From contig JAMLHW010000016.1 of assembly GCA_023954475.1 (NCBI GenBank), positions 1 through 64,000 of the forward strand: a stretch of 64,000 nucleotides of DNA, in the 5' to 3' direction. The notes under the pieces are model-generated. The model worked only from the letters and a program-made list of their open reading frames with translations. It was not told the origin of the DNA and did no database searches. A program made the position numbers and the translations under genes. Origin of the DNA: Anaerolineae bacterium (lineage in GTDB: Bacteria; Chloroflexota; Anaerolineae; Promineifilales; Promineifilaceae). This document shows, piece by piece, positions 1 to 64,000 of the stretch (the stretch's first letter is position 1; each line of letters begins with the position of its first letter).

Positions 1-1
1 C

Positions 2-319
2 AACACGACACCGACGGTGGTGACGCAGTGGGGCTGCTGGAACACGTATCACGTCGACCCGGCGTACAACACGCTGGCGCACACGTTCATGCTCAATGAG
101 GGTGGCGGTGCGGCAGCGGTGCTGGGAGCGGCGACGCTGACGCTGGCGAGTTCGGACCAGGTGTTGGGGCCTGAGGTGTTGAGTCGGGCGGTTGTGCCGG
201 GTCTGGCGTTGGGGGATGCGGTGCAGCAGGCGAAGGGGGCTATTGCGTACACCGGTCTGGAAGATGTGATTCTGGGCTGGACGCTCCTCGGTGACCCGGC
301 TCTGGTGGTACAGCCATAA
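2..319 (+). CDS. C-terminal end of a peptidase C25 (gingipain-like) protein, 5' partial
   Basis: The frame is open from base 2, so the gene begins before the window, and it stops with TAA at 317-319. The roughly 105 visible residues match the end of the gingipain-type cysteine protease domain: a GCWN segment where the family has its catalytic Cys, an Ala/Gly-rich GGGAAAVLGAAT strand-turn, an LGDAVQQAK helix, and the terminal LLGDPAL motif. Such proteins are normally exported proteases. The export signal and the rest of the catalytic domain lie outside the window. The family call rests on the terminal motifs only, and C25-like domains without proteolytic function also exist. Confidence 0.7.
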   Translation, partial: NTTPTVVTQWGCWNTYHVDPAYNTLAHTFMLNEGGGAAAVLGAATLTLASSDQVLGPEVLSRAVVPGLALGDAVQQAKGAIAYTGLEDVILGWTLLGDPALVVQP

Positions 320-336
320 TAACGTGCTGAAAATAC

Positions 337-377
337 GGATGAAGGCGGAAAGATGAACACGTCTCCCGCCTTCATCC
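337..377. terminator. Bidirectional hairpin terminator between convergent genes
   Basis: GGATGAAGGCGG (337-348) is perfectly repeated in inverse as CCGCCTTCATCC (366-377), giving a 12-bp stem with a 17-nt loop. A T-run (383-387) follows on the plus strand. It lies exactly between the plus-strand peptidase end and the minus-strand DUF302 gene, so it could serve both. A related AAGGATGA/TCATCCTT inverted pair occurs at about 7457-7518. Confidence 0.6.
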
Positions 378-385
378 TGCAGTTT

Positions 386-799
386 TTAGCGTTCGCCTTT
401 CAACTCTTCGACAACGCGTTGCAACCGCTCTTTAGCGTCGCACGCGACCTCAGCCAGCGCCGGATCGTCAATGACGCCGAGCATCATTTCCGGGTCGATG
501 ATGGAAACGAGCGTGCGCCCATTTTCTTCTTGCGAAACAACGACGTTGCATGGCAGCAACATGCCGACTTCAGGAACAGCACTCAGAGAACGGTAAGCTA
601 AGGGCGGGTTGCATGCTCCCAAGATTTTGTATGGACGAAAATCGGCATCGAGTTTCTTCTTAAATGTTGCCTTGACGTCGATTTCAGTCAATATACCAAA
701 TCCTTCTGCCATTAAGGCTGATCGCACTTGCGCTTCCGCCGTGTCGAAGTCAGTGTCCAAATGGACGGTCATACCGAGGGCTTGTTTTGTGATAGTCAT
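386..799 (-). CDS. DUF302 family protein
   Basis: This 137-residue protein has the usual length and pattern of the DUF302 fold: an N-terminal FDTAEAQVRSAL helix, GFGILTEIDV, the KILGACNPPLAYRSL segment containing the conserved ILGACNP box, and the central LLPCNVVV strand. Members are small soluble proteins of unknown biochemical role, often linked to redox or metal stress. The conserved Cys residues in GACNP and LPCN are present. The gene stands alone, convergent with the peptidase, and a perfect 18-bp palindrome lies 23 bases upstream of its start. No function can be deduced from the neighbours. Confidence 0.85.
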   Translation of the reverse strand: MTITKQALGMTVHLDTDFDTAEAQVRSALMAEGFGILTEIDVKATFKKKLDADFRPYKILGACNPPLAYRSLSAVPEVGMLLPCNVVVSQEENGRTLVSIIDPEMMLGVIDDPALAEVACDAKERLQRVVEELKGER

Positions 800-821
800 G
801 AATTGGCTCCTATTATAAGCG

Positions 822-839
822 GCCTTTCGGCCGAAAGGC
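822..839. repeat. 18-bp perfect palindrome containing TTCGGCCGAA
   Basis: GCCTTTCGGCCGAAAGGC is a perfect palindrome centred on the iterated octamer TCGGCCGA. It lies in the 5' leader of the DUF302 gene, where it could act as a hairpin or operator. It is the longest perfectly symmetric copy of the window-wide repeat that was noticed. Confidence 0.7.
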
Positions 840-942
840 TCTTTATCAATTTGTACTTATTCTACTCCCAAATGAGGCAGTAACAGCCGGGATTTACACA
901 TCGCTTACGAATCGTGTATCTTGGTCAAATTCGCAGAAAAGA

Positions 943-1785
943 TCACAGCATTGTTTTTGTAAGCACGTAGGCATTATCAGCAGCGACGCTGATGAAATCT
1001 GTTGCTGTGTAACCGGCAGCAAAGGCATGCTCAAAAATGGCGCGTGTGTGGTCGCGCCAGGCAAGTGCCAGACCGCCGTCGGCTTTTTTCAATGCCTGGA
1101 ATTGTCCGGGAATAGCGACGAGGCACGGAGATTCGGCCGATTCGCTGCATAAACTCAAATCCACCCCAATCGGTCTCAGTAAATCGTTCACAATATCAAC
1201 TTTATTGACAAAACGTGCATCAGGTGACGGGGTTGGGTAAATGCCATTGCGTCGTGCAGACACAGCCGGCGCACGTAACAACCAATCGACCTGAAAACGG
1301 TCAGTTGCCAGTCCGTTGTTGAGTGTGTCGGTCAGGTTGCCGTACACGTTGCGCAGATACGTGTTGCAAACAGCGCCCAGTTTGCGCAAGTTGAGATAGG
1401 CATTGGCACTTTCCAGTGGATCATATGTCCAAGTGATCAAATCGATACCTTGTGCCAGAACAGCGTCACGCTGTGCCCATTTGAGCCGTTCGCCGATGCC
1501 AAGCCCTTGATAGGAGGGGAGAACGGCTGCCATGTGTGAGCAATGTTTGAGGCGAAAGTCGGCCGAATTGACATGCGCACCGGCAAAAGTGGGAAAAGTG
1601 AAGCAGAAACCAATCGGCCGATCATTGTCCCACGCCAACAGTACAACACCGTTGTTCTTGGCCAGTGTAATCAGCAGATGATCCGGGACAGCACTTTCCA
1701 GACCTGCGCCCCATGCAGCCAACGTAATGGCTTCAATAGGCTCGCAGTCGGCAATGGTTTTGACAGGACGGATGGTAATGGTCAT
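943..1785 (-). CDS. GNAT-superfamily N-acetyltransferase (COG3375-like)
   Basis: The protein is about 280 residues from the chosen ATG at 1785, where the acetyltransferase fold begins (MTITIRPV). The open frame reaches back to 1851, but that stretch overlaps the decayed upstream gene. Visible elements are the first strand and helix, the GFCFTFP strand, MAAVLPSYQGLGIGERLKWAQRD, which is the acetyl-CoA-binding loop (Q/R-x-x-G-x-G/A type) in the middle, and ITWTYDPLESANAYLNLRKLGA after it. This layout is typical of the larger predicted acetyltransferases of COG3375, whose substrates are unknown. The gene may once have been co-transcribed with the carbon-nitrogen hydrolase upstream. Confidence 0.8.
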   Translation of the reverse strand: MTITIRPVKTIADCEPIEAITLAAWGAGLESAVPDHLLITLAKNNGVVLLAWDNDRPIGFCFTFPTFAGAHVNSADFRLKHCSHMAAVLPSYQGLGIGERLKWAQRDAVLAQGIDLITWTYDPLESANAYLNLRKLGAVCNTYLRNVYGNLTDTLNNGLATDRFQVDWLLRAPAVSARRNGIYPTPSPDARFVNKVDIVNDLLRPIGVDLSLCSESAESPCLVAIPGQFQALKKADGGLALAWRDHTRAIFEHAFAAGYTATDFISVAADNAYVLTKTML

Positions 1786-1813
1786 GGTCTGCTGGTATGG
1801 ACTCCAATTTTCA

Positions 1814-2165
1814 TCATTCCGCAACGTAACGCGGATAACTCTGTTTGGCAACGGTGGCTGCGCTGAGATCGATGTCGCAGGTGAGGAATGGTTTTTCGGG
1901 TGAAGTCAAACCCAGAACGTCGCCATCGGGATCGATGATCCAGCCGTGACCGCCCCACTGCATGCCTGTCGCATCCACCCCACCCCGGTTAGATGACAGG
2001 CAAAACGCGCCAGACATGACGGTGGCAGCACGACCGCCCGCGATCCATTTTTCGGCCGAAAACAACTCGGTCGCTCCGTCCTGTTGCAACGTGATCGACC
2101 AGAGCATGCCAGTCGCGAACAAATTCGGCCGAATCGTTGTGCAGTTCACAAACAGTTACGCGCAT
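1814..2165 (-). pseudogene. Carbon-nitrogen hydrolase (nitrilase superfamily), internally deleted remnant
   Basis: Two fragments of one family lie in different frames. From 2165 downwards a frame starting MRVTVCELHNDSAEF matches the first strand and helix of nitrilase-type amidohydrolases. After about 2070 the homology continues in another frame with ELFSAEKWIAGGRAA, GAFCLSSNRGG, GWIIDPDGDVLG and AKQSYPRYV, the C-terminal third of such enzymes. The catalytic Glu and Lys and the Cys region between them are missing, so roughly half the gene has been lost and a frameshift introduced. No activity is expected. A TTCGGCCGAA copy (2051-2060) lies near the junction. Confidence 0.75.
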
Positions 2166-2202
2166 CACGCCACCTCGCAAATCATGTTGACGAAAGCAAA
2201 TT

Positions 2203-2251
2203 CGCCTAATTCTAGCACCATACCTTGCAGAATCGGGCAACGAATTAGGCG
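2203..2251. repeat. 10-bp inverted repeat upstream of the carbamate kinase gene
   Basis: CGCCTAATTC (2203-2212) and GAATTAGGCG (2242-2251) are perfect inverted copies 29 bases apart. They sit in the intergenic region between the decayed hydrolase and arcC, just upstream of the putative arcC promoter. This could be an operator for a dimeric regulator or a hairpin. It is not followed by a T-run. Confidence 0.5.
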
Positions 2252-2271
2252 TGCAAACCGGAGAAAATCTG

Positions 2272-2319
2272 TTGCAAATATTAAAATAGTGCTATAATAA
2301 AGGTCTGACGATTGTCGTC
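2272..2319 (+). promoter_or_regulatory. Candidate promoter and operator of the arcC operon
   Basis: TTGCAA (2272-2277) and a consensus TATAAT (2293-2298) are separated by 15 bases. GACGA-TTG-TCGTC (2307-2319), a short inverted repeat, follows at the expected transcription start. A GntR-type regulator is encoded two genes downstream, so this dyad is a plausible autoregulatory operator. That link is inference. Confidence 0.5.
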
Positions 2320-2348
2320 TGCAAACTAATTTAACAGAAGGCACACCC

Positions 2349-3296
2349 ATGACAAAAACAGCACTCGTCGCCATTGGTGGTAACTCACTAATCACCGACA
2401 AAAACAGACCCGACGTTCCTCATCAATGGGACGCCGTCCGTGAAACCTGCCGCCGACTCGCCGACATGATCGACGCTGGTTGGAATTTGGTTGTTACACA
2501 CGGCAATGGCCCCCAGGTCGGCTTCATCATGCGGCGCAACGAACTGGCCGCGCATGAAGTCCACAGCACACCTCTCGACATCATCGTTGCCGATACACAG
2601 GGATCGATTGGCTACATGCTCCAGCAAGCATTGCGCAATGAACTGCGCAGCCGGGGCAATGAACTACCTGTTGCATCGATCGTGACACAGGTTTTAGTCG
2701 ACGAAGCAGATCCCGCTTTTGCCAAGCCATCAAAGCCGGTCGGCGGCTTTATGGAGGAAGAACAGGCACGTTTATTTGCCGAACAGGGTTGGAATGTTGT
2801 CGAAGATGCCGGTCGCGGCTGGCGGCGCGTTGTCGCTTCGCCAAAACCGCTTCGTGTCATCGAAGAAAGATCGATTCGCACATTGATCAGAGCCGGTGGC
2901 GTTGTCATTGCCGCTGGAGGTGGTGGTATTCCTGTTGTCAAGAATCGGAAGGGGGAATTGCGCGAAATATCTGGTGTTTACGCCGTCATCGACAAAGATT
3001 GGGCCAGCGGCTTGCTCGCTGCGCAGGTTGGCATCGACCTCTTCCTGGTTTCAACCGGTGTCGAAAAAGTTGCCCTCAACTTCAACACGCCGGAGCAGCA
3101 AGACCTGGATACTGTCACTGTGGAGCAGATGACCCAATATCTGAACGAAGGCCATTTCGCACCGGGCAGCATGAAGCCCAAAATAGAAGCAGCCATCAAA
3201 TTTGTCACAGCCACCGGAAACCCGACGGTCATCACCAATCCAACCAACCTCGCTCGGGCACTGGCAAAAGAAACCGGCACATGGATCGTTCCTTGA
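2349..3296 (+). CDS. arcC: Carbamate kinase
   Basis: This 315-residue protein is full length for carbamate kinase, which transfers phosphate from carbamoyl phosphate to ADP and releases ammonia and CO2. Family motifs are in order: ALVAIGGNSL at the N-terminus, VVTHGNGPQVG at about 50-60, GGFM, GWRRVVASPKP, VIAAGGGGIPV at about 195-205, VIDKDWASGLLA, and FAPGSMKPKIEAA near the end. It opens a plus-strand operon with a GntR regulator and two carbamoyltransferases. In this context it most likely makes ATP from carbamoyl phosphate released by ureido-compound breakdown, as YqeA is thought to do in the E. coli ygeW region. The PLP enzymes downstream leave an amino-acid route possible. Confidence 0.95.
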   Translation: MTKTALVAIGGNSLITDKNRPDVPHQWDAVRETCRRLADMIDAGWNLVVTHGNGPQVGFIMRRNELAAHEVHSTPLDIIVADTQGSIGYMLQQALRNELRSRGNELPVASIVTQVLVDEADPAFAKPSKPVGGFMEEEQARLFAEQGWNVVEDAGRGWRRVVASPKPLRVIEERSIRTLIRAGGVVIAAGGGGIPVVKNRKGELREISGVYAVIDKDWASGLLAAQVGIDLFLVSTGVEKVALNFNTPEQQDLDTVTVEQMTQYLNEGHFAPGSMKPKIEAAIKFVTATGNPTVITNPTNLARALAKETGTWIVP

Positions 3297-3323
3297 TGAA
3301 CGCTTCAATCTTGTGAGTGTATT

Positions 3324-4046
3324 GTGATCAGGCGCACACCGTCACTGACAGAACAGGTCAAAATGGTTCTCAAGGAGCGCATTCTTGAGGGGCAGTTTGT
3401 CGATGGGCGCATGCCGTCTGAGAGTGATTTGGCGACCGAACTCGGTGTAAGCCGTGCTACGGTGCGCAGCGCGTTAGGCAGATTGGAAAATGAGGGCGTC
3501 ATCGTGCGCAAGCAAGGTGCAGGCACGTTTGTCAACGAGACTGGCTTGCAGGTAAAAACGCGACTCGATGAAATCTGGTCGTATGAAGCGATGATGAAGG
3601 CGCACGGCTATGAGCCTGCGACGACCATTTTGTCGGTTGTGGAAGAAACGGCTTCGGCCGAAATTGCTGCCGATCTCGATCTCCCCACCCCGGCTCCCAT
3701 TCTCACCATCCATAAATTATTCACACAAGACAATACGCCTGCAATTTTGACCATCAACCACATTCCGCGTGACCTGATCATCAAGACATACGACGAGACG
3801 ATCCTGCACGAGCCGGTTTTTGTGTTCCTGCAGGAAAACTGTCAGGAAACATTGGCATCTTACCTGTCTGACATCGTCCCACTGACGGCTGACGGCGCAA
3901 TTGCACAGGCATTGGCCATTGCACCAGGCACACCGCTGATTTCTTTTGAAGAGATTGGCTATAGTGACGACAATCGGCCGATCATCAAATCGTATTCCTA
4001 CTTCCGCGACGACCTGCTGCGGCTTAGATTGATACGACGACGGTGA
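3324..4046 (+). CDS. GntR-family (HutC/UTRA) transcriptional regulator
   Basis: The 240-residue protein starts with GTG and shows the two-domain HutC/FarR layout. The N-terminal winged helix (about 5-70) includes ILEGQFVDGRMPSESDLATEL followed by VSRATVRSALGRLENEGVI and RKQGAGTFV. A UTRA effector-binding domain (about 95-240) contains TILTIHKLFTQDNTPAI and a C-terminal SYFRDDLLRLRLIRRR. UTRA domains bind small metabolites and release the DNA. The gene lies 27 bases after arcC and before the carbamoyltransferases, so it probably controls this operon, perhaps through the dyads upstream of arcC. The effector is unknown. Confidence 0.9.
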   Translation: MIRRTPSLTEQVKMVLKERILEGQFVDGRMPSESDLATELGVSRATVRSALGRLENEGVIVRKQGAGTFVNETGLQVKTRLDEIWSYEAMMKAHGYEPATTILSVVEETASAEIAADLDLPTPAPILTIHKLFTQDNTPAILTINHIPRDLIIKTYDETILHEPVFVFLQENCQETLASYLSDIVPLTADGAIAQALAIAPGTPLISFEEIGYSDDNRPIIKSYSYFRDDLLRLRLIRRR

Positions 4047-4131
4047 TTCGGCCGAATTTTATTTATTGTAAACCCGCGCCGCTCTGCGACGCACAAAACA
4101 ATCAACACAACAGATTTGAAGGAGACACGAC

Positions 4132-5085
4132 ATGAGAAGCTTTGCTGGACGAGATATTTTGTCCCTGAAGGATTTTGAGCGCAACGAATTTTTCCGCGTA
4201 TTTGAAGCGGCCGAAAAACTGGAACCCATCGCCCGCAATCGTCGCAATGCCGACTTGCTCAAAGAAAAGACACTGGTTACCGCATTTTACCAACCATCGA
4301 CCCGCACCCGCCTAGCACATGAAGCCGCCATGCTGCGTCTCGGTGGTGCAGTCACCGGCTTTGCCGATGCCAAGATGACACGTGCCGGCGACTTTTATCA
4401 AGAGTCGATCAAAGACACCGTCAAGATGCTCGAGTTCTACGGCGACGCGATCGTCATGCGCCACTTCCAGAAAGGCGCTCCGCACGAAGCGGCCAAATGG
4501 TCGTCCGTGCCGGTTATCAACGGCGGTGACGGCTGGGGCGAACACCCGACCCAGATTTTGACCGACCTCTACACCGTGCTGCGCGAAAAAGGGCGCATCG
4601 ACGGTTTGCGCTGGGTCGCGATTGGCGATATGCGTATGCGTACCATGCACTCGCTCGGCCATGCGTTGACGCAATTCGACTGCCCGATCACGTTTGTCGG
4701 CCCGCAAGAAATGGCGATGCCGGAAGAGTACAAAGCCGATTTCCGCGACGCTTGCCTCGATTTTGCCGAAGCCGACCACGTTGCTGACGTCATTGCCGAC
4801 GCCGACGTCATTCTGGTCGAGCCGGTCGTACAGCCCGACTACACCAAAGCCCGGGACGAGCGTGAAGGCGATGTCGGTGAAACGTTTGAAGCGTACAAGA
4901 TCACCCGCGAGTTGCTGACCACGAAAGCGAAATCAGACGCCATTCTGCTGCACTCGCTGCCGCGTATGGACGAGATTCCGGCCGATGTCGACATTACCCG
5001 CTGGTCGCGCTACTGGCAGGAAGCATTCAACGGCGTCGTGATGCGTATGGCATTATTGGCACTCGTTTTGGGCAAGATGGAATAA
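4132..5085 (+). CDS. Aspartate/ornithine carbamoyltransferase family protein, ATCase-like
   Basis: The 317-residue protein has a complete carbamoyl-phosphate domain: FYQPSTRTRLAHEAA at about 53-66, VMRHFQKG, and HPTQILTDLYT. The second domain has GDMRMRTMHSLGHAL and HSLPRMDEIPADVD. HPTQ and HSLPRMDEI resemble aspartate carbamoyltransferase rather than ornithine carbamoyltransferase (HPCQ). A clear GAAGGAG ribosome site precedes the ATG. It lies between arcC/gntR and a YgeW-like paralog, with no pyrimidine genes nearby, so a catabolic carbamoyltransferase acting on a ureido acid is at least as likely as pyrimidine biosynthesis. A second substrate cannot be read from the motifs. Confidence 0.8.
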   Translation: MRSFAGRDILSLKDFERNEFFRVFEAAEKLEPIARNRRNADLLKEKTLVTAFYQPSTRTRLAHEAAMLRLGGAVTGFADAKMTRAGDFYQESIKDTVKMLEFYGDAIVMRHFQKGAPHEAAKWSSVPVINGGDGWGEHPTQILTDLYTVLREKGRIDGLRWVAIGDMRMRTMHSLGHALTQFDCPITFVGPQEMAMPEEYKADFRDACLDFAEADHVADVIADADVILVEPVVQPDYTKARDEREGDVGETFEAYKITRELLTTKAKSDAILLHSLPRMDEIPADVDITRWSRYWQEAFNGVVMRMALLALVLGKME

Positions 5086-5171
5086 GTCAGTGCATGTGTT
5101 TGAAAGTGCATGCGTTACAGTGATTGGACTCACGCACAAACAATCTCAATAACGAATTACAGGAGCACAAA

Positions 5172-6149
5172 ATGCAAACCGGATTAAAGGGACGCGACTT
5201 GATCGGCGATCTCGATTTCTCGAAGGAAGAAGTCGAAACCGTACTCGATGTCGCATTTGATTTGAAAATGAAGCGCGCGATGGGCATCCCACATGCTTAT
5301 TTGCGCGACAAAGTGTTGGCAATGTTGTTCTACTTCTCCAGCACCCGCACGCGCGGTTCGTTTGAAGCGGGGATGGCGCAATTGGGCGGCCATGCTGCGT
5401 TTATCGAGAGCCGCACGACGCAAGTTTCGCACGGCGATACCGAAGTGGAATTGGGCGAGATTTTCGGCCGATATTTTGACGGCATCGCCATCCGTCACTG
5501 TGACTGGGATTTGGGCAATCGCTACATCAACAATGTTGCCTCATCGTCACGCGTGCCGGTACTCAACATGCAGTGCGAAATCTATCATCCGCACCAATGC
5601 CTGGCCGACATCATGACCATTATCGAGAAGAAAGGACGCGATCTGCGCCGCAAGAAAATGGTCGTCTCCTGGGCTTATGCGTCATCCTATCTCAAACCAA
5701 TGTCGGTGCCGCAATCGCTGATCTTGCAGATGCCGCGCTTTGGTCTTGATGTCGTTTTGGCGCATCCACCGGAATTCAAACTCATGCCGGACATCATGGA
5801 TCAGGCACGTGAGCAGGCCCGCAAATACCACACTGGTTTCGAAGTCGTCCACGATATGGATGAAGCGTGCAAAGACGCCGACATCATCTACGCCAAATCC
5901 TGGGGCCCGATGATGACCACGACTGATGCGGCTGAAGGCAAACGCCTGCAAGACAGCTATGCGGACTGGATCATGAACGACGCACGCATGGCACTGGGTA
6001 AAGACGATGCGATCTACATGCACCCGTTGCCGGCCGACCGTGATGTCGAAGTCGCCAGCTCGGTACTCGACAGCCATCAATCCGTCGTCTTTGACGAAGC
6101 TGAAAACCGGCTGCACGCGCAGAAAGCGGTTATGGCACTGACGATGTAG
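5172..6149 (+). CDS. ygeW: YgeW-like (knotted) catabolic carbamoyltransferase
   Basis: The start at 5172 is chosen because ACAGGAGCACAAA directly precedes it; an in-frame ATG at 5124 has no ribosome site. The product is about 325 residues. It shows the carbamoyl-phosphate loop FSSTRTRGSFEAGMAQLGG, the AIRHCDWDLG strand, HPHQCLADIMTI in place of HPCQ, and a substrate domain ending MHPLPADRD. Together with arcC and the ssnA/xdh genes downstream it matches the YgeW family, described in E. coli as a knotted catabolic transcarbamylase of uncertain natural substrate. It probably performs phosphorolysis of a ureido compound, feeding carbamoyl phosphate to carbamate kinase. Orthology to YgeW is an inference from motifs and context. 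Confidence 0.75.
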   Translation: MQTGLKGRDLIGDLDFSKEEVETVLDVAFDLKMKRAMGIPHAYLRDKVLAMLFYFSSTRTRGSFEAGMAQLGGHAAFIESRTTQVSHGDTEVELGEIFGRYFDGIAIRHCDWDLGNRYINNVASSSRVPVLNMQCEIYHPHQCLADIMTIIEKKGRDLRRKKMVVSWAYASSYLKPMSVPQSLILQMPRFGLDVVLAHPPEFKLMPDIMDQAREQARKYHTGFEVVHDMDEACKDADIIYAKSWGPMMTTTDAAEGKRLQDSYADWIMNDARMALGKDDAIYMHPLPADRDVEVASSVLDSHQSVVFDEAENRLHAQKAVMALTM

Positions 6150-6156
6150 TCTCATC

Positions 6157-6183
6157 GTAGGTCGGATTGCCAATCCGACCTAC
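6157..6183. repeat. 27-bp palindrome, intergenic
   Basis: GTAGGTCGGATTG (6157-6169) is a perfect inverted copy of CAATCCGACCTAC (6171-6183) around one central C. It lies 7 bases after the carbamoyltransferase stop and just before the next gene. Palindromes of this type are common dispersed intergenic repeats. A hairpin here could separate or stabilise the two transcript halves. Confidence 0.75.
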
Positions 6184-6193
6184 ACATCATCTT

Positions 6194-7450
6194 ATGAATC
6201 ACGTAAAGCATCTCAAATGCATGATCTGCGGCAAGATGTATGCGCCGGATGAGGTGGCATACATCTGTCCCGATCACGGAAACGATGGCATTCTCGATGT
6301 CGTCTATGATTACAATGCGATCTCGGCCGAATTCCACAAGTCTGATCTCGCCACAAACCGTGACGAATCGATTTGGCGCTACAAGCCATTGCTGCCGGTT
6401 TCGGCCGAAGCCATCGTACCGCCACTTTCCGTCGGCTGGACACCGATGTATGCTGCACCGCGCATGGCTGCCGCACATGGTTTGAAGCACGTCTGGGTCA
6501 AAGACGATGGTCGCAACCCGACCGCTTCATTCAAAGACCGCGCCAGCGCAATGGCCGTCGTAAAAGCCCAGGAACTCGGTGCCGACATCATCACGACGGC
6601 CAGCACGGGCAATGCAGCGGCCGCTCTGTCGGGCATCTGCGCCAGCGTTGAGCAACCCAATGTCATTTTCGTGCCCGAAAGCGCACCGCAGGCCAAAATC
6701 GCGCAACTGCTCGTCTTTGGCTCGACCGTCATGCTCGTCAAAGGCACATACGACGACGCCTTTGAACTGTGTCTCGAAGTGGCCGACAAATACGGCTGGT
6801 ACAACCGCAACACGGCTTACAATCCGTACATGACTGAGGGCAAAAAGACGGTCAGCTATGAGATTTGCGAGCAACTCGATTGGCAAGCGCCGGACGCGAT
6901 TTTCGTCAGCGTTGGCGACGGCTGCATCATCGGCGGCGTGCATAAAGGGCTGAAAGATTTGCTCGCGCTGGGCTTGATCGACAAGATGCCGCGTATTTAC
7001 GGCGTGCAATCGGCCGGTAGCGACTATATGTGGCAAGCGTGGACGAACGGTGAAGACGTGCTGACGAAAGCACCGATTGCGGCTGATACCGTGGCCGACA
7101 GCATCAGCGCCGGCCTTCCGCGCGACCGCATCAAAGCGTTGGCTGCCGTCAACGAAACCAACGGTGCCTACATCCGCGTCGCAGACGATGCCATTCTCAA
7201 AGCAGTGCCGGCGATGGCGCGCCTCAGCGGTGTCTTTGGCGAACCGGCTGGCGCGACGGCCTATGCCGGTTTGATTCAGGCGGTCGAAACGGGATTGGTT
7301 TCGGCCGATGATCGCATCGTCGTCATCAACACCGGCAACGGCCTCAAAGATGTCAAGGGCGCGATGACTGCTGTCGATCTCGTCGGCACAAAAGCATATG
7401 GGGTTCGGCCGAATCTCGCCGACTTCGACGAGGTATTCACCACAATCTAA
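6194..7450 (+). CDS. Threonine synthase-like PLP enzyme
   Basis: The start at 6194 (MNHVKHLKCMICG) is preferred because an earlier in-frame start would run through the 27-bp palindrome. The 418-residue product has an N-terminal zinc-ribbon-like CMICGKMY...CPDHG segment, then the fold-type II PLP core: VKDDGRNPTASFKDRAS with the Schiff-base Lys in SFKDR, TTASTGNAAAALSG for phosphate binding, VSVGDGCIIGGVHKG, and FGEPAGATAYAG. These are threonine synthase features, releasing threonine and phosphate from O-phosphohomoserine. No other threonine genes are nearby. In E. coli the equivalent position next to ygeW holds the PLP diaminopropionate lyase ygeX, so a lyase acting on a purine-derived amino acid is an alternative. 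Confidence 0.8.
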   Translation: MNHVKHLKCMICGKMYAPDEVAYICPDHGNDGILDVVYDYNAISAEFHKSDLATNRDESIWRYKPLLPVSAEAIVPPLSVGWTPMYAAPRMAAAHGLKHVWVKDDGRNPTASFKDRASAMAVVKAQELGADIITTASTGNAAAALSGICASVEQPNVIFVPESAPQAKIAQLLVFGSTVMLVKGTYDDAFELCLEVADKYGWYNRNTAYNPYMTEGKKTVSYEICEQLDWQAPDAIFVSVGDGCIIGGVHKGLKDLLALGLIDKMPRIYGVQSAGSDYMWQAWTNGEDVLTKAPIAADTVADSISAGLPRDRIKALAAVNETNGAYIRVADDAILKAVPAMARLSGVFGEPAGATAYAGLIQAVETGLVSADDRIVVINTGNGLKDVKGAMTAVDLVGTKAYGVRPNLADFDEVFTTI

Positions 7451-7532
7451 ATAACCAAGGATGAAGACACGAGGATAGAAGCTGAATCTTCCGCCTTCCA
7501 CCTTCCGCCCTCATCCTTTCTTAGGATTTTTC

Positions 7533-8993
7533 ATGATTGACCTAACCATTAACGAAACCAAACTCGAACGCGCTGTCCAACGCGCGCGTGAACGCAATAT
7601 CATCATTCCGACATTCAAACAGCAAATTGATCCCACATTGGTATCCAAAAAGACGACACGTGCGCTGGACGATGTCGGTTTATGGGATCTCAATCCGCTC
7701 AATCTATTCCGCATCACCTGGCACAATTCGCCCGTTGCCCACGGCGGCGAATACGGCGGCGTCAACTACCTCATTTTGCCACCAGAACTCACAGGTGTTG
7801 ATGCAAAAATCGTCATTTTGATCGGCAAATGGTTCCCAACGGGTGCGCACAAAGTCGGTGCCGCCTTTGGCTGCCTCGTGCCGCGCCTCGTCACCGGCCA
7901 ATTTGACCCGACGACACAAAAAGCCGTCTGGCCTTCGACCGGCAACTACTGCCGTGGTGGCGCGTACGACTCCAACCTGCTCGCGTGTGAATCAATTGCC
8001 ATTTTGCCCGAAGGTATGAGTCAGGAACGCTTCGATTGGTTGGCGAATGTGGCCGGCGAAACGATCAAGACACCCGGTTCCGAGAGCAATGTCAAGGAAA
8101 TTTTCGATAAATGTTGGGAATTGCGCCGCTCCGGTCAGGATTTAGTGATCTTCAATCAGTTCGATGAATTTGGCAACTATCTGTGGCACTACAACGTCAC
8201 AGGTCGTGCCATGGAAGAGGTTCTGGGCGAAGTGATGGAGCCTGGCGACACATATCGCGGATATGTCTCAGCGACCGGGTCCGGTGGCACATTGGCGGCT
8301 GGTGATTATCTGAAAACACAGTTCCCAACCAGCAAAATCGTGGCCAGCGAAGCGCTGCAATGCCCGACCCTGCTCAACAATGGTTTTGGTGCGCATCGCA
8401 TCGAAGGCATCGGCGACAAGCATGTGCCGTGGATTCACAATGTCAAGAATACCGACATGATCACGGCTATTGACGATGCAGGACCAATGGGCGCAATTCG
8501 CCTGTTCAACGAACCGGCTGGACGCGACTATCTCGTATCACAAGGTGTCGATCCGAATCTGGTCGACCAACTCGATCTGCTCGGCATTTCATCTGTGTCA
8601 AACGTGTTATCCTCGATTAAGTTCGCCAAATATTATGAAATGGGCGCAAACGATGTCGTCGTGACTGTTGCGACTGATTCGATGGAAATGTACCAGAGCC
8701 GCCTCGTCGAATTGCGCGAAGAGGAAGGCGAATTCACACCGCTGAATGCGGCTGGTGTCTACCATCGCTACTTGATGGGTCAGGGTATCGACTATGTGGA
8801 AGAATTGGGTTACTATGATCGTAAGCGCATCCACAATCTGAAATACTTCACCTGGGTTGAGCAACAGGGCAAAACTTATGAAGAGATTCAAGCGCAATGG
8901 TACGATGATGATTATTGGACAAGTATTCCGGGCAAGATGGATGAAATCGACAAGTTGATCGAAGAATTCAACGCCCGCGTCGGCTTGCAATAG
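7533..8993 (+). CDS. Fold-type II PLP-dependent enzyme of unassigned substrate
   Basis: The 486-residue protein belongs to the tryptophan-synthase-beta/cysteine-synthase superfamily. The PLP Lys is in KWFPTGAHKVGAAFG (about 100), the phosphate-binding or substrate loop is WPSTGNYCRGGAYDSN, and a glycine loop SATGSGGTLAAGDYL lies near 250. It is longer than cysteine synthase and carries an acidic, Tyr/Trp-rich C-terminal tail (YDDDYWTSIPGKMDEIDKL). Homologues are usually labelled only 'pyridoxal-phosphate dependent enzyme'. It follows the threonine-synthase-like gene after an 82-base gap and is probably co-transcribed. A role as ammonia-lyase in the same catabolic route is inferred from position only. 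Confidence 0.75.
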   Translation: MIDLTINETKLERAVQRARERNIIIPTFKQQIDPTLVSKKTTRALDDVGLWDLNPLNLFRITWHNSPVAHGGEYGGVNYLILPPELTGVDAKIVILIGKWFPTGAHKVGAAFGCLVPRLVTGQFDPTTQKAVWPSTGNYCRGGAYDSNLLACESIAILPEGMSQERFDWLANVAGETIKTPGSESNVKEIFDKCWELRRSGQDLVIFNQFDEFGNYLWHYNVTGRAMEEVLGEVMEPGDTYRGYVSATGSGGTLAAGDYLKTQFPTSKIVASEALQCPTLLNNGFGAHRIEGIGDKHVPWIHNVKNTDMITAIDDAGPMGAIRLFNEPAGRDYLVSQGVDPNLVDQLDLLGISSVSNVLSSIKFAKYYEMGANDVVVTVATDSMEMYQSRLVELREEEGEFTPLNAAGVYHRYLMGQGIDYVEELGYYDRKRIHNLKYFTWVEQQGKTYEEIQAQWYDDDYWTSIPGKMDEIDKLIEEFNARVGLQ

Positions 8994-9028
8994 AACATCT
9001 TCGTGGAAAACAACCGAGGAGAATCGGT

Positions 9029-9679
9029 ATGAAGATTGCCATTATTGGTGGAACGGGACCGGAAGGCAGTGGACTTGGTTTTCGCTGGGCTGCTGCTGGA
9101 CATGAGGTGATGATTGGTTCGCGTAAGGCAGAGAAAGGGGAGCGGGTTTCGGCCGAATTGCTCGCCAGGAACCCCACCCTATCCATCTCAGGCACAGACA
9201 ACCTCACCGCCGTTGAACAATGCGATGTCGCCGTACTCGCCGTGCCTTATTCGGCACAAGAACGCACACTCGACGGACTCAAAGATGCGCTGGCCGGCAA
9301 ACTGCTAATCACAGTTGTCGCGCCTACCGGCGAAAAAAAGGCACGCGTTTATCGACTTGAAAGTGGCATGTCTGCCGCTGAAGAAGCCCAACTCCAACTC
9401 GGCGAAGAGACGTCGGTTGTTGCCGCCTTCCAGAACATTGGCGCACACAATTTACTCGACATCGACTATCAACTCGATTGTGATGTCCTGATTTGCGGCC
9501 AAAAAGCGGTCGACAAAGACATTGCCATGCAGCTCTGCACCGATGCCGGGCTGCGCGGCGTCAACGCCGGCGGCCTGCAAAACGCCAGCGTCGTCGAAGG
9601 CATGACATCGCTATTGATCTTTATCAACATAAAGAATAAGATAAAAGATGCTGGTATTCGTATTACCGGTATCGACTAA
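9029..9679 (+). CDS. NADPH-dependent F420 reductase family protein
   Basis: The ATG follows a strong GAGGAGAAT site. The 216-residue product has the Rossmann dinucleotide motif IAIIGGTGPEGSGLGFRWAAAGHEV, then IGSRKAEKGER for the NADP phosphate, a DVAVLAVPYSAQ strand, VVAAFQNIGAHNL, and a C-terminal helical GLQNASVVEGMTSLLI segment. This is the pattern and length of F420H2:NADP+ oxidoreductase, which shuttles electrons between coenzyme F420 and NADP in the cytosol. A luciferase-like oxidoreductase at 28330 may use the same cofactor. No F420 biosynthesis gene lies in the window, so cofactor use is inferred. Confidence 0.85.
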   Translation: MKIAIIGGTGPEGSGLGFRWAAAGHEVMIGSRKAEKGERVSAELLARNPTLSISGTDNLTAVEQCDVAVLAVPYSAQERTLDGLKDALAGKLLITVVAPTGEKKARVYRLESGMSAAEEAQLQLGEETSVVAAFQNIGAHNLLDIDYQLDCDVLICGQKAVDKDIAMQLCTDAGLRGVNAGGLQNASVVEGMTSLLIFINIKNKIKDAGIRITGID

Positions 9680-9868
9680 AGCGCGAAACTCCGGCGCGCA
9701 ATCAGCATCCTGGCGACTTCGATTGCCGCCGGAGTCTGCATCTTCAGGACTGACGCAGGCTGAGCCTGCTCGATCCGGTTTCGACAAGCTCAACTGTCAA
9801 AAGATGGTGGTGAATTTGCGCAAGTCCTAACCTTATCAACCTGTCAATGCCGCAAAAAAGGGGGCGTT
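9680..9868. repeat. Intergenic inverted repeats before the ABC transporter operon
   Basis: The 189-base gap contains ACTCCGGCG (9688-9696) inverted as CGCCGGAGT (9727-9735), and a 15-base palindrome GCAGGCTGAGCCTGC near 9755-9769. No T-run follows either. They look like REP-type intergenic repeats that could end or separate transcription between the F420 oxidoreductase and the transporter genes. No gene is seen here. Confidence 0.5.
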
Positions 9869-11098
9869 ATGAATAGGCGTTGGTCAGACCGGTTGATTGA
9901 CAACCTTCTTTATCCTCTTGCAGCTGTGCTGCTAGCGTTCCTGTTTGGCGCTGTCATTCTCCTCTTACAGGGCGTCAACCCACTCGAAGCGTATTCATCC
10001 ATGGTTACCGGTGCATTCGGGAGCAAAAACGGATTGGCAGACACACTCGTCAAAGCTGTGCCTCTCATGCTGGTTGGATTAGGCATTGCCATTGCCTTTC
10101 GCGGTGGCGTGATCAATATCGGTGCGGAAGGCCAGCTCATCGTCGGCGCACTCTTTACCACCTGGATTGGCGTACAGCTCGGCGAACAATTGCCTGGGGC
10201 CATTGCCATTATCCTGGGGTTGGTTGGTGGTGCACTGGCCGGTGGCGTGTGGGGTGGCATCTCGGGTTATCTCAAAGCCAAAATGGATGTCAATGAAATC
10301 CTCAGCACCGTCATGCTCAATGCGATTGCAATTCAAATCGCCTTTCTGCTGCTGCGCGGTCCGATGATCGATCCGGCCGAATTGGCCGCAGGAACGAATA
10401 TTCCACATTCGGCACGGCTGCCCAAAACGACAGATATGCCCCGCTTTACCGATCTGGCTCAAATGCTGGGTATTACGGGAGGCGCAGATGAAGTAGGTAT
10501 CGGCGGCTATCTGGGAGAGATTTACAATGTGCTGGTACAGCCTTCGCGTCTACACAGCGGCTTTATTTTCGCCGTCATCATGGCCATTCTCGTCTACATT
10601 TTCCTGTGGCGAACGACTATCGGTTACCGTATTCGCGCCGTGGGATTGAATCGACATGCCTCGCGTTATGCGGGCATGAACGTGCCGCGCACTATCGTCC
10701 TTTCGATGACGCTGAGCGGTATGTTTGCAGGTCTGGCCGGTGCGGTAGAGATTCTGGGATTGCATCACCGGATGTTTGAGCCGACAGCGGTTTCGGCCGG
10801 TTATGGTTTTACGGGCATCGTCGTAGCGCTGTTTGGTAAATTGCATCCGCTGGGCATCATTCCATCATCGATTCTGTTTGGTGGTTTGCTGGTGGGCGGC
10901 GACAAAATGCAGCGAGCGATGCAAGTGCCTCAGGTGTTGACGGTTGCGATTGTGGGCTTGATCATTCTCTTTGTCGTCAGCACTGATTATCTCGTGCGCA
11001 GACGACAGAACCGACGCCTATCGGCCGAACCGGACTCGTTGACCACACCGGATGAACCCGCATCACCCTCTATTACATCGGCGGAGGTGAGCGCATGA
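9869..11098 (+). CDS. ABC transporter permease, nucleoside/BMP type (first)
   Basis: The 409-residue membrane protein has eight or more hydrophobic segments, starting with LLYPLAAVLLAFLFGAVILLL. It shows the inner-membrane permease signature of the BMP/ribose class: MLVGLGIAIAFRGGVINIGAEGQLIVGALFTTW, then VNEILSTVMLNAIAIQIAFLLL and RIRAVGLNRHASRYAGMN, the loop that contacts the ATPase. This matches YufP-type subunits of nucleoside importers. It overlaps the second permease by 4 bases (ATGA), so both are translationally coupled. Substrates of such systems include guanosine and other nucleosides, consistent with the purine genes downstream. Confidence 0.9.
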   Translation: MNRRWSDRLIDNLLYPLAAVLLAFLFGAVILLLQGVNPLEAYSSMVTGAFGSKNGLADTLVKAVPLMLVGLGIAIAFRGGVINIGAEGQLIVGALFTTWIGVQLGEQLPGAIAIILGLVGGALAGGVWGGISGYLKAKMDVNEILSTVMLNAIAIQIAFLLLRGPMIDPAELAAGTNIPHSARLPKTTDMPRFTDLAQMLGITGGADEVGIGGYLGEIYNVLVQPSRLHSGFIFAVIMAILVYIFLWRTTIGYRIRAVGLNRHASRYAGMNVPRTIVLSMTLSGMFAGLAGAVEILGLHHRMFEPTAVSAGYGFTGIVVALFGKLHPLGIIPSSILFGGLLVGGDKMQRAMQVPQVLTVAIVGLIILFVVSTDYLVRRRQNRRLSAEPDSLTTPDEPASPSITSAEVSA

Positions 11099-12045
11099 AC
11101 GGAGAATTGACAACCATTGCCATTATCCTGGGAATCATTCACCAGGGCATTCGATTAGCAACACCTTACCTTTTTGCCGCCTTGGGCGAGACATTCTCGC
11201 AGCGTTCAGGCGTACTCAATCTCGGCGTCGAAGGTATCATGCTCATGGGCGCGTTTTTCAGCTTCTATGTCGCCTCGGAAACAGGCAATTTATGGCTGGC
11301 ATTGCTGGCAGCGATCATCATTGGGGTTTTGATGGGCTTGTTCATGGCAGTGGTCAGCATCACGTTTCAGGCCGAACAGGGTATTAGCGGCATTGGTCTG
11401 TACTTGTTCGGGTTGGGTATGTCGAGCCTGCTATTCAAGACCATGATCGGGTCGGTCACAGGTATTACCGGTTTCTCTGAATTACAATTCTGTGTGACAG
11501 ACAGTTTTTGTCTGGCTGATATTCCGGTACTGGGCGAGATTTTCTTCAGTCACAGTATTTTGACGTATGGCGCGTTTTTACTGGTCCCGATCTCGGTTTG
11601 GCTGCTCAAACGGACGACATGGGGCTTGAAAGTGCGCTCAGTCGGACAAAACCCGGAAGCGGCCGATTCGGTCGGCGTTAGTGTCAACCGGGCACGTTAC
11701 GCAGCGGTCATTTTGGGTTCGGCGTTGGCCGGCATTGCCGGCGCGTCGCTTTCGATTTCCCTGCTCAATGTCTTTCAGGAAAACATGATCAACGGTATCG
11801 GCTTTATTGCAGTGGCGCTGGTTTATTTTGGCGGCTGGTCACCAGTTGGCGTCATGTTTGGCGCGCTGTTGTTTAGCACGATCAGCGCACTGCAATTGTG
11901 GGGTCAAGTATTGGGGTTAAATATCTCGTCAAACATTTCTGTCATGCTGCCGTATATTCTGACAATTGTGGCGCTGGCGATTCCGTTCCGCCGTGCCGCA
12001 CAACCGGCAGCACTGACAAAACCGTTTTCGCGCGGTGAAAATTAG
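11095..12045 (+). CDS. ABC transporter permease, nucleoside/BMP type (second)
   Basis: The 316-residue permease is the YufQ-type partner of the preceding gene, whose stop codon it overlaps. Motifs are LFAALGETFSQRSGVLNLGVEGIMLMGAF near the N-terminus, a coupling loop KVRSVGQNPEAADSVGVSVNRARY at about 185, and about eight transmembrane helices. Two different permeases make the membrane channel of this importer class. It is followed after 50 bases by the binding lipoprotein gene, so the transporter subunits are clearly co-expressed. Confidence 0.9.
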   Translation: MNGELTTIAIILGIIHQGIRLATPYLFAALGETFSQRSGVLNLGVEGIMLMGAFFSFYVASETGNLWLALLAAIIIGVLMGLFMAVVSITFQAEQGISGIGLYLFGLGMSSLLFKTMIGSVTGITGFSELQFCVTDSFCLADIPVLGEIFFSHSILTYGAFLLVPISVWLLKRTTWGLKVRSVGQNPEAADSVGVSVNRARYAAVILGSALAGIAGASLSISLLNVFQENMINGIGFIAVALVYFGGWSPVGVMFGALLFSTISALQLWGQVLGLNISSNISVMLPYILTIVALAIPFRRAAQPAALTKPFSRGEN

Positions 12046-12095
12046 CGCGTGAGCGAACCAAGTGACGAGACAAATTATTCAAGGAGAGTTGACAG

Positions 12096-13235
12096 ATGAA
12101 GAAGAAATGGTTATTGGGTATTTTGATTTTGGTACTGGGATTGTTGCTGGTTGCCTGCGGTGGCGATACGGCATCTGATGAGGAGCCGGCGGCGGAGGCA
12201 GATACTCCGGCGGCGGAGACGACAGAGGATGAAGCGGTTGCAGATTCGGCCGAATCCGAAACCATGGACGATGAAACCATGGACGACGAAGCCATGATGG
12301 ATGGCGACTACCCGGATATCGAACCCGTTCGCATTGCCCTCGTCATGCCCAGCACCACCACCGATCTGGCATGGAGCCAGTCAATGTACGATTCACTCAA
12401 ACAACTGCAAGATCATTATGGTGCGGATAACTTCGAAATTGCCTTCACCGAAAACATGTTCAACGTCACCGACGCAGCAGCAGCCATCCGTGACTACGCA
12501 GAAAGTGGTTACAATCTGGTCATTGCGCACGGAGCGCAGTACGGCACATCGCTCTTCGAAATCGCCCCCGATTTCCCCGAGACCAGTTTTGCCTGGGGCA
12601 CGACAACCAACACCGGCGAAGAAGAAGGTGTCACCAATGTGTTCGCCTATGAGCCACGTGCTGAGCAGGGCGGCTACGTACAAGGTGTTTTGGCCGCTCA
12701 CATGACCGAAGCCGGCATCATCGGGCTTGTCGGCCCTGTCGATGCGGGCGACGCCAAGCTGCACGTTGACGGCTTCACTGCCGGTGTGCGCGACACCGAT
12801 CCCGACATTCAAATGAACATCTCGTTCACCGGCTCGTTTGGCGACACAGCGCTGGCGGCCGAAGCAGCCAACACGCATCTGCAAGCCGGTGCTGACGTTC
12901 TGACCGGCTCTTCGCAGCAGGTTGTCGGTGCAATCGGTGTCGCCAACGAGGCAAAAGTACCGTGGCTGGGCATTCAGGCCGACCAAAGCCCGGCTGGTGA
13001 AGACGTTGTCGTTTCAACCATTCTCTACGACTGGGTACCGACGCTGCTCGAAATGATCACGTCCAATCAGGCAGGAGAATATGGTGGTCGCGTGCTGCAG
13101 TTGACATTAGCTAACCATGGACAGGTGTTTCTGTACGACGAGGATTTACCGGCCGACGCTGTGGAAGCAGCTCTGGCAGCCGAGCAAGGAATCATCGACG
13201 GCACAATTGAAATCGTCGCCGATCCGCGCAACTAA
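12096..13235 (+). CDS. BMP-family substrate-binding lipoprotein
   Basis: A good AAGGAGAG site precedes the ATG. The 379-residue product starts with a lipoprotein signal (MKKKWLLGILILVLGLLLVAC, lipidated Cys 21) and a Glu/Ala/Asp-rich linker of about 50 residues. The BMP (PnrA-like) domain follows: VRIALVMPSTTTDLAWSQSMY, YNLVIAHGAQYG, TNVFAYEPRAEQGGYVQGVLAA, GLVGPVDAGDAK and VLTGSSQQVVGAI. The protein would sit on the outer face of the membrane and deliver a nucleoside or base to the permeases. A 14-bp hairpin follows the gene, which would favour higher expression of the binding protein than of the downstream genes. Confidence 0.9.
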   Translation: MKKKWLLGILILVLGLLLVACGGDTASDEEPAAEADTPAAETTEDEAVADSAESETMDDETMDDEAMMDGDYPDIEPVRIALVMPSTTTDLAWSQSMYDSLKQLQDHYGADNFEIAFTENMFNVTDAAAAIRDYAESGYNLVIAHGAQYGTSLFEIAPDFPETSFAWGTTTNTGEEEGVTNVFAYEPRAEQGGYVQGVLAAHMTEAGIIGLVGPVDAGDAKLHVDGFTAGVRDTDPDIQMNISFTGSFGDTALAAEAANTHLQAGADVLTGSSQQVVGAIGVANEAKVPWLGIQADQSPAGEDVVVSTILYDWVPTLLEMITSNQAGEYGGRVLQLTLANHGQVFLYDEDLPADAVEAALAAEQGIIDGTIEIVADPRN

Positions 13236-13249
13236 CATCTCAAATAGAG

Positions 13250-13278
13250 AAACCGAGCTTCTGACAGAAGCTCGGTTT
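13250..13278 (+). terminator. Strong hairpin after the BMP lipoprotein gene
   Basis: AAACCGAGCTTCTG (13250-13263) and CAGAAGCTCGGTTT (13265-13278) form a perfect 14-bp stem around one base. Only a short T-containing stretch follows, and the next gene starts 14 bases later in the same direction. It may be a partial terminator or a 3' stabiliser of the transporter message. Confidence 0.65.
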
Positions 13279-13291
13279 CTTCGAAAGTTTT

Positions 13292-14533
13292 ATGGACCTC
13301 ATCATCCGTAACGGCATTTCCGAGCAGAGTGGTGAGCCGCTCGAAGTCGGGATCGCAAACGGCACAATTGCTGCCATCGCGCCATCCGTTGCCGCGACGG
13401 GAGCACGCGAAATTGACGCGGTGGGCAGCATGATTTCGCCCGCCTTTTTCGAGTCGCACTTCCATCTCGAAAATGCGTACTTGTGGGACGGTCTGATCAA
13501 TCAAAGCGGTACGTTGCACGAAGCGATTGAGATTTACGCTAAAGTCAAGCACGATCTCACCGTTGACGACATTGTGGCGCGCTCCGGACATGTGATCGAA
13601 CATGCGCTGGCGAATGGCACATTGTGGTTGCGCAGTCATGTCGATATCGATCACATCGCCCAATTGAGTATTCTCAACGGTGTTCGCGCGGCGCGTGACA
13701 AATACGCGGATGTGATCGATATTCAACTGGTTGCATTTCCGCAGTTGGGTTTGGCGCAGAATCCCGAAGCGGTCGATATGATGTGGCAGGCGATGGAAAA
13801 CGGTTGTGATCTGGTCGGTGGCATGCCGCATGGCGAAGCCAACATGGATGACGCCGCCCGCCAAATCGAGATCGCGTTTGAAATTGCGCAAAAGTACGAT
13901 GTCGATGTCGATATGCATATCGATGAAACGGATGATCCGTATTGGCAAACGCTGGAATTGCTGGCGGACAAGACGATTGAAACGGGTTGGCAGGGACGCG
14001 TGACAGCGGGGCATTGCTGCGCGATGTCGGCCTGGGACGACGCGACGGCGGTGCGGATCATGGACAAGGTAAAATCGGCCGAAATTCACATCATTACCAA
14101 CGCGCCGATCAATTTGATGCTGGAAGCACGGGGGCATAGCCACCCCAAGCCGCGTGGCATCGCCCGGGTCAAAGAATTGCTCGAAGCAGGCGTCAATGTC
14201 GTTTGCGGACAGGACGATGTGCAGAACATGTTCTATCCGTACGGCAAGATGGACCCGTTAGAAGTGGCGCTGATCACGGCGCACGCTGCACACATGGGCG
14301 CACCGCACGAAATTCAGGCGGCATTTGATATGCCGCGCTATAACGCGGCACGTTTGTGGCGACACGACGATTACGGCATCAAAGTCGGCAATCCGGCGAA
14401 TTTGATCGTGCTGGATGCGCGCAGTGCCGTGGAAGCGCTGCGGCGGCAGTCGGATCGCCGTTACGTGATCAGGAAAGGACACATTTCGGCCGAAACACAT
14501 ACACACACAATCTGGCACAACAAAGTCAGTTAG
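13292..14533 (+). CDS. Cytosine deaminase-like amidohydrolase
   Basis: The 413-residue protein is a metal-dependent amidohydrolase. It has an N-terminal beta-sandwich (MDLIIRNG...), the metal-binding ESHFHLENAY region at about 51-60, HVDIDHIAQ, the DMHIDETDDPYW strand typical of the cytosine deaminase branch at about 210, VTAGHCCAMS, and NVVCGQDDVQNMFYPYG carrying the final metal Asp. Members hydrolyse cytosine, isoguanine or related rings to release ammonia. Its position between the transporter's binding protein and ATPase genes suggests it acts on the imported base. The exact base is not readable from sequence. Confidence 0.85.
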   Translation: MDLIIRNGISEQSGEPLEVGIANGTIAAIAPSVAATGAREIDAVGSMISPAFFESHFHLENAYLWDGLINQSGTLHEAIEIYAKVKHDLTVDDIVARSGHVIEHALANGTLWLRSHVDIDHIAQLSILNGVRAARDKYADVIDIQLVAFPQLGLAQNPEAVDMMWQAMENGCDLVGGMPHGEANMDDAARQIEIAFEIAQKYDVDVDMHIDETDDPYWQTLELLADKTIETGWQGRVTAGHCCAMSAWDDATAVRIMDKVKSAEIHIITNAPINLMLEARGHSHPKPRGIARVKELLEAGVNVVCGQDDVQNMFYPYGKMDPLEVALITAHAAHMGAPHEIQAAFDMPRYNAARLWRHDDYGIKVGNPANLIVLDARSAVEALRRQSDRRYVIRKGHISAETHTHTIWHNKVS

Positions 14534-14545
14534 CGAGCGGGACAC

Positions 14546-16117
14546 ATGAGCGAAAAAAGCAATTTGTTACCCTCAGGTCTGGAACGGATCGAATCGCTGC
14601 AAATGCGCGGCATCGTCAAACGCTTTCCCGGCGTCCTTGCCAGCGATCACGTCGATTTTGACGTCAAAGCAGGTGAAATTCACGCGTTACTCGGTGAAAA
14701 CGGCGCCGGCAAAAGTACGCTGATGAAGATTCTCTACGGTTTGTACCAGCCTGACGAAGGCGAAATCATTCTCAACGGTCGGCCGATCACCATCAATTCA
14801 CCCACCGACTCACTCGAATACGGCATCGGCATGATCCACCAGCATTTCATGCTCGTCGATAACATCACCGTTGCCGAAAACGTCGCATTGGGCATGAAAT
14901 CATCACGTGGCTTCAGGCTCGATCTCGACGTCGTCTCCGCCCGCATCGAAGAGCTGGCCGAAAAATACGGCCTGCAAGTTAATCCGCGTGCGATCATTTC
15001 CAAGCTGGCTGTCGGCCAGCGACAGCGCGTCGAAATCGTCAAGGCACTCTATCGCGGCGCGGCGCTGCTCGTCCTCGACGAACCAACCGCCGTCCTCACA
15101 CCGCAGGAAGTCGATGATGTTTTTGTCATTTTCCGGCAGATGGCAGCCGATGGCCATGCACTGATCTTCATTTCGCACAAACTGGACGAGATTTTTGCGC
15201 TGACCGACAGAGTTTCTGTGTTGCGCGATGGAAGAATGGTGGGAACGGTCAATACGGCCGATGTGACCAAAGCGGATCTGGCCAACATGATGGTGGGCCG
15301 CGAAGTGTTGCTGGAGCGCGTACGTCCACCGAGCCAACTGGGCGACGTCAGACTGAAAATGGATCAGGTCAACGTTGTCAATGATGATGGTCAGCGCACC
15401 CTCAAAGATTTCAGCCTTGAAGTGCACAGCGGCGAAATCGTGGGCGTAGCCGGTATTTCCGGGAATGGTCAACGCTCACTGGCCCGCACTATTGCCGGTT
15501 TGCGCGCTGTTGAAAGTGGCAAAATCTGGCTGGACGGGCGCGATGTGACTGGACTGTCTCCGGCCGAAATGTTCAATAGCGGCCTGTCATACATTCCGGA
15601 AGAACGGATGCACGACGGCGTTGTCAAGGATTTTTCCGTTGCCGAAAACATGATCCTGCAAGATTACATCCGGGCACCGTTCAGTAAGGGCATATTTCTC
15701 GATTTTAAAACGATTGAACAACACGCCGGTCAGCTAATCAGTGACTTTCGCGTCAAGACCCCCAGCCAGGAAACGCCCGCCAAAAATCTATCCGGTGGCA
15801 ACATTCAGAAGCTGATTCTGGCGCGTGAATTGGCACGCGAGCCGCGTTTCTTGATTGCTGCACAGCCGACACGCGGTGTCGATATTGGCGCAACAGAATA
15901 CATTCACAATCAACTTCTTCAACAACGTGCAAATGGATTGGCAACGTTGCTCATTTCCGAAGACCTCGACGAGGTTAAGGCACTCTCTGATCGCATTGTC
16001 GTCCTGTTTGGCGGGGAGATTATGGGCATCGTCAATAGTGATGAGGTAACGACAGAAGAGTTAGGGTTGATGATGGCCGGTGAGCGGCGCATGGAAATGC
16101 CGCAAGCCACAGCTTAA
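14546..16117 (+). CDS. ABC transporter ATP-binding protein, double-domain BMP type
   Basis: The 523-residue protein carries two nucleotide-binding domains. The first has Walker A GENGAGKSTL, signature LAVGQRQRVEI and Walker B LLVLDEPTAVL. The second has a divergent P-loop GVAGISGNGQRSLA lacking the usual GK(S/T), signature LSGGNIQKLILAREL, and RFLIAAQPTRGVDIGA in place of a Glu-containing Walker B. This asymmetry is normal for YufO/RbsA-type ATPases. It energises the importer formed by the two permeases and the BMP lipoprotein, although the deaminase gene separates it from them. The start is 12 bases after the deaminase stop. Confidence 0.93.
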   Translation: MSEKSNLLPSGLERIESLQMRGIVKRFPGVLASDHVDFDVKAGEIHALLGENGAGKSTLMKILYGLYQPDEGEIILNGRPITINSPTDSLEYGIGMIHQHFMLVDNITVAENVALGMKSSRGFRLDLDVVSARIEELAEKYGLQVNPRAIISKLAVGQRQRVEIVKALYRGAALLVLDEPTAVLTPQEVDDVFVIFRQMAADGHALIFISHKLDEIFALTDRVSVLRDGRMVGTVNTADVTKADLANMMVGREVLLERVRPPSQLGDVRLKMDQVNVVNDDGQRTLKDFSLEVHSGEIVGVAGISGNGQRSLARTIAGLRAVESGKIWLDGRDVTGLSPAEMFNSGLSYIPEERMHDGVVKDFSVAENMILQDYIRAPFSKGIFLDFKTIEQHAGQLISDFRVKTPSQETPAKNLSGGNIQKLILARELAREPRFLIAAQPTRGVDIGATEYIHNQLLQQRANGLATLLISEDLDEVKALSDRIVVLFGGEIMGIVNSDEVTTEELGLMMAGERRMEMPQATA

Positions 16118-16335
16118 TCGGTTGCGCTAAGGCTTGATGCAGCAAGTCTGGTTGCGCGATGGAAGTGAATGTGTACAACTATCAATAGTCACGCCCGTAT
16201 TTTGGACTCAAGATGGGTGGCGTCAGGCGAGTGCAAGCGGATCCCCTAACCGCAGCAACTGCTATCCAACGAGTAGGGAATCATTGTTTGGGTTCTGTAT
16301 CCTCTGCAGCAGGGCCGCATAACACAAGGTGCGAC
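16118..16335. other. Leader/intergenic region before the molybdenum hydroxylase
   Basis: This 218-base gap has no convincing gene, although a frame stays open from 16213 into the hydroxylase. It contains a short hairpin GCGG...CCGC in the 16240-16260 region and two GGTTGCGC copies near its start. It was inspected for a molybdenum-cofactor or purine riboswitch and no recognisable consensus was found. Confidence 0.4.
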
Positions 16336-18924
16336 ATGAAATTTACCCTTAACGGACAAGTAACAGAATATAACGGCGATCCTGAGCTGGATTTGATGAC
16401 GTTTCTACGTGAAGCAGCCGGTATCGTCTCGCCCAAGAATGGGTGTGCGCCGCAGGCGGCCTGCGGTTGCTGTGCCGTCCAACTCAATGGCAAGGCTGTG
16501 TTGTCGTGTGTGACGAAAATGGGCAAAGTAGACGACGGAGCTGTGACGACGACTGAGGGCCTGGGAACGTATCGCCAAAACGTGTATGCCAATGCATTTG
16601 TGCAATGTGGTGGTGTGCAGTGCGGTTTTTGCATTCCGGGCATTGTGATGCAGTCGGATGCGTTGATCAACAAGAATCCGGAGCCGACGCGGGCTGATGT
16701 GGAAAAGGCGTTGACACCGCATTTGTGCCGCTGTACCGGGTACAAGAAGATTGTGGATGCGGTGATGTTATCGGCCGAAACCATCCGCAACGAAGAAGAA
16801 CTACCTGCGCCCACCGGTAACGGCCACGTCGGGACACGTTTGCCCAAATACAAGGCACAAGACCTCGTACTGGGCTTCCACCACTACGTCGACGACATCC
16901 GCCTTGAAGGCATGGCGCACGGCGCACTGCGCTACACCGATCATCCCCGCGCCCGTGTTTTGAAGATCGATACAACGGCAGCAGCAGCGATGGACGGCGT
17001 CATGCGCGTGTTGACTGCCGACGATTTCCCCGGCGACCGCACCGTTGGTCTGATCAAGCAGGATTGGCCGCAAATGATTGCCGAAGGTGAGACCACCAAG
17101 TTCATCAGCAGCGTGCTGGCACTCGTCATTGCGGAAACGGAAGCAATCGCCCGCGCAGCGGCACAGCAGATCGCCGTTGACTACGACGTACTCGACCCGA
17201 TCATCGACATGCATGCCGCACGCAAAACCGATAGTCCGACTGTACATGGTGACACCAATATTTTGTCACAGAGCATCACCAATCGCGGCGATCTGGCACA
17301 GTCAAAGGCTGAATCGGCTTATACCGCTCACGGCATTTTCCAGACCCAGATGATCGAGCACGGCTTTATGGAACCGGAAGTCGCTATCGCTTATCCATCG
17401 GCCGATGGCGTTGAAGTATTGTCGCAAGGCCAGGGCGTCTACGATGATCGCGTGCAAATCGCCAAACTGCTTGGCCTGCCGCTCGACAAAGTGCGCGTCA
17501 TCATGGTTCCCAACGGCGGCGGCTTCGGCGGCAAAGAAGACATGACGGTGCAAGGTCATGCGGCATTGGCTGCGTACATCCTGCAAAAGCCCGTCAAGGT
17601 ACGCCTGACCCGCGATGAATCAATCGCATTTCATCCCAAGCGCCACCCGATTTGGATGGAGTATGACATCGGCTGTGATGCGGATGGCAAGTTGACTTTT
17701 TGCAAAGTCGAATTCGTCGGCGATACGGGCGCACATGCGTCTGTGGGCATGAAAGTGCTGGAACGGTCGGCTGGTCACGCAACCGGTGCGTACAATTTTC
17801 CGGTGACGGATGTGGTTGCAACAGCCGTCTACACCAACAACCTGCCGTGCGGTGCCATGCGCGGTTTCGGCGTCAATCAAGCCGCGTTTGGTCTGGAAAG
17901 TTTGATCGACGAATTGTGCGAACAGGGCGGCTTCGACCGCTGGCAGTTCCGCTACGACAACGCGCTGGACGATGGCGACATGACGGCAACGGGTCAGGTC
18001 ATTGAGGCGGGCGCAGGTGCAAAAACGACATTGTTGGCCGTCAAGGATCAGTTTTACGCGGCTCAATACGCCGGTCTGGCGTGTGGCATCAAGAACACCG
18101 GTGTTGGCAACGGCATGCCGGACGTATCGTCGGCGAAGATCACGATTGTCGCTCCCGATAAAGTCATCATCGATCACGGTTGGACGGAGATGGGCCAGGG
18201 CGTGAACACAATTGCAACACAGGTGGTTTGCACGGAAACGGGCATCGATCCGGCCATCATCGAGGTGCATATCGATACAAAGGCGGAGCAGGAAGCGGGT
18301 ATGACGACGGCATCGCGCGCCACGTCGCTGGTCGGCAATGCCTTGATCGATGCATGCAAGCAGTTGAAGGTCGATTTGCAGACGCATGAGTTGGGTGAAC
18401 TTATCGGCCGAAGCTATGATGGTCGCTGGATCGTCGATTGGACGACCAAACCGGGCGCGATGGTCGAGAAAGTGTACACTCATTACTCATACAGCTACGC
18501 GACCCAACTCGTGATCCTTGATGAAGAAACCGGCCATGTTGCCAAAATCGTTGCCGCACATGACGCAGGCAAAATCTTCAACCCAACACTGTTTGAAGGC
18601 CAGTTGGAAGGCTCGATCCATATGGGTCTGGGCTACGCGATCAGTGAAGAGTTGGAGATGGAAAATGGTCGGCCGAAATCGACCATGTTGCGCCAAATGG
18701 GCATACTGCGCGCCAAAGAGATGCCGGAAATGGAAATCATCGGTGTCGAAGTGCCTGATCCGTATGGGCCCTACGGCGCGAAAGGCGTCGGCGAAATCGG
18801 CCTTGTGCCAACGGCCGGCGCAGTTGCCAATGCCCTGTACCAATTCGACGGCGTGCGGCGCACCACACTGCCGATGCGGATTCCACGCCGTGGTCTCCAG
18901 AAACGGGTCAATGGGGGTGGATGA
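16336..18924 (+). CDS. Fused 2Fe-2S/molybdopterin hydroxylase (xanthine dehydrogenase type)
   Basis: The start at 16336 (MKFTLNGQVTEY) begins the ferredoxin fold and gives 862 residues. Residues 1-165 hold two complete 2Fe-2S sites: Cys 37, 43, 46 and 58 (GCAPQAACGCCAV...LSC), and Cys 91/96, 99, 131 and 133 (QCGFCIPG, LCRCTGY). Residues from about 175 form the molybdopterin domains, with NGGGFGGKED, CGAMRGFGVNQ, TTASRATSLVGNA and a C-terminal GAKGVGEIGLVP carrying the catalytic Glu. The fused Fe-S/Mo layout matches the XdhD/selenium-dependent xanthine dehydrogenase group. It probably hydroxylates a purine and passes electrons to the FAD protein encoded at 22470. Its stop overlaps the ssnA start. 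Confidence 0.9.
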   Translation: MKFTLNGQVTEYNGDPELDLMTFLREAAGIVSPKNGCAPQAACGCCAVQLNGKAVLSCVTKMGKVDDGAVTTTEGLGTYRQNVYANAFVQCGGVQCGFCIPGIVMQSDALINKNPEPTRADVEKALTPHLCRCTGYKKIVDAVMLSAETIRNEEELPAPTGNGHVGTRLPKYKAQDLVLGFHHYVDDIRLEGMAHGALRYTDHPRARVLKIDTTAAAAMDGVMRVLTADDFPGDRTVGLIKQDWPQMIAEGETTKFISSVLALVIAETEAIARAAAQQIAVDYDVLDPIIDMHAARKTDSPTVHGDTNILSQSITNRGDLAQSKAESAYTAHGIFQTQMIEHGFMEPEVAIAYPSADGVEVLSQGQGVYDDRVQIAKLLGLPLDKVRVIMVPNGGGFGGKEDMTVQGHAALAAYILQKPVKVRLTRDESIAFHPKRHPIWMEYDIGCDADGKLTFCKVEFVGDTGAHASVGMKVLERSAGHATGAYNFPVTDVVATAVYTNNLPCGAMRGFGVNQAAFGLESLIDELCEQGGFDRWQFRYDNALDDGDMTATGQVIEAGAGAKTTLLAVKDQFYAAQYAGLACGIKNTGVGNGMPDVSSAKITIVAPDKVIIDHGWTEMGQGVNTIATQVVCTETGIDPAIIEVHIDTKAEQEAGMTTASRATSLVGNALIDACKQLKVDLQTHELGELIGRSYDGRWIVDWTTKPGAMVEKVYTHYSYSYATQLVILDEETGHVAKIVAAHDAGKIFNPTLFEGQLEGSIHMGLGYAISEELEMENGRPKSTMLRQMGILRAKEMPEMEIIGVEVPDPYGPYGAKGVGEIGLVPTAGAVANALYQFDGVRRTTLPMRIPRRGLQKRVNGGG

Positions 18925-20270
18925 TGGGTTTACTAATCCACAACGCCACAATCGTCACCAACAACATGTCTGACGCTGTGCTTTACGGTCAGGCTGTCGC
19001 CATTGATGGCAGTCGCATTGTCGCCATTGGACACGAAGCCGATCTCAAAGCACAGTTCGCCGGGTTTGAACAAATCGACGGTGGTGGACGTGTTTTGATG
19101 CCAGGATTCACCAACGCGCATATGCATTTTTATGGGATGTACGCCCGTGGCTTATCGCTCAATCAGACGCCCCACAATTTCCACGAGATTTTGCTCTATC
19201 TGTGGTGGGCGCTGGATAAAGTGCTCGATGACGAAGCCGTTTACTACAGCGCGCTCATTCCCGCGATCACGGCGGTGCGGCACGGCGTGACGAGCATGAT
19301 CGATCACCACGCCAGCCCCAATGCCTGTGCCGGCAGTCTCGACCAGATCGAAAAGGCGCTGACACGCGTTGGTGTGCGCGGCTTGCTCTGCTACGAAACA
19401 TCGGATCGCGACGGCAAGGCGATACGCGATGCCGGTCTGGCAGAGAACGAACGCTACATGCGCAAGGTGATGGCTGCCAAAGCTGCCAATCCCGACCATC
19501 TTTTCGACGGGATGCTGGGCTTGCATGCTTCCTTTACCTGTGACGATGATACGCTTGAAAAGGCGGTTGCCATTGCCTCGTCACTGGACCGTGGCTGTCA
19601 TATCCACATGCTCGAAGATTACTGTGACGAGACGTTTACGGTTGAGAAGTACGGTCGTAGCGTCGTCGAGCGCTTGCACCATTTTGGTGTCCTGAGCAAC
19701 AAGAGCATCACGGCGCACGGAATTTTTCTCGATGATCACGGGCGCGATTTGCTGGCTGAGACAGACACTGTTGTCGTGCATCAAGCGCAATCGAATATGA
19801 ACAATGCGGTCGGCCGAGCCGATGTATTCGCCTTGCTTGAACGCGGCGTGACCGTCGGTATTGGCACAGACGGCATGACGCCTGATCTGCGTCGCGAAGC
19901 GATGACCGGCTATTTGCTGCACAAACACCACACCGGCGACAACAATCTCGGCTGGGTCGAGTACGAGCAGATGACGATGAGGAACAATCCTGCGATTTAC
20001 CAGCGTCTGACGGGCCAGCAAGTTGGACAGGTGACAGAAGGGTATCTCGCCGACTTGATTCTGATCGACTACTATCCGCCAACCGAGTTCAACGGTGGTA
20101 ATTTCTGGGGTCATTTCCTGTTTGGCATGATCGATGCGGACGTAGATACGACCATTGTCAACGGCAAGGTCGTCATGCGCAACAAGCAGATTCCGCATCT
20201 CGATGAGGCCGGGATTGCAGCGAAGTCGCGCGTGGTCGGCCGACGCGTCTGGGCGAATTATCACGCTTGA
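18921..20270 (+). CDS. ssnA: SsnA-type aminohydrolase
   Basis: The 449-residue protein closely follows the pattern of E. coli SsnA: VLMPGFTNAHMHFYGMYARGLS with the first metal histidines at about 65-70, LWWALDKVLDDEAVYYSALI, TSMIDHHASPNACAGSL, GLLCYETSDRDG, CHIHMLEDYCDE, ITAHGIFL, HQAQSNMNNAVG, and GIGTDGM with the metal Asp. SsnA is a putative purine-ring or derived-ring aminohydrolase encoded within the anaerobic purine-degradation cluster. The ATG overlaps the preceding stop codon, so the hydroxylase and this enzyme are translationally coupled. The substrate is not experimentally fixed for this organism. Confidence 0.88.
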   Translation: MMGLLIHNATIVTNNMSDAVLYGQAVAIDGSRIVAIGHEADLKAQFAGFEQIDGGGRVLMPGFTNAHMHFYGMYARGLSLNQTPHNFHEILLYLWWALDKVLDDEAVYYSALIPAITAVRHGVTSMIDHHASPNACAGSLDQIEKALTRVGVRGLLCYETSDRDGKAIRDAGLAENERYMRKVMAAKAANPDHLFDGMLGLHASFTCDDDTLEKAVAIASSLDRGCHIHMLEDYCDETFTVEKYGRSVVERLHHFGVLSNKSITAHGIFLDDHGRDLLAETDTVVVHQAQSNMNNAVGRADVFALLERGVTVGIGTDGMTPDLRREAMTGYLLHKHHTGDNNLGWVEYEQMTMRNNPAIYQRLTGQQVGQVTEGYLADLILIDYYPPTEFNGGNFWGHFLFGMIDADVDTTIVNGKVVMRNKQIPHLDEAGIAAKSRVVGRRVWANYHA

Positions 20271-20281
20271 TTGCGAATGAA

Positions 20282-20314
20282 AGTTATGCTAGCATAATTA
20301 TGCATGTATAACTT
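20282..20314 (+). promoter_or_regulatory. Nested palindrome, probable operator of the first toxin-antitoxin pair
   Basis: TTATGCTAGCATAA (20285-20298) is a perfect 14-bp palindrome. Outer arms AAGTTAT (20282-20288) and ATAACTT (20308-20314) are also inverted. It lies 19-50 bases upstream of the antitoxin start. Ribbon-helix-helix antitoxins usually bind such sites to repress their own operon. Confidence 0.65.
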
Positions 20315-20332
20315 GAGTGAGGTGAAGCGCTT

Positions 20333-20677
20333 ATGAAACGCACAACGATCATGGCGGATGAGGAATTGCTGTACAAAATCGGCCGAATTGCCCAGCGCAA
20401 AGGTGTCTCCAAAGCAACCATCATCCGCGAAGCACTTATCGAATATGTCGCCGAAGAATCGGCCGAAGAGCAACTGGCAAATCCGCTACTGGGACTGATC
20501 GGTATCGCCGAAATCGAGGGCGAAGAACCACCAGAGATCGATCCACGATTTGTCGATTTGTCAGATGGAAAAGACGAAGAATTCCTGCGAGAATCATACA
20601 ATGAAAAGTATGAGCGAGTTGTAGCAGAATTCATGGCACGTCAAGCGGCAAAAAAAGAGAATGGCAGCGATAGTTGA
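20333..20677 (+). CDS. Ribbon-helix-helix antitoxin
   Basis: The 114-residue protein begins MKRTTIMADEELLYKIGRIAQRKG followed by SKATIIREALIEYVAEE, which is the strand-helix-helix pattern of CopG/Arc-type DNA-binding antitoxins. The acidic C-terminal half (EIEGEEPPEIDPRF) would neutralise the toxin. Its last 17 bases overlap the PIN toxin gene. A perfect palindrome lies just upstream. The pair is inserted between ssnA and an 8-oxoguanine-deaminase-like gene and keeps the same direction. Confidence 0.8.
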   Translation: MKRTTIMADEELLYKIGRIAQRKGVSKATIIREALIEYVAEESAEEQLANPLLGLIGIAEIEGEEPPEIDPRFVDLSDGKDEEFLRESYNEKYERVVAEFMARQAAKKENGSDS

Positions 20678-21077
20678 CGCGAGTTTCTTGATAGCCATCG
20701 CCCATCGGCGCGAGGCCGCTTACGCTGCATGCCGGGATACCATCGGACAAGTGCGATCCCCTTTGCTCATCCCGACGGCTGTGTTGCCGGAAGTGACACA
20801 TATGCTGAACCGACGCTATGGACATCATATCATGCGCCGATTTGTGGCCCGAATGCAAGACCCAATCTACACGCTTGAATCGATCCCTGGCAGCGATCTG
20901 GCGCGGATTGTCGAATTGCTGGAGCAGTACGCTGACGCCAGGATCGATTTCGCGGATTGTTCAATTGTCGCCCTCGCTGAGCGAACGGGAATTGACACCG
21001 TACTTACCCTGGATCGCCGCGATTTTGCCATGATTCGGCCGAAGCACATTCCCCATTTCACCATCCTCCCTGAGTAA
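20661..21077 (+). CDS. PIN-domain toxin (VapC-like RNase)
   Basis: The 138-residue protein has the acidic residues expected of a PIN ribonuclease: Asp in IVDASFLIAIA at the N-terminus, Glu in LPEVTHMLNRRYG at about 44, and Asp in DFADCSIVALAERTG at about 96, then VLTLDRRDF. PIN toxins cleave tRNA or mRNA when the antitoxin is degraded. It overlaps the antitoxin gene and ends only 3 bases before the next amidohydrolase, so a read-through transcript would link it to the catabolic operon. Confidence 0.88.
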   Translation: MAAIVDASFLIAIAHRREAAYAACRDTIGQVRSPLLIPTAVLPEVTHMLNRRYGHHIMRRFVARMQDPIYTLESIPGSDLARIVELLEQYADARIDFADCSIVALAERTGIDTVLTLDRRDFAMIRPKHIPHFTILPE

Positions 21078-21080
21078 ACC

Positions 21081-22436
21081 ATGTCCACTATCCTGTTGCA
21101 GAACGCCCGTCAACTACTCACCATGAACGATGCCCGCGATATCTATGACGGCGGCGCGTTGTTCGTGCGTGACAATGTGATCGAGTGGGTTGGTAATTCG
21201 GCCGAAATTCCGCCTCAATACCATTCGGCCGAACGCATCATCGACGCCAGCGACAAGGTCATTTTGCCCGGCCTCGTCAACACCCATCACCACTTCTACC
21301 AGACCCTGACCCGTGCCCTCGCCCCTGATTCAGGCTTGTTCGACTGGCTCAAAACCCTCTACCCGATCTGGGCGCGGATGGATGGCGAAGCGGTCTACAT
21401 AAGCACCAAAACGGCGATGGCTGAACTGATTTTGAGCGGTTGCACGACGAGCAGTGATCACCTGTACCTGTTTCCCAACGGATCGCGACTGGATGACCAG
21501 GTGCGTGCCGCCCAGGAAATCGGCATGCGCTTCCACGCCGCACGCGGATCGATGTCGCTGGGCGAAAGCGATGGCGGCTTGCCGCCAGACAGTGTTGTTG
21601 AGAGTGAAGCAGCGATTTTGGCCGATTGTGTGCGCGTTATCGAGCAATTTCACGATCCGAATCCGCAATCGATGGTGCGCGTCGTCGTTGCGCCGTGCTC
21701 GCCATTCTCGGTGACGCCCGATTTGATGCGGGAATCGGCCGAATTAGCGCGTAGTTACAACGTCACCCTGCACACCCACATTGCCGAAACGGTCGATGAA
21801 GAAGCTTTCTGCCTGGAAACATTCGGCTACCGTCCCGCCGCTTATGCCGAACACCTCGGCTGGGTCGGTGACAACGTCTGGTGGGCGCACAGCATCCACG
21901 TCGACGATGCCGAAATCGACCTCATGGCGCGCACGCAAACCGGCGCGGCGCATTGTCCTTGTAGCAACATGCGTCTGGCCAGCGGTATCGCACCGGTGCG
22001 GAAGATGATCGATAAGCGGGTTCCAGTCGGACTCGGCGTCGATGGTTCAGCCAGCAACGATGGTTCAAACATGCTCAACGAAGCGCGGCAGGCGTTGTTG
22101 CTGCAGCGCGTGCTGGGCAATCCACAGGGCTTGACGGGCGAGGAAGCGCTCTGGCTGGCAACGCGCGGCGGGGCAAGCGTGCTGCGGCGCGACGACATCG
22201 GCAGTCTGGAAGTGGGGAAATCGGCCGATTTCATCGCCTTTGACCTCAACCAACTGGCCTACACCGGTGCCCAACACGACCCAATGGCCGCACTCGTTTT
22301 CTGCGCACCGCAGCAAGTCGATTTGAGCGTCATCAACGGTCGCATCGTCGTCGAAGACGGTGAATTGCGCACGCTCGATTTGAGACCGCATATTGAACGA
22401 CACAATCAAATCAGCCAAAAATTGATCAACGGATAA
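21081..22436 (+). CDS. 8-Oxoguanine deaminase-like amidohydrolase
   Basis: The 451-residue amidohydrolase has LPGLVNTHHHFYQTLTRA (first metal pair), LSGCTTSSDHLYLFP, LHTHIAETVDEEAFC, VWWAHSIHVDD, GAAHCPCSNMRLASGIAPV, and VGLGVDGSASNDGSN with the catalytic Asp. The combination of the HCPCSNMRLASGIAPV segment with the FCLETFGYRP region is characteristic of the 8-oxoguanine/isoxanthopterin deaminase branch of the guanine deaminase superfamily, which converts 8-oxoguanine to urate. Here it sits between molybdenum hydroxylase genes, so it could supply urate from an oxidised purine. Two TCGGCCGA copies lie within its first 150 bases. Confidence 0.82.
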   Translation: MSTILLQNARQLLTMNDARDIYDGGALFVRDNVIEWVGNSAEIPPQYHSAERIIDASDKVILPGLVNTHHHFYQTLTRALAPDSGLFDWLKTLYPIWARMDGEAVYISTKTAMAELILSGCTTSSDHLYLFPNGSRLDDQVRAAQEIGMRFHAARGSMSLGESDGGLPPDSVVESEAAILADCVRVIEQFHDPNPQSMVRVVVAPCSPFSVTPDLMRESAELARSYNVTLHTHIAETVDEEAFCLETFGYRPAAYAEHLGWVGDNVWWAHSIHVDDAEIDLMARTQTGAAHCPCSNMRLASGIAPVRKMIDKRVPVGLGVDGSASNDGSNMLNEARQALLLQRVLGNPQGLTGEEALWLATRGGASVLRRDDIGSLEVGKSADFIAFDLNQLAYTGAQHDPMAALVFCAPQQVDLSVINGRIVVEDGELRTLDLRPHIERHNQISQKLING

Positions 22437-22469
22437 CCCAATTACTTTGCGCCTTTGCGTGAGACACAC

Positions 22470-23186
22470 ATGACACACAAAACCTACTACAGACCCAAAA
22501 CAGTCAGCGATGCAGTTGCGCTCGCAGCGCAAGAGGGTGCAGTGCTGATTGCAGGTGGTACGCAGAGCGTACCCGAATTGCGCAATTCGGCCGAAACCAT
22601 CGTCGATCTGCAAGCGGTCGGCCTCGACCAGATTCAAGTTGATGGCGACACGATTGCGATCGGCGCGATGACGCGACTGCAGACAATTGCCGATCACGCG
22701 GAGATGCCCGCCTTGATCAGGCAGATGGCCCACCGCGAAGCCCCGAATACGTTACGCAATATGGCAACGATTGGCGGCACCATTGCCGTCGCTGATCCTG
22801 AAAGCGAACTGTACGCAGCATTGCTCGTTCACGAGGCAGTCGTCACGACGCAAACGGCGAGCAACACAAGTCGTTACCCACTGTCCGAAGGTCAGCCGCT
22901 GGCTGCTGGAACATTGATCACGTCGGTTGCAATTCAAGCTGACGGCGAAACGGCTGCTGACCGCGTAGCGCGGACGCCGGCGGACAAGCCAATCGTGGCT
23001 GTTATCGGCCGAAAGACTGACTCAAACATCCTGTTAGCCGCTTGTGGTGTGGCGGATCGGCCGATCTTGTTTGACGACTCGACACGATTGGAGTCAGCAG
23101 GTGATTTTCGCGGTTCGGCCGAATATCGCCGTCAAATGTTGACTATTTTATCTGCTCGTGTAATGAGCGTGCTTGATAAGGAGTGA
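22470..23186 (+). CDS. FAD-binding subunit of a molybdenum hydroxylase
   Basis: The ATG at 22470 (MTHKTYYRPK) is preferred to an upstream GTG in the same frame. The 238-residue product has the PCMH-type FAD domain: AVLIAGGTQSVPELRN for the FAD pyrophosphate, DTIAIGAMTRLQTIADH, and APNTLRNMATIGGTIAVADPESEL, the second FAD-binding loop. It is shorter than most XDH medium subunits (about 280-290) and resembles E. coli YgfM. It should carry electrons from the 2Fe-2S clusters to NAD or another acceptor. The fused hydroxylase at 16336 is the likely partner, since the other one (23811) has no Fe-S ligands. Confidence 0.88.
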   Translation: MTHKTYYRPKTVSDAVALAAQEGAVLIAGGTQSVPELRNSAETIVDLQAVGLDQIQVDGDTIAIGAMTRLQTIADHAEMPALIRQMAHREAPNTLRNMATIGGTIAVADPESELYAALLVHEAVVTTQTASNTSRYPLSEGQPLAAGTLITSVAIQADGETAADRVARTPADKPIVAVIGRKTDSNILLAACGVADRPILFDDSTRLESAGDFRGSAEYRRQMLTILSARVMSVLDKE

Positions 23187-23190
23187 CAAA

Positions 23191-23439
23191 ATGAGTGATC
23201 AAGCTTTACTCGAACGCATCACGAATAACCCTGCTGTAATGGCCGGCAAACCGGTCATTCGCAGCACACGCGTTCCGGTTGAATTGCTTGTGCGCATGGT
23301 TGCACAGGGCATTTCATTTGATGAGATTTTGCAAGAATACCCTCAACTGGAACGTCAGGACATTCAAGCTGCATTGCTGTATGCAGCCTTTTCTGTCGCC
23401 AATGAAGAGATATTTGCCCTCACACATGCACCAGCATAG
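23191..23439 (+). CDS. DUF433-family antitoxin
   Basis: The ATG at 23191 follows AAGGAGTGACAAA, which decides the start. The 82-residue protein has the DUF433 pattern: RITNNPAVMAGKPVIRSTRVPVELLV then GISFDEILQEYPQLERQDIQAALLYA. DUF433 proteins have a helix-turn-helix-like fold and commonly act as antitoxins for DUF5615 proteins. That is the next gene, 15 bases on. It follows the FAD subunit stop by 4 bases, so it lies within the catabolic operon. Confidence 0.88.
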   Translation: MSDQALLERITNNPAVMAGKPVIRSTRVPVELLVRMVAQGISFDEILQEYPQLERQDIQAALLYAAFSVANEEIFALTHAPA

Positions 23440-23454
23440 GCACAACTAATAGCA

Positions 23455-23808
23455 ATGCGATTTCTCGTGGATGAATCGTCCGGGCGTGCTGTAGTCGAAT
23501 TCCTAAAGGCAGATGGTCACGATGTCCTCAGTGTGACTGATGCCATGCTTTCAGCGAATGATGACACAATTTTGCAACGTGCATATGAAGAACAACGCAT
23601 TGTGATCACCAACGACAAAGATTTTGGTGATCTTGTTTTTCGTGGCGGATATCCACATCATGGTGTTGTCTTGATGCGTTTGCAAGATGAAACAGCATCA
23701 AATCGTGTCAATACAATCACGCGATTGCTAAATCAGTATGGGAAACACCTTCCCAATCGTTTTGTGGTCGTGACCGAAGACAGAGTTCGTTTTCGGCCGA
23801 AAATTTAA
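23455..23808 (+). CDS. DUF5615 (PIN-like) toxin
   Basis: The 117-residue protein shows the Mut7-C/DUF5615 PIN-like features: MRFLVDESSG with the first acidic residues, VVEFLKADGHDVLSV, RIVITNDKDFGDLVF with the central Asp pair, and GVVLMRL. These proteins are predicted RNases paired with DUF433. The gene ends 2 bases before the molybdenum hydroxylase at 23811, so it is inserted between the FAD subunit and that gene without breaking the transcript. One TTCGGCCGAA copy lies at its 3' end. Confidence 0.88.
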   Translation: MRFLVDESSGRAVVEFLKADGHDVLSVTDAMLSANDDTILQRAYEEQRIVITNDKDFGDLVFRGGYPHHGVVLMRLQDETASNRVNTITRLLNQYGKHLPNRFVVVTEDRVRFRPKI

Positions 23809-23810
23809 TC

Positions 23811-26750
23811 ATGCACATCCATCTCATAATCAACAACGAAGAAAAAACTGTCACTTGCACTCCCGACGACACCCTGTTGCGCGTGCTGCGGCGTGAAGGG
23901 TACTTCAGCGTGCGCTTTGGCAGCGACACGGGTGAGACCGGCGCTGCCGCGATCCGGCTCGACGGCGAATTGGTCACAGCAGACATTATGCTTGCTGCAC
24001 AGGCAGATGGGCACACAATCGAAACCATTGAAGGTATGTCCAACGGCCTCGATCTGCATCCTATTCAGCGTGCCTTCATCGAAACAGGCGCGATTCAATC
24101 CGGCTATAACACGCCGGCGATGGTGCTGGCCGCAAAAGCGCTGCTCGCTCGCAACCCCAACCCCACTGAGGCTGACGTGCGCGATGCGCTGTCGGGCATT
24201 CTCGACCGCGAAACAGGCTATGTCAAGCCGGTACAGGCGATTCTAGTCGCGGCAGCGATGTTGCGCGGGGAAGCGCCAAATTTGCCCCCGATCCATGTCC
24301 TCACGCCTGTGGAGTACGATCCGGGCTTTGGAGACAGCGATCGCGATGAGCTAACGCCTGATGTGGGAGATATGGCGACACAAACGAAGACGGAAATTCG
24401 GCCGAAAATCACATCCGACATTCCCGAAACCAGCGTCGTTGGCAAGCCCGAGCAAAAAGTCGATGCCATCAAACTCGCCAAAGGCAATCCAGCCTTTGTC
24501 GATGACATTGAAATGCGCGGGATGTTGTACGCTAAACTATTGACCAGTCCACACGCCCACGCCCGCATTTTGGACATCGACGACAGTGCCGCCCTCGCCC
24601 TGCCCGGCGTCCACGCCGTCATTCACTACAAAAACGTCGAGCGCGTCATCTATGCTTCCGGAGGACAATCGTACCCTAATCCGCCCCCGTATGACCAGGT
24701 CAGCTTCGACAACAAAGTGCGCCATGTCGGTGACCGGGTGGCTGCCGTTGCAGCCGAATCCCTGGCTCTTGCTGAAGAGGCGCTCAAGCTGATCAAGGTC
24801 GACTATGAGGTTCTGCCGGCTGTTTTGGACGAACGCGACGCAATTAAACCGGGTGCGCCGATCATTCACGATGAGCCAGACGCGATTGACATTCACGACG
24901 CCCAGCGCAACATCAGCCATCACATTGAGGCGGAGACAGGCAGCGTTGAGCAGGGATTTGCAGAGGCGGCACACGTTTTTGAAAACACCTATCGCGTTCA
25001 TCAGGTTCAGCAATGCCCGATCGAACCGCACATCGCTATCGCCTATTGGGACAGCGACGAACGGTTGACGTTGCGCACGAGCACGCAAGTGCCATTCCAC
25101 GTGCGGCGCATGGTTGCGCCGTTGCTTGGTCTGCCGGTTAAACGCATCCGCGTCATCAAACCGCGCATCGGCGGCGGCTTTGGCGCCAAGCAGGAAATGT
25201 TGATCGAGGACATCGTCGGCCATTTGTGCATTAAAACGGGTCGCCCTGTGCGCCTTGAACTGACGCGCGAGGAAGAGTTTATGTCGAGCCGTACGCGCCA
25301 TCCACAGACCATTACGTTCAAGAGCGGCGTTTCGGCCGATGGCAAACTCGTCGCCCAACAAATGACAACGCTGGCCAATACCGGCGCATACGGCACACAC
25401 GGACTCACCGTGCAAACGGTCAGCGGATTGCGCGGATTGAGCACCTACAACTGCCCCAACAAACGCTTTGACTGCCACGTCATGTACACCAACATTCCCG
25501 TTCCCGGCGCGTATCGCGGCTACGGCGCACCACAAGCGCTGTTTGCGCTCGAAGTCCACATGGATGAAATCGCCCACGCCCTCGGCATGGACGTGATCGA
25601 GTTCCGCCGCAAGAATTGGGTCAACGAAGGCGACGGGATTGACATCGCCCCGCACCTCGGCGAAGGTGAAAAAGAAACAGTCACTGAAATCCCGATCATC
25701 TTGTCCAATGCGCTCGCTGAATGTGTTGATTTTGGCAAGCAGGCAATCGGTTGGGATCGGCGTGATGATCCTGAGTGGCGCAACGTGCCGGGCAAACCGC
25801 ATCAAAAACGCGGATTGGGTATGGCAGTCTGCATGCACGGTACGGCAATACCCGGCCTCGATATGGGCGGCGCGAGTATCAAGATCAACGACGACGGCTC
25901 GTTCAACGTCCTGGTCGGTGCGACTGATTTGGGTACAGGATCGGACACGGTATTGTCGCAAATCGCGGCTGAGGTGCTCGGCGTACCGCTGGAGGACATC
26001 ATCATCTACTCCAGCGATACGGATATGACGCCGTTTGATACAGGTGCGTATGCCAGCAGCACTACCTATATTTCCGGCACAGCGATCAAGAAATCGGCCG
26101 AAGGGGTGCGCGAACAAATCAAGGAACGGGCCGGCCTCATGCTCGACCTGGACGACTGGAGCGGCGTCGAATTGCGCAATCGGCACGCTTGGGCGCCTGA
26201 TGGGCGCTCTGTGTCGCTGGAGCAAATCGCGCTGCATTCGCTCCACCAGGATCAGCAGCGCCAGATCATGCACACAGCGTCGTTTGTCAGCTATGAATCA
26301 CCACCGCCATTCGCCGGACAATTCGTCGAAGTGCTGGTCGATACCGAAACCGGTCAGGTCACAGTCGAAAAGATGGTGATGGCGGTCGATGCCGGCGTCG
26401 TCATCAACCCGTTGACCGCCAGCGGTCAAGTCGAGGGTGGCATGGTGCAGGCACTGGGTTACGCCCATTGCGAGGAAATGCGCTACGACGAAGCCGGGCG
26501 GATGGTCAACCCGCAGTTCGGCCCGTACAAGATTTATCGCGCCGACGAAATGCCGGAAATGGGCGTCATTCTGGTGCAAACCCATGAGCCGAGCGGACCG
26601 TTTGGGGCGAAAGCAATCGCCGAAATCCCGAAAGACGGCGTCGCTCCGGCCCTTTCCAATGCCGTTTTTGATGCGACCGGTGTGCGTATCCGGCAAATTC
26701 CGTTCACGCCGGAGCGCGTCTGGCAAGCGATTAGCAAACAGTTCGCTTGA
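23811..26750 (+). CDS. Molybdenum hydroxylase with a cysteine-less 2Fe-2S-like N-terminus
   Basis: This 979-residue protein has the fused Fe-S/molybdopterin layout. The N-terminus (1-150) aligns by eye with the normal XDH 2Fe-2S module, but each ligand position is replaced: Ser38, Thr43, Ala46, Asp58, Ser97, Asn100, Asp132 and Glu134, as in FGSDTGETGAAA and LDRETGY. Surrounding residues such as AAQADG, LHPIQRAFIE and GYVKPVQAIL are kept. The molybdopterin part is intact: RIGGGFGAKQE, VPGAYRGYGAPQ, GTGSDTVLSQIAAE and a C-terminal GPFGAKAIAEIPKDG with the Glu. It probably binds Mo cofactor but cannot send electrons through its own Fe-S clusters. The acceptor and role are unknown. Confidence 0.88.
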   Translation: MHIHLIINNEEKTVTCTPDDTLLRVLRREGYFSVRFGSDTGETGAAAIRLDGELVTADIMLAAQADGHTIETIEGMSNGLDLHPIQRAFIETGAIQSGYNTPAMVLAAKALLARNPNPTEADVRDALSGILDRETGYVKPVQAILVAAAMLRGEAPNLPPIHVLTPVEYDPGFGDSDRDELTPDVGDMATQTKTEIRPKITSDIPETSVVGKPEQKVDAIKLAKGNPAFVDDIEMRGMLYAKLLTSPHAHARILDIDDSAALALPGVHAVIHYKNVERVIYASGGQSYPNPPPYDQVSFDNKVRHVGDRVAAVAAESLALAEEALKLIKVDYEVLPAVLDERDAIKPGAPIIHDEPDAIDIHDAQRNISHHIEAETGSVEQGFAEAAHVFENTYRVHQVQQCPIEPHIAIAYWDSDERLTLRTSTQVPFHVRRMVAPLLGLPVKRIRVIKPRIGGGFGAKQEMLIEDIVGHLCIKTGRPVRLELTREEEFMSSRTRHPQTITFKSGVSADGKLVAQQMTTLANTGAYGTHGLTVQTVSGLRGLSTYNCPNKRFDCHVMYTNIPVPGAYRGYGAPQALFALEVHMDEIAHALGMDVIEFRRKNWVNEGDGIDIAPHLGEGEKETVTEIPIILSNALAECVDFGKQAIGWDRRDDPEWRNVPGKPHQKRGLGMAVCMHGTAIPGLDMGGASIKINDDGSFNVLVGATDLGTGSDTVLSQIAAEVLGVPLEDIIIYSSDTDMTPFDTGAYASSTTYISGTAIKKSAEGVREQIKERAGLMLDLDDWSGVELRNRHAWAPDGRSVSLEQIALHSLHQDQQRQIMHTASFVSYESPPPFAGQFVEVLVDTETGQVTVEKMVMAVDAGVVINPLTASGQVEGGMVQALGYAHCEEMRYDEAGRMVNPQFGPYKIYRADEMPEMGVILVQTHEPSGPFGAKAIAEIPKDGVAPALSNAVFDATGVRIRQIPFTPERVWQAISKQFA

Positions 26751-26754
26751 CACT

Positions 26755-26784
26755 GTTGCCTACAATGCCTACAATGTGGGCAAC
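26755..26784 (+). promoter_or_regulatory. Inverted repeat before the FitAB-like pair, probable operator
   Basis: GTTGCCTACA and TGTGGGCAAC (26755-26784) form an imperfect dyad enclosing a direct repeat CCTACAATG x2. It sits 16 bases before the antitoxin start and is a likely autoregulatory site for the RHH antitoxin. Confidence 0.55.
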
Positions 26785-26799
26785 AAACGAGGTGGTTAA

Positions 26800-27051
26800 A
26801 TGGCTGTTTTGAACATTCGCAATCTACCCGAAGAAGTTCATGCGCAACTGCGTATCCGAGCTGCAATGGCGGGGCGCAGTATGGAGGCGGAAGCGCGGCA
26901 CATTTTGACTGTCACGGTAATGGAAGATGAGACAATTATATCGGCCGAATCACTCCAACAATGGGTCGATGCACTATACGCTGATCGCAAACCGACAAAT
27001 GTAGTCGATGAGTTAATAGCTGAGAGACGGCTTGAGGCACAAAACGAATGA
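26800..27051 (+). CDS. FitA/RHH-type antitoxin
   Basis: The 83-residue protein reads MAVLNIRNLPEEVHAQLRIRAAMAGRSMEAEAR, which is the ribbon-helix-helix of FitA-type antitoxins (N-I-R-N-L-P, R-A-A-x-x-G-R-S-M-E-A-E). The C-terminal tail is the toxin-binding part. Its stop overlaps the toxin start by 4 bases. It begins 49 bases after the Cys-less hydroxylase. Confidence 0.9.
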   Translation: MAVLNIRNLPEEVHAQLRIRAAMAGRSMEAEARHILTVTVMEDETIISAESLQQWVDALYADRKPTNVVDELIAERRLEAQNE

Positions 27052-27425
27052 TTGCTCTGGATGCCAGCGCGCTACTCGCCTTTCTATTTCGGGAGAGTGG
27101 TCATGAAATTGTCGCACAGCACATCGGCGACAGCGTATTGTCTACGGTCAATCTCAGCGAGGTGTTGGCACGCTTTGTGCGAGACGGACATTCGGCCGAA
27201 GCTGTTTTGCACAAGATTCAGCGTACCAGCATAAAAATCGTCCCATTTTCACCACAACAAGCACTATTGGCCGCCAACATAATACCAGCAACGCGACCAT
27301 GGGGATTGTCAATGGCGGATCGCGCTTGCCTGGCTTTGGCGATGGAGCGCCAGATTCCGGCGCTGTCGGCCGATCGCACATGGCAAGACGCACAATTGAC
27401 AGTTGATGTCATCTTGATTCGCTGA
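27048..27425 (+). CDS. FitB/VapC-type PIN toxin
   Basis: The 125-residue PIN protein has the catalytic acidic residues in order: Asp5 in IALDASALLAFLF, Glu in STVNLSEVLARFV at about 37, Asp in GLSMADRACLALA at about 92, and LSADRTWQDA near the end. It is predicted to be a ribonuclease. Together with the preceding antitoxin it forms the third toxin-antitoxin module of this region, ending 17 bases before xdhC. Confidence 0.9.
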   Translation: MIALDASALLAFLFRESGHEIVAQHIGDSVLSTVNLSEVLARFVRDGHSAEAVLHKIQRTSIKIVPFSPQQALLAANIIPATRPWGLSMADRACLALAMERQIPALSADRTWQDAQLTVDVILIR

Positions 27426-27442
27426 CAAAGTAGTTTGACCTC

Positions 27443-28264
27443 ATGCCGATTGACACGCTTTCATTACTCAAAGAATTGGCGCAAGCACAAGAATCTGGCA
27501 AGCATGTAGCGTTGGCTACGGTGGTCAAAGCGCGGGGATCGACGCCACGCAACGCGGGTGCCAAAATGCTCGTCTATGCCGACGGGCGCACGAGCGGCAC
27601 AATTGGCGGCGGCGAGATGGAGTCGCGGGTGGTGGCGGAAGCGTTGGCGGCGTTGGCAGACGGCAAGCCGCGCCTTGTGCCGTATACGCTCGTCGACCCG
27701 GCGCAAGGCGATCCCGGCGTGTGTGGGGGCGAAATGGAGATTTATGTGGAGCCGTATTTGCCGCCGGAAACGGTGTTTGTGATCGGCTGTGGGCATGTCG
27801 GACAGGCGGTGGCGGAGTTGGCGCACTGGTTGGGCTACCGTGTGGTGGTGACCGATGATCGGGAGGAGCTGGTTTCGGCCGAAACTATCACAGCCGACCT
27901 TCATCTGCCCGGAACCATCGAAGACGCCCTCGCCCAATTCACCGTCACCAGCAACACCCACATCGTCGTCGTCACGCGCAACGTCCTCATCGACCGCCGG
28001 ATTCTGCCGCATCTGGTCAAGACCCCGGCGCAGTTTATCGGCGTAATGGGCAGCCGTCGCCGCTGGACACACACACGCAGTTTATTGCTCGAGGACGGCT
28101 TAACCGAAACAGAACTGGAGCGCTTCCATTCCCCGCTTGGTCTCGAACTCAACGCCGAAACGCCGAAGGAAATCGCCGTCAGCATTATGGCCGAAATCAT
28201 CATGCTGCGCCGGGCTGGTACTGGCAAACGAATGTCTAACAAACTGAAAACTGTCAGCAAATAG
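27443..28264 (+). CDS. xdhC: XdhC/CoxI-family molybdenum hydroxylase maturation protein
   Basis: The 273-residue protein has the two XdhC parts. The N-terminal domain has VALATVVKARGSTPRNAGAKMLVYADG, GTIGGGEMESRVV and DPGVCGGEMEIYVEP. A C-terminal Rossmann-like domain begins VFVIGCGHVGQAVAELAHWLGYRVVVTDDR and includes VIGVMGSRRRW-type residues (FIGVMGSRRRWTHT). XdhC binds the molybdenum cofactor, assists its sulfuration and inserts it into xanthine dehydrogenase. One or both hydroxylases upstream are the expected clients, which suggests that the Cys-less enzyme may still receive cofactor. Confidence 0.93.
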   Translation: MPIDTLSLLKELAQAQESGKHVALATVVKARGSTPRNAGAKMLVYADGRTSGTIGGGEMESRVVAEALAALADGKPRLVPYTLVDPAQGDPGVCGGEMEIYVEPYLPPETVFVIGCGHVGQAVAELAHWLGYRVVVTDDREELVSAETITADLHLPGTIEDALAQFTVTSNTHIVVVTRNVLIDRRILPHLVKTPAQFIGVMGSRRRWTHTRSLLLEDGLTETELERFHSPLGLELNAETPKEIAVSIMAEIIMLRRAGTGKRMSNKLKTVSK

Positions 28265-28329
28265 TTTTCAGACAATTGGTTTCGCTGAAAGCTGATGGCT
28301 GACAGCTGACCGCTCACAAGGAGACTCAC

Positions 28330-29337
28330 ATGTCCAAAGATCGCCTAGCACTCTATTTACAAGACGCCCATTCCCTGCAAGAAGGCATCGAACTGGTCAA
28401 ATACGCCGAAGCCAACGGCTTTGAAGCAGTCTGGCAAGCCGAGAGCCGACTTGTGCGCGACTGTATCGTGCCCATGGCTGCCTTCGCCTCCCACACAACC
28501 ACACTCAAGGTTGCCAGCGGTGTCACCAACAACTGGACGCGCAACATCGGCCTGCTCGCCGCCACATTCTTGACGCTTGACGACCTGGCCGAAGACCGCA
28601 TCATCTGCGGCATTGGCGCGTGGTGGGATCCGCTCGCAAGCAAAGTTGGCATCAACCGGCGCAAACCGCTCACGGCCATGCGCGAAACGGTCGAAGTATT
28701 GCGCCGCCTACTGGCAGGTGAAAACGTCACCTTCCACGGCGAATTTCATCACGTCACCGATATTCAACTTGATGTCGTACACGGGCGCAAAGGGCCGCGC
28801 AATGTGCCCATTTACATCGGCGCAACCGGCATGAAGATGATGGAAATGACCGGCGAGATCGCCGACGGCGCCTGCCTTAACTATTTGGTCAGCCCCAAAT
28901 ACAATCTACAAGCGATGGATGCGCTCGAGCGCGGCGCGAAGAAGGCAGGCAAATCAATCGACGACATCGATCGGCCGCAACTGATGATCTGCTCCGTCGA
29001 CCACGACCGCAAAAAGGCGTTGGACGGCGCGCGCAAGATGATCACGCAATACCTGGGTCAACAGCCGCACCTCATGAAGGCCAGCGGCGTCAGTCAGGAA
29101 TTGCTCGACGACATCCACCAGGTGTTGACGTGGCCGGCGACAGAAGAGCAGATCGAGGCGGCGATGCACCTCGTACCGGACGACGTGGTACAGATGTGTA
29201 CGGCGGCCGGCTCGCCGGATGAGGTCAAGGCAAAGGTGCGCGAATATATCGATCACGGCTGCACCTGCCCGATTCTCTATCCGCTCGGTGACGCCAAATT
29301 GATGATCGATATCTTTGCCGACGGCTACAGCACCTAG
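28330..29337 (+). CDS. Luciferase-like (LLM class) flavin- or F420-dependent oxidoreductase
   Basis: An AAGGAGACTCAC site precedes the ATG. The 335-residue TIM-barrel protein has [62 protein letters not shown], and [32 protein letters not shown]. This matches the F420-dependent methylene-tetrahydromethanopterin-reductase-like branch more than bacterial luciferases. With the F420:NADP oxidoreductase at 9029 it suggests use of F420. Its substrate is unknown. It closes the long catabolic gene run. Confidence 0.85.
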
Positions 29338-29370
29338 TTTACGAATCGGCACGGTGGCCTTATGGCTGCT

Positions 29371-29449
29371 ATTCCCGCCAAGATAATACGGAGGTATACT
29401 ACCGGGTTGGTTACAAAACCTGGGCGGGGCTTTTGCCTGTCGGTATACC
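29371..29449 (+). ncRNA. Structured 5' leader candidate before the serine genes
   Basis: Three pairings are visible: CCGCC (29375-29379) with GGCGG (29423-29427), a hairpin CCGGGTT/AACCTGG (about 29402-29408 with 29417-29423, one G-T pair), and GGTATAC (29393-29399) with GTATACC (29443-29449). The first and third cross, so they are mutually exclusive or form a pseudoknot. This is the pattern expected of a switching leader. No known riboswitch class was recognised, and chance pairing is possible. Confidence 0.35.
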
Positions 29450-29492
29450 CTGCCTGTAAATACGATTAACCTGTGAGGTTTAAAGATACACC

Positions 29493-30611
29493 ATGAGTAA
29501 TTCTGTAAGAAAACCGGAGGAGCATCTCAAGTTGTTCCTGCCCGGCCCAACTGAGGTGCGCGAGGAAATTCTCGATGCTCAGGGACAGTGGATGATCGGT
29601 CACCGGATGCCGGAGAGTATTGCACTTTTCGGCCGAATCCAACCCAAACTACGCCAGGCTTTTCGCACACAGCACCGCGTTTACGTAACGGCATCATCCG
29701 GAACCGGCATGTGGGAAGCTGCCACACGCAACTGCGTCGCCAAACGCGTTCTCCACTGCACCAACGGCTCATTTGGCGACCGTTGGGTACAAACCGCCAT
29801 CGCCAACGGCAAAGAAGTCGAGGTACTTGAAGCAGAATGGGGACAGCCCATATTGCCGGAAATGGTCGTTGAGCGATTGGCAAACGGCGGATTTGACGCC
29901 GTCGCTTTTGTCCAGAATGAAACCAGCGTCGGCATCGCCAACCCGGCACGTGAAATTGCACAAGCCATTCGGCAAACTCCGGGTGGCGCAGACATCACCA
30001 TCATGGTCGACTCCGTCAGCGGCATGACCGGCATGGAAATGGAGCCGGATCGCTGGGACATCGACATCGTACTCACATCCAGCCAGAAAGCATTCGCGCT
30101 GCCGCCCGGCCTGGCGTTTGCATCTGTATCTGAACGCGCCTTCGAAAAGGCAAAAACCGTGCCCTATCGCGGCTACTATTTCGATTACATCACGCTGGAA
30201 AAATATCTGGTCAAGGATCAGACACCGGCAACGCCGGCCATCTCCCTGCTCTACGCGCTGGATAAACAACTCGATACCATTTTGGACGAAGGGATGGAAG
30301 CGCGCTGGGCACGTCACATGGCAATGCGGAATTGCGTCATTGAATGGGCAAATTCACGCGGTTTTGCCCTGTTTGCCGACGAACAATACGCTTCGCCAAC
30401 TGTGACGACAATCGCCAATACACATGGCATCGTCATTGCTGATTTGAACAAATTCCTGCGCACACGCGGTATGGTTTTATCGAATGGCTATGGCAAATTG
30501 AAGGAAAAATGTTTCCGTATCGGCCACATGGGTGACTGGCAAGTCGATGACATCAAAGAATTGCTGGCAAATGTAGATGATTATCTGCATCTGCAAGGTA
30601 TCAGTTGGTAA
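29493..30611 (+). CDS. Class V aminotransferase (alanine-glyoxylate/phosphoserine type)
   Basis: The 372-residue PLP enzyme has LFLPGPTEVREEILDAQG at the N-terminus, YVTASSGTGMWEAATRN for phosphate binding, VAFVQNETSVGIANP, IMVDSVSGMTGMEME with the PLP Asp, and VLTSSQKAFALPPGLAF with the Schiff-base Lys. Fold and motifs match the alanine-glyoxylate aminotransferase subgroup. It lies 6 bases before a SerA gene, so it likely makes phosphoserine from phosphohydroxypyruvate. Because purine genes are just upstream, an ureidoglycine-glyoxylate aminotransferase (PucG-like) role is the main alternative. Confidence 0.88.
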   Translation: MSNSVRKPEEHLKLFLPGPTEVREEILDAQGQWMIGHRMPESIALFGRIQPKLRQAFRTQHRVYVTASSGTGMWEAATRNCVAKRVLHCTNGSFGDRWVQTAIANGKEVEVLEAEWGQPILPEMVVERLANGGFDAVAFVQNETSVGIANPAREIAQAIRQTPGGADITIMVDSVSGMTGMEMEPDRWDIDIVLTSSQKAFALPPGLAFASVSERAFEKAKTVPYRGYYFDYITLEKYLVKDQTPATPAISLLYALDKQLDTILDEGMEARWARHMAMRNCVIEWANSRGFALFADEQYASPTVTTIANTHGIVIADLNKFLRTRGMVLSNGYGKLKEKCFRIGHMGDWQVDDIKELLANVDDYLHLQGISW

Positions 30612-30617
30612 TCAGCG

Positions 30618-31562
30618 ATGTACAAGATTTTAATCTCGGATAAATTGGGTCAGGCCGGACTTGATCGACTGGATCAGATGAAAGATGTCGCTTACGATGT
30701 CATCACCGGCTTGAGTAAAGAGGATTTGATCGCCACGATTCCAGCATACGACGCGTTGATCATTCGCAGCGGCACAAAGCCGGACGCTGACATTATTGCT
30801 GCCGGCACAAAGCTGAAAGTGATTGGGCGTGCGGGTATCGGCGTGGACAATGTCGATTTGGCAGCGGCAACACAACACGGTGTCAAGGTGATGAACACGC
30901 CTCGTGCCAACAGCGTCGCTACTGCCGAACAGACGCTGGCGTTGATGCTGGCCGTTTCACGGCATACCGTTGCTGCGCACAATTCCGTAGCAGCGGGCGA
31001 GTGGAACCGATCACAGTTTGTCGGCACAGAATTGGCTGAGAAGACGTTGGGGGTAATTGGGCTGGGGTATATCGGCCGATTAGTAGCCCGGCGCGCCAAA
31101 GCATTTGGCATGACCATCATCGCCCACGATCCATACGTGGCAGCAGAAACGGCAGCGGAAATGGGTATTATATTGCTGCCGCTGGACGCCATGCTGGCGC
31201 GGGCAGACATTATCACCCTGCACAGCGTCGTCACGTCGGAAACGACCAATATGATCAACGCCGCCGCGATTGCGCAAATGAAAGATGGCGTGATCATTGT
31301 CAACGTGGCACGCGGCAAGCTGATCGACGAACAGGCATTGGCGGACGCGCTCCATTCCGGCAAAGTGGCCGCCGCCGCTGTTGACGTATACCAGAACGAG
31401 CCACCGGTCGGCAGCCCCCTGCTGACAGCCCCCAATGTGTTGCATACACCACATCTTGGTGCCAGCTCGAAAGAAGCGCAGGCACGTGTCGGTATTGATA
31501 TTGTCGAACAAGTTGTCGATGCATTGCGCGGCACAGCCTATCGCAACGTCGTCAATCCATAG
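30618..31562 (+). CDS. serA: D-3-phosphoglycerate dehydrogenase, short form
   Basis: The 314-residue protein is the short SerA type without an ACT domain. It has the substrate loop VIGRAGIGVDNVD, the NAD motif LGVIGLGYIGRLVARRAKAFGM, catalytic Arg in VNVARGKLIDEQAL, Glu in VYQNEPP and His in LHTPHLGASS. It oxidises 3-phosphoglycerate to phosphohydroxypyruvate, the first step of serine synthesis. It follows the aminotransferase by 6 bases and precedes the SerA-like/ParB-like fusion. Lack of an ACT domain means serine feedback would need another sensor, for which the fusion protein is a candidate. Confidence 0.93.
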   Translation: MYKILISDKLGQAGLDRLDQMKDVAYDVITGLSKEDLIATIPAYDALIIRSGTKPDADIIAAGTKLKVIGRAGIGVDNVDLAAATQHGVKVMNTPRANSVATAEQTLALMLAVSRHTVAAHNSVAAGEWNRSQFVGTELAEKTLGVIGLGYIGRLVARRAKAFGMTIIAHDPYVAAETAAEMGIILLPLDAMLARADIITLHSVVTSETTNMINAAAIAQMKDGVIIVNVARGKLIDEQALADALHSGKVAAAAVDVYQNEPPVGSPLLTAPNVLHTPHLGASSKEAQARVGIDIVEQVVDALRGTAYRNVVNP

Positions 31563-31580
31563 AAACTATTCACGGTGCGT

Positions 31581-31610
31581 GGTGAACGGCGCATAGTAAT
31601 GCCGTTCACC
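31581..31610 (+). terminator. 10-bp hairpin after serA
   Basis: GGTGAACGGC (31581-31590) and GCCGTTCACC (31601-31610) form a perfect stem with a 10-base loop. No T-run follows, so it may be a Rho-assisted terminator, an mRNA stabiliser or an attenuator for the gene at 31669. Confidence 0.45.
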
Positions 31611-31668
31611 ATACACCAGGCAAACTTATTGCCTACAGTTGGTTTGGGCCTGATTGTCGTAAATATCC

Positions 31669-33411
31669 ATGTCCCTTTCCTACGACAAACAACTACCACA
31701 CATCCTGATTGTCGATTCCATCCATGAAGATGGCGTGGCATTGCTGCGCGAGAGCCTCGATGTGGATGTGTTTACAGATTTGGACACGGCAGCGTTGATC
31801 GACGTACTGCCTCGCTATGACGGACTCATCGTACGGCGGCGCACGGATATTTCGGCCGAAATTTTGCAGCATGCCTTTCGCCTTAAAATTATCGGCAACG
31901 CCACACCCTATCTGAACAATATCGACGTTGCCCAAGCCCGGGCACAAGGGATCGAGGTCGTCAACGCGCCTGACGCCAATACCGTTGCCGTCGCCGAACA
32001 TACCTTGTGGCTGCTGTTGGCCCTGGCGCGAGGGCTATTGTGGCGCGGCACAAGGTTTGACGCGCCGAGCAGTATGGGCATGGGACTACGCGGCAAAACG
32101 CTGGGCATCATCGGTTTCGGCCGAATTGGGCGGCAAGTCGCCATTCGCGCCCAGGCGTTCGGCATGAAAGTCATCGTCAATCAACCCGACCTGACGCCGG
32201 AATTGGCTCTGGAAGCCAGCGTCGAGGCCGTCGATTTGTACGATTTGCTGGCTGCAGCCGATTTCGTCAGCCTGCACGTGCCGCTGTGGCCGACAACACG
32301 CGGGTTAATTGGTTCGGCCGAATTGGCAGCGATGAAAGCCGGCGCCTACCTGATCAACACCGCCCATGCTGCCGTCGTCGACGAAGCAGCACTGTTCGCC
32401 GCATTAACAGACGGCAATCTGGCAGGAGCCGCGCTCGACTTTCCCGCCGGCAGCACCGCACCCGATCCGGCACTGGCGAGCCATCCACACGTGTTGCTGA
32501 CACCCGGTATTGCCGCACAAACTGAAGACGCCGCCCGCGAAGCGGCGTTGGCCGTCGCCGAACAATTCTTGGAGTTTTTTGCGACTACCGACATTGAGCC
32601 GATTTTACCGCTGCGCATTGTGCCGTCAGAGCGCGTCTTTCCCCATGAACTGTTTGATCAGAAACGCGTCGATCGACTGGCCAAGCGCATGGAAATGGAG
32701 CGCATTCTCAAAAATCCACCGATTGTGATGGAGACGGAACAAGGTTACATGGTGTTGGATGGTGCGACGCGTTCGACGGCGCTGCGGCAAATGGGGCTGC
32801 CACACATGTTGGTGCAAGTCTATTCGGCCGATACCGCCGGCCTGCAACTCAAAACCTGGTATCACATCATTCGTCAGCTCGACAAAGCCGACCTGCTCGC
32901 GCTCCTACACCGTCTCCCCGACATCGACCTGGTCGACAGCGATCCGGAAACAGTTAACGAAGCACTGTTTGAATACGGCGGTCTGTGCTATCTGCACTTT
33001 GTCGACGGGGATGTATTACTCGTCAAACCAAAACCTGATGCCAACCGACTCGATGCGCTCAACCGACTGACCACCACATACATTGACGCCGGGCACATTG
33101 ACCGCACGCAAAATCGCGAATTATTACAGTTGGCGCATGACTATGACGATATGATAGCGCTGGTCGTCTTTCCGACTTTTACCGTAGCGCAGGTCATACA
33201 AGTGGCTCAAGCCGGGCGGCGGCTGCCGGCAGGCATCACGCGCTTCATCGTTCCAGATCGCATTTTACGCGTCAATCTGGACATCGATTTGCTACAAGCT
33301 GATTTACCCTTGCGACAAAAAAACCGCCAACTGCACGAATATCTGGCCGAAAAGCAGCGGCGCGGCGACATCCGCCACTACGACGAATCACTCTATTTGC
33401 TCGACGAGTAA
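31669..33411 (+). CDS. Catalytically dead SerA-like domain fused to ParB/SbnI-like domain
   Basis: The 580-residue protein has two parts. Residues 10-305 follow the D-2-hydroxyacid dehydrogenase fold and keep the dinucleotide motif GIIGFGRIGRQVA (147-159). The catalytic Arg is His233 (INTAHAA), the Glu region reads LDFPAGSTA, and the catalytic His is Gly280 (LLTPGIAAQ). The substrate loop is also changed to GNATPYLNNID. Residues 311-390 resemble ParB/sulfiredoxin-like free serine kinases such as SbnI and archaeal SerK, with LRIVPSERVFPHELFD, ILKNPPIVM and MVLDGATRSTALRQMG. The C-terminal 190 residues were not recognised. It may be an NAD-sensing serine kinase or regulator; this is inference. 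Confidence 0.75.
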   Translation: MSLSYDKQLPHILIVDSIHEDGVALLRESLDVDVFTDLDTAALIDVLPRYDGLIVRRRTDISAEILQHAFRLKIIGNATPYLNNIDVAQARAQGIEVVNAPDANTVAVAEHTLWLLLALARGLLWRGTRFDAPSSMGMGLRGKTLGIIGFGRIGRQVAIRAQAFGMKVIVNQPDLTPELALEASVEAVDLYDLLAAADFVSLHVPLWPTTRGLIGSAELAAMKAGAYLINTAHAAVVDEAALFAALTDGNLAGAALDFPAGSTAPDPALASHPHVLLTPGIAAQTEDAAREAALAVAEQFLEFFATTDIEPILPLRIVPSERVFPHELFDQKRVDRLAKRMEMERILKNPPIVMETEQGYMVLDGATRSTALRQMGLPHMLVQVYSADTAGLQLKTWYHIIRQLDKADLLALLHRLPDIDLVDSDPETVNEALFEYGGLCYLHFVDGDVLLVKPKPDANRLDALNRLTTTYIDAGHIDRTQNRELLQLAHDYDDMIALVVFPTFTVAQVIQVAQAGRRLPAGITRFIVPDRILRVNLDIDLLQADLPLRQKNRQLHEYLAEKQRRGDIRHYDESLYLLDE

Positions 33412-33414
33412 CCG
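33100..33414 (+). repeat. Direct repeat, copy A (3' end of the fusion gene)
   Basis: About 315 bases ending just after the stop codon of the fusion gene are repeated nearly identically at 34880-35194, an offset of 1780 bases. Only scattered substitutions were noticed, for example ATAGCG versus ATGGCG near the start. The repeat flanks a region with a decayed gene and palindromic elements. Confidence 0.9.
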
Positions 33415-33613
33415 TCAAGCTGACCGGATTGGGCCAGAATCACACCAACACAATGTGCAGTTCGGCCGGCCCATACATCCCCAAAATCAATTCCATGTTT
33501 AAAATCTCTGTCACCAGCAGCATCCCTTGAGTAAGAGACTTGGCTACACCGCCTAATTCAGCCCAATCTACTCGAGCGATTGCCACGTACAACGTTTGTT
33601 AAATAATGGACAA
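33412..33613. other. Non-coding stretch after the fusion gene
   Basis: About 200 bases with no supported gene. A near-match to the iterated palindrome (TTCGGCCGGCC, about 33462) is present, but no exact copy. No terminator-like hairpin with a T-run was recognised. Confidence 0.4.
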
Positions 33614-33778
33614 ATGGATACACTCACCCGCAAACTGGCGACGGCTAAGATAAAGGTAGCGAAAGCGATCGGCGCAATAGAAGTCAAACGGCAATTCAGT
33701 CACGTTCTGTTGATCGCCGCAGCTGTCAGTCTGTTACTGTTGGTGCTTGATTACTCCTGGGGTGGTGTGATTCAGTAA
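33614..33778 (+). CDS. Small predicted single-pass membrane protein
   Basis: The frame from the ATG at 33614 gives about 54 residues: a basic N-terminus (MDTLTRKLATAKIKVAKAIG) and one hydrophobic helix HVLLIAAAVSLLLLVLDY. A start at 33596 is also possible. No family was recognised. It lies within the 1.46-kb segment between the two direct repeats, so it may be a passenger of an inserted segment or a chance frame. Confidence 0.35.
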   Translation: MDTLTRKLATAKIKVAKAIGAIEVKRQFSHVLLIAAAVSLLLLVLDYSWGGVIQ

Positions 33779-33790
33779 CCGGATAACAAC

Positions 33791-33973
33791 ATGGGTCACA
33801 AAGATCAGGTCCACTACAGTTACAACTACAAGGTAGAAATCAATCAGCCATCTGAGTACATATATGACTGGCTCAGGCGCAATACATCACCGATACTATT
33901 CTCGGAACTAGGAGATATGGTACTAGTACTCTGTAACGTAAGTTTTCAGAAGCCTAGCTTTTGCTATGAGTAG
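33791..33973 (+). CDS. Short hypothetical frame truncated by a palindromic element
   Basis: The frame begins MGHKDQVHYSYNYKVEINQP and contains SEYIYDWLRR, a plausible folded-protein composition. From about residue 45 on it is encoded by the palindromic element at 33925, so the true C-terminus appears to have been replaced by the insertion. No family was recognised. Real gene status is uncertain. Confidence 0.25.
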   Translation: MGHKDQVHYSYNYKVEINQPSEYIYDWLRRNTSPILFSELGDMVLVLCNVSFQKPSFCYE

Positions 33974-34020
33974 CGTCTGCACCAGACGAAAAAGCTAGGC
34001 TTCTTTTGTTACAGAGTACT
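33925..34020. mobile_element. MITE-like palindromic element, copy 1
   Basis: A perfect 13-bp terminal inverted repeat, AGTACTCTGTAAC (33925-33937) and GTTACAGAGTACT (34008-34020), encloses a second inverted pair of about 15 bases (AGAAGCCTAGCTTTT and AAAAAGCTAGGCTTCT). The 96-base element would fold into a long hairpin. It has no coding capacity. The size, terminal repeats and multiple copies suggest a MITE mobilised by a transposase encoded elsewhere. Confidence 0.75.
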
Positions 34021-34117
34021 TAGTACACTGTAACGGAAGTTTTTAGAAGCCTAGCTTTGCTATGAGTAGAGTTTGCACCAGACGAAAAAGCTAGGCTTCT
34101 TTTGTTACAGAGTACTA
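34021..34117. mobile_element. MITE-like palindromic element, copy 2 (tandem)
   Basis: This is a second copy directly abutting copy 1, with outer ends TAGTACACTGTAAC and GTTACAGAGTACTA and the same inner AGAAGCCTAGCTTT/AAAGCTAGGCTTCT arms. Small differences (for example GAGTAGAGTTTGC versus GAGTAGCGTCTGC) show it is not an assembly duplicate. Its end runs into the decayed gene that follows. Confidence 0.75.
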
Positions 34118-34870
34118 GTGGTTAAGCCTAAATGGCCTGAAGATTTGCAGTCCTCGCATAGAATCTCGTATAGAATACTCTATGAAATCTGCCAATCAAA
34201 TCAACGAATAGCCTTGGGGAGTGCGTTCAGTGTTGATGTTTGGCGATTCACGCCAGATATTACGCGCTTGAGATTTATTGTAGGCGAACTTGGAGGCAAG
34301 CCTATTGAACCGGAATGCGCCGACATTCTTGCCCGACTTGATGCCTGCTTTGAGCGATTACACAAATGGGTAAAAGATTTAGTTGATCGAATACAGATTG
34401 ATTTTTCCAAATCCGTTTTCGAGATAACTAATCAAAATGACAATGATAGCCAACTCATTCGCAAACTGAATCAGATGGAAGAGAGTTTGACCGCCCAGCA
34501 CGAGCAGACACGCACCCAAATGAGCGCCCAGCAGGACAAGATTCTGGCTCAGATCGACGCCAGCCGGCGCGAAACGGTAGAAGCTGTTACCGTTAAAAAC
34601 TCGATCAGCAGCAGCTGGAAACAGTTGAACTGATGTACGATATTGTCGATCAGCAACAGATCACACAGTGGGAAGCGGAGAATACAGCCAACATGGTGCG
34701 CCACGCCTCGTTGAATTGAGCAAACTATCGAATGCGGCGCAATGGCAACAACTTTGGACGTGGTTCAGGCTGACACAGTGTGGCAACAGAAGCTAAAGCT
34801 GACAATTCCGATCATCCCGATGATTCTGGAGCTTGAATCAGAATTCGCGCTGGATGTGTTTCCTAAATGA
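34118..34870 (+). pseudogene. Decayed gene of unknown family (frameshifted)
   Basis: Coding-like sequence continues in shifting frames. One frame encodes RIALGSAFSVDVWRFTPDI, then a long coiled-coil-like helix (KLNQMEESLTAQHEQTRTQM...AQIDASRRETVEA). After about 34590 the helix continues in another frame as LDQQQLETVELMYDIVDQQQ. Later a third frame gives QKLKLTIPIIPMILELESE up to a stop at 34870. No start or stop joins them, so the gene is broken by at least one frameshift and in-frame stops. The 5' end abuts a palindromic element. The original function is unknown. Confidence 0.5.
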
Positions 34871-35191
34871 ATGGCAGCTGACCGCACGCAAAATCGCGAA
34901 TTATTACAGTTGGCGCATGACTATGACGATATGATGGCGCTGGTCGTCTTTCCGACCTTTACCGTAGCACAAGTCATACAAGTGGCTCAGGCCGGGCGGC
35001 GGCTGCCGGCAGGCATCACGCGCTTCATCGTTCCGGACCGCATTTTACGCGTCAATCTGGACATCGATCTACTCCAAGCTGATTTGCCCTTGCGACAAAA
35101 AAACCGCCAACTGCACGAATATCTGGCCGAAAAGCAACGGCGTGGCGACATCCGCCACTACGACGAATCGCTCTATTTGCTCGACGAGTAA
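34871..35191 (+). pseudogene. Duplicated C-terminal fragment of the SerA/ParB-like fusion gene
   Basis: The 106-residue frame is nearly identical to the last ~104 residues of the fusion protein at 31669 (RTQNRELLQLAHDYDD to YDESLYLLDE). It lacks both the dehydrogenase and ParB-like domains and begins at an incidental ATG. It is most simply a gene fragment left by duplication or recombination. Conservation of the frame leaves open that the small domain is still expressed. Confidence 0.7.
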
Positions 35192-35194
35192 CCG
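34880..35194 (+). repeat. Direct repeat, copy B
   Basis: Second copy of the ~315-base repeat whose first copy ends the fusion gene (33100-33414). Identity begins at GACCGCACGCAAAATCG and ends a few bases after the stop codon, after which the flanks differ. Confidence 0.9.
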
Positions 35195-35346
35195 GTAAAC
35201 TAACTTCAATTCCTTTTTTGGACAGCCTGAATCAACTCACTCGAGAGAAATCAGTCTGGCAAAGAAGTCGTAGGTAGATGACGCACCAAAACAAGCGCGT
35301 TTGCCTTTAGAGGAAACGCGACGGGATATATCTGCCATAGGCAGCC

Positions 35347-37389
35347 TTAAGCTGCGGCCGTGCCGTGTACAACAGCCAGCCACTCTTTGAATTGATGGTA
35401 AACGGCCGGCGCACCGATTAGATGGTCACTGGACATCTCAAGCTCGGTTGGATGCAAGATGAACGGCTGGTTTTGGTAGCCACCCAACCCACCGTGACAG
35501 CCGATTAGCTCTTCAAAAGCGGCAACTTCGTTGGTCTCAGCGTTGTAAAAGCTGTTGACGTACAAATCAGGCGCGTTGGGGAATCTGTTGTAACGACGCA
35601 GATGGTGTGCGGCGTTGTCGCCAAAGCCGGCGAGTGGGTTTTCGCCTTCGATCCGGTCGTCTTCAAGATAGTAGCGACCGCTTTTGCTGATGACGACACC
35701 GCCCTGTTCGGCCGAATTGATCATCACCCAGCCAATCCCTTCGTGCGCCACCAGACCATCCAGCATCCCTGGCAATACCGTATCCACTTCCTCCAGCGTG
35801 ACACGCCGACCCAATCGCGTACCATAAACCAACCCCAGATTACCAGAAGCCAGGACGATAATCTCAGCCTGCTCAACTTCCTCTTCTACAACGTGCTCAT
35901 CATCCAGCCGCACATCCCCATCCACCGTTTTGCTTCGCGTTATCCGCTTGATCGTCTTTCCCGATCGATCATCGTTCTTGATAACATCATTCACGTAGAC
36001 ATTGACATGCCCCATCGACTCATTGGTCTCCAACATACCGCGCACCTGAGCCTCAGCCGCATACTGCCGCACCAAATCCTCCAGCGAGATACCATACCGC
36101 TGCAAGAACGTTGCGCCACCACTTTGCCCGTGGTCGGACAAGATGACGAGATGATACGGGCGCGGCGCGTCTTCAATGGCACTGTCTATCCGAGCAAATT
36201 GCTCATCAAGCTTGCGCAGCACACCGAGCGCGTCGGGTGACTCAACGCCGGAATGATGCGCCACCTCGTCATAGCCGACAAACGTCGCATACGCTGAAGG
36301 CACACCGGAAAATATGTCACCAATCAGCGTATAGACGTTCAGTTCACGCATAATAATCGTCGTAAAAACACGCAACAAGGGATACTTGCCACCGCGATGG
36401 TGTTTGTCCAGAATCGGATACACATTGTGTTTGCGTGCATAGCGATACTGGCGCTTCTCCAGAATAATGTCCCAGATCAACAACAGCAACGTACGCGTAA
36501 AATTATATGGATTGACGAAATAGGCGTAGAAATCAGTGACATGCAGGCGCGACAGATCTTTCATCGAACTCGCTGTCGTCATGACGTTAGGCGCGTCACC
36601 TGAAAAAAGATTGCCCCGGCTGGCCCCATTGTCAACCAACAAGCCATCGCCATCGGAATGTTTTTTTTCCAGCGCAGCTACCTCATCCGGGTTGCTGGAT
36701 GCGATGATTTCTTTCCGTTCGCGATCGTACCAGCGAAAAGCAGGAATATTGTCGTTGTTGCCATGCAAAATGCCCGCCTGACTCGCCGATGTCTGCGATG
36801 ACATATCTGTCTCCCACCCCACAAGTTGGTGGCTACCTTCCTCAAGCCAGCGCTTCATTGTTGGAGCCTGCCCTTCGCGCATCGCTTTTTCCAGTACCGG
36901 TTTGGCTAACCCGTCAATTTCCAGAAAAAGAATACCCGGTATACTGGTTTCCTCCGGATTTACCTTGCGCTTAGCACGCCGCTTGACCACATTGCGATAC
37001 CAGGAATTGTCATCATCAATGGTCAAAAGTGAGCTGAGAATGGCATTAATGGCAGTCAAACCCAGCGCTGTTAGTACAGCAGTCCAAAGATCATTGACAT
37101 CAAATCCCGGCACCAGTGCCGAGGCAAGCATGATAATGACGCCATTGAGGATTAAAGCTGCCAGCCCCAACGTAAGGACGGCAAACGGCAGGATGATATA
37201 GCTCAACAGAGGCCACAACAACGCATTCAAGAGACCAATTACAGCCGCAGCGATGATCGCAGTGGCACCTCTGTCTATCGATAAACCTTCGAGTAACCAG
37301 GCCATGAAAACAAGAGCCAGCGCTTCAATAGCCCAAATCACAATCAGGCGCACAACCGGTCTCTTGAGTAAAGGTGTTCGATGTACCAT
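35347..37389 (-). CDS. Membrane protein with holin-like domain fused to a phosphodiesterase/alkaline phosphatase domain
   Basis: The 680-residue protein starts with four hydrophobic helices (about 10-125) typical of the 'phage holin 4_2' membrane domain. A catalytic domain of the type I phosphodiesterase/alkaline phosphatase superfamily follows: FLEIDGLAKPVLEKA, APTMKRWLEEGSH, TSASQAGILHG with the probable nucleophile Thr/Ser, ATFVGYDEVAHHSG, LVILSDHGQSGG and GCHGGLGGYQNQPFILHP. The Asp/His residues expected to bind two metals are present. It is probably anchored in the cytoplasmic membrane with the catalytic domain outside. The substrate (a nucleotide, lipid head group or polymer) is unknown. 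No TCGGCCGA occurs except near its 3' end. Confidence 0.85.
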   Translation of the reverse strand: MVHRTPLLKRPVVRLIVIWAIEALALVFMAWLLEGLSIDRGATAIIAAAVIGLLNALLWPLLSYIILPFAVLTLGLAALILNGVIIMLASALVPGFDVNDLWTAVLTALGLTAINAILSSLLTIDDDNSWYRNVVKRRAKRKVNPEETSIPGILFLEIDGLAKPVLEKAMREGQAPTMKRWLEEGSHQLVGWETDMSSQTSASQAGILHGNNDNIPAFRWYDRERKEIIASSNPDEVAALEKKHSDGDGLLVDNGASRGNLFSGDAPNVMTTASSMKDLSRLHVTDFYAYFVNPYNFTRTLLLLIWDIILEKRQYRYARKHNVYPILDKHHRGGKYPLLRVFTTIIMRELNVYTLIGDIFSGVPSAYATFVGYDEVAHHSGVESPDALGVLRKLDEQFARIDSAIEDAPRPYHLVILSDHGQSGGATFLQRYGISLEDLVRQYAAEAQVRGMLETNESMGHVNVYVNDVIKNDDRSGKTIKRITRSKTVDGDVRLDDEHVVEEEVEQAEIIVLASGNLGLVYGTRLGRRVTLEEVDTVLPGMLDGLVAHEGIGWVMINSAEQGGVVISKSGRYYLEDDRIEGENPLAGFGDNAAHHLRRYNRFPNAPDLYVNSFYNAETNEVAAFEELIGCHGGLGGYQNQPFILHPTELEMSSDHLIGAPAVYHQFKEWLAVVHGTAAA

Positions 37390-37412
37390 GCTATTTTCCC
37401 GTCTTACAGACT

Positions 37413-37568
37413 TTATTGAGCATCGTCCTGTGTACTCTTATCATCAACGCCCTGTGTCTTGTTATCATCATCCTGTGTGCCCTTTACTACCATGATGTAA
37501 ATGATGGCCCCCAGGAATAAGAGAAGCGCGATGATGAGCAGGCCAAACATGATGGTTCCGATTGACAT
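37413..37568 (-). CDS. Small single-pass membrane protein, 51 residues
   Basis: The frame starts at ATG 37568 after an AAAGGAG ribosome site and ends with TAA at 37413. It encodes a hydrophobic N-terminal helix (MSIGTIMFGLLIIALLLFLG and following) and a short acidic, Gln/Asp/Lys-rich tail (TQDDDNKTQGVDDKSTQDD). No family was recognised. It lies between the membrane phosphodiesterase and a coiled-coil membrane protein, all on the minus strand. The ribosome site and composition make it likely to be real. Confidence 0.65.
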   Translation of the reverse strand: MSIGTIMFGLLIIALLLFLGAIIYIMVVKGTQDDDNKTQGVDDKSTQDDAQ

Positions 37569-37764
37569 TTTTGACTCCTTTGTGCTTTATTGCAGGTGAC
37601 AGTGACTTTTCGCAGACGCAAGCTTCGACTCAGATCACTATCACTACCGGTAAGTTACAATGCGATCTTATCACATTCTACAAGCGTTGTTGTTTGGGCC
37701 ACAATTGCCGATTTAGGCATTCGTTCTGTTGTGACACGGTGCCAGGTTCCATCTCTAGTGACGA

Positions 37765-38607
37765 TCAAAGCTTTTTTCTGGCAGCAGATTTTGCCAGCGG
37801 TCTCGTTTTCCACTCAGCCCAATATTGCCTGATCAGCATAATCAATGCATACACGACCCAGATTTGCATCAAGATCATCACAACGGCCACAATCGTGGCA
37901 AGAGTGCGGAATGTGTCGATTAGTTCCAACGCCCTGGTTTGAACATGATCGAGTTCGCTGTCCAACGTAGACAGATTGTCCTGTGTCACACCGAGACGCG
38001 AATTCACTGTACCGGCTGCGGTGGAAACTGTGTCAATTTTGCCCGCCGCACCATCGCGGAACTCCTGAATACCAGTTGCCAGTTGATTGACGCCGTCTGA
38101 AATATCCTGTGCGCCAGCTTGAAGTTTGGCTGCTTTTTCAGCTTCCAATTCAGGCAAATCGACAAACGGCAATCTGTCAATCGATTTCCACATACCGGTT
38201 GCAGCTTCAAACACACCTACAATCGACTCGGCTGTTGCCCTGATTTCGCCGGCAACACGTACCAATTCCTGCTCCTTGGCGGGTGGCAGTACGGTTAATA
38301 TAAGCCCTTGGTCAGACACGTTTTGTGACACCTGATCGACGGCATCTTCCACATCGCTGATTTTTGTGCGCAGTTCGGAAACACCCCCGTCAATTTTGCC
38401 CACAGCTTCGCGCCCGACGCCGGCCACTTCGTGTATGCCGTTAAGGGCTGCTGACACAACATCAATGGCTACGCCTCGAATTGCCCAGGTACCCAAAATA
38501 CCGCCGACCTCCAGCACCAGCAGCAATATGCTAATGACAATTGCCGTCCAGATCCAGATTTTCCGCCCCGTGGAGAGCGGCGCTTTTTTCATATTTTTAG
38601 TTGCCAT
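37765..38607 (-). CDS. Two-helix membrane protein with long periplasmic coiled-coil
   Basis: The 280-residue protein has a transmembrane helix at about 17-42 (IWIWTAIVISILLLVLEVGGILG), a predicted extracytoplasmic region rich in heptads (SELRTKISDVEDAVDQVSQNV, GVNQLATGIQEFRDGAAGK), and a second helix at about 235-262 before a basic tail (KTRPLAKSAARKKL). The pattern is that of a structural or signalling membrane protein. No family was recognised. It is 17 bases downstream of the P-type ATPase gene, so the two are probably in one transcript. Confidence 0.7.
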   Translation of the reverse strand: MATKNMKKAPLSTGRKIWIWTAIVISILLLVLEVGGILGTWAIRGVAIDVVSAALNGIHEVAGVGREAVGKIDGGVSELRTKISDVEDAVDQVSQNVSDQGLILTVLPPAKEQELVRVAGEIRATAESIVGVFEAATGMWKSIDRLPFVDLPELEAEKAAKLQAGAQDISDGVNQLATGIQEFRDGAAGKIDTVSTAAGTVNSRLGVTQDNLSTLDSELDHVQTRALELIDTFRTLATIVAVVMILMQIWVVYALIMLIRQYWAEWKTRPLAKSAARKKL

Positions 38608-38624
38608 TGTTTTGAACTCCCTTT

Positions 38625-41153
38625 TTATGTTGTTGCCGTATCCCTTTCAACATCAATATCTAAAAAGCGTTCCATCCAATTTGAACGCCAGAGAAAACGT
38701 TGCACAAAAACCCACAAGACAGTCAATATGGCGATTGTTATGTGGAAGGAAATCGGTAGTGGCAACAGTTGGAAAAATATCCGTAGCGCCGGGACTACCA
38801 ATACGATTACATAGCCAATATACAAGAGCACAGCACCGGCGACAACGAGCCAATTGCGACCTTCGTAATCCGATCCACCAGACCACCATTTTCCCGGCGG
38901 TGCAGCAAACAGCATGAGCGTAATGCCGGTAAATACAAAGAATGTGGTCAGTGCGGTTTGTGCAGAGAGCAGAATTGCAGCTTGATAGAATTCCTCGTCT
39001 GACAGTGTGCCGGAAGCAATCGACAAGGTTTTTTCCATCGTGGAGATCATCTCGGGGGTGATTGTAATGTTCACGAGGCCTTGTTCGACCAGAAAAAATG
39101 CGCCCATATAGACCAACAAGCCGAACAGGAACAGCATAAAGCTGGCTGGCAGTGTGAAATGCAGGATGTTGCGGCTCAATGTAGTGCGTTTGGCGGAGGC
39201 GATGGCGGTCAGACCGAGGATAAACGGCGGTGCGCCCCGTGCAAAGAACGAAAGCAGTGTGTTTTGTAATGCGGTGAAGGGAAAGCCGAGATTGAGTATG
39301 GTAACGCCTATGATGAGTAACAGCAGGGCGAAAACGGTGACCATAAACAGTTTGAGAATCGCTTGAATGCTGCTGACGATGCGTTGCCCTTCGCCAAGGG
39401 CGGCGGGCATGGCGCCGAAGGAGTCACCGAGCAGGATCATTGCCGCGACAGAACGTGTTGCGGTACTGCCGCTTTCCATGGCGATGCCCATGTTGGCTTT
39501 TTTGAGGGACAGGACATCGTTGACGCCGTCACCGATCATGGCGACGTATTCACCCTGGTTGCGCAGAGTGGTGACGAGGGCTTCTTTTTGTTCGGGTGTA
39601 ATTCGGCCGAAAACAGTCGCGTCCGCCGCCGTTTGTGCAAACTCAGCATCACCCATTTTTGCCAGGTCCGGGCCGGAAACCGCTTTGAGATCACCCGGCA
39701 ACCCCGCCTGACGTGCCAATGCAGCCACCGTTTGCGGATTGTCGCCCGAAATCACCTTCAGTTTGACATTGTTGTCAGTAAATGCGCTCAGCGTCTCCTG
39801 CAAATGGGGACGCAGTTCATCGCTGAAGCTGACAATCCCGAGCAAGGTCAACGGCGGCAAGACAGGGGCGTCGCCGTCGTGTAAAGTTGTCACGGTCGGA
39901 TTATGGGCAAAAACCAGCACGCGCAATCCCTGCTCTGACAAGGCCGCGACCTGGTGACGGGCATCGTCGGTCATCGTGAACTGCTGTTCCAACATTTCCA
40001 GCGCACCCATCACGAATGTGCCGCGCAAGGAGGGCTCGTCGAATGCGACTGCCGACCATTTGCGCGCCGACGAAAACGGCACTTCATCATGAATCGGCCG
40101 ATTTTGTCCCGCCAAGCCCTCAAGCAGTGCCTCGCTTGTTTTATTGGACGATGATGCACTCGCTGCAAAAGCGCCCAGATAGCGTTCCAGCGTGGCTTTG
40201 TCGATACCGATGGGATAGACATCATGATATTTGATTTTATTGGCAGTCAACGTGCCGGTCTTGTCGGTGCAAAGGACGGTGACATTGCTCAACGATTCGA
40301 TGGCGTTGAGTTGCTGCACCAGCCCACCTTTCTGGCCGATGCGCACAGCACCCCACGAGTAGTTCAGAATGATCAACGTCAACAAACCGGCCGATATAGA
40401 ACCGGTGATGACCGCCATGATTTGCAGCCAGGCACTGAACGGCAGATCGAGGACAAACAGGCCGAGGACGGCCAAAATGCCAAAAAATACGACCAGCAGC
40501 AGCAGAATGCGCAAAATGCGGTTGACTTCGCGCTGTAGCGGCGTGTATTCGCTGGAAAATTCACGGGCGTTTTTCGTCAAGTTGTTGGCAAAGCTTTTTT
40601 CGCCGACGCCGGTCGCTTCGATTTGAGTCTGGCCGGTTACGATGAAGCTGCCGGAAAGAACATCGTCTTCGGCCGATTTCGGAATCAGGTCCGACTCACC
40701 GGTGAGTGCCGACTCATCCACTTCAATGCGACTGTCACCCAAAATCTTGCCGTCAACCGGAATTTGATCGCCGGCGCGGACAACGAGAATATCGCCTAAA
40801 ACCAGTTCAGACGGGTTGATCTGTGTTTCCTGCCCATCGCGCAACACCGTCACTTTGGCAATTGCTAACAGGGCGATTTCATCCAGTTTACGCTTCGAGC
40901 GCACTTCCTGGATGATGCCGACAGTCGAATTGAAAAGCACCAGCATAATCGTTGCAAACGCGCTGCGTCCGTCGCCGACAGCGAACATGGCCAGTCCGAT
41001 TGCATACAAGACGACGTTGACCGGATTGAATACGTTCTTGAGAACAATGTCTTTGTAGGTGCGGCTAGTAGCAAGTTTTACATCATTGCCTTGACCCTGC
41101 CGGCGTCGTTCTGCTACCTGTGCGCTGGTTAAACCCGTCAATGCCATACTCAA
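38625..41153 (-). CDS. P-type cation-transporting ATPase (CtpE-like)
   Basis: The 842-residue pump has the expected order: a cytoplasmic N-terminus, actuator motif DESALTGESDLIP, phosphorylation motif VTVLCTDKTGTLTANK, nucleotide-domain KWSAVAFDE, hinge MIGDGVNDVLSLKKANMGIAM, and a C-terminal block of about six membrane helices. General layout resembles mycobacterial CtpE, a calcium-type P-ATPase. The fourth helix reads ITGSISAGLLTLIILNYS, so the proline of the usual PEGL/PxxL ion-binding motif is absent. The ion is therefore uncertain. It is separate from the metal cluster at 53-61 kb. Confidence 0.85.
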   Translation of the reverse strand: MSMALTGLTSAQVAERRRQGQGNDVKLATSRTYKDIVLKNVFNPVNVVLYAIGLAMFAVGDGRSAFATIMLVLFNSTVGIIQEVRSKRKLDEIALLAIAKVTVLRDGQETQINPSELVLGDILVVRAGDQIPVDGKILGDSRIEVDESALTGESDLIPKSAEDDVLSGSFIVTGQTQIEATGVGEKSFANNLTKNAREFSSEYTPLQREVNRILRILLLLVVFFGILAVLGLFVLDLPFSAWLQIMAVITGSISAGLLTLIILNYSWGAVRIGQKGGLVQQLNAIESLSNVTVLCTDKTGTLTANKIKYHDVYPIGIDKATLERYLGAFAASASSSNKTSEALLEGLAGQNRPIHDEVPFSSARKWSAVAFDEPSLRGTFVMGALEMLEQQFTMTDDARHQVAALSEQGLRVLVFAHNPTVTTLHDGDAPVLPPLTLLGIVSFSDELRPHLQETLSAFTDNNVKLKVISGDNPQTVAALARQAGLPGDLKAVSGPDLAKMGDAEFAQTAADATVFGRITPEQKEALVTTLRNQGEYVAMIGDGVNDVLSLKKANMGIAMESGSTATRSVAAMILLGDSFGAMPAALGEGQRIVSSIQAILKLFMVTVFALLLLIIGVTILNLGFPFTALQNTLLSFFARGAPPFILGLTAIASAKRTTLSRNILHFTLPASFMLFLFGLLVYMGAFFLVEQGLVNITITPEMISTMEKTLSIASGTLSDEEFYQAAILLSAQTALTTFFVFTGITLMLFAAPPGKWWSGGSDYEGRNWLVVAGAVLLYIGYVIVLVVPALRIFFQLLPLPISFHITIAILTVLWVFVQRFLWRSNWMERFLDIDVERDTATT

Positions 41154-41242
41154 GTCCTTTGCCTTAATCGCTGCTTGTTCATCGACTCAATTATCTACAT
41201 TATTCGCAATTCATAAAGGGTTTAAGCTGGATGTTACGATAG

Positions 41243-41272
41243 AAAAAGAGGCGACCGATCGGGGTCGCCTCT
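41243..41272 (-). terminator. Rho-independent terminator of the sulfatase operon
   Basis: AGAGGCGACC (41247-41256) pairs with GGTCGCCTCT (41263-41272) as a 10-bp stem with a 6-base loop. On the minus strand it is followed by a T-run (A-run 41243-41247 on plus). It lies about 27 bases beyond the sulfatase stop codon. Confidence 0.85.
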
Positions 41273-41298
41273 ACAACAGAAAGCAGTACAAATGTCGA

Positions 41299-42825
41299 TT
41301 AATAGAGGCCACCATCTGTCGCGGCCTGCATCTTCTCCATCACGGAATCGAGATTGAACGACGCCGGTTTCTGACGGGATGGGAACTCTGCAAATGATTG
41401 AATCTGTTCAGCAGTCAGCGCCTGTGCGGCGTAAATAGCTGGAACATGATCAAGCACCCAATCCCAATACGTATTTGAGCTTTCATCTGCGCGCTCAAAC
41501 GGATCACGCCGTAAATTAAACAACTTCGGCAACCGCAAGGATACAAACGGCTCAGCCCAAACCATCATCCCCTTTGCGCGTTGCTCCATGAAGACGATTT
41601 TCCAATCGTTAATGCGAATTGCCGTTACCTGGCCATCATCATTGGTGTAGAAAAAGAAGCTACGCGGACTCTCGTCTGTTTCACCCATCAGGTAGGGCAG
41701 AATGTTGTAGCCATCAATGTGAACTTGGAACTCTTTGCCGTCTGCTTCGTGACCTTCAAGCAGTTTTTCCTTGACATTTGGTTCGCCGGCTGCCGCCAGA
41801 AGAGTTGGCAACCATTCTTGATGGGTGACGATCCCATTGAGCGTCTTGCCTGCCTCGAACTTGCCCGGCCAGCGCACAAAAGCCGGTACGCGATAGGCTC
41901 CTTCCCAGTTGGAGTTCTTCTCGCTGCGCCAAGGTGTAATGCCTGCATCGGGCCACGTATTATAGTGTGGACCATTGTCGGTCGAATATTGCACGATGGT
42001 GTCTCCGGTAATGCCGAGTTCATCCAGAAGGTCAAGTAATTTGCCGACGGCCTGGTCATGCAAAATCATGGCGTCGTTGTAGAAACCTTGTCCGCTCAGA
42101 CCTTCTGCTTCTTCGGGGATATGGGTGCGGAAATGCATGTGAGTCGAGTTCCACCAGACGAAGAATGGCTTGCCGTCGGCATGGGCCTGGCGAATGAATT
42201 CGATGCTGCGGTCGGTGACGTCGTCGTCAATTGTCTCCATCCGTTTTTTGGTAAGTGGGCCGGTGTCTTCGATGACCTGTTTACCGATTCGGCCGAAACG
42301 CGGGTCAATTGTAGGATTATCTACGTCTGATGCTTTAGAATGCATGACACCGCGCGGCCCAAAACGGGCACGAAACGCCGGATCCTTTGGATAATCCGGG
42401 TTTTCCGGCTCTTCTTCGGCGTTGAGGTGGTACAAATTGCCGTAGAATTCATCAAAGCCATGGACGGTCGGCAAGAATTTGTTAGCGTCGCCCAGATGGT
42501 TTTTACCGAATTGACCGGTCACGTAGCCGTGCGGCTTGAGCAACTCGGCAATCGTCGGATCTTCCGCTTGCAGCCCTAACTCAGCACCGGGCAAACCCAC
42601 CTTGGTTAGACCCGTGCGAATTGGGTTCTGGCCCGTGATAAAAGCGGCGCGGCCAGCCGTGCAGCTCTGCTGGGCGTAGTAGTCGGTGAACTCGATTCCT
42701 TCGCGGGCAATCCGGTCGATGTTGGGTGTGCGATAACCCATCGCACCGCGATTGTTGTGGCTGATGTTGTACCAGCCAATATCATCGCCCCAGATAATCA
42801 GAATGTTTGGTTTTCCGTTTGGCAT
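41299..42825 (-). CDS. Arylsulfatase (Cys-type, formylglycine-dependent)
   Basis: The 508-residue protein has PNILIIWGDDIGW with the metal Asp pair, then YYAQQSCTAGRAAFITG containing the C-x-A-x-R sulfatase signature whose Cys (about 54) would be converted to formylglycine. Further motifs are GKNHLGD, HMHFRTHIPEE, and STDNGPHYN with the Asp-Asn metal ligands. It should hydrolyse sulfate esters or a related phosphate/sulfate diester. No clear signal peptide is seen (MPNGKPNILI), so it may be cytoplasmic. The radical-SAM maturase gene lies just upstream on the same strand, 77 bases away, and would activate it without oxygen. Confidence 0.93.
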   Translation of the reverse strand: MPNGKPNILIIWGDDIGWYNISHNNRGAMGYRTPNIDRIAREGIEFTDYYAQQSCTAGRAAFITGQNPIRTGLTKVGLPGAELGLQAEDPTIAELLKPHGYVTGQFGKNHLGDANKFLPTVHGFDEFYGNLYHLNAEEEPENPDYPKDPAFRARFGPRGVMHSKASDVDNPTIDPRFGRIGKQVIEDTGPLTKKRMETIDDDVTDRSIEFIRQAHADGKPFFVWWNSTHMHFRTHIPEEAEGLSGQGFYNDAMILHDQAVGKLLDLLDELGITGDTIVQYSTDNGPHYNTWPDAGITPWRSEKNSNWEGAYRVPAFVRWPGKFEAGKTLNGIVTHQEWLPTLLAAAGEPNVKEKLLEGHEADGKEFQVHIDGYNILPYLMGETDESPRSFFFYTNDDGQVTAIRINDWKIVFMEQRAKGMMVWAEPFVSLRLPKLFNLRRDPFERADESSNTYWDWVLDHVPAIYAAQALTAEQIQSFAEFPSRQKPASFNLDSVMEKMQAATDGGLY

Positions 42826-42902
42826 GTTTTGACTCCTTGGTTTGTTTTACTTTGCAGATGCAGGTACTGGTGCGATCGTAATGGCCTACACGGGATTTGC
42901 CG

Positions 42903-44297
42903 CTACCGACCCATCACGTTTGAGCGTGTTTGAGGACTTGGCAATGGATTTAGTTTTGGTCTCGGTACAGGTCGACCGTGACATTGCTTAAATTTGCGTC
43001 CGCTACTGCATGGGCACGGGTCGTTACGACCTGCGTTGCTAAACACCTGTTTGCTAATCGCCATCACTTCTTTGGCTTCTCTGCCTCGTTGCAGCAGTCC
43101 CCCCATAAGCTTCATGTGGAAATCAATGTGGTGGAAGAATTGTTTGAACCCGGCGCACAGATAGTTGAGTCCCGGCTCGCCGTCAGGTGTATCAATGAAT
43201 CGGTTCTTGGGGCATTCGCCGTGACAGGCAAAGCGCACGGCACATTCCATACAATATTGCGGCAACGTGTCCAGTTTGTCCTGCCCGAACTTGACCTGCT
43301 GCGGTGATGCGACCAGTTCGATCATGTGGCTTTCTTTGATATTGCCGAGGAAGAAGTTGGGCTCGACGAAGTGATCGCAGGCGTAGAGATCGCCGTTGTG
43401 TTCAATAGCCAACCCTGTACCGCACGTTTGGTTGAAGACGCACATGCCGGAACTGCCCATGCCGAGCCAGTTGCGTAGCGCCGCTTCGAATGTTTGGACG
43501 AATATGGTGCCGACGTCGTTATTGACCCACTCGTCGAAAATGACGGAGAGGAATCGGCCGAATTGTTCCGCACCAACCGACCTGTCCGACACCTGCGACC
43601 CTTCTTGATACAGCGTCAACCCGTCGTCGTTGATGCGCTCCACGACCGGAATGAACTGCATCCACGTCGTGCCGACTTCATCGCGCAAGAAACGGTAGAC
43701 TTCGAGTGGATAGTCGGCATTGACTCGGTTAACCGTGGTCAACACGTTGTACTCCACACCGTGCTTTTGCAGCAGCCGCAGCCCGCGCATCACGTTTTTC
43801 AGCGTTGGCGCGCCACCTTTGTCCACGCGATAGATGTCGTGCAACTCAGCCGGGCCGTCGATACTAATGCCGATGAGGAAGTTGTGTTCTTTGTAGAACG
43901 CCGCCCATTCATCATTGAGCAGCGTGCCGTTGGTTTGCATCGTGTGCTCGAACGACATGCCCGGACGACGGTATTTCTCTGCCAGTTCCATCACGCGGCG
44001 GTAGAAGTCCAGCCCCATCAAAGTCGGCTCACCACCCTGCCAGGCAATCGTCACGTGGTCTGTTTGATGTCCCTCGATTAGTTGCTTGATGTACAGTTCA
44101 AGTACATCGTCTTGCATGCGGAATTTGCTGCCGGGATAAAATACCTCCTTGTCGAGAAAGAAACAGTAAGCACAGTCGAGATTGCAAATCGCACCCGTCG
44201 GTTTGGCTAAAATGTGGAACGCAGGCGGCGCGTTCCTGGGATAGGTCAAGGCAGCGTTCTGCACTGCGAATCCGTTGGCATTGTTGTTCATAAACAA
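42903..44297 (-). CDS. Anaerobic sulfatase maturase (radical SAM/SPASM) with SEC-C tail
   Basis: The 464-residue protein has the radical-SAM triad in GAICNLDCAYCFF (CxxxCxxC), the AWQGGEPTLMGLDFYR motif, and auxiliary-cluster cysteines of the SPASM domain in CVFNQTCGTG...YACDHF and QYCMECAVRFACHGECPKNR. It would oxidise the active-site Cys of the neighbouring sulfatase to formylglycine using S-adenosylmethionine. Residues after about 415 add an SEC-C zinc motif, GRNDPCPCSSGRKFKQCHG, best known from SecA and less usual in maturases. The ORF has several possible starts at the N-terminus (MFMNNN). Confidence 0.92.
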   Translation of the reverse strand: MFMNNNANGFAVQNAALTYPRNAPPAFHILAKPTGAICNLDCAYCFFLDKEVFYPGSKFRMQDDVLELYIKQLIEGHQTDHVTIAWQGGEPTLMGLDFYRRVMELAEKYRRPGMSFEHTMQTNGTLLNDEWAAFYKEHNFLIGISIDGPAELHDIYRVDKGGAPTLKNVMRGLRLLQKHGVEYNVLTTVNRVNADYPLEVYRFLRDEVGTTWMQFIPVVERINDDGLTLYQEGSQVSDRSVGAEQFGRFLSVIFDEWVNNDVGTIFVQTFEAALRNWLGMGSSGMCVFNQTCGTGLAIEHNGDLYACDHFVEPNFFLGNIKESHMIELVASPQQVKFGQDKLDTLPQYCMECAVRFACHGECPKNRFIDTPDGEPGLNYLCAGFKQFFHHIDFHMKLMGGLLQRGREAKEVMAISKQVFSNAGRNDPCPCSSGRKFKQCHGRPVPRPKLNPLPSPQTRSNVMGR

Positions 44298-44311
44298 GCG
44301 CTATCCTTCAC

Positions 44312-45226
44312 TCAAAAAACGCGTTTCCAATCTCTTTTCATACTGATTGTAGTCCAATTGCGTGCTTTTGCCGCTTGTTGCACTGCCTCGGCACTGGCAT
44401 CGTAGGCATATTCGCGCTCGGCGTCGTCGTGGCGTACGAGCAGATTGAGAAACGGCCGTTTGCCTGCGGCGGCAAATTCCATCATAGCCAGATCGCCGTT
44501 GCTGTTGCCGGCTGTCAAAATTGGCGGTCGGCCGACATGGAGTTGAATGTTGACTGGCTTGCCCGGACCGTCATTGAACGGCTCCACCAATCCAGCCTGA
44601 CGCACGAGGGTCGGTTTTCCGTCCTGTTGTTCCCAGGTTAGTTTCAGGTTTGATCCGATAACGTTTTCACGCGGTACATCATACAATGATTCGGAAACCA
44701 GGCGCACGTAATCCATGCCGCCACCAGAGCAGATGAAGACACGGAATTCGTATGCGCGCAGATAATCCATCAGCTCCACCATCGGCCGATAAATCAGCTC
44801 AGTATACAATCTATCAAAGCGCGGATGTTTTGCCGTACGGAGCCATTCGGCGGCGCGTGCTTCAAATTCGTCCTGTGTTTCGCCCGCCGCCGATTGGATC
44901 AACATGCCGACCAGTTCAGGTATCTTCTCGTTGGCCGTATACACGGATAGCCATTCCATATCACGCTCGTATGCGGCTTGATACGGTTGCTGCGCTCGCA
45001 ACATTGGATCGCGCTCGGCTTTTTCGGCCAGGAAATCGAGCGCGCCCTGGAATTGCACGTAGAGCGGTCGCTCGCACCACAACGTGCCGTCGTTGTCCAG
45101 GGTAGCGATGCGCTCTGCTGGTGGGACGAATTGAGGGCTATTTTCGGCCGAAACGGCCTCGACAAAACCCAGAATCGACTGCCTCGCGACGGTATTATGC
45201 CAGCTTGGAAGGGGTGCACTTTTCAT
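44312..45226 (-). CDS. HAD-superfamily hydrolase
   Basis: The 304-residue protein has HAD motif I IATLDNDGTLWCE with the nucleophile Asp, motif II FRVFICSGGGMD, and motif IV ILTAGNSNGDLAMMEFA. A helical cap domain of about 100 residues lies between motifs I and II (KAERDPMLRAQQPYQAAYERDM...). This fits phosphoserine-phosphatase-like HAD phosphatases acting on a small phosphoester. It is 14 bases upstream of the maturase start on the same strand, so it shares that transcript. Substrate unknown. Confidence 0.85.
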   Translation of the reverse strand: MKSAPLPSWHNTVARQSILGFVEAVSAENSPQFVPPAERIATLDNDGTLWCERPLYVQFQGALDFLAEKAERDPMLRAQQPYQAAYERDMEWLSVYTANEKIPELVGMLIQSAAGETQDEFEARAAEWLRTAKHPRFDRLYTELIYRPMVELMDYLRAYEFRVFICSGGGMDYVRLVSESLYDVPRENVIGSNLKLTWEQQDGKPTLVRQAGLVEPFNDGPGKPVNIQLHVGRPPILTAGNSNGDLAMMEFAAAGKRPFLNLLVRHDDAEREYAYDASAEAVQQAAKARNWTTISMKRDWKRVF

Positions 45227-45342
45227 AGTTCCATCCTTTCAATTCCTGTTGAACACCAGATTTTCGAGTCGTCGCCGCCCCAAAACACCATCTTTGTTGG
45301 ACAATACACGGTCGCGGTTGTCTATGCTTCACTCATTTTAAC

Positions 45343-46698
45343 TTATTGGCTGCCTTGCATCCCGGCGACCAAATTGTCCCAACCATCACCCAAATTCAAA
45401 TCGCGCTGCGGGAATGGGATCGTAATGTCATTTTCAGCGAATGTTTGCCATAGCATGTAGTACAAATCACTCTTAATCTTCACTGACAGCTCCGGCTGGT
45501 CTATGCTGACTAATAGATTGAAGTCGAGGCTTGATTCGCCGTAACCTTTGAAAACGAGTTGTGGTTCAGGGGTATGCAAAATTAGCGGATGATTGAGACT
45601 TGTCTCGACTGTGAGCTTGCGCACGATTTCCGGGTTACTGTGGTAGCTGACGCTTACCGGAACAATGACCTGTACCAGTCGCTCACTCTTCGTCAGGTTC
45701 TTGATCTGCTGCGTCGTAAACGCAGCATTGGGGATGATCACTTCTTCATTGGTGCGCGTTCGCACAACGGTTGCCCGTAGGCTGATTCGCTCGACCTGAC
45801 TGATACGACCGTCTAACTCGATTACATCTCCCGGGCGCAATGACTGCTCAAATAGCAGCACGATACCACTGACAAAATTCGCCACGATATCTTGGAGTCC
45901 GATACCAATGCCCACGGATAGACCACCGGCAACGATAGCGAGCGAGGTGAAATTTAGCCCGAGCAAACTCAATGAAACGATGATGCCAATCGCCAATATC
46001 GAATAGCGGGTCAGCGTTGCAACTGATTCGACCAGTCCGGACTCAATATTGAGTCTCTGAGGTAATGTGAGCTCCATGAGCTGCTCAATGAGCCAGGCCG
46101 TGATGATAAAAACATATAGTACGATGAGCGATAAAACCAGGTTAACGAAGGGGAACGCAAGCGTACCAATTGTGATCGAAAATTGAGCCAATGCCACAGT
46201 GCCCGGCCAAATAGCCAGAAATTGAATGAATAGCAGAAACAAGAAGATGGGTGTAACGATGCGATTACGGAACGGGCGCGCTTCAGAGTCAAATCGTACG
46301 CGCAGCAGCGTGACGATGATGCGGTACACTAACCAGATAATGATCCATGTGGTCAGATCTTCCAGCAGGCCTTTCGGATAACTCAATTGCTCAAAAACCC
46401 AGATTGCAATGTTGAGCAACACCAGTGCCAAGAGGGGCGTCACTATTTCGCGGAGTGATTCGCGATATAGCCGCATGAGCAGTGGAGGGTTGGCGGGTTC
46501 AACTACGTCAGATGATTGTCTGCGTGCTCTCCATTGTTGGGTTTGACGCGAGAAAAGCCAGGCAAAAAGAACGATTATGATGGCGATGATGATTTGACGC
46601 ACGACGACTGGCCTTGAAAGCATGCTCAGTAGAACGGCCGCCTGCTCACTTATTACATCAGCCAGACTTTCAGTCCGAACCAGGTTTTCAGAATCCAT
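45343..46698 (-). CDS. Mechanosensitive ion channel (MscS family)
   Basis: The 451-residue membrane protein has an N-terminal part with about five helices, then the MscS pore and beta domain: LVESVATLTRYSILAIGIIVSLSLLGLNFTS, the glycine/alanine-rich pore helix AIVAGGLSVGIGIGLQDIVANFVSGIVLLFEQ, RPGDVIELDGRISQVERISLRAT, and VIIPNAAFTTQQIKNLT. These are diagnostic. It releases solutes during osmotic downshock. The extra helices make it a YnaI/MscM-like longer member. It ends before the HAD gene and begins 54 bases after the binding-protein gene's stop. Confidence 0.92.
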   Translation of the reverse strand: MDSENLVRTESLADVISEQAAVLLSMLSRPVVVRQIIIAIIIVLFAWLFSRQTQQWRARRQSSDVVEPANPPLLMRLYRESLREIVTPLLALVLLNIAIWVFEQLSYPKGLLEDLTTWIIIWLVYRIIVTLLRVRFDSEARPFRNRIVTPIFLFLLFIQFLAIWPGTVALAQFSITIGTLAFPFVNLVLSLIVLYVFIITAWLIEQLMELTLPQRLNIESGLVESVATLTRYSILAIGIIVSLSLLGLNFTSLAIVAGGLSVGIGIGLQDIVANFVSGIVLLFEQSLRPGDVIELDGRISQVERISLRATVVRTRTNEEVIIPNAAFTTQQIKNLTKSERLVQVIVPVSVSYHSNPEIVRKLTVETSLNHPLILHTPEPQLVFKGYGESSLDFNLLVSIDQPELSVKIKSDLYYMLWQTFAENDITIPFPQRDLNLGDGWDNLVAGMQGSQ

Positions 46699-46752
46699 TA
46701 CTTACTCCGTACAAAATCACCCAACTCGCAAGCCAAGCCCAAAGCGCTGAAA

Positions 46753-48018
46753 TCACTCATCCACAAAACGACAGCCTTGAGGCAGAAGAACATCTTCAGC
46801 GGTGTAATTCATGATGCCGATGACTTCCAGACCAAAGCTGCATACCGCATCTGCGGGACTCGCCGTACCTGAAAGAACACTTGTGTATGCTCGATTGCCG
46901 GCGGCGAGAAAGGATTGTGCCGGAATCTCGTTGGGTAACACAACTGCTGTTCTTACTTGTCTTGCAAAGCCGTTAGGCACAGGGTAAATACGTGGATCGA
47001 CGTTTATCGTCGGATTCGCAGGAACCAGGTCGATGTCACGCAAAAAGCGAATGCCCTGCTGACGATTGGCCAGAAACATGGCCAATGCGGCGGCAGTGCG
47101 ATTTTGGTTCTCGGTGGAGTAGGCGTAGAGCATCATCGTTTCGGCCGAAAGTAACGGTCCAGAATCACCTGTGGGCCCGCCAGGCAGTGGCCTCACACCA
47201 TATTCAAAAGGCGTGTCTTCATCGATAAAATCTGGCATTTGTTTCTGCTTGTTCGGATCAGCGACGTAGTATGCGATTTCGCCGTTTATGAAGAGATCGA
47301 GTAACGACGGATCGTCAATGCTCAGAATGACTCCCGGTTCATTCTGAGCGTTGCTGAGCCAATTCAACCATTCTTCAAAGCCACTGCTCGCCAAAGTAAA
47401 GCGTCCTTCCGCATCGAATAACCCATCGCCAAATGCTTGTATGCCCCAGTATGCTTCCTCAAAGCGTGGTACCAATGCGACCCGATTGCCCGTGCTCGCC
47501 TCGGTCAATAAATCAGAGAGCGTGTTGGGCGGATTAGTGACCAGTTCTGTGTTGTAATACAGTGCGCGTGGTTCGAGAAAGATGGGCAGCCCGTACTGTT
47601 GATCTCGGTACGTGACAAGTGAACGATTGCTTGACGATGACAGGGTTTCGGCCGAAATATACGGTTCGATTGGCCTGATCAACCCGTCGTCAGCCAGCTC
47701 GCCAATCCAACTGTTCCGACCTAACAGAAGTCCCGGTCCGAGGCCGTTATACCCGGCGCGTTTGAAGTCTCCGAGAATCTGCTCACTGGGCAAATCGACG
47801 ACAATCACATCAACCTCAGGATTGATTTCCTCAAATTGGGCTATCGCTTCTTCTAGCACAGCAGCTTTTTCAGGCGGCCAACTGTGCCATAGTATGACAG
47901 AGCCACCCAGCGATTGGTCATCCTGATCTATTTGGCAGCCAGCCAATACAAGGAGAAGCAGTATTCCGAGAAGAAGCTGTTTTTTCGGGCACGTACGCCA
48001 GTTCGTGACAATTTCCAT
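46753..48018 (-). CDS. Extracellular solute-binding lipoprotein (sugar-type)
   Basis: The 421-residue protein has a lipoprotein signal (KKQLLLGILLLLVLAGCQ) and a bacterial solute-binding domain: VILWHSWPPEKAAVLEEAIAQFEEINPEVDV, GLPIFLEPRALYYNTELV, GIQAFGDGLFDAEGRF, and YGVRPLPGGPTGDSGPLLSAET. This is the family-1 fold used in carbohydrate importers. No permease or ATPase genes are adjacent, so it is an orphan component or has partners elsewhere. Two TTCGGCCGAA copies lie within the gene. Confidence 0.85.
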   Translation of the reverse strand: MEIVTNWRTCPKKQLLLGILLLLVLAGCQIDQDDQSLGGSVILWHSWPPEKAAVLEEAIAQFEEINPEVDVIVVDLPSEQILGDFKRAGYNGLGPGLLLGRNSWIGELADDGLIRPIEPYISAETLSSSSNRSLVTYRDQQYGLPIFLEPRALYYNTELVTNPPNTLSDLLTEASTGNRVALVPRFEEAYWGIQAFGDGLFDAEGRFTLASSGFEEWLNWLSNAQNEPGVILSIDDPSLLDLFINGEIAYYVADPNKQKQMPDFIDEDTPFEYGVRPLPGGPTGDSGPLLSAETMMLYAYSTENQNRTAAALAMFLANRQQGIRFLRDIDLVPANPTINVDPRIYPVPNGFARQVRTAVVLPNEIPAQSFLAAGNRAYTSVLSGTASPADAVCSFGLEVIGIMNYTAEDVLLPQGCRFVDE

Positions 48019-48428
48019 AGTAATTGACCAATTATAGCCTACACGTGCATGTCAAGGTCACTTTGTCTCGGACTTTTTCGGCCGAAATTGTCCCCTGCCT
48101 CGATTGTTGAAAGTGTTTATTCGGCAGGGATTAGACAGGTCATTAACATCTCCTAAAGACGGTCAGCAGCGAGAAACCAAATGCAGCGTTGGCGAACACT
48201 TTGTTGCGCACGGTATCGTGGTTGCCGCAGATTGAGTGTGGAGGACAGTTTGAACAAAAAAACCTCTCTAGCGAATAGAGAGGTTTTTCATCATTTCCGG
48301 ACGATGACAGAATTACTCTGTTATCATCCTGCGCAAGCGCTGAAATTGTAACTACCAAACCAGAAACCGGATCTTTTCCCGCAAATCACAAGCCGATTTC
48401 GGCCGAAATCCAGTTTCGTCAGCCAGCA
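48019..48428. other. 410-base intergenic region
   Basis: Contains two symmetrical TTCGGCCGAA copies (about 48076 and 48397) and the terminator listed separately. A 71-residue minus-strand frame (48143-48358) overlaps the terminator hairpin and was not accepted as a gene. No clear promoter of the binding-protein gene was identified. Confidence 0.5.
48255..48290 (-). terminator. Hairpin terminator of the acidic-protein gene
   Basis: AAACCTCTCTA and TAGAGAGGTTT form a perfect 11-bp stem with a GCGAA loop. On the minus strand a run of seven T follows. On the plus strand the following sequence is only T-rich. It lies about 140 bases beyond the stop codon of the minus-strand gene at 48429. Confidence 0.85.
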
Positions 48429-49217
48429 TTATTCATCCGCTTCCGCATCTTCAGCCAGCATTTCACCAGCCGTTATCTCAGCAGCGCCTTCAACCATTTC
48501 GGAAATCGCTTCACCGGCTTCGTCAAGCGCAAACTCACGCATATCTTCAGCGGCGGTCGCTTCAGCAGCACTGGCCTGAGCTGCGGCCAGACTCACACTG
48601 GCCATAACAACAGCTTCTTCGGCAAATTCGTCTGACAAGTCCAGGCGGGCAAGTCCTTCAGCCAACTCATTTTCGCCCAGCGCCTCGATTTCACTTTCTG
48701 TTTCAGCAATTGCTTCAGACAACGTGCGACCAAGAGCAAAGCGGACCATTGAATCGACCGCTAACTCGCGCAGACGATCACCACGATCCCACAGAAAAGC
48801 AGCCATCACCGGCATATCAATGCTGGACATGAGATCGCCGGTTGCATTTAGTTGTCCGGAGATAGCGGCGATTTCCATGCTGTGTGCCAGGTCATCTTCG
48901 TTCATGCTGTCAATAACCGCACCAATAACGGCCAAACTGTCAGCCGCATCCAGCATTGCCGCACCCTCTTCAATATCCTCGATGCCGGCTTCACCAACTG
49001 CATCGCTCAGTGCCATCGAACGGCCTGCACCGATCATTGCCGCCTCTGCCAATACAGCATCAGCCACAGCAGCTTCACCAGCTTGCCGACTGGCCGCAGC
49101 GACATCGAGCGCTTCATCGAGCTTCAATGAGCCGTCTATCATCTCTACTGCGCCTTCTTCTACCAACACCTCTGCTACATCCATTTCGGTAATTTCTGGT
49201 TTTGTGTCCTCGCTCAT
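48429..49217 (-). CDS. Acidic Ala/Glu-rich helical protein of unknown function
   Basis: The start at 49217 (MSEDTKPEITEMD) follows AAGGAGAACACA; an in-frame ATG at 49250 is less likely. The 262-residue product is extremely rich in Ala, Glu, Met and Asp and almost free of Lys. Predicted amphipathic helices repeat segments such as LDVAAASRQAGEAAVADAVLAEAAMIG. There is no signal peptide and no transmembrane helix. No family was recognised. Possible roles include scaffold or cation-binding protein, but none is supported. Confidence 0.7.
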   Translation of the reverse strand: MSEDTKPEITEMDVAEVLVEEGAVEMIDGSLKLDEALDVAAASRQAGEAAVADAVLAEAAMIGAGRSMALSDAVGEAGIEDIEEGAAMLDAADSLAVIGAVIDSMNEDDLAHSMEIAAISGQLNATGDLMSSIDMPVMAAFLWDRGDRLRELAVDSMVRFALGRTLSEAIAETESEIEALGENELAEGLARLDLSDEFAEEAVVMASVSLAAAQASAAEATAAEDMREFALDEAGEAISEMVEGAAEITAGEMLAEDAEADE

Positions 49218-49406
49218 TGTGTTCTCCTTGATGATGTAAAAGTGCAGCAACTTGCGCTGCTACACACACTATATTTCTCGGAATCTGCTCCGAGGTTGAT
49301 AACGAATTATGCTGTGGCGACTTTCTGCAACGAACTATTCTTCTACCATATTATCCAGTTCGTTCCACAATAATTGGCAGTCACAGTCGAGACGCCTCAA
49401 ATTGCA

Positions 49407-49507
49407 CTTAATACACTGTAACAGAAGTTTTCAGAAGCCTAGCTTTTGCAATATGTAGCGTTTGCACCAGACGAAAAAGCTACGCTTCTTTGTTACAGAG
49501 TACTTAA
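49407..49507. mobile_element. MITE-like palindromic element, copy 3
   Basis: Outer arms CTTAATACACTGTAAC and GTTACAGAGTACTTAAG are near-perfect inverted copies, with inner arms AGAAGCCTAGCTTTT and AAAAAGCTACGCTTCT (one mismatch). It is about 15 kb from the tandem copies at 33.9-34.1 kb and has the same length. It lies between two minus-strand genes. TTAA-like flanks suggest insertion at an AT-rich target, but the exact duplicated bases could not be fixed. Confidence 0.75.
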
Positions 49508-49651
49508 GACCCGGCAGATCACCCAAACAGAGTGGTTACCCCTTCAAAAAAGAATCTACCAATGTCTCGTCCATTATATCATCCAAATGTTCCTCTTGCA
49601 GACAGTTTTGTGCAGCATCTATGGCCATCTTGCCTGGTCGACTTGCCTGGC

Positions 49652-51595
49652 TTACGGTGATGTTGTGAAATTCATGACACCGGTCGTGCCGTCTGCCAGC
49701 GTGTAAAACAGTTGTCCCGTGGCAATGGCGGAACCACCTTGTTGTGTCCAAACATACCCATCGACGCCTGCCAGCGCCGTCAGGTAGGCCTGCTCCTGCT
49801 CCATCACACCGGCCGGTTCGCTGCACACCATACGCGTGGTAATGATGTTGCTGACAGTGAAGTAGGTATCAACCGGGGTCAATGTAGCGGAATAGTTGTT
49901 GCAACCGGCGCTGCCGCTGAGTTGTGTACCGCTAAAGTTAGCGGTGATCTGTGTACCGGCCAGTACGGCTTGTTGTGCACCTTGTGGACCGAACGATGTC
50001 AGATAGAAGGTGCTGCCGTCGCCGCCTCCGGCAGGTGCGTCGGGGCTGGGCGGTGGTGTGCCCTGGGGAACAAAGCGCATGGTGCCGCTATCGGCCGGTA
50101 AGTCGAGATAGAGATTACCACCTTCGATGAAGTAGATGGATGCGCTGTTCAACTGGCTCAGGAATGTGTCTGCCAGTGAACCGGCCGGACAAGCGACCAT
50201 TGTTGACGGGCCGGTCTCAATGTTGATATTGCCGGCGAGTGCCGTGTAGGTAGCCTGGACATTGTTGCAGTCAGCCTTGATATTGGCTGTGCTGTCGTCT
50301 TTGAACAGAATGACGTAGCGTGACGGATCGTTGACTTCCTGATCGCCCGTCGGATTGGAGGTGACGACCCATTCCCAGGCAATGCCGATGAGACCGAGCT
50401 GTTGGGGTGGCGCAGCGACAACCGGGACAGCTTCAGTGCCTGTGGTGGAGACAAATTCGGCCGAAGCCCATACCTGACCACCCGGCAAATTCGGCGCGGC
50501 GACCAACCACCATTGACCATCCGTACTCACGCCGATGATTTCACCGCTGTCACCCTCAGCTGCAACACCTACATACGGGTAATCTGTGCCCGGACCAGTA
50601 CGCAAGAAAATACCATCCGGTGCTGTCACCGTACCCGTCGGCACATCCTCTGCTGGCTCCGGCAAGTCGACACTGGCATTGCGATAGTAGTCAATTGGGC
50701 CGCCTGCCACCCACACAAAAACGAGGACGGTATTGTCTTCTTCAAAGCGGTAGTCTTGCGCCGGGCCAAACATGTTGATCATATCGCTGGACGCCGATCC
50801 ATCCGGACATGCGGCCATGGTCATCGGGCCAAGTTCCATGAAGATACCGCCAGGGGGATTCGTTGCGTAGGCACCGCTGCCGTTGTTGCAGTCGATTTTG
50901 GCGTTAAATGTCCCGTCTTCGTTAAAGAACAACGTGTAATTTTCCGGATCGGGAATGACGATCTCAGGCACTGGATTGCCGTTGGGATCGCGTCGTTCCC
51001 ACATCCATGTCTTGTTAGTGAGTAGCGGATCGGGCGTGTGCTCGCGGGACGCGACGATGGATTCAGTTGTGTCGCCGCCGGCCTGCGCATCCGTGGTGCG
51101 ATAGTAGTCAACTGGGCCGCCTGCCACCCACACAAAAACGAGGACGGTGTTGTCTTCTTCAAAGCGGTAGTTCTGCGCCGGGCCGAACATATTGATCATG
51201 TCACCGGACAACGATCCGTCCGGGCAAGCAGCTTGCGTCGTCGGGCCGAGTTCCATAAAGATGCTGCCGGGAGGTGTCGTCGCATAGCGGCCGTTGCCAC
51301 TGTTACAGTCGATGGTGGCGTTAAACGTGCCGTCATCGTTGAAGAACAGCGTATAGTTTTCCGGATTGGGAACGATGATTTCAGGCACCTGATTGCCGTT
51401 AGGATCGCGACGTTCCCACATCCATGTCTTGTTAGTGAGTAGCGGATCGGGGGTGTGTTCCCGCGAATCGACAATAGAGCCGGATTCAGCCGGCGTTTCC
51501 ACCGCCGGCGCTTCTGTCGGCGTTTCGGTTGACGTGCTGCATGCTGCCAGCAAAATCATCAACATCACGAGCAAACCAACAACAGATTTTTTCAT
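49652..51595 (-). CDS. Lipoprotein with repeated META-like domains and an SH3b domain
   Basis: The 647-residue protein has a lipoprotein signal ending LLAACS. Two near-identical blocks of about 137 residues follow (SREHTPDPLLTNKTWMWERRD at about 44 and 181), each with DGTFNA.IDCN and FMELGP...ACPDGS, which resemble META/HslJ-like domains. An SH3b domain (APDGIFLRTGPGTDYPYVGVAAEG) lies at about 320-380. Two more divergent META-like domains follow (NPTGDQEV..., LSGSAGCNNYSATLTPVDTYF). All are outside the cytoplasm. Such proteins are surface-exposed and of uncertain function. The block duplication is also visible in the DNA (about 50690-51020 versus 51100-51440). Confidence 0.8.
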   Translation of the reverse strand: MKKSVVGLLVMLMILLAACSTSTETPTEAPAVETPAESGSIVDSREHTPDPLLTNKTWMWERRDPNGNQVPEIIVPNPENYTLFFNDDGTFNATIDCNSGNGRYATTPPGSIFMELGPTTQAACPDGSLSGDMINMFGPAQNYRFEEDNTVLVFVWVAGGPVDYYRTTDAQAGGDTTESIVASREHTPDPLLTNKTWMWERRDPNGNPVPEIVIPDPENYTLFFNEDGTFNAKIDCNNGSGAYATNPPGGIFMELGPMTMAACPDGSASSDMINMFGPAQDYRFEEDNTVLVFVWVAGGPIDYYRNASVDLPEPAEDVPTGTVTAPDGIFLRTGPGTDYPYVGVAAEGDSGEIIGVSTDGQWWLVAAPNLPGGQVWASAEFVSTTGTEAVPVVAAPPQQLGLIGIAWEWVVTSNPTGDQEVNDPSRYVILFKDDSTANIKADCNNVQATYTALAGNINIETGPSTMVACPAGSLADTFLSQLNSASIYFIEGGNLYLDLPADSGTMRFVPQGTPPPSPDAPAGGGDGSTFYLTSFGPQGAQQAVLAGTQITANFSGTQLSGSAGCNNYSATLTPVDTYFTVSNIITTRMVCSEPAGVMEQEQAYLTALAGVDGYVWTQQGGSAIATGQLFYTLADGTTGVMNFTTSP

Positions 51596-52195
51596 TTGTA
51601 CTTCTCCAGGTCTGATTGTTTGATAGTGGTCATCTGCGCAACATTTTTTCAGTCACTACTCGTCTTACTTTTACGTCGCAAGCGCAGCAACCGCATGCAT
51701 GCTAATTAAAAAGCGACACCTATCGATTTTACCTCAGAACAAAAAATAAGCTTTCGGGAATGGACAAGCCCAGATCAAGCGGACTCTATACAATCGGCCG
51801 AAAACAACATCGCTACCCTATCGTTATCAATATCAAGCTTTTTGATTCTAGTGCGTGCAACCTACATGAGAGAATACAACTTTACTACACATTTTTTGTG
51901 CTATGCACCCAACTTGCAATTGTGTTATTATGACGCAGTTGCTACTATATGTCGTAAGTTAGGACACCGTGTAATCTTGTAGTTCAACACGATCAATTAA
52001 TCGTATATAATATGAACAATCTGCCATATTCCTGCAAGACGAGTATGAAATGGTCGGAAAATACCCAATATTGACCATAGCTTTGACTTAACAGCAAGAT
52101 TTGACCAAAATAGAAGTGGTTTTAGTGTAGGTAGCTTTTTGACGACTAATACACTACAAGCAATGGAATTCTGAACAGCTAGTAAGGAGAGGGCA
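51596..52195. other. 600-base intergenic region between divergent genes
   Basis: No gene is seen. It should contain the promoters of the minus-strand META lipoprotein and of the plus-strand metal cluster. It is AT-rich for this window and holds one TCGGCCGA copy (about 51793). Confidence 0.5.
51983..52011 (+). promoter_or_regulatory. Candidate promoter of the P-type ATPase cluster
   Basis: TTCAAC (51983-51988) and a consensus TATAAT (52006-52011) are separated by 17 bases, leaving a leader of about 180 bases before the first gene. AT-rich flanks support it. The long leader may carry regulation, but no metal-box consensus was recognised. Confidence 0.45.
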
Positions 52196-52996
52196 ATGGA
52201 AGTTTTTGCAGCAGTGGTCGGGGCAGGGATTGTCGTCGCTTCGCCGTTTTTACCGGTTCTGCGACCAGTAGCCAAAGCGGCTGTTAAAGGTGGTTTGGCG
52301 GTATCAGAAGCGGTAGTGGGTACGGCGGTTGTGGTTGGTCATCAAGTGAATGAAGTGGTTTCGAAAAGCAAATCGGGCAGCGCGACTGAATCGGCCGAAA
52401 CACATGCAGACGAAGCCGTAGATGATGCGGCAGTTGAAGCAGAAGCAACAGCAGCCGGCGGCAAAAAGGTTGGACTGGGAACATTGACAGCAGCAGTGCG
52501 CCCCACAGCACAAGCTGTTGCCAAAGCCGGGGTTGCCGTAACCGACAAGGCCAAAGAAGCAGCCAAAGGCGCCGGCAAACAGTGGAGCGATCTCGTGTCT
52601 GAAGCCAGAGCCTCCCAGGGCGATGCCGACGAACCGGATACTGAAGTGGAATTGGTTGTCGAGCGAGAAGCACCAGTCGCTAAAGCACCGGCTGCTGAAA
52701 AACCGATTGTAGAAAAGCCGACAACTAAAGCAGCAGCAGACAAAAAACCGGCTGCAAAAAAATCAACTGCTAAAAAACCAACCGCAGCTCAACCGGACGA
52801 TCTCACACAGATTCGCGGTATCGGCCCCAAAACAGCTACCTTACTAATCGATGCCGGTATCAAAACATATGGACAATTAGCCGCAGCAGATACGGCACAA
52901 CTGCGTGACATTCTGGATCAGGCTGGCACGCGATACCGCTCAATCAATCCGGACGGCTGGCCTGAACAGGCAAGCCAACTGGTGACCACATCGTAG
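52196..52996 (+). CDS. DUF5132-like membrane protein with Lys/Ala-rich linker and helix-hairpin-helix domain
   Basis: AAGGAGAGGGCA precedes the ATG. The 266-residue product starts with a hydrophobic Gly/Ala/Val-rich helix (MEVFAAVVGAGIVVASPFLPVLRPVAKAAVKGG), repeated in part at about 100-120 (AAVRPTAQAVAKAGVAV). It contains KQWSDLVSEARA, a short motif shared with three other proteins of the cluster. A basic AAKKSTAKKPTAAQ linker follows, and the end is a helix-hairpin-helix-like unit (LTQIRGIGPKTATLLIDAG, IKTYGQLAAAD). HhH units bind DNA backbone or proteins. The combination suggests a membrane-anchored tether. Function is unknown. Confidence 0.7.
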   Translation: MEVFAAVVGAGIVVASPFLPVLRPVAKAAVKGGLAVSEAVVGTAVVVGHQVNEVVSKSKSGSATESAETHADEAVDDAAVEAEATAAGGKKVGLGTLTAAVRPTAQAVAKAGVAVTDKAKEAAKGAGKQWSDLVSEARASQGDADEPDTEVELVVEREAPVAKAPAAEKPIVEKPTTKAAADKKPAAKKSTAKKPTAAQPDDLTQIRGIGPKTATLLIDAGIKTYGQLAAADTAQLRDILDQAGTRYRSINPDGWPEQASQLVTTS

Positions 52997-53067
52997 TTAA
53001 CCATTGCCTTAAAGACAGACCGATCAACCTTGTAAGGTATCGATATTTTCGAAGGAGAAAACGAATC

Positions 53068-53319
53068 ATGGAAGTTATTGCAGCACTTCTGGGAATTGGC
53101 GTTGTAGCTGTTTCGCCATTGGTACCGGCACTGCGCCCGGTCGCCAAAACGGTCGTAGCAGGTGGGTTAGTGGTCACAGATGCTGTACGCACCAACGCGG
53201 CCATTGCCGGTGAACATTGGATGGATCTCGTCGCCGAAGCCAAAGCCGAGCGCGCCGCCGAAGCGGAAGCCCGCGCTACGGTTGTTGAAACCATCACCAT
53301 CCCTCTCGACGAAGAATAA
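53068..53319 (+). CDS. Small DUF5132/PacL-like membrane protein
   Basis: A GAAGGAGAAAACGA site precedes the ATG. The 83-residue protein is a paralog of the N-terminal part of the previous one: MEVIAALLGIGVVAVSPLVPALRPVAKTVVAGGLVV, then EHWMDLVAEAKAERAAEAEA and an acidic end. One hydrophobic N-terminal helix with an Ala/Glu-rich amphipathic tail is also the architecture of mycobacterial PacL proteins (DUF1490), which are chaperones for P-type ATPases. It immediately precedes three P-type ATPase genes, so a similar partner role is inferred. Confidence 0.7.
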   Translation: MEVIAALLGIGVVAVSPLVPALRPVAKTVVAGGLVVTDAVRTNAAIAGEHWMDLVAEAKAERAAEAEARATVVETITIPLDEE

Positions 53320-53446
53320 TAACGTATTCGGATTTGCTATTCCGATTCAATCGAGTTTTGATAATTCAACCAACACGCGGTATGAGTTTGGTAAGCAGCA
53401 CATGTCTACCGCACTCTAGTGCCATGCTAAATTGAGCAGTTTGTCT

Positions 53447-55876
53447 ATGCACGCTACCTGCGAAGTCGTTCATCAATCCAGCGGTCGCATCCGTCTACGT
53501 GTGCCTGGACTCAGGGAACAACAGGGCTTGAGCCAGGTTCTGATCACGTTGATACTCAATCAGCCCGGGATTATCCGTGTGCGGTCGAGCGTGGTGACTG
53601 AAAGCGTGATCATTACGTTTGATCCGGCGCACTGGACGCCTGCCACACTGCTCGATGCCTTGCGCGGTCAACCGTCATTTGAGGCCGGGCAGCTCCCGAT
53701 GCCTGAGACGGAAGCCGAGACGCAGCAGGTTGATTTTCCGTTTGGCAGTTGTCAGGTTGCCCACGCGATTCGTGGCCGCGTTCGTCTCAAATCGGCCGAA
53801 TTCGGCAACGAAGATCTGGCGCGTGCTGTGCAGACCTTTTTGGAAAGACAAGCCGGCATCCGGCGCGTGCGCTTCAATCTGCGGGCGGAAAGTGTGGTTG
53901 TCGATTATGACCCGGTTACATGGGATGCGCAGTCTCTGGCGCTGCTGATCAAGGCATACAATCCGCAGCCGGAAGAACTCGCACTCATTTCGGCCGAAAA
54001 TACCGCCCCACCCCAGCACACGATCAGACAATCCCAAAAGGAAGTCATGGTTGCCGGTTCGGCACTACTGCTCAGCCTGGTCGGTGGCCCGGCGGCACCG
54101 CTGGCAGTGGGATTACTCTGGTTCAGTACGCGCTCCATCTTCGAACGCGCCTACCACACCCTGTTGCACGACCGCAAACTCACCGTCGAATCACTCGATG
54201 CGGCTGCAATCTCCGTCCTGACTCTGCAAGGCATGTTCTGGCAGGTCGCGTTGCTCAACCTCATGCTCTCCAGCGCTGAACTGCTTCGCGCCCGTACGCA
54301 AGAGCAGGCACGCCGCGAACTAACCGATGTTCTCGACTTCATGACAGACAGAGCCTGGATTGAGCGCGACGGTCAGATCATCTCCATTCCCGCATCTGAA
54401 CTGCAACCAGACATGCTCGTTTTCGTTTTCCCCGGTGAGCGCATTCCGGCTGACGGCGTTGTGACACGCGGTCAGGCACTGGTCGATCAACATATGCTCA
54501 CCGGCGAATCAATGCCCATCGTCAAAGAGATCAGTGACGACGTATACGCCGCTACGGTTGTGCGAGAAGGCGAACTACAATTGCGGGTAACCCGCTCCGG
54601 CGACGAAACCCAGGCAGCACAAATCGTGCACTTGATCGAAAGTGCACCCATCTTCGATACGCGGGCGCAAGATTACGCGCAGCGCTGGGCCAACCGGCTG
54701 GTTCCCTACAGCTTTATGGGAGCGGGCATTCTGGCATTGACCGGTAATTTTGCCCAGGCGGCGGCACTGCTCGTCATTGACTACGCGGCTGGTTTCAAAA
54801 TATCGGCACCGACGACGATCATGAGCGCGATGACCAAAGCGGCACGCCACGGTATTTTCATTCGCGGAGGGCGTCATCTGGAGCAGTTGGCTGAAATCAA
54901 CGCGATTGTCTTTGACAAAACGGGGACGCTGACTATTGGTTCACCGGAAGTTGTCAACATCGCGGTGCTGAGTACAGACTGGTCTGAAGATGATGTATTG
55001 TCCTTTGCGGCTTCGGCCGAACAATGTCTGACGCACCCGGTTGCACTCGCTGTAACCAATCTGGCTCTCAGCAGAGGGCTGCCCGTACCGGCGCGTGACA
55101 GTTTCGACTATCAACTCGGCCTTGGTGTTGCGGCCAACGTCGACGGCCACACAGTTCTCGTCGGCAGCCATCGATTCCTGGCGGCAGTTGGCGGTATCCA
55201 ATTTGACAGCCGCGCCGACTACGCCCTGCGCCAGATCGAAGCACGCGCCGCGTCACCCCTTTGCATTGCCATCGACGGCGAGCTGGCAGGCATGTTGGGA
55301 CTGGCCGATCCCATTCGCGCAGAAGCAGCCAATGTCATGCGAGCATTGCGGCAGCGTGATATTGACAAAATTGTCATGCTGACTGGCGATCGCGCACCGG
55401 TTGCCCACGCCGTTGCCCGCGATTTGGGTATTGATGACTATGTCGCCGAAGTTTTCCCTGCCGACAAGCTGGCTGCGGTCAAGAAGTTGCAGGAACAAGG
55501 GTACGCGGTGGCTGTGATTGGGGACGGCATCAATGATTCACCTGCATTGACGCAAGCTGATGTCGGTATTGCGGTCAATGGCGGCACGGCGCTGGCTCAG
55601 GAATCGGCCGATGTCGTTTTCCTGCAAGGTGATTTGCACAAGCTCATTGAAGCAATTGACATTTCCCGCGAAGGCATTGCCCTCGTGCGCCAGAACTGGG
55701 ACATCGTACGCATCCCCAACACTATCGGCCTGGGGCTGGCCTTTACCGGTTTTATCGGCCCACTGGGCGCATCGATTCTCAGCGACGGCGCGGCGCTGGT
55801 AGCCGGCAGCAACGCACTGCGTCCGCTGTTGAACAACGGCACAAAACCAGACGGGGAGGCTGCGCCAGATGCGTAA
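53447..55876 (+). CDS. P1B-like metal ATPase 1 with two HMA_2-type domains and no CPC motif
   Basis: ATG 53447 is chosen; an upstream TTG at 53432 is in frame and neither has a clear ribosome site. The product is about 809 residues. Two HMA_2-like modules lie at the N-terminus (SSGRIRLRVPGL and IRGRVRLKSAEF, each followed by a VRVR/V-V-DYDP strand), without CxxC. The pump core has TGESMPIVKE, IVFDKTGTLTIG, SAEQCLTHPVALAV (HP motif) and VIGDGINDSPAL. The fourth-helix motif reads LLVIDYAAGFKISAPTTI, where ordinary P1B pumps have ACPCALGLATP. The cargo is therefore not a standard CPC-type Cu/Zn set. It is first of three tandem homologues. Confidence 0.88.
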   Translation: MHATCEVVHQSSGRIRLRVPGLREQQGLSQVLITLILNQPGIIRVRSSVVTESVIITFDPAHWTPATLLDALRGQPSFEAGQLPMPETEAETQQVDFPFGSCQVAHAIRGRVRLKSAEFGNEDLARAVQTFLERQAGIRRVRFNLRAESVVVDYDPVTWDAQSLALLIKAYNPQPEELALISAENTAPPQHTIRQSQKEVMVAGSALLLSLVGGPAAPLAVGLLWFSTRSIFERAYHTLLHDRKLTVESLDAAAISVLTLQGMFWQVALLNLMLSSAELLRARTQEQARRELTDVLDFMTDRAWIERDGQIISIPASELQPDMLVFVFPGERIPADGVVTRGQALVDQHMLTGESMPIVKEISDDVYAATVVREGELQLRVTRSGDETQAAQIVHLIESAPIFDTRAQDYAQRWANRLVPYSFMGAGILALTGNFAQAAALLVIDYAAGFKISAPTTIMSAMTKAARHGIFIRGGRHLEQLAEINAIVFDKTGTLTIGSPEVVNIAVLSTDWSEDDVLSFAASAEQCLTHPVALAVTNLALSRGLPVPARDSFDYQLGLGVAANVDGHTVLVGSHRFLAAVGGIQFDSRADYALRQIEARAASPLCIAIDGELAGMLGLADPIRAEAANVMRALRQRDIDKIVMLTGDRAPVAHAVARDLGIDDYVAEVFPADKLAAVKKLQEQGYAVAVIGDGINDSPALTQADVGIAVNGGTALAQESADVVFLQGDLHKLIEAIDISREGIALVRQNWDIVRIPNTIGLGLAFTGFIGPLGASILSDGAALVAGSNALRPLLNNGTKPDGEAAPDA

Positions 55877-55915
55877 CGACAGGCGGCTGCCCTCCAACCT
55901 GTGTGGGGTGAAACG

Positions 55916-58318
55916 GTGAGCCTTTTCGATTTCGCCCAGAAAATAACGCCGTCGAGCTTATGGCCCGATAATCGCGCCAATGGTTCGGCCGAAAAATCCG
56001 GTGCTGCCAACGGCGCACGCAACCACTCAGATAACGGTGCAAAACAGAACGGCCACAAAACTGCACCCTTATCGCGTACCGCGCCAAGCGCCAACGGAAC
56101 CAATACCGCCATCACATTTGAAGTCGCGCATCATGTGCCGGGCCGCGTACGGCTGCGCATTCCACGGCTGGCGCGCGACGCCGCATTTACCGACCGCCTC
56201 ATCACCGAGGTTGAGTTACTGCCTTCGGTGACCGCTGTCCGCGCCAACCGCCGCACGCAATCGCTCGTTGTCGAATATAAGAAACTGTCTGCCCGCAGCA
56301 CGCTTCCGACCGCTATGGCACAGCAGTTGGGGCGTGCCATTCAAGATGCGGCTGCCGGCAAAACAGCATTGGATGTGACACAGTACACGCCAGCTTCGGC
56401 CGAAAATTCAGTCGGCTTTGGTCGCACCTATTACCTGCAAAAACTGACCTTACCCGTCCTCGGCCTGGGGCTGAGCGCCGGTGTCGTCGCCGGCATGGCC
56501 ATTCCCCCCGTACTCGTCGGCGGCACTATCCTCATTGCCGCTCTGCCCATTTTCAAGCGCACGGCAGAGGGCATTCGTGATGAGAAACGGCTCACCGTCG
56601 ATTTCCTCGATTCCACGACCATCGTCCTGTTGACCGCCCAAACCAGTTTTGCACCGTCCGCCTTTATTGTCGGCGTCATCGAAGGGTCAGAAGTACTGCG
56701 CGACTGGACAGCGCGACGCAGCCAACAGGCCAGCCTGGCGCTGCTAATGGACCAAGAGCGCCTGGTGACCGTCGAACACGACGGCGAACAATGCCTGACG
56801 CCGGTCGAAGAGGTGGTTGTCGATGACATCATCATCGTCTATCCCGGTGACCAGATTCCGGTAGACGGCGTGATACTGGACGGTCAGGCAATGGTCGATC
56901 AGCATCAGGTCACGGGTGATTCCATTCCGGTTCTGTGTACTGCCGGCGACAGCGTCCACGCGTCCACATTGGTGTTGGAGGGCACATTACGCCTCCACGC
57001 CCAACATACAGGTCATGAGACGCATGTCGGGCAGGTCATGGCAGCGATGCAAACAGCCCCTGCTACAGACACGCGTGTCAGCAACTATGCACGCAAAGTA
57101 GGCAACTGGGCGGTTCTGCCGACGTTGGCAATCGGCGGCGTTGTCTTTGGCGCATCGGGTAATCTGGCCCGTGCGACCAGCATCGTCAGCATGGATTTGG
57201 GAACCGGCATGCGCGTTTCGGCACCGATTGCTATCCTGACAGCACAGACAAATGCAGCGCGTCGTGGCATTTTGATACGCAGCGGACAGGCGCTGGAAGC
57301 GTTGTCTCAGATCGACACAATTATATTTGACAAAACGGCAACGTTGACAGAAGGCCGCGCCAAAATCATATCCGTTGATATTGTGAACGATTCGATTTCG
57401 GCCGACTATCTGATCACACTGGCGGCATCGGCCGAACAAACCCTCGGGCACCCGATTGCCGAGTCGATTGTACGCTATGCACACGATCTCGATGTCGCCA
57501 TCCGCCCGTGTTCAGCGTGGCAGTACAGCACTGGCCTGGGCGTAGCCGCGACCATTGACGAGCAGACAGTCCATGTCGGCAATCGCCATTTTATGGCCCA
57601 GTTGGGCATCGATGTCACAGAGCTGGAGGCGGCACGTGAGCGCCGTCTGCAAAGTGCGACGCATGTCTATGTGGCAGTGGGCGACGTGCTTGCCGGTGTG
57701 ATTACGTGTGCGGACCCGCTTCGGCCGAATGCCGCCACCGTTATCGACCACCTGCAAAACGCGCAGATCACACCGCTGTTGGTGAGCGGAGACAGCCGGA
57801 CGGTCGTATCAACTGTAGCCGAGACGCTCGGTATCGCTACAGAATACGCCTTTGCGGAGATGCTGCCGGAACAAAAATTGCACGTAGTGCAATCTCTGCA
57901 AGCCCAGGGCCATCGCGTCGCCTTTGTCGGTGACGGCGTGAATGACGCCGCAGCGATGGCACATGCCGATGTCTCGATTACATTGGGTGGTGCAACTGAT
58001 CTGGCACTGGAATCGGCCGATATTGTCCTCACCAACAGCGATCTGGGCGATTTGCTTAACGCAAGGGACATTGCTCGCTACGCCATGCGCATCATCGGGC
58101 AAAACAAAGCGCTCAACGTGATACCCAATATCAGTGGCATCGCCTACGCTTCCGTAGCGGTTATGAATCCGCTTTTCGGCGTGGTGATCAACAATGGGTC
58201 TGCCGCATTATCCGCACTTAACAGCTTGCGGCCTCTAAAAGCGCCACAGAAGTATGCCGACCGTTCACGCATAGCAGCAACCGGCAAGTCAGTTATTGAA
58301 ACGGGGGACACAGTATGA
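55916..58318 (+). CDS. P1B-like metal ATPase 2 with altered TGES and DKTGT motifs
   Basis: GTG 55916 (after GTGTGGGGTGAAAC) is preferred to GTG 55901. The product is about 800 residues. It has an Asn/Ala-rich start, one HMA_2-like module (HHVPGRVRLRIPRLARD), and the fourth-helix segment SIVSMDLGTGMRVSAPIAI without CPC. The actuator motif is TGDSIPV (usual TGES) and the phosphorylation motif is FDKTATLTEG (usual DKTGT), while the phosphorylated Asp, the HP motif (TLGHPIAESI) and VGDGVNDAAAM are kept. Both changes affect residues that are nearly invariant in active pumps. It may turn over slowly or act as a regulatory or structural partner of its neighbours. Its stop overlaps the next start. 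Confidence 0.85.
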   Translation: MSLFDFAQKITPSSLWPDNRANGSAEKSGAANGARNHSDNGAKQNGHKTAPLSRTAPSANGTNTAITFEVAHHVPGRVRLRIPRLARDAAFTDRLITEVELLPSVTAVRANRRTQSLVVEYKKLSARSTLPTAMAQQLGRAIQDAAAGKTALDVTQYTPASAENSVGFGRTYYLQKLTLPVLGLGLSAGVVAGMAIPPVLVGGTILIAALPIFKRTAEGIRDEKRLTVDFLDSTTIVLLTAQTSFAPSAFIVGVIEGSEVLRDWTARRSQQASLALLMDQERLVTVEHDGEQCLTPVEEVVVDDIIIVYPGDQIPVDGVILDGQAMVDQHQVTGDSIPVLCTAGDSVHASTLVLEGTLRLHAQHTGHETHVGQVMAAMQTAPATDTRVSNYARKVGNWAVLPTLAIGGVVFGASGNLARATSIVSMDLGTGMRVSAPIAILTAQTNAARRGILIRSGQALEALSQIDTIIFDKTATLTEGRAKIISVDIVNDSISADYLITLAASAEQTLGHPIAESIVRYAHDLDVAIRPCSAWQYSTGLGVAATIDEQTVHVGNRHFMAQLGIDVTELEAARERRLQSATHVYVAVGDVLAGVITCADPLRPNAATVIDHLQNAQITPLLVSGDSRTVVSTVAETLGIATEYAFAEMLPEQKLHVVQSLQAQGHRVAFVGDGVNDAAAMAHADVSITLGGATDLALESADIVLTNSDLGDLLNARDIARYAMRIIGQNKALNVIPNISGIAYASVAVMNPLFGVVINNGSAALSALNSLRPLKAPQKYADRSRIAATGKSVIETGDTV

Positions 58319-60945
58319 CGACGATGAACGGATCATCATCCAACGGCGCTCAAGCAGGCGGAGGTTTCCGGTTGCCTGGTTGGAAATTCTGGCAGCGCGC
58401 ACAAACACCAGCACCTAAAGCCAACGGTACAGCACAAAAAGCATCGGTGAAAGGCTCGGTGGCACTGGTCACCACAACAGACGGCGACCAGACAACACAA
58501 ATACAATTCCAGATCAAGCATTGGGTTCGGGGACGTCTACGCCTGTCCATTCCGCGTCTGGTCTACGATACGGAGTATGGCGACCGTCTGCAATACCTGA
58601 TCGTCGGCACCAGTTCAGCGTTTAGCGTACGTGTCAACACAAAGGCACAGACACTCGTCATTCGCTACGATCCGGAAAATGTCGATCCGGCCGAATTCTT
58701 GCAGGAGATCGTCATTTGTGTCAAAAATGCCTCTAAACCGGAAGCCGCGCTGGCAAAATACAAAGAAGAGCCGGAAGAGGTTGAGCAAATCAACTATCTA
58801 AAACGCCTTGGTCTGCCAGGCGTGGGTTTGGCACTCGTATTAGGCACGTTCGCAGGTCTGGCTGTACCACCCGCTTTACTGGCCGGCGTGATTACCGTTT
58901 CCGCCATCCCTGCATTCCGCCGCGCCTACGAAGGTATTCGTTACGAAAAGAAATTGAACGTCGATTTCCTCGACTCGACAGCCATTGTCGCTCTCACGGC
59001 AACCGGTTTTTACTTCCCACCCGCTTTGATGATTGGCTTGATTGAATCAGGCGAAATCATCCGCGATTTGACCGCGCGCCGCACAGCTCGTGCCAATCTC
59101 GATCTGCTGGATTCTCTGGGCAAAACGGCTCGTGTGGAGCGCGGCGGCATCGAAATAGAGTTGCCTTTGGCGGAAGTCATTGAAGGAGACATTGTCGTCG
59201 TCTATCCGGGCGATCAGATTCCGGTTGACGGGACAGTTGCCAGTGGATTGGCTTTAATTGATCAACAAAAATTGACCGGCGAGTCGATTCCGGTCACACG
59301 TGAATCAGGGCAGGATGTCTTTGCTGCCACGCTGGTTGTCGATGGATCACTGCGTATTGAAACGCGGCGGACGGGTGATCAAACCCGTGCCGGTATCGTC
59401 GTTTCACTGATGAAATCCGCACCGGTTCACGATACCCGTATGGAAGATTACGCCAAAAAAGTAGGCGACAGAATTGTGATTCCGACACTGGCACTGGGCA
59501 CGGCTGTGACTTTTGCTACTGGCGGCAACATTGTACGTGGCGTCGGTGTAATCACCCTCGACATCGGTACAGGTGTGCGTGTCTCTGTGCCGACGGCCAT
59601 CCTCGCTTCGCTGACCTACGCAGCACGCAATGGCGTCTTGATCCGCAGTGGGCGCGCCATTGAGCAGCTAGCTAATGTAGATACTATCGTTTTCGACAAG
59701 ACCGGTACCCTCACACAGGGCAACGCCGGTGTCGTGGGCATTTACATCAGTGAACGCGCTGTCGATAGCTGGGAAGTGCTGCAACTGGCGGCAACGGCCG
59801 AACAGGGATTGACCCACCCGGTAGCTGAAGCAATTGTCCGACACGCACGCGAGAATGAAATTTTCGTCGGAGAGTGCGACGAATGGGAATATCACGTCGG
59901 TCAGGGCATTGAGGCACAGATCAACGGACGCAACATCTATGTCGGCAGTGGGCGCATGATGCGTAATATGGATATTCCGATAGAGGCCTTTTTGAGCGCT
60001 AACCCGGAAATCGAGGCCAGTGCTGCATCTCAGGTCTACGTCGCTGAAGACGATGCGCTGCTCGGCATTATTTTGTACAAAGACCCTGCTCGCCCTGAAA
60101 GTGTTGAGGTTATTAACGATCTGCATCGGATGAACATTACGCCGTACATGTTGAGTGGTGATATGCAGCGGGTAGCCGACGCCATTGCCGCCGAACTGGG
60201 CATAGCGCCGGAGCATGTGTATGCTGAAGCCTTCCCCGAGCGCAAGGTGGAAGTCGTCAAGGAGTTGCAGGAAAGCGGCAAGACGATCGCCTTTGTCGGT
60301 GACGGCATCAATGACTCGGCCGCATTGGCCCATGCCAGTGTTTCGATTTCTTTTGCGGGTGCAACTGATATGGCGCGGGAAACGGCCGATATTGTGCTGA
60401 TGGACGATGATCTTTCGGCTTTGATTTTGGCGATCCAGATTTCTAAACACGCCTTGCGTGTGGTGCGTCAGAATGTGGGGATTGTCGTCGTACCCAATGC
60501 GACCGGTATGGTGATTGCAGCTCTGATCGGTCTCGATCCGGTATTGGCTGTGTTGCTCAACAATGGATCGGCGATTGCAGCCGAAATGAATGGTTTTCGG
60601 CCGTTGTTGGGACCACCAGGACGCAAGCAGAGTTTGCCAGCACCAGAATCGTATTTTGCGGCCGCTTTGCAGGAAACAACACTCGAAAACCTTGCTGAGG
60701 CTGCAATAGACAACGAAGTAATTGAATTGGAAGCTACGGTCAACAATGGTCACGTAACGATTGTCGAGCACAATGAGCAAGGTAATGGACACACAATTGC
60801 CCTTGAACTGGATACGGATAGCGGGCAAGAATGCGAAATTAGCTGTGATGATACGGGCAGCAATGGTTTAGAGGCGCGTAGTTTTGAGGTGCACGCGGCA
60901 TCTGTCGGCCATGAGCCGATTCAGAATGGACATGCTCCTCTGTAA
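58315..60945 (+). CDS. P1B-like metal ATPase 3 with extended C-terminus
   Basis: The ATG overlaps the preceding stop (ATGA), so translation is coupled. The 876-residue product has a Gly/Ala-rich start, one HMA_2-like module (HWVRGRLRLSIPRLVYD...VRVNTKAQTLVIRYDPENVD), TGESIPVT, VFDKTGTLTQG, GLTHPVAEAI and VGDGINDSAAL, all canonical. The fourth-helix region is VITLDIGTGVRVSVPTAIL, again without CPC and with the Asp and Arg seen in ATPase 2. After the last helix a tail of about 90 residues is acidic with several His and Cys (VEHNEQGNGH, ECEISCDD), which could bind metal. No exact TCGGCCGA occurs, but several one-base variants do. Confidence 0.88.
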   Translation: MTTMNGSSSNGAQAGGGFRLPGWKFWQRAQTPAPKANGTAQKASVKGSVALVTTTDGDQTTQIQFQIKHWVRGRLRLSIPRLVYDTEYGDRLQYLIVGTSSAFSVRVNTKAQTLVIRYDPENVDPAEFLQEIVICVKNASKPEAALAKYKEEPEEVEQINYLKRLGLPGVGLALVLGTFAGLAVPPALLAGVITVSAIPAFRRAYEGIRYEKKLNVDFLDSTAIVALTATGFYFPPALMIGLIESGEIIRDLTARRTARANLDLLDSLGKTARVERGGIEIELPLAEVIEGDIVVVYPGDQIPVDGTVASGLALIDQQKLTGESIPVTRESGQDVFAATLVVDGSLRIETRRTGDQTRAGIVVSLMKSAPVHDTRMEDYAKKVGDRIVIPTLALGTAVTFATGGNIVRGVGVITLDIGTGVRVSVPTAILASLTYAARNGVLIRSGRAIEQLANVDTIVFDKTGTLTQGNAGVVGIYISERAVDSWEVLQLAATAEQGLTHPVAEAIVRHARENEIFVGECDEWEYHVGQGIEAQINGRNIYVGSGRMMRNMDIPIEAFLSANPEIEASAASQVYVAEDDALLGIILYKDPARPESVEVINDLHRMNITPYMLSGDMQRVADAIAAELGIAPEHVYAEAFPERKVEVVKELQESGKTIAFVGDGINDSAALAHASVSISFAGATDMARETADIVLMDDDLSALILAIQISKHALRVVRQNVGIVVVPNATGMVIAALIGLDPVLAVLLNNGSAIAAEMNGFRPLLGPPGRKQSLPAPESYFAAALQETTLENLAEAAIDNEVIELEATVNNGHVTIVEHNEQGNGHTIALELDTDSGQECEISCDDTGSNGLEARSFEVHAASVGHEPIQNGHAPL

Positions 60946-61033
60946 GCTGTTACTATTTAAGCGCATTCAACGAGCTGCCGGCAAACATTATTGTCGTGCG
61001 TGACGGGTGTAAAGTCACCCGAAGAGGAATATC

Positions 61034-61618
61034 ATGCCTATAGAGACATTTACTGTTTTTGTCGCTGAGCAAGCTGTGGGCATTGCTATCGGTGTTGTTG
61101 CCGTTGCCGCTGCACCCAAAATAGTACCGGGCCTGGCCAGGACGGCACAAAATGTTAAGCAAAGAGGCACTGAGCTTGCTCTGGATTCAGCAAATGGGCT
61201 GAATGCTGCTGTTGTGCCTGTCAAAACGGCGGGTGAATCCGTATATGCACAGGTTGTGGGCGGGTTGCATTGGTATGGTGAGCAATGGGATGGTTTGATA
61301 GCTGACGCACGGGCGATGTACACGGTGCCGATGTCCGGATCAGGAGAGCGTGTGGCGGCTGTCGTTGCGACTGCACCGCCAATTACTGATTTACCGGGTT
61401 ATCTGCGCGTGGAATTGAAGCAAGTGCGCGGCAATCCTGATCTGGCTGATGATGTTGCAACTCTGCTCAACACGCTCCCCGGTGTGACAAAAGTACGCGT
61501 CAGTCACGCCTCAGGGAATGTGTTATTGTTGTACGATACAGAGCAGTATCCTTCGGCCGATTCGTTGCGACAGACGATTGCGGCATCACAGATCAAGACA
61601 AATCTGGATACCAAATGA
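61034..61618 (+). CDS. Membrane-anchored HMA_2-type protein
   Basis: The 194-residue protein has an N-terminal hydrophobic helix (VGIAIGVVAVAAAPKIV), an amphipathic middle with HWYGEQWDGLIADARAMY, and a C-terminal HMA_2-like module (LPGYLRVELKQVRGNPDLADDV...PGVTKVRVSHASGNVLLLYD). The same W-x-x-L-I-x-(E/D)-A-R signature occurs in the proteins at 52196, 53068 and 62627. It lies 88 bases after ATPase 3 and its stop overlaps the next start. A role as accessory or chaperone for the ATPases is inferred. Confidence 0.7.
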   Translation: MPIETFTVFVAEQAVGIAIGVVAVAAAPKIVPGLARTAQNVKQRGTELALDSANGLNAAVVPVKTAGESVYAQVVGGLHWYGEQWDGLIADARAMYTVPMSGSGERVAAVVATAPPITDLPGYLRVELKQVRGNPDLADDVATLLNTLPGVTKVRVSHASGNVLLLYDTEQYPSADSLRQTIAASQIKTNLDTK

Positions 61619-61923
61619 TTGTCTGCCAGTTCAATTTTGTGCTGCCAATCGAGCCGCAATCATTGATGAAAATGACCCGACAGGTAATCGTGGAAAACGG
61701 CGGTACGGTGATAGGGGATTTGCCTCTGATCAAAGTCACGGTGCCGTCACCGCTGGGAAACATCGATGCAGTCTGCAAACTCATCGCTGATTCCACGATC
61801 AATATTGCGGTCACGCGAAAGCCCGAATTGGTTTCGTGTGATGTGATACGGGATAAACTGGTAGCGTACCTGAAGCAAGGTGTAAAACTACAATCCCAGA
61901 TGACAAAATCACAGGGTAACTAG
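61615..61923 (+). CDS. Small protein of unknown function within the metal cluster
   Basis: The 102-residue frame starts at an ATG overlapping the previous stop (ATGA), which supports coupled translation. Its sequence (MIVCQFNFVLPIEPQSLMKM, VIGDLPLIKVTVPSPLGNIDAV, ISTIN-like strand IADSTINIAV) suggests a small alpha/beta fold, with Cys at 4, 54 and 75. No transmembrane helix or HMA_2 pattern is clear. No family was recognised. Confidence 0.6.
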   Translation: MIVCQFNFVLPIEPQSLMKMTRQVIVENGGTVIGDLPLIKVTVPSPLGNIDAVCKLIADSTINIAVTRKPELVSCDVIRDKLVAYLKQGVKLQSQMTKSQGN

Positions 61924-61936
61924 AGGAGCGTGTAAG

Positions 61937-62578
61937 ATGAGTGAACAAACGGACACAGTCGCGACTTCGGCCGAAGCGCAGCTCCAAAGCCTGGGCAAGA
62001 CTGAGAGCAAAACAGCCGGGCGGATGAGGATGCGCGTACACTCTGAATTGCGTTCGGCCGAATCAATGACGCAAATTAAGACAAATCTGGAAGCACACCC
62101 CGACATACAGGATGTGCAAATCAATCAACGCACCGGCAGCGTCGTCATCACACACAGTCAAAAGCATGACAGCCATACCCTGTTTTGGGAAGCTGTCAAA
62201 GAAATCGATCTCGTAGCGGAAGTAGCGCTCGAGGTACCCGAAGAGGGAGACGATGGAGAAGATCCAACCGCAAAAGTGGAACAACAATTGGCGGATATTG
62301 CCTACAGGATTGACAAATCCATCTACAAACGGACAGGCGAAAATTTGCATATGGGGCTGCTCATTCCAGCCGGCATTGCCGGCATAGGCATTGCACAAAT
62401 AGCCATCTACGGCATCGGCCTGGAACTACTGCCCGGCCCCGTCTTGTTGTGGATAGCTTATGACATCTACAAACGCATTGGCAAAGAACCGCCATTTACC
62501 AAACGGGATCAACAGCGAGCCATTCCGGAAGAATTGCCTGAAAACACCACTGCTGAAGCCATGCCGGAGGCGGCCTAA
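61937..62578 (+). CDS. HMA_2-type domain fused to a hydrophobic hairpin
   Basis: A GAGGAGCGTGTAAG site precedes the ATG. The 213-residue protein has a degenerate HMA_2-like module (KTAGRMRMRVHSELRSAES...IQDVQINQRTGSVVITH), an acidic linker (VPEEGDDGEDPTAKVE), then two hydrophobic segments (LLIPAGIAGIGIAQIAIYGIGLELLPGPVLLWIAYDIY) and a charged tail. This layout (metal-associated domain plus a short membrane hairpin) resembles accessory proteins of ferrosome-type clusters, by recollection of those clusters rather than alignment. Function inferred as a membrane partner of the ATPases. Confidence 0.65.
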   Translation: MSEQTDTVATSAEAQLQSLGKTESKTAGRMRMRVHSELRSAESMTQIKTNLEAHPDIQDVQINQRTGSVVITHSQKHDSHTLFWEAVKEIDLVAEVALEVPEEGDDGEDPTAKVEQQLADIAYRIDKSIYKRTGENLHMGLLIPAGIAGIGIAQIAIYGIGLELLPGPVLLWIAYDIYKRIGKEPPFTKRDQQRAIPEELPENTTAEAMPEAA

Positions 62579-62626
62579 ACTGAAACTGTAATTTTCCGAA
62601 CCACAACATAGCAGGTAGGAGAGAAG

Positions 62627-63079
62627 ATGACAACGATTACTATTGACGACATTTCGGGAAAGGCGCGTGACGCAGGTACATCTCTGACGAACGCATTGCC
62701 ACCGTCTGTTACAGACGCCGGGCGCAAAGCATATGATTCAGTTGCCGGCGGTGCACAATGGTACATTGAGCAGTGGGAAGACCTGATCGCAGAAGCCCGG
62801 GAAATGCGCGCTTCGGCCGAACTGAACGATATTCCGGCTGAAGATTTCCTGGCCAACTTGATCGAAGCCAAAATCGACTCGGACATTCCCGGCCGCCTAC
62901 GCGTACGTCCTGCACAGTTGAAAGGCCGGAGCGAATTGGCGCGTCAATGCACAGAATTACTGGCTGGTGTAGATGGTATTAGTGAAGCCCATGTCAGCGC
63001 ACTGACCGGCAGCGTTCTGCTTTTCTATGATACAAACCATTTTGAAACCAGCGAGGAATTATTGCTCGCTCTGGGCTAA
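62627..63079 (+). CDS. HMA_2-type accessory protein
   Basis: The 150-residue protein follows a GTAGGAGAGAAG site. The N-terminal half is amphipathic and contains AQWYIEQWEDLIAEAREM, clearly related to HWYGEQWDGLIADARAM of the protein at 61034. The C-terminal half is an HMA_2-like module (DIPGRLRVRPAQLKGRSELARQ...ISEAHVSALTGSVLLFYDT). Unlike its paralog it has no strong N-terminal membrane helix. It is the fourth carrier of the shared W-x-x-L motif. A cytosolic adaptor role is inferred. Confidence 0.7.
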   Translation: MTTITIDDISGKARDAGTSLTNALPPSVTDAGRKAYDSVAGGAQWYIEQWEDLIAEAREMRASAELNDIPAEDFLANLIEAKIDSDIPGRLRVRPAQLKGRSELARQCTELLAGVDGISEAHVSALTGSVLLFYDTNHFETSEELLLALG

Positions 63080-63138
63080 ACAGCGGGACAAATGCCGACA
63101 ACCGGGCAGCAATCGGATTGCTCCGATTGTCTCATCAT

Positions 63139-64000
63139 ATGGCTAATCAAGCAAAAAAACCTGCGTCTGACAAGCAAAAACAATCGCGCCCTGTCATCAT
63201 TGACGGTGAAACGGTCTCTTCATCCTCTGCATCATCAACGCAAGCAGAGGATGTGACCGCCGCTGTCAGTCGCGTATTTGCGAGCCTCAAGCGGGCGACA
63301 CAAGCGACTGTTGCTGCACCGGCGCAGGTGGTGCAAGATTCATCCAGTCAACTCGTCCAATCAGCATCTGAACTGCAAAAGAAAGCGGCTAAGGCAGCGA
63401 TCAAAGCGTATTTGGCGCAGCAGGAAAACGCGAAACCGCCTGCAATCAATGCCGCCATTGAAGCTAAAGCACAAGAGCTGGTTCAAGGAACCAAGAGCAC
63501 GCTCAAGCATGTGCGTGATGCTGTTGATCCACGTGTGGTGGTGGGTGGGCTAGCTGGTTTAACGGCAGGCGAGATCGTCGGTGGTGTTGTCGGTGGCGTG
63601 GCTGGGGGCGCCGTCGCCGGGCCTGCGGGTGCGGTTGTCGGCGCGCAGGTTGTCGGATTTTCGGCTGGTATGCTCGGCCTGAAATTGGGCGCTGATGCAG
63701 TATATGACAATCTGGAAGCCAAGCGGACAAATAAGGCAAACAAAACACCCGGCGAATCGTCGCGTAAAACCAGTGTCGGCCGATTTCTGCAAATAAAAAC
63801 CGGTGAGCGCCTCGGCGAAATTGTGGGGCTGACATCCGGTGCGTCATTGGGACTGGTCATCGCCGGCCCGGCCGGTGGTTTGGTGGGCGCGGTACTTGGT
63901 GAAGCGCTCGGTGGGCACATCGGCGAAGATTTGAATCGGCCGAAATCCGACAAACAGACTCAACGACAATCAACCGGCACGATTTCGCAGTGGGTCGACC
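63139..64000 (+). CDS. Glycine-zipper membrane protein, 3' partial
   Basis: A frame opens at ATG 63139 (MANQAKKPASDKQKQSRP) and is still open at the window end, giving at least 287 residues. After a Ser/Ala/Gln-rich start there is an amphipathic helix (VSRVFASLKRATQATV), a DPRVVVGGLAGLTAGEIVGG glycine-zipper stretch that continues as GGVAGGAVAGPAGAVVGAQ, and a second zipper GLTSGASLGLVIAGPAGG. Glycine zippers pack closely in membranes and can bend or line them. It lies 60 bases after the HMA_2 gene in the same direction, so it belongs to the cluster. No exact family was recognised. Confidence 0.7.
   Translation, partial: MANQAKKPASDKQKQSRPVIIDGETVSSSSASSTQAEDVTAAVSRVFASLKRATQATVAAPAQVVQDSSSQLVQSASELQKKAAKAAIKAYLAQQENAKPPAINAAIEAKAQELVQGTKSTLKHVRDAVDPRVVVGGLAGLTAGEIVGGVVGGVAGGAVAGPAGAVVGAQVVGFSAGMLGLKLGADAVYDNLEAKRTNKANKTPGESSRKTSVGRFLQIKTGERLGEIVGLTSGASLGLVIAGPAGGLVGAVLGEALGGHIGEDLNRPKSDKQTQRQSTGTISQWVD

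Follow-up and report, generated by a model that had tools for sequence, protein, structure and literature searches.

The DNA analysed here carries an operon in which three consecutive P-type ATPases stand among DUF5132 proteins, small HMA_2 proteins and other small membrane proteins. The pumps belong to a well-supported clade whose active members have lost both the Cys of membrane helix M4 and the HN motif of M6, and the small neighbours are syntenic with the pumps in related genomes. Since both motifs are lost, the substrate is most likely not a thiophilic or borderline heavy metal. We read the operon as encoding an ATP-driven membrane platform tethered through HMA_2 and DUF5132, whose pumps would move a non-classical substrate, an interpretation that in our judgement falls just short of evenly balanced. 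The pumps would use ATP to move a substrate without need of Cys or His ligands, which could be a lipid, a hard cation or some other small solute, while the HMA_2 domains, taken as non-metal-binding, and the PacL-like segments of DUF5132 would probably hold the pumps and the small membrane proteins in one platform. A clade with ATP machinery and ferrosome-like neighbours but without the ligands would allow non-metal roles of the pump, of HMA_2 and of the scaffolds to be tested.

The window, meaning the whole stretch of 64,000 nucleotides analysed, spans the opening 64 kb of a contig of 115 kb from a Chloroflexota genome of 5.1 Mb. Its plus strand encodes, in the order given by the original prediction, two DUF5132 proteins, three HMA_2 P-type ATPases, three small HMA_2 proteins, one small unknown and one glycine-zipper protein. 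This gene content is borne out by Pfam, with one HMA_2 match (in S1, 24.8 bits) below the Pfam cut-off of 30 bits. The consecutive pumps P1, P2 and P3 each combine E1-E2_ATPase, Hydrolase and HMA_2 matches. The genes are as follows.

A, 52196-52996, plus strand: 266 aa, with an N-terminal TM segment, DUF5132 (Pfam E 1.2e-5), an Ala/Lys/Pro-rich linker and a C-terminal helix-hairpin-helix (HHH_5, 4.7e-9); a ribosome-binding-like GGAGAGGG lies 5' of the ATG
B, 53068-53319, plus strand: 83 aa, with a TM segment and DUF5132 (W.DLVAEAKAE; Pfam 1.3e-8)
P1, 53432-55876, plus strand: P-type ATPase of 814 aa with two N-terminal HMA_2 domains; the start is TTG, with an alternative ATG 15 bases downstream
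P2, 55901-58318, plus strand: P-type ATPase of 805 aa with one HMA_2
P3, 58315-60945, plus strand: P-type ATPase of 876 aa with one HMA_2
S1, 61034-61618, plus strand: 194 aa, with a TM segment, a DUF5132-like W..DLIADAR segment and a C-terminal HMA_2 (sub-threshold, 2.4e-5)
S2, 61615-61923, plus strand: 102 aa, matching no Pfam family
S3, 61937-62578, plus strand: 213 aa, of the HMA_2 family over its full length, with a TM hairpin (Pfam 1.4e-11, profile 11-152)
S4, 62627-63079, plus strand: 150 aa, with a DUF5132-like WEDLIAEAR segment and HMA_2 (Pfam 2.1e-9)
GZ, 63118-64000 and on to 64524, plus strand: glycine-zipper membrane protein of 468 aa with a C-terminal LuxR/GerE HTH
ArsA-type gene, 64525-65721, outside the window and following GZ with no gap: ArsA_ATPase (2.6e-65) and ArsA_HSP20 (2.2e-17)

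The operon thus extends beyond the window end at 64000. Several ATGA overlaps had been described; such overlaps exist, but there are two, joining P2 to P3 at 58315 and S1 to S2 at 61615, and the remaining intergenic gaps within the operon measure 14 to 113 bases. Beyond the ArsA gene, genes that read as radical-SAM-like and HypF-like follow on the opposite strand.

The 5.1-Mb genome has seven HMA_2 matches, every one of them inside the operon, so the clustering of these genes is far beyond chance. The same pattern recurs in 12 further clade-bearing Chloroflexota genomes, where nearly all HMA_2 matches lie within such clusters. HMA_2 proteins adjoin the pump in most single-pump loci, and S3-like neighbours are present in most related loci. 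The order A-B-P1-P2-P3-S1/S2-S3-S4-GZ is kept in a sister genome (G015, Anaerolineales MAG HKST-UBA48), the only one recovered by a P3 scan of genome contigs, and within the family the pump triple was seen in these two genomes alone. Protein B shares 84% identity with its sister-genome counterpart. Between the two genomes dN is 0.12-0.37 whereas dS is saturated (2.3 or more) or not computable, and low dN against saturated dS indicates purifying selection on all operon genes.

In the pump tree the clade (support 100/99 to 100/100) is distinct both from the P1B-6 set and from pumps of the CtpC type. Clade and P1B-6 set are joined with a support of 100/99, and CtpC-type, CopA, ZntA-like and CoaT pumps branch outside this joint group. 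The pumps are therefore not of the CPC Cu/Zn type, and small-protein synteny is present in Chloroflexota, both as the original prediction would have it. In the best tree the clade lies outside P1B-6 (P1B-6 set supported at 95/90 and 96/92), but an alternative tree joining fez-type pumps to the clade was rejected by the narrowest of margins (AU p 0.052), so that the clade may be the sister of P1B-6 or may branch within it. As fez-type references served P1B-6 pumps on Vibrio, Azospirillum, Cereibacter and Arcobacter plasmids, fez-like by layout and not proven ferrosomes. Within the clade P2 groups with P3 and P1 lies apart, so the three pumps are ancient paralogues. Recent tandem duplication was rejected: P3 is nearer to its plasmid-borne orthologue from the cyanobacterium Gloeothece (52-54% identity) than to P2.

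To follow the range of the clade, 400 Chloroflexota genomes were searched with a profile; scores of 676 bits or more (11 genomes, all with a Cys-free M4) are cleanly separated from those of CPC/CSC/SPC pumps, at 585 bits or less. The clade is thereby found in ∼3% of the sampled Chloroflexota. An unrelated Cys-free pump (L114) appears at a lower profile score. Clade members also occur on Gloeothece and Deinococcus plasmids, and a Methylobacterium plasmid pump on a long branch is probably another.

P1B pumps take their name from residues of the membrane helices that bind metal. The operon pumps read DYAAGFKISAP in M4 and SDG in M6 (P1), DLGTGMRVSAP and NNG (P2), and DIGTGVRVSVP and NNG (P3), with neither Cys nor HN. 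None of the 19 active clade members has the M4 Cys that all 6 P1B-6 references carry, and the HN of M6 is replaced by NN, SD, SN or SH in all 19; both features are present in 8 of 8 reference sequences of the P1B-6 and CtpC types. The alignment sets CPC (CtpC-type) and YSC, ISC or YAC (P1B-6) against FGT, IGT, LGT, YAA and similar triplets (clade). 'SAPT' was rejected as a CPC equivalent, the alignment placing CPC, YSC and FGT in register. The conserved Asp and basic residue of M4 are retained, as are Asn/Ser in M6, and a metal site with oxygen ligands built from these residues is possible.

Such a site would serve a true ferrosome-like compartment, whose membrane the small proteins would shape and whose vesicles the pumps would still fill with iron or another metal, M4 Asp/Thr and M6 Asn/Ser supplying oxygen ligands in place of Cys and HN. 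We consider this unlikely, although it is the likeliest of the alternatives. The closest relatives of the clade, the P1B-6 pumps, are listed as Fe(II) transporters (PMC7558416), and FezA and FezB are both required for ferrosomes in C. difficile (PMC12574912). The operon pumps share with P1B-6/fez pumps the HMA_2 N-terminus, the GRxRx motif, and an M4 that has no CPC and whose motif follows D and precedes K/R, and P1B-6 loci also hold adjoining small HMA_2 and small membrane proteins. They differ in lacking the M4 Cys and M6 HN, which are gone from every active clade member, and in standing as three divergent pumps in tandem. The neighbours differ as well: P1B-6 loci carry FeoA, a TonB siderophore receptor or a weak rubrerythrin-like match, whereas the window cluster has no iron genes and instead has DUF5132 and Get3d. 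The proteins of the window cluster and of the next gene gave no Pfam match to DUF4405, and neither ferritin nor Feo nor a metal-binding tail was seen among them. The DUF4405 cytochrome is FezC of D. magneticus (PMC10979944), and FezC may not be universal in fez clusters. The metal-storing compartment of the original prediction is therefore not supported, given the missing M4 Cys and M6 HN, HMA_2 domains without conserved Cys, and the lack of these companion genes.

The HMA_2 alignment, a later version of which excludes one row (L131:6296-6955, a response regulator), conserves PGRxRxR alone, with no conserved Cys and no conserved CxxC. A role as docking tag rather than metal chaperone would fit better, because HMA_2 is found on pumps, on a dead pump, on a lipid kinase and on small membrane proteins. 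If so, many proteins of this kind bear a misleading 'heavy metal' annotation. A wider proposal, which we offer tentatively and think rather doubtful in its entirety, is that an unnamed P-type ATPase subfamily, derived from P1B-6 without the metal ligands, powers a microdomain or organelle with HMA_2 as its docking tag; the substrate would be a non-metal or a hard ion, and the membrane would be built by a dedicated Get3d, joined in cyanobacteria by a lipid kinase tagged with HMA_2.

The ArsA-type protein that follows GZ has the two domains of Get3d, ArsA_ATPase and ArsA_HSP20 (an alpha-crystallin-like C-terminal domain). Get3d was described from photosynthetic bacteria and plants, binds a tail-anchored protein and holds phospholipid-like density in its structures (PMC10248533); here it is a divergent second copy in the pump operon, the genome also having an ordinary one. 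In 5 of 13 genomes (the window genome, G151, G159, G167 and G214) the pump has a full-length ArsA_HSP20 protein as its neighbour, for which chance would account with a probability of ∼2e-8, and four of these five pump-linked proteins form a clade of their own. The sister genome has no Get3d next to its pumps, nor have most single-pump loci. This cluster-specific ATPase probably delivers or chaperones hydrophobic small proteins, and the link offers a concrete candidate partner for Get3d in bacteria. The adjoining GZ protein may sense membrane state and regulate genes. Its sister-genome counterpart also carries GerE (2.1e-16), and its glycine-zipper part resembles a protein of the Gloeothece cluster, a likeness to be read with caution for low complexity.

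The Gloeothece cluster, on plasmid Cy782201 of the culturable cyanobacterium Gloeothece verrucosa PCC 7822, makes the system experimentally tractable through a close orthologue of P3. Beside that pump it encodes DUF1345, DUF5132, an SDR, a 522-aa HMA_2 protein, a His-tailed glycine-zipper protein and a DAGK/YegS-type kinase with a C-terminal HMA_2; the existing annotation reads only heavy metal ATPase, DUF5132 and HMA2. The 522-aa protein is a dead pump in which DKTGT is lost and the A domain has shrunk. Its assignment as a P2 orthologue was set aside, the branch being long and its placement uncertain. The cluster thus resembles the window operon in its P3 orthologue, DUF5132, glycine-zipper and HMA_2 proteins and second ATPase-like paralogue, and differs in that this paralogue is dead, that DUF1345, the SDR and the DAGK-HMA_2 fusion are present, and that no adjacent Get3d was seen.

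The kinase fusion, and the phospholipid-like density and tail-anchored protein binding known for Get3d, would also fit a lipid-handling system, in which the pumps move a phospholipid or related amphiphile for a specialised membrane and the lipid kinase and Get3d supply it. That account seems to us slightly less probable again than a ferrosome-like compartment. The fusion was found in a single genome (Gloeothece), the window cluster contains no lipid genes, and the best profile model for the pump core is TIGR01525 (P1B), not a P4 flippase core.

The dead Gloeothece paralogue raises a further possibility, namely that the pumps serve chiefly as pseudo-transporters, structural or regulatory, whose ATP turnover gates assembly and not transport. 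P2 lends itself to this reading, with DKTATLT and TGDS, both variants being kept in the sister genome, and its activity may be impaired. In outline, though, DKT-LT, GDG-ND and TG(E/D)S are preserved in the pumps. The catalytic motifs of P1 and P3 are complete (DKTGTLT, TGES and GDGxND), and all three pumps are under purifying selection, leaving this possibility improbable. Pumps that transport a non-classical substrate within a tethered platform remain our preferred reading.

DUF5132 is the other component proposed to act in tethering, through a W..DL.AEA(K/R) segment that the alignment shows to be common to DUF5132, S1 and S4. Of 11 clade-bearing genomes 8 have the family, compared with 17 of the 389 others (Fisher 1e-8, an approximate value because the two genome samples overlap but are not identical), and no mention of it was found in the open-access literature searched. 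The profile search matched DUF5132 and HMA_2 as the original prediction had named them, but Pfam gave no match to DUF1490, nor to DUF6110, among the cluster proteins. Compared by hhalign with a combined DUF1490 and DUF6110 set, the DUF5132 profile scores 82% (E 1.1e-5), the resemblance covering the TM segment, K-GG and DLVAEAR, as against 3% with DUF1490 alone; kinship with the PacL-like DUF1490/DUF6110 proteins is accordingly suggestive and a lead only. DUF6110 gave no match in 301 sampled Chloroflexota, in a search that had no positive control and so does not establish absence.

With PacL1-CtpC the operon shares the outline of a P-type pump paired with a small protein that has a TM segment and is rich in Glu/Ala. 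CtpC carries CPC together with HN, which sits in TM6, and forms membrane foci with PacL1 (PMC9374683). An efflux platform of this type for resistance to Zn or a similar metal, with DUF5132 as PacL, would draw on those foci and on the hhalign match to the combined set, but is very improbable, since the match to DUF1490 alone is at 3%, CtpC-type pumps with both motifs branch outside the clade whose operon members have neither, the operon has no metalloregulator, and A and B (no Cys; two and one His, respectively; B ending in PLDEE) lack the C-terminal His/Asp metal-binding motif of PacL, which is also missing from the DUF6110 relatives. Comparison with ferrosome and PacL-CtpC assemblies, as originally drawn, is nevertheless fair in outline at the level of sequence, because the pumps branch with P1B-6, the small partners are syntenic and the DUF5132 profile is suggestive; it is the metal storage that is not supported. 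The operon is placed beside both systems and not within either, as it lacks several features that define them, namely the M4 Cys, the HN, DUF4405 and the metal-binding tail.

Among the remaining small proteins, S3 had no match among plasmids and its predicted model (pLDDT 55) is too low in confidence for use. The model of S2 (pLDDT 91) is a beta-alpha-beta4-alpha arrangement of the BamC-N/KA1-like helix-grip type; the fold search (Z up to 9.5) returned this common helix-grip/KA1-like arrangement and no clear relative. A link to polyhydroxyalkanoate granules, raised by a phasin PhaH match in the low-complexity linker of A and by the topology of S2, was rejected, PF09650 giving no match in the window genome. 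In the sister genome, S2 is fused to the N-terminal half of S1.

The pumps of the window (P1, P2 and P3) belong to a clade near P1B-6 that lacks the M4 Cys and M6 HN residues. An ATPase of this type, with the motifs ADLGTGIRMAAP and FFNNAS, is encoded on the small mobilizable plasmid pMRAD05 of Methylobacterium radiotolerans (L134:26-2479), accompanied by CorA, CYTH and TMEM43-family genes. A further P1B-like ATPase without Cys in M4 (QAPIVYTLRLASP; locus L114, contig 45 of sampled genome G480) falls outside the clade.

Ferrosome-like P1B-6 clusters are plasmid-borne in Cereibacter azotoformans (L070, pORIO2), Arcobacter (L071) and Vibrio (L066), and are possibly mobile ferrosomes. The Cereibacter cluster adjoins FeoA and a TonB siderophore receptor, and the Arcobacter cluster a weak rubrerythrin-like match. 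In a Gloeothece verrucosa PCC 7822 plasmid cluster, a YegS/diacylglycerol-kinase-type enzyme (L064:21932-23434) carries a C-terminal HMA_2 domain; a second such fusion was not found in plasmids.

Within the window, the DUF5132 membrane protein A (266 aa; 52196-52996, plus strand) ends in a helix-hairpin-helix domain (52790-52990) following an Ala/Lys/Pro linker, an unusual combination in one chain. Giant P-type-ATPase-like proteins (about 1180-1210 aa) in two further Chloroflexota families, f33 and f68 (L046, L048, L050, L055, L059 and L062), adjoin an HMA_2-like protein (158-214 aa) and DUF5132, and represent a related-looking system distinct from the window cluster. An ArsA gene lies some kb away in L050 and L062.
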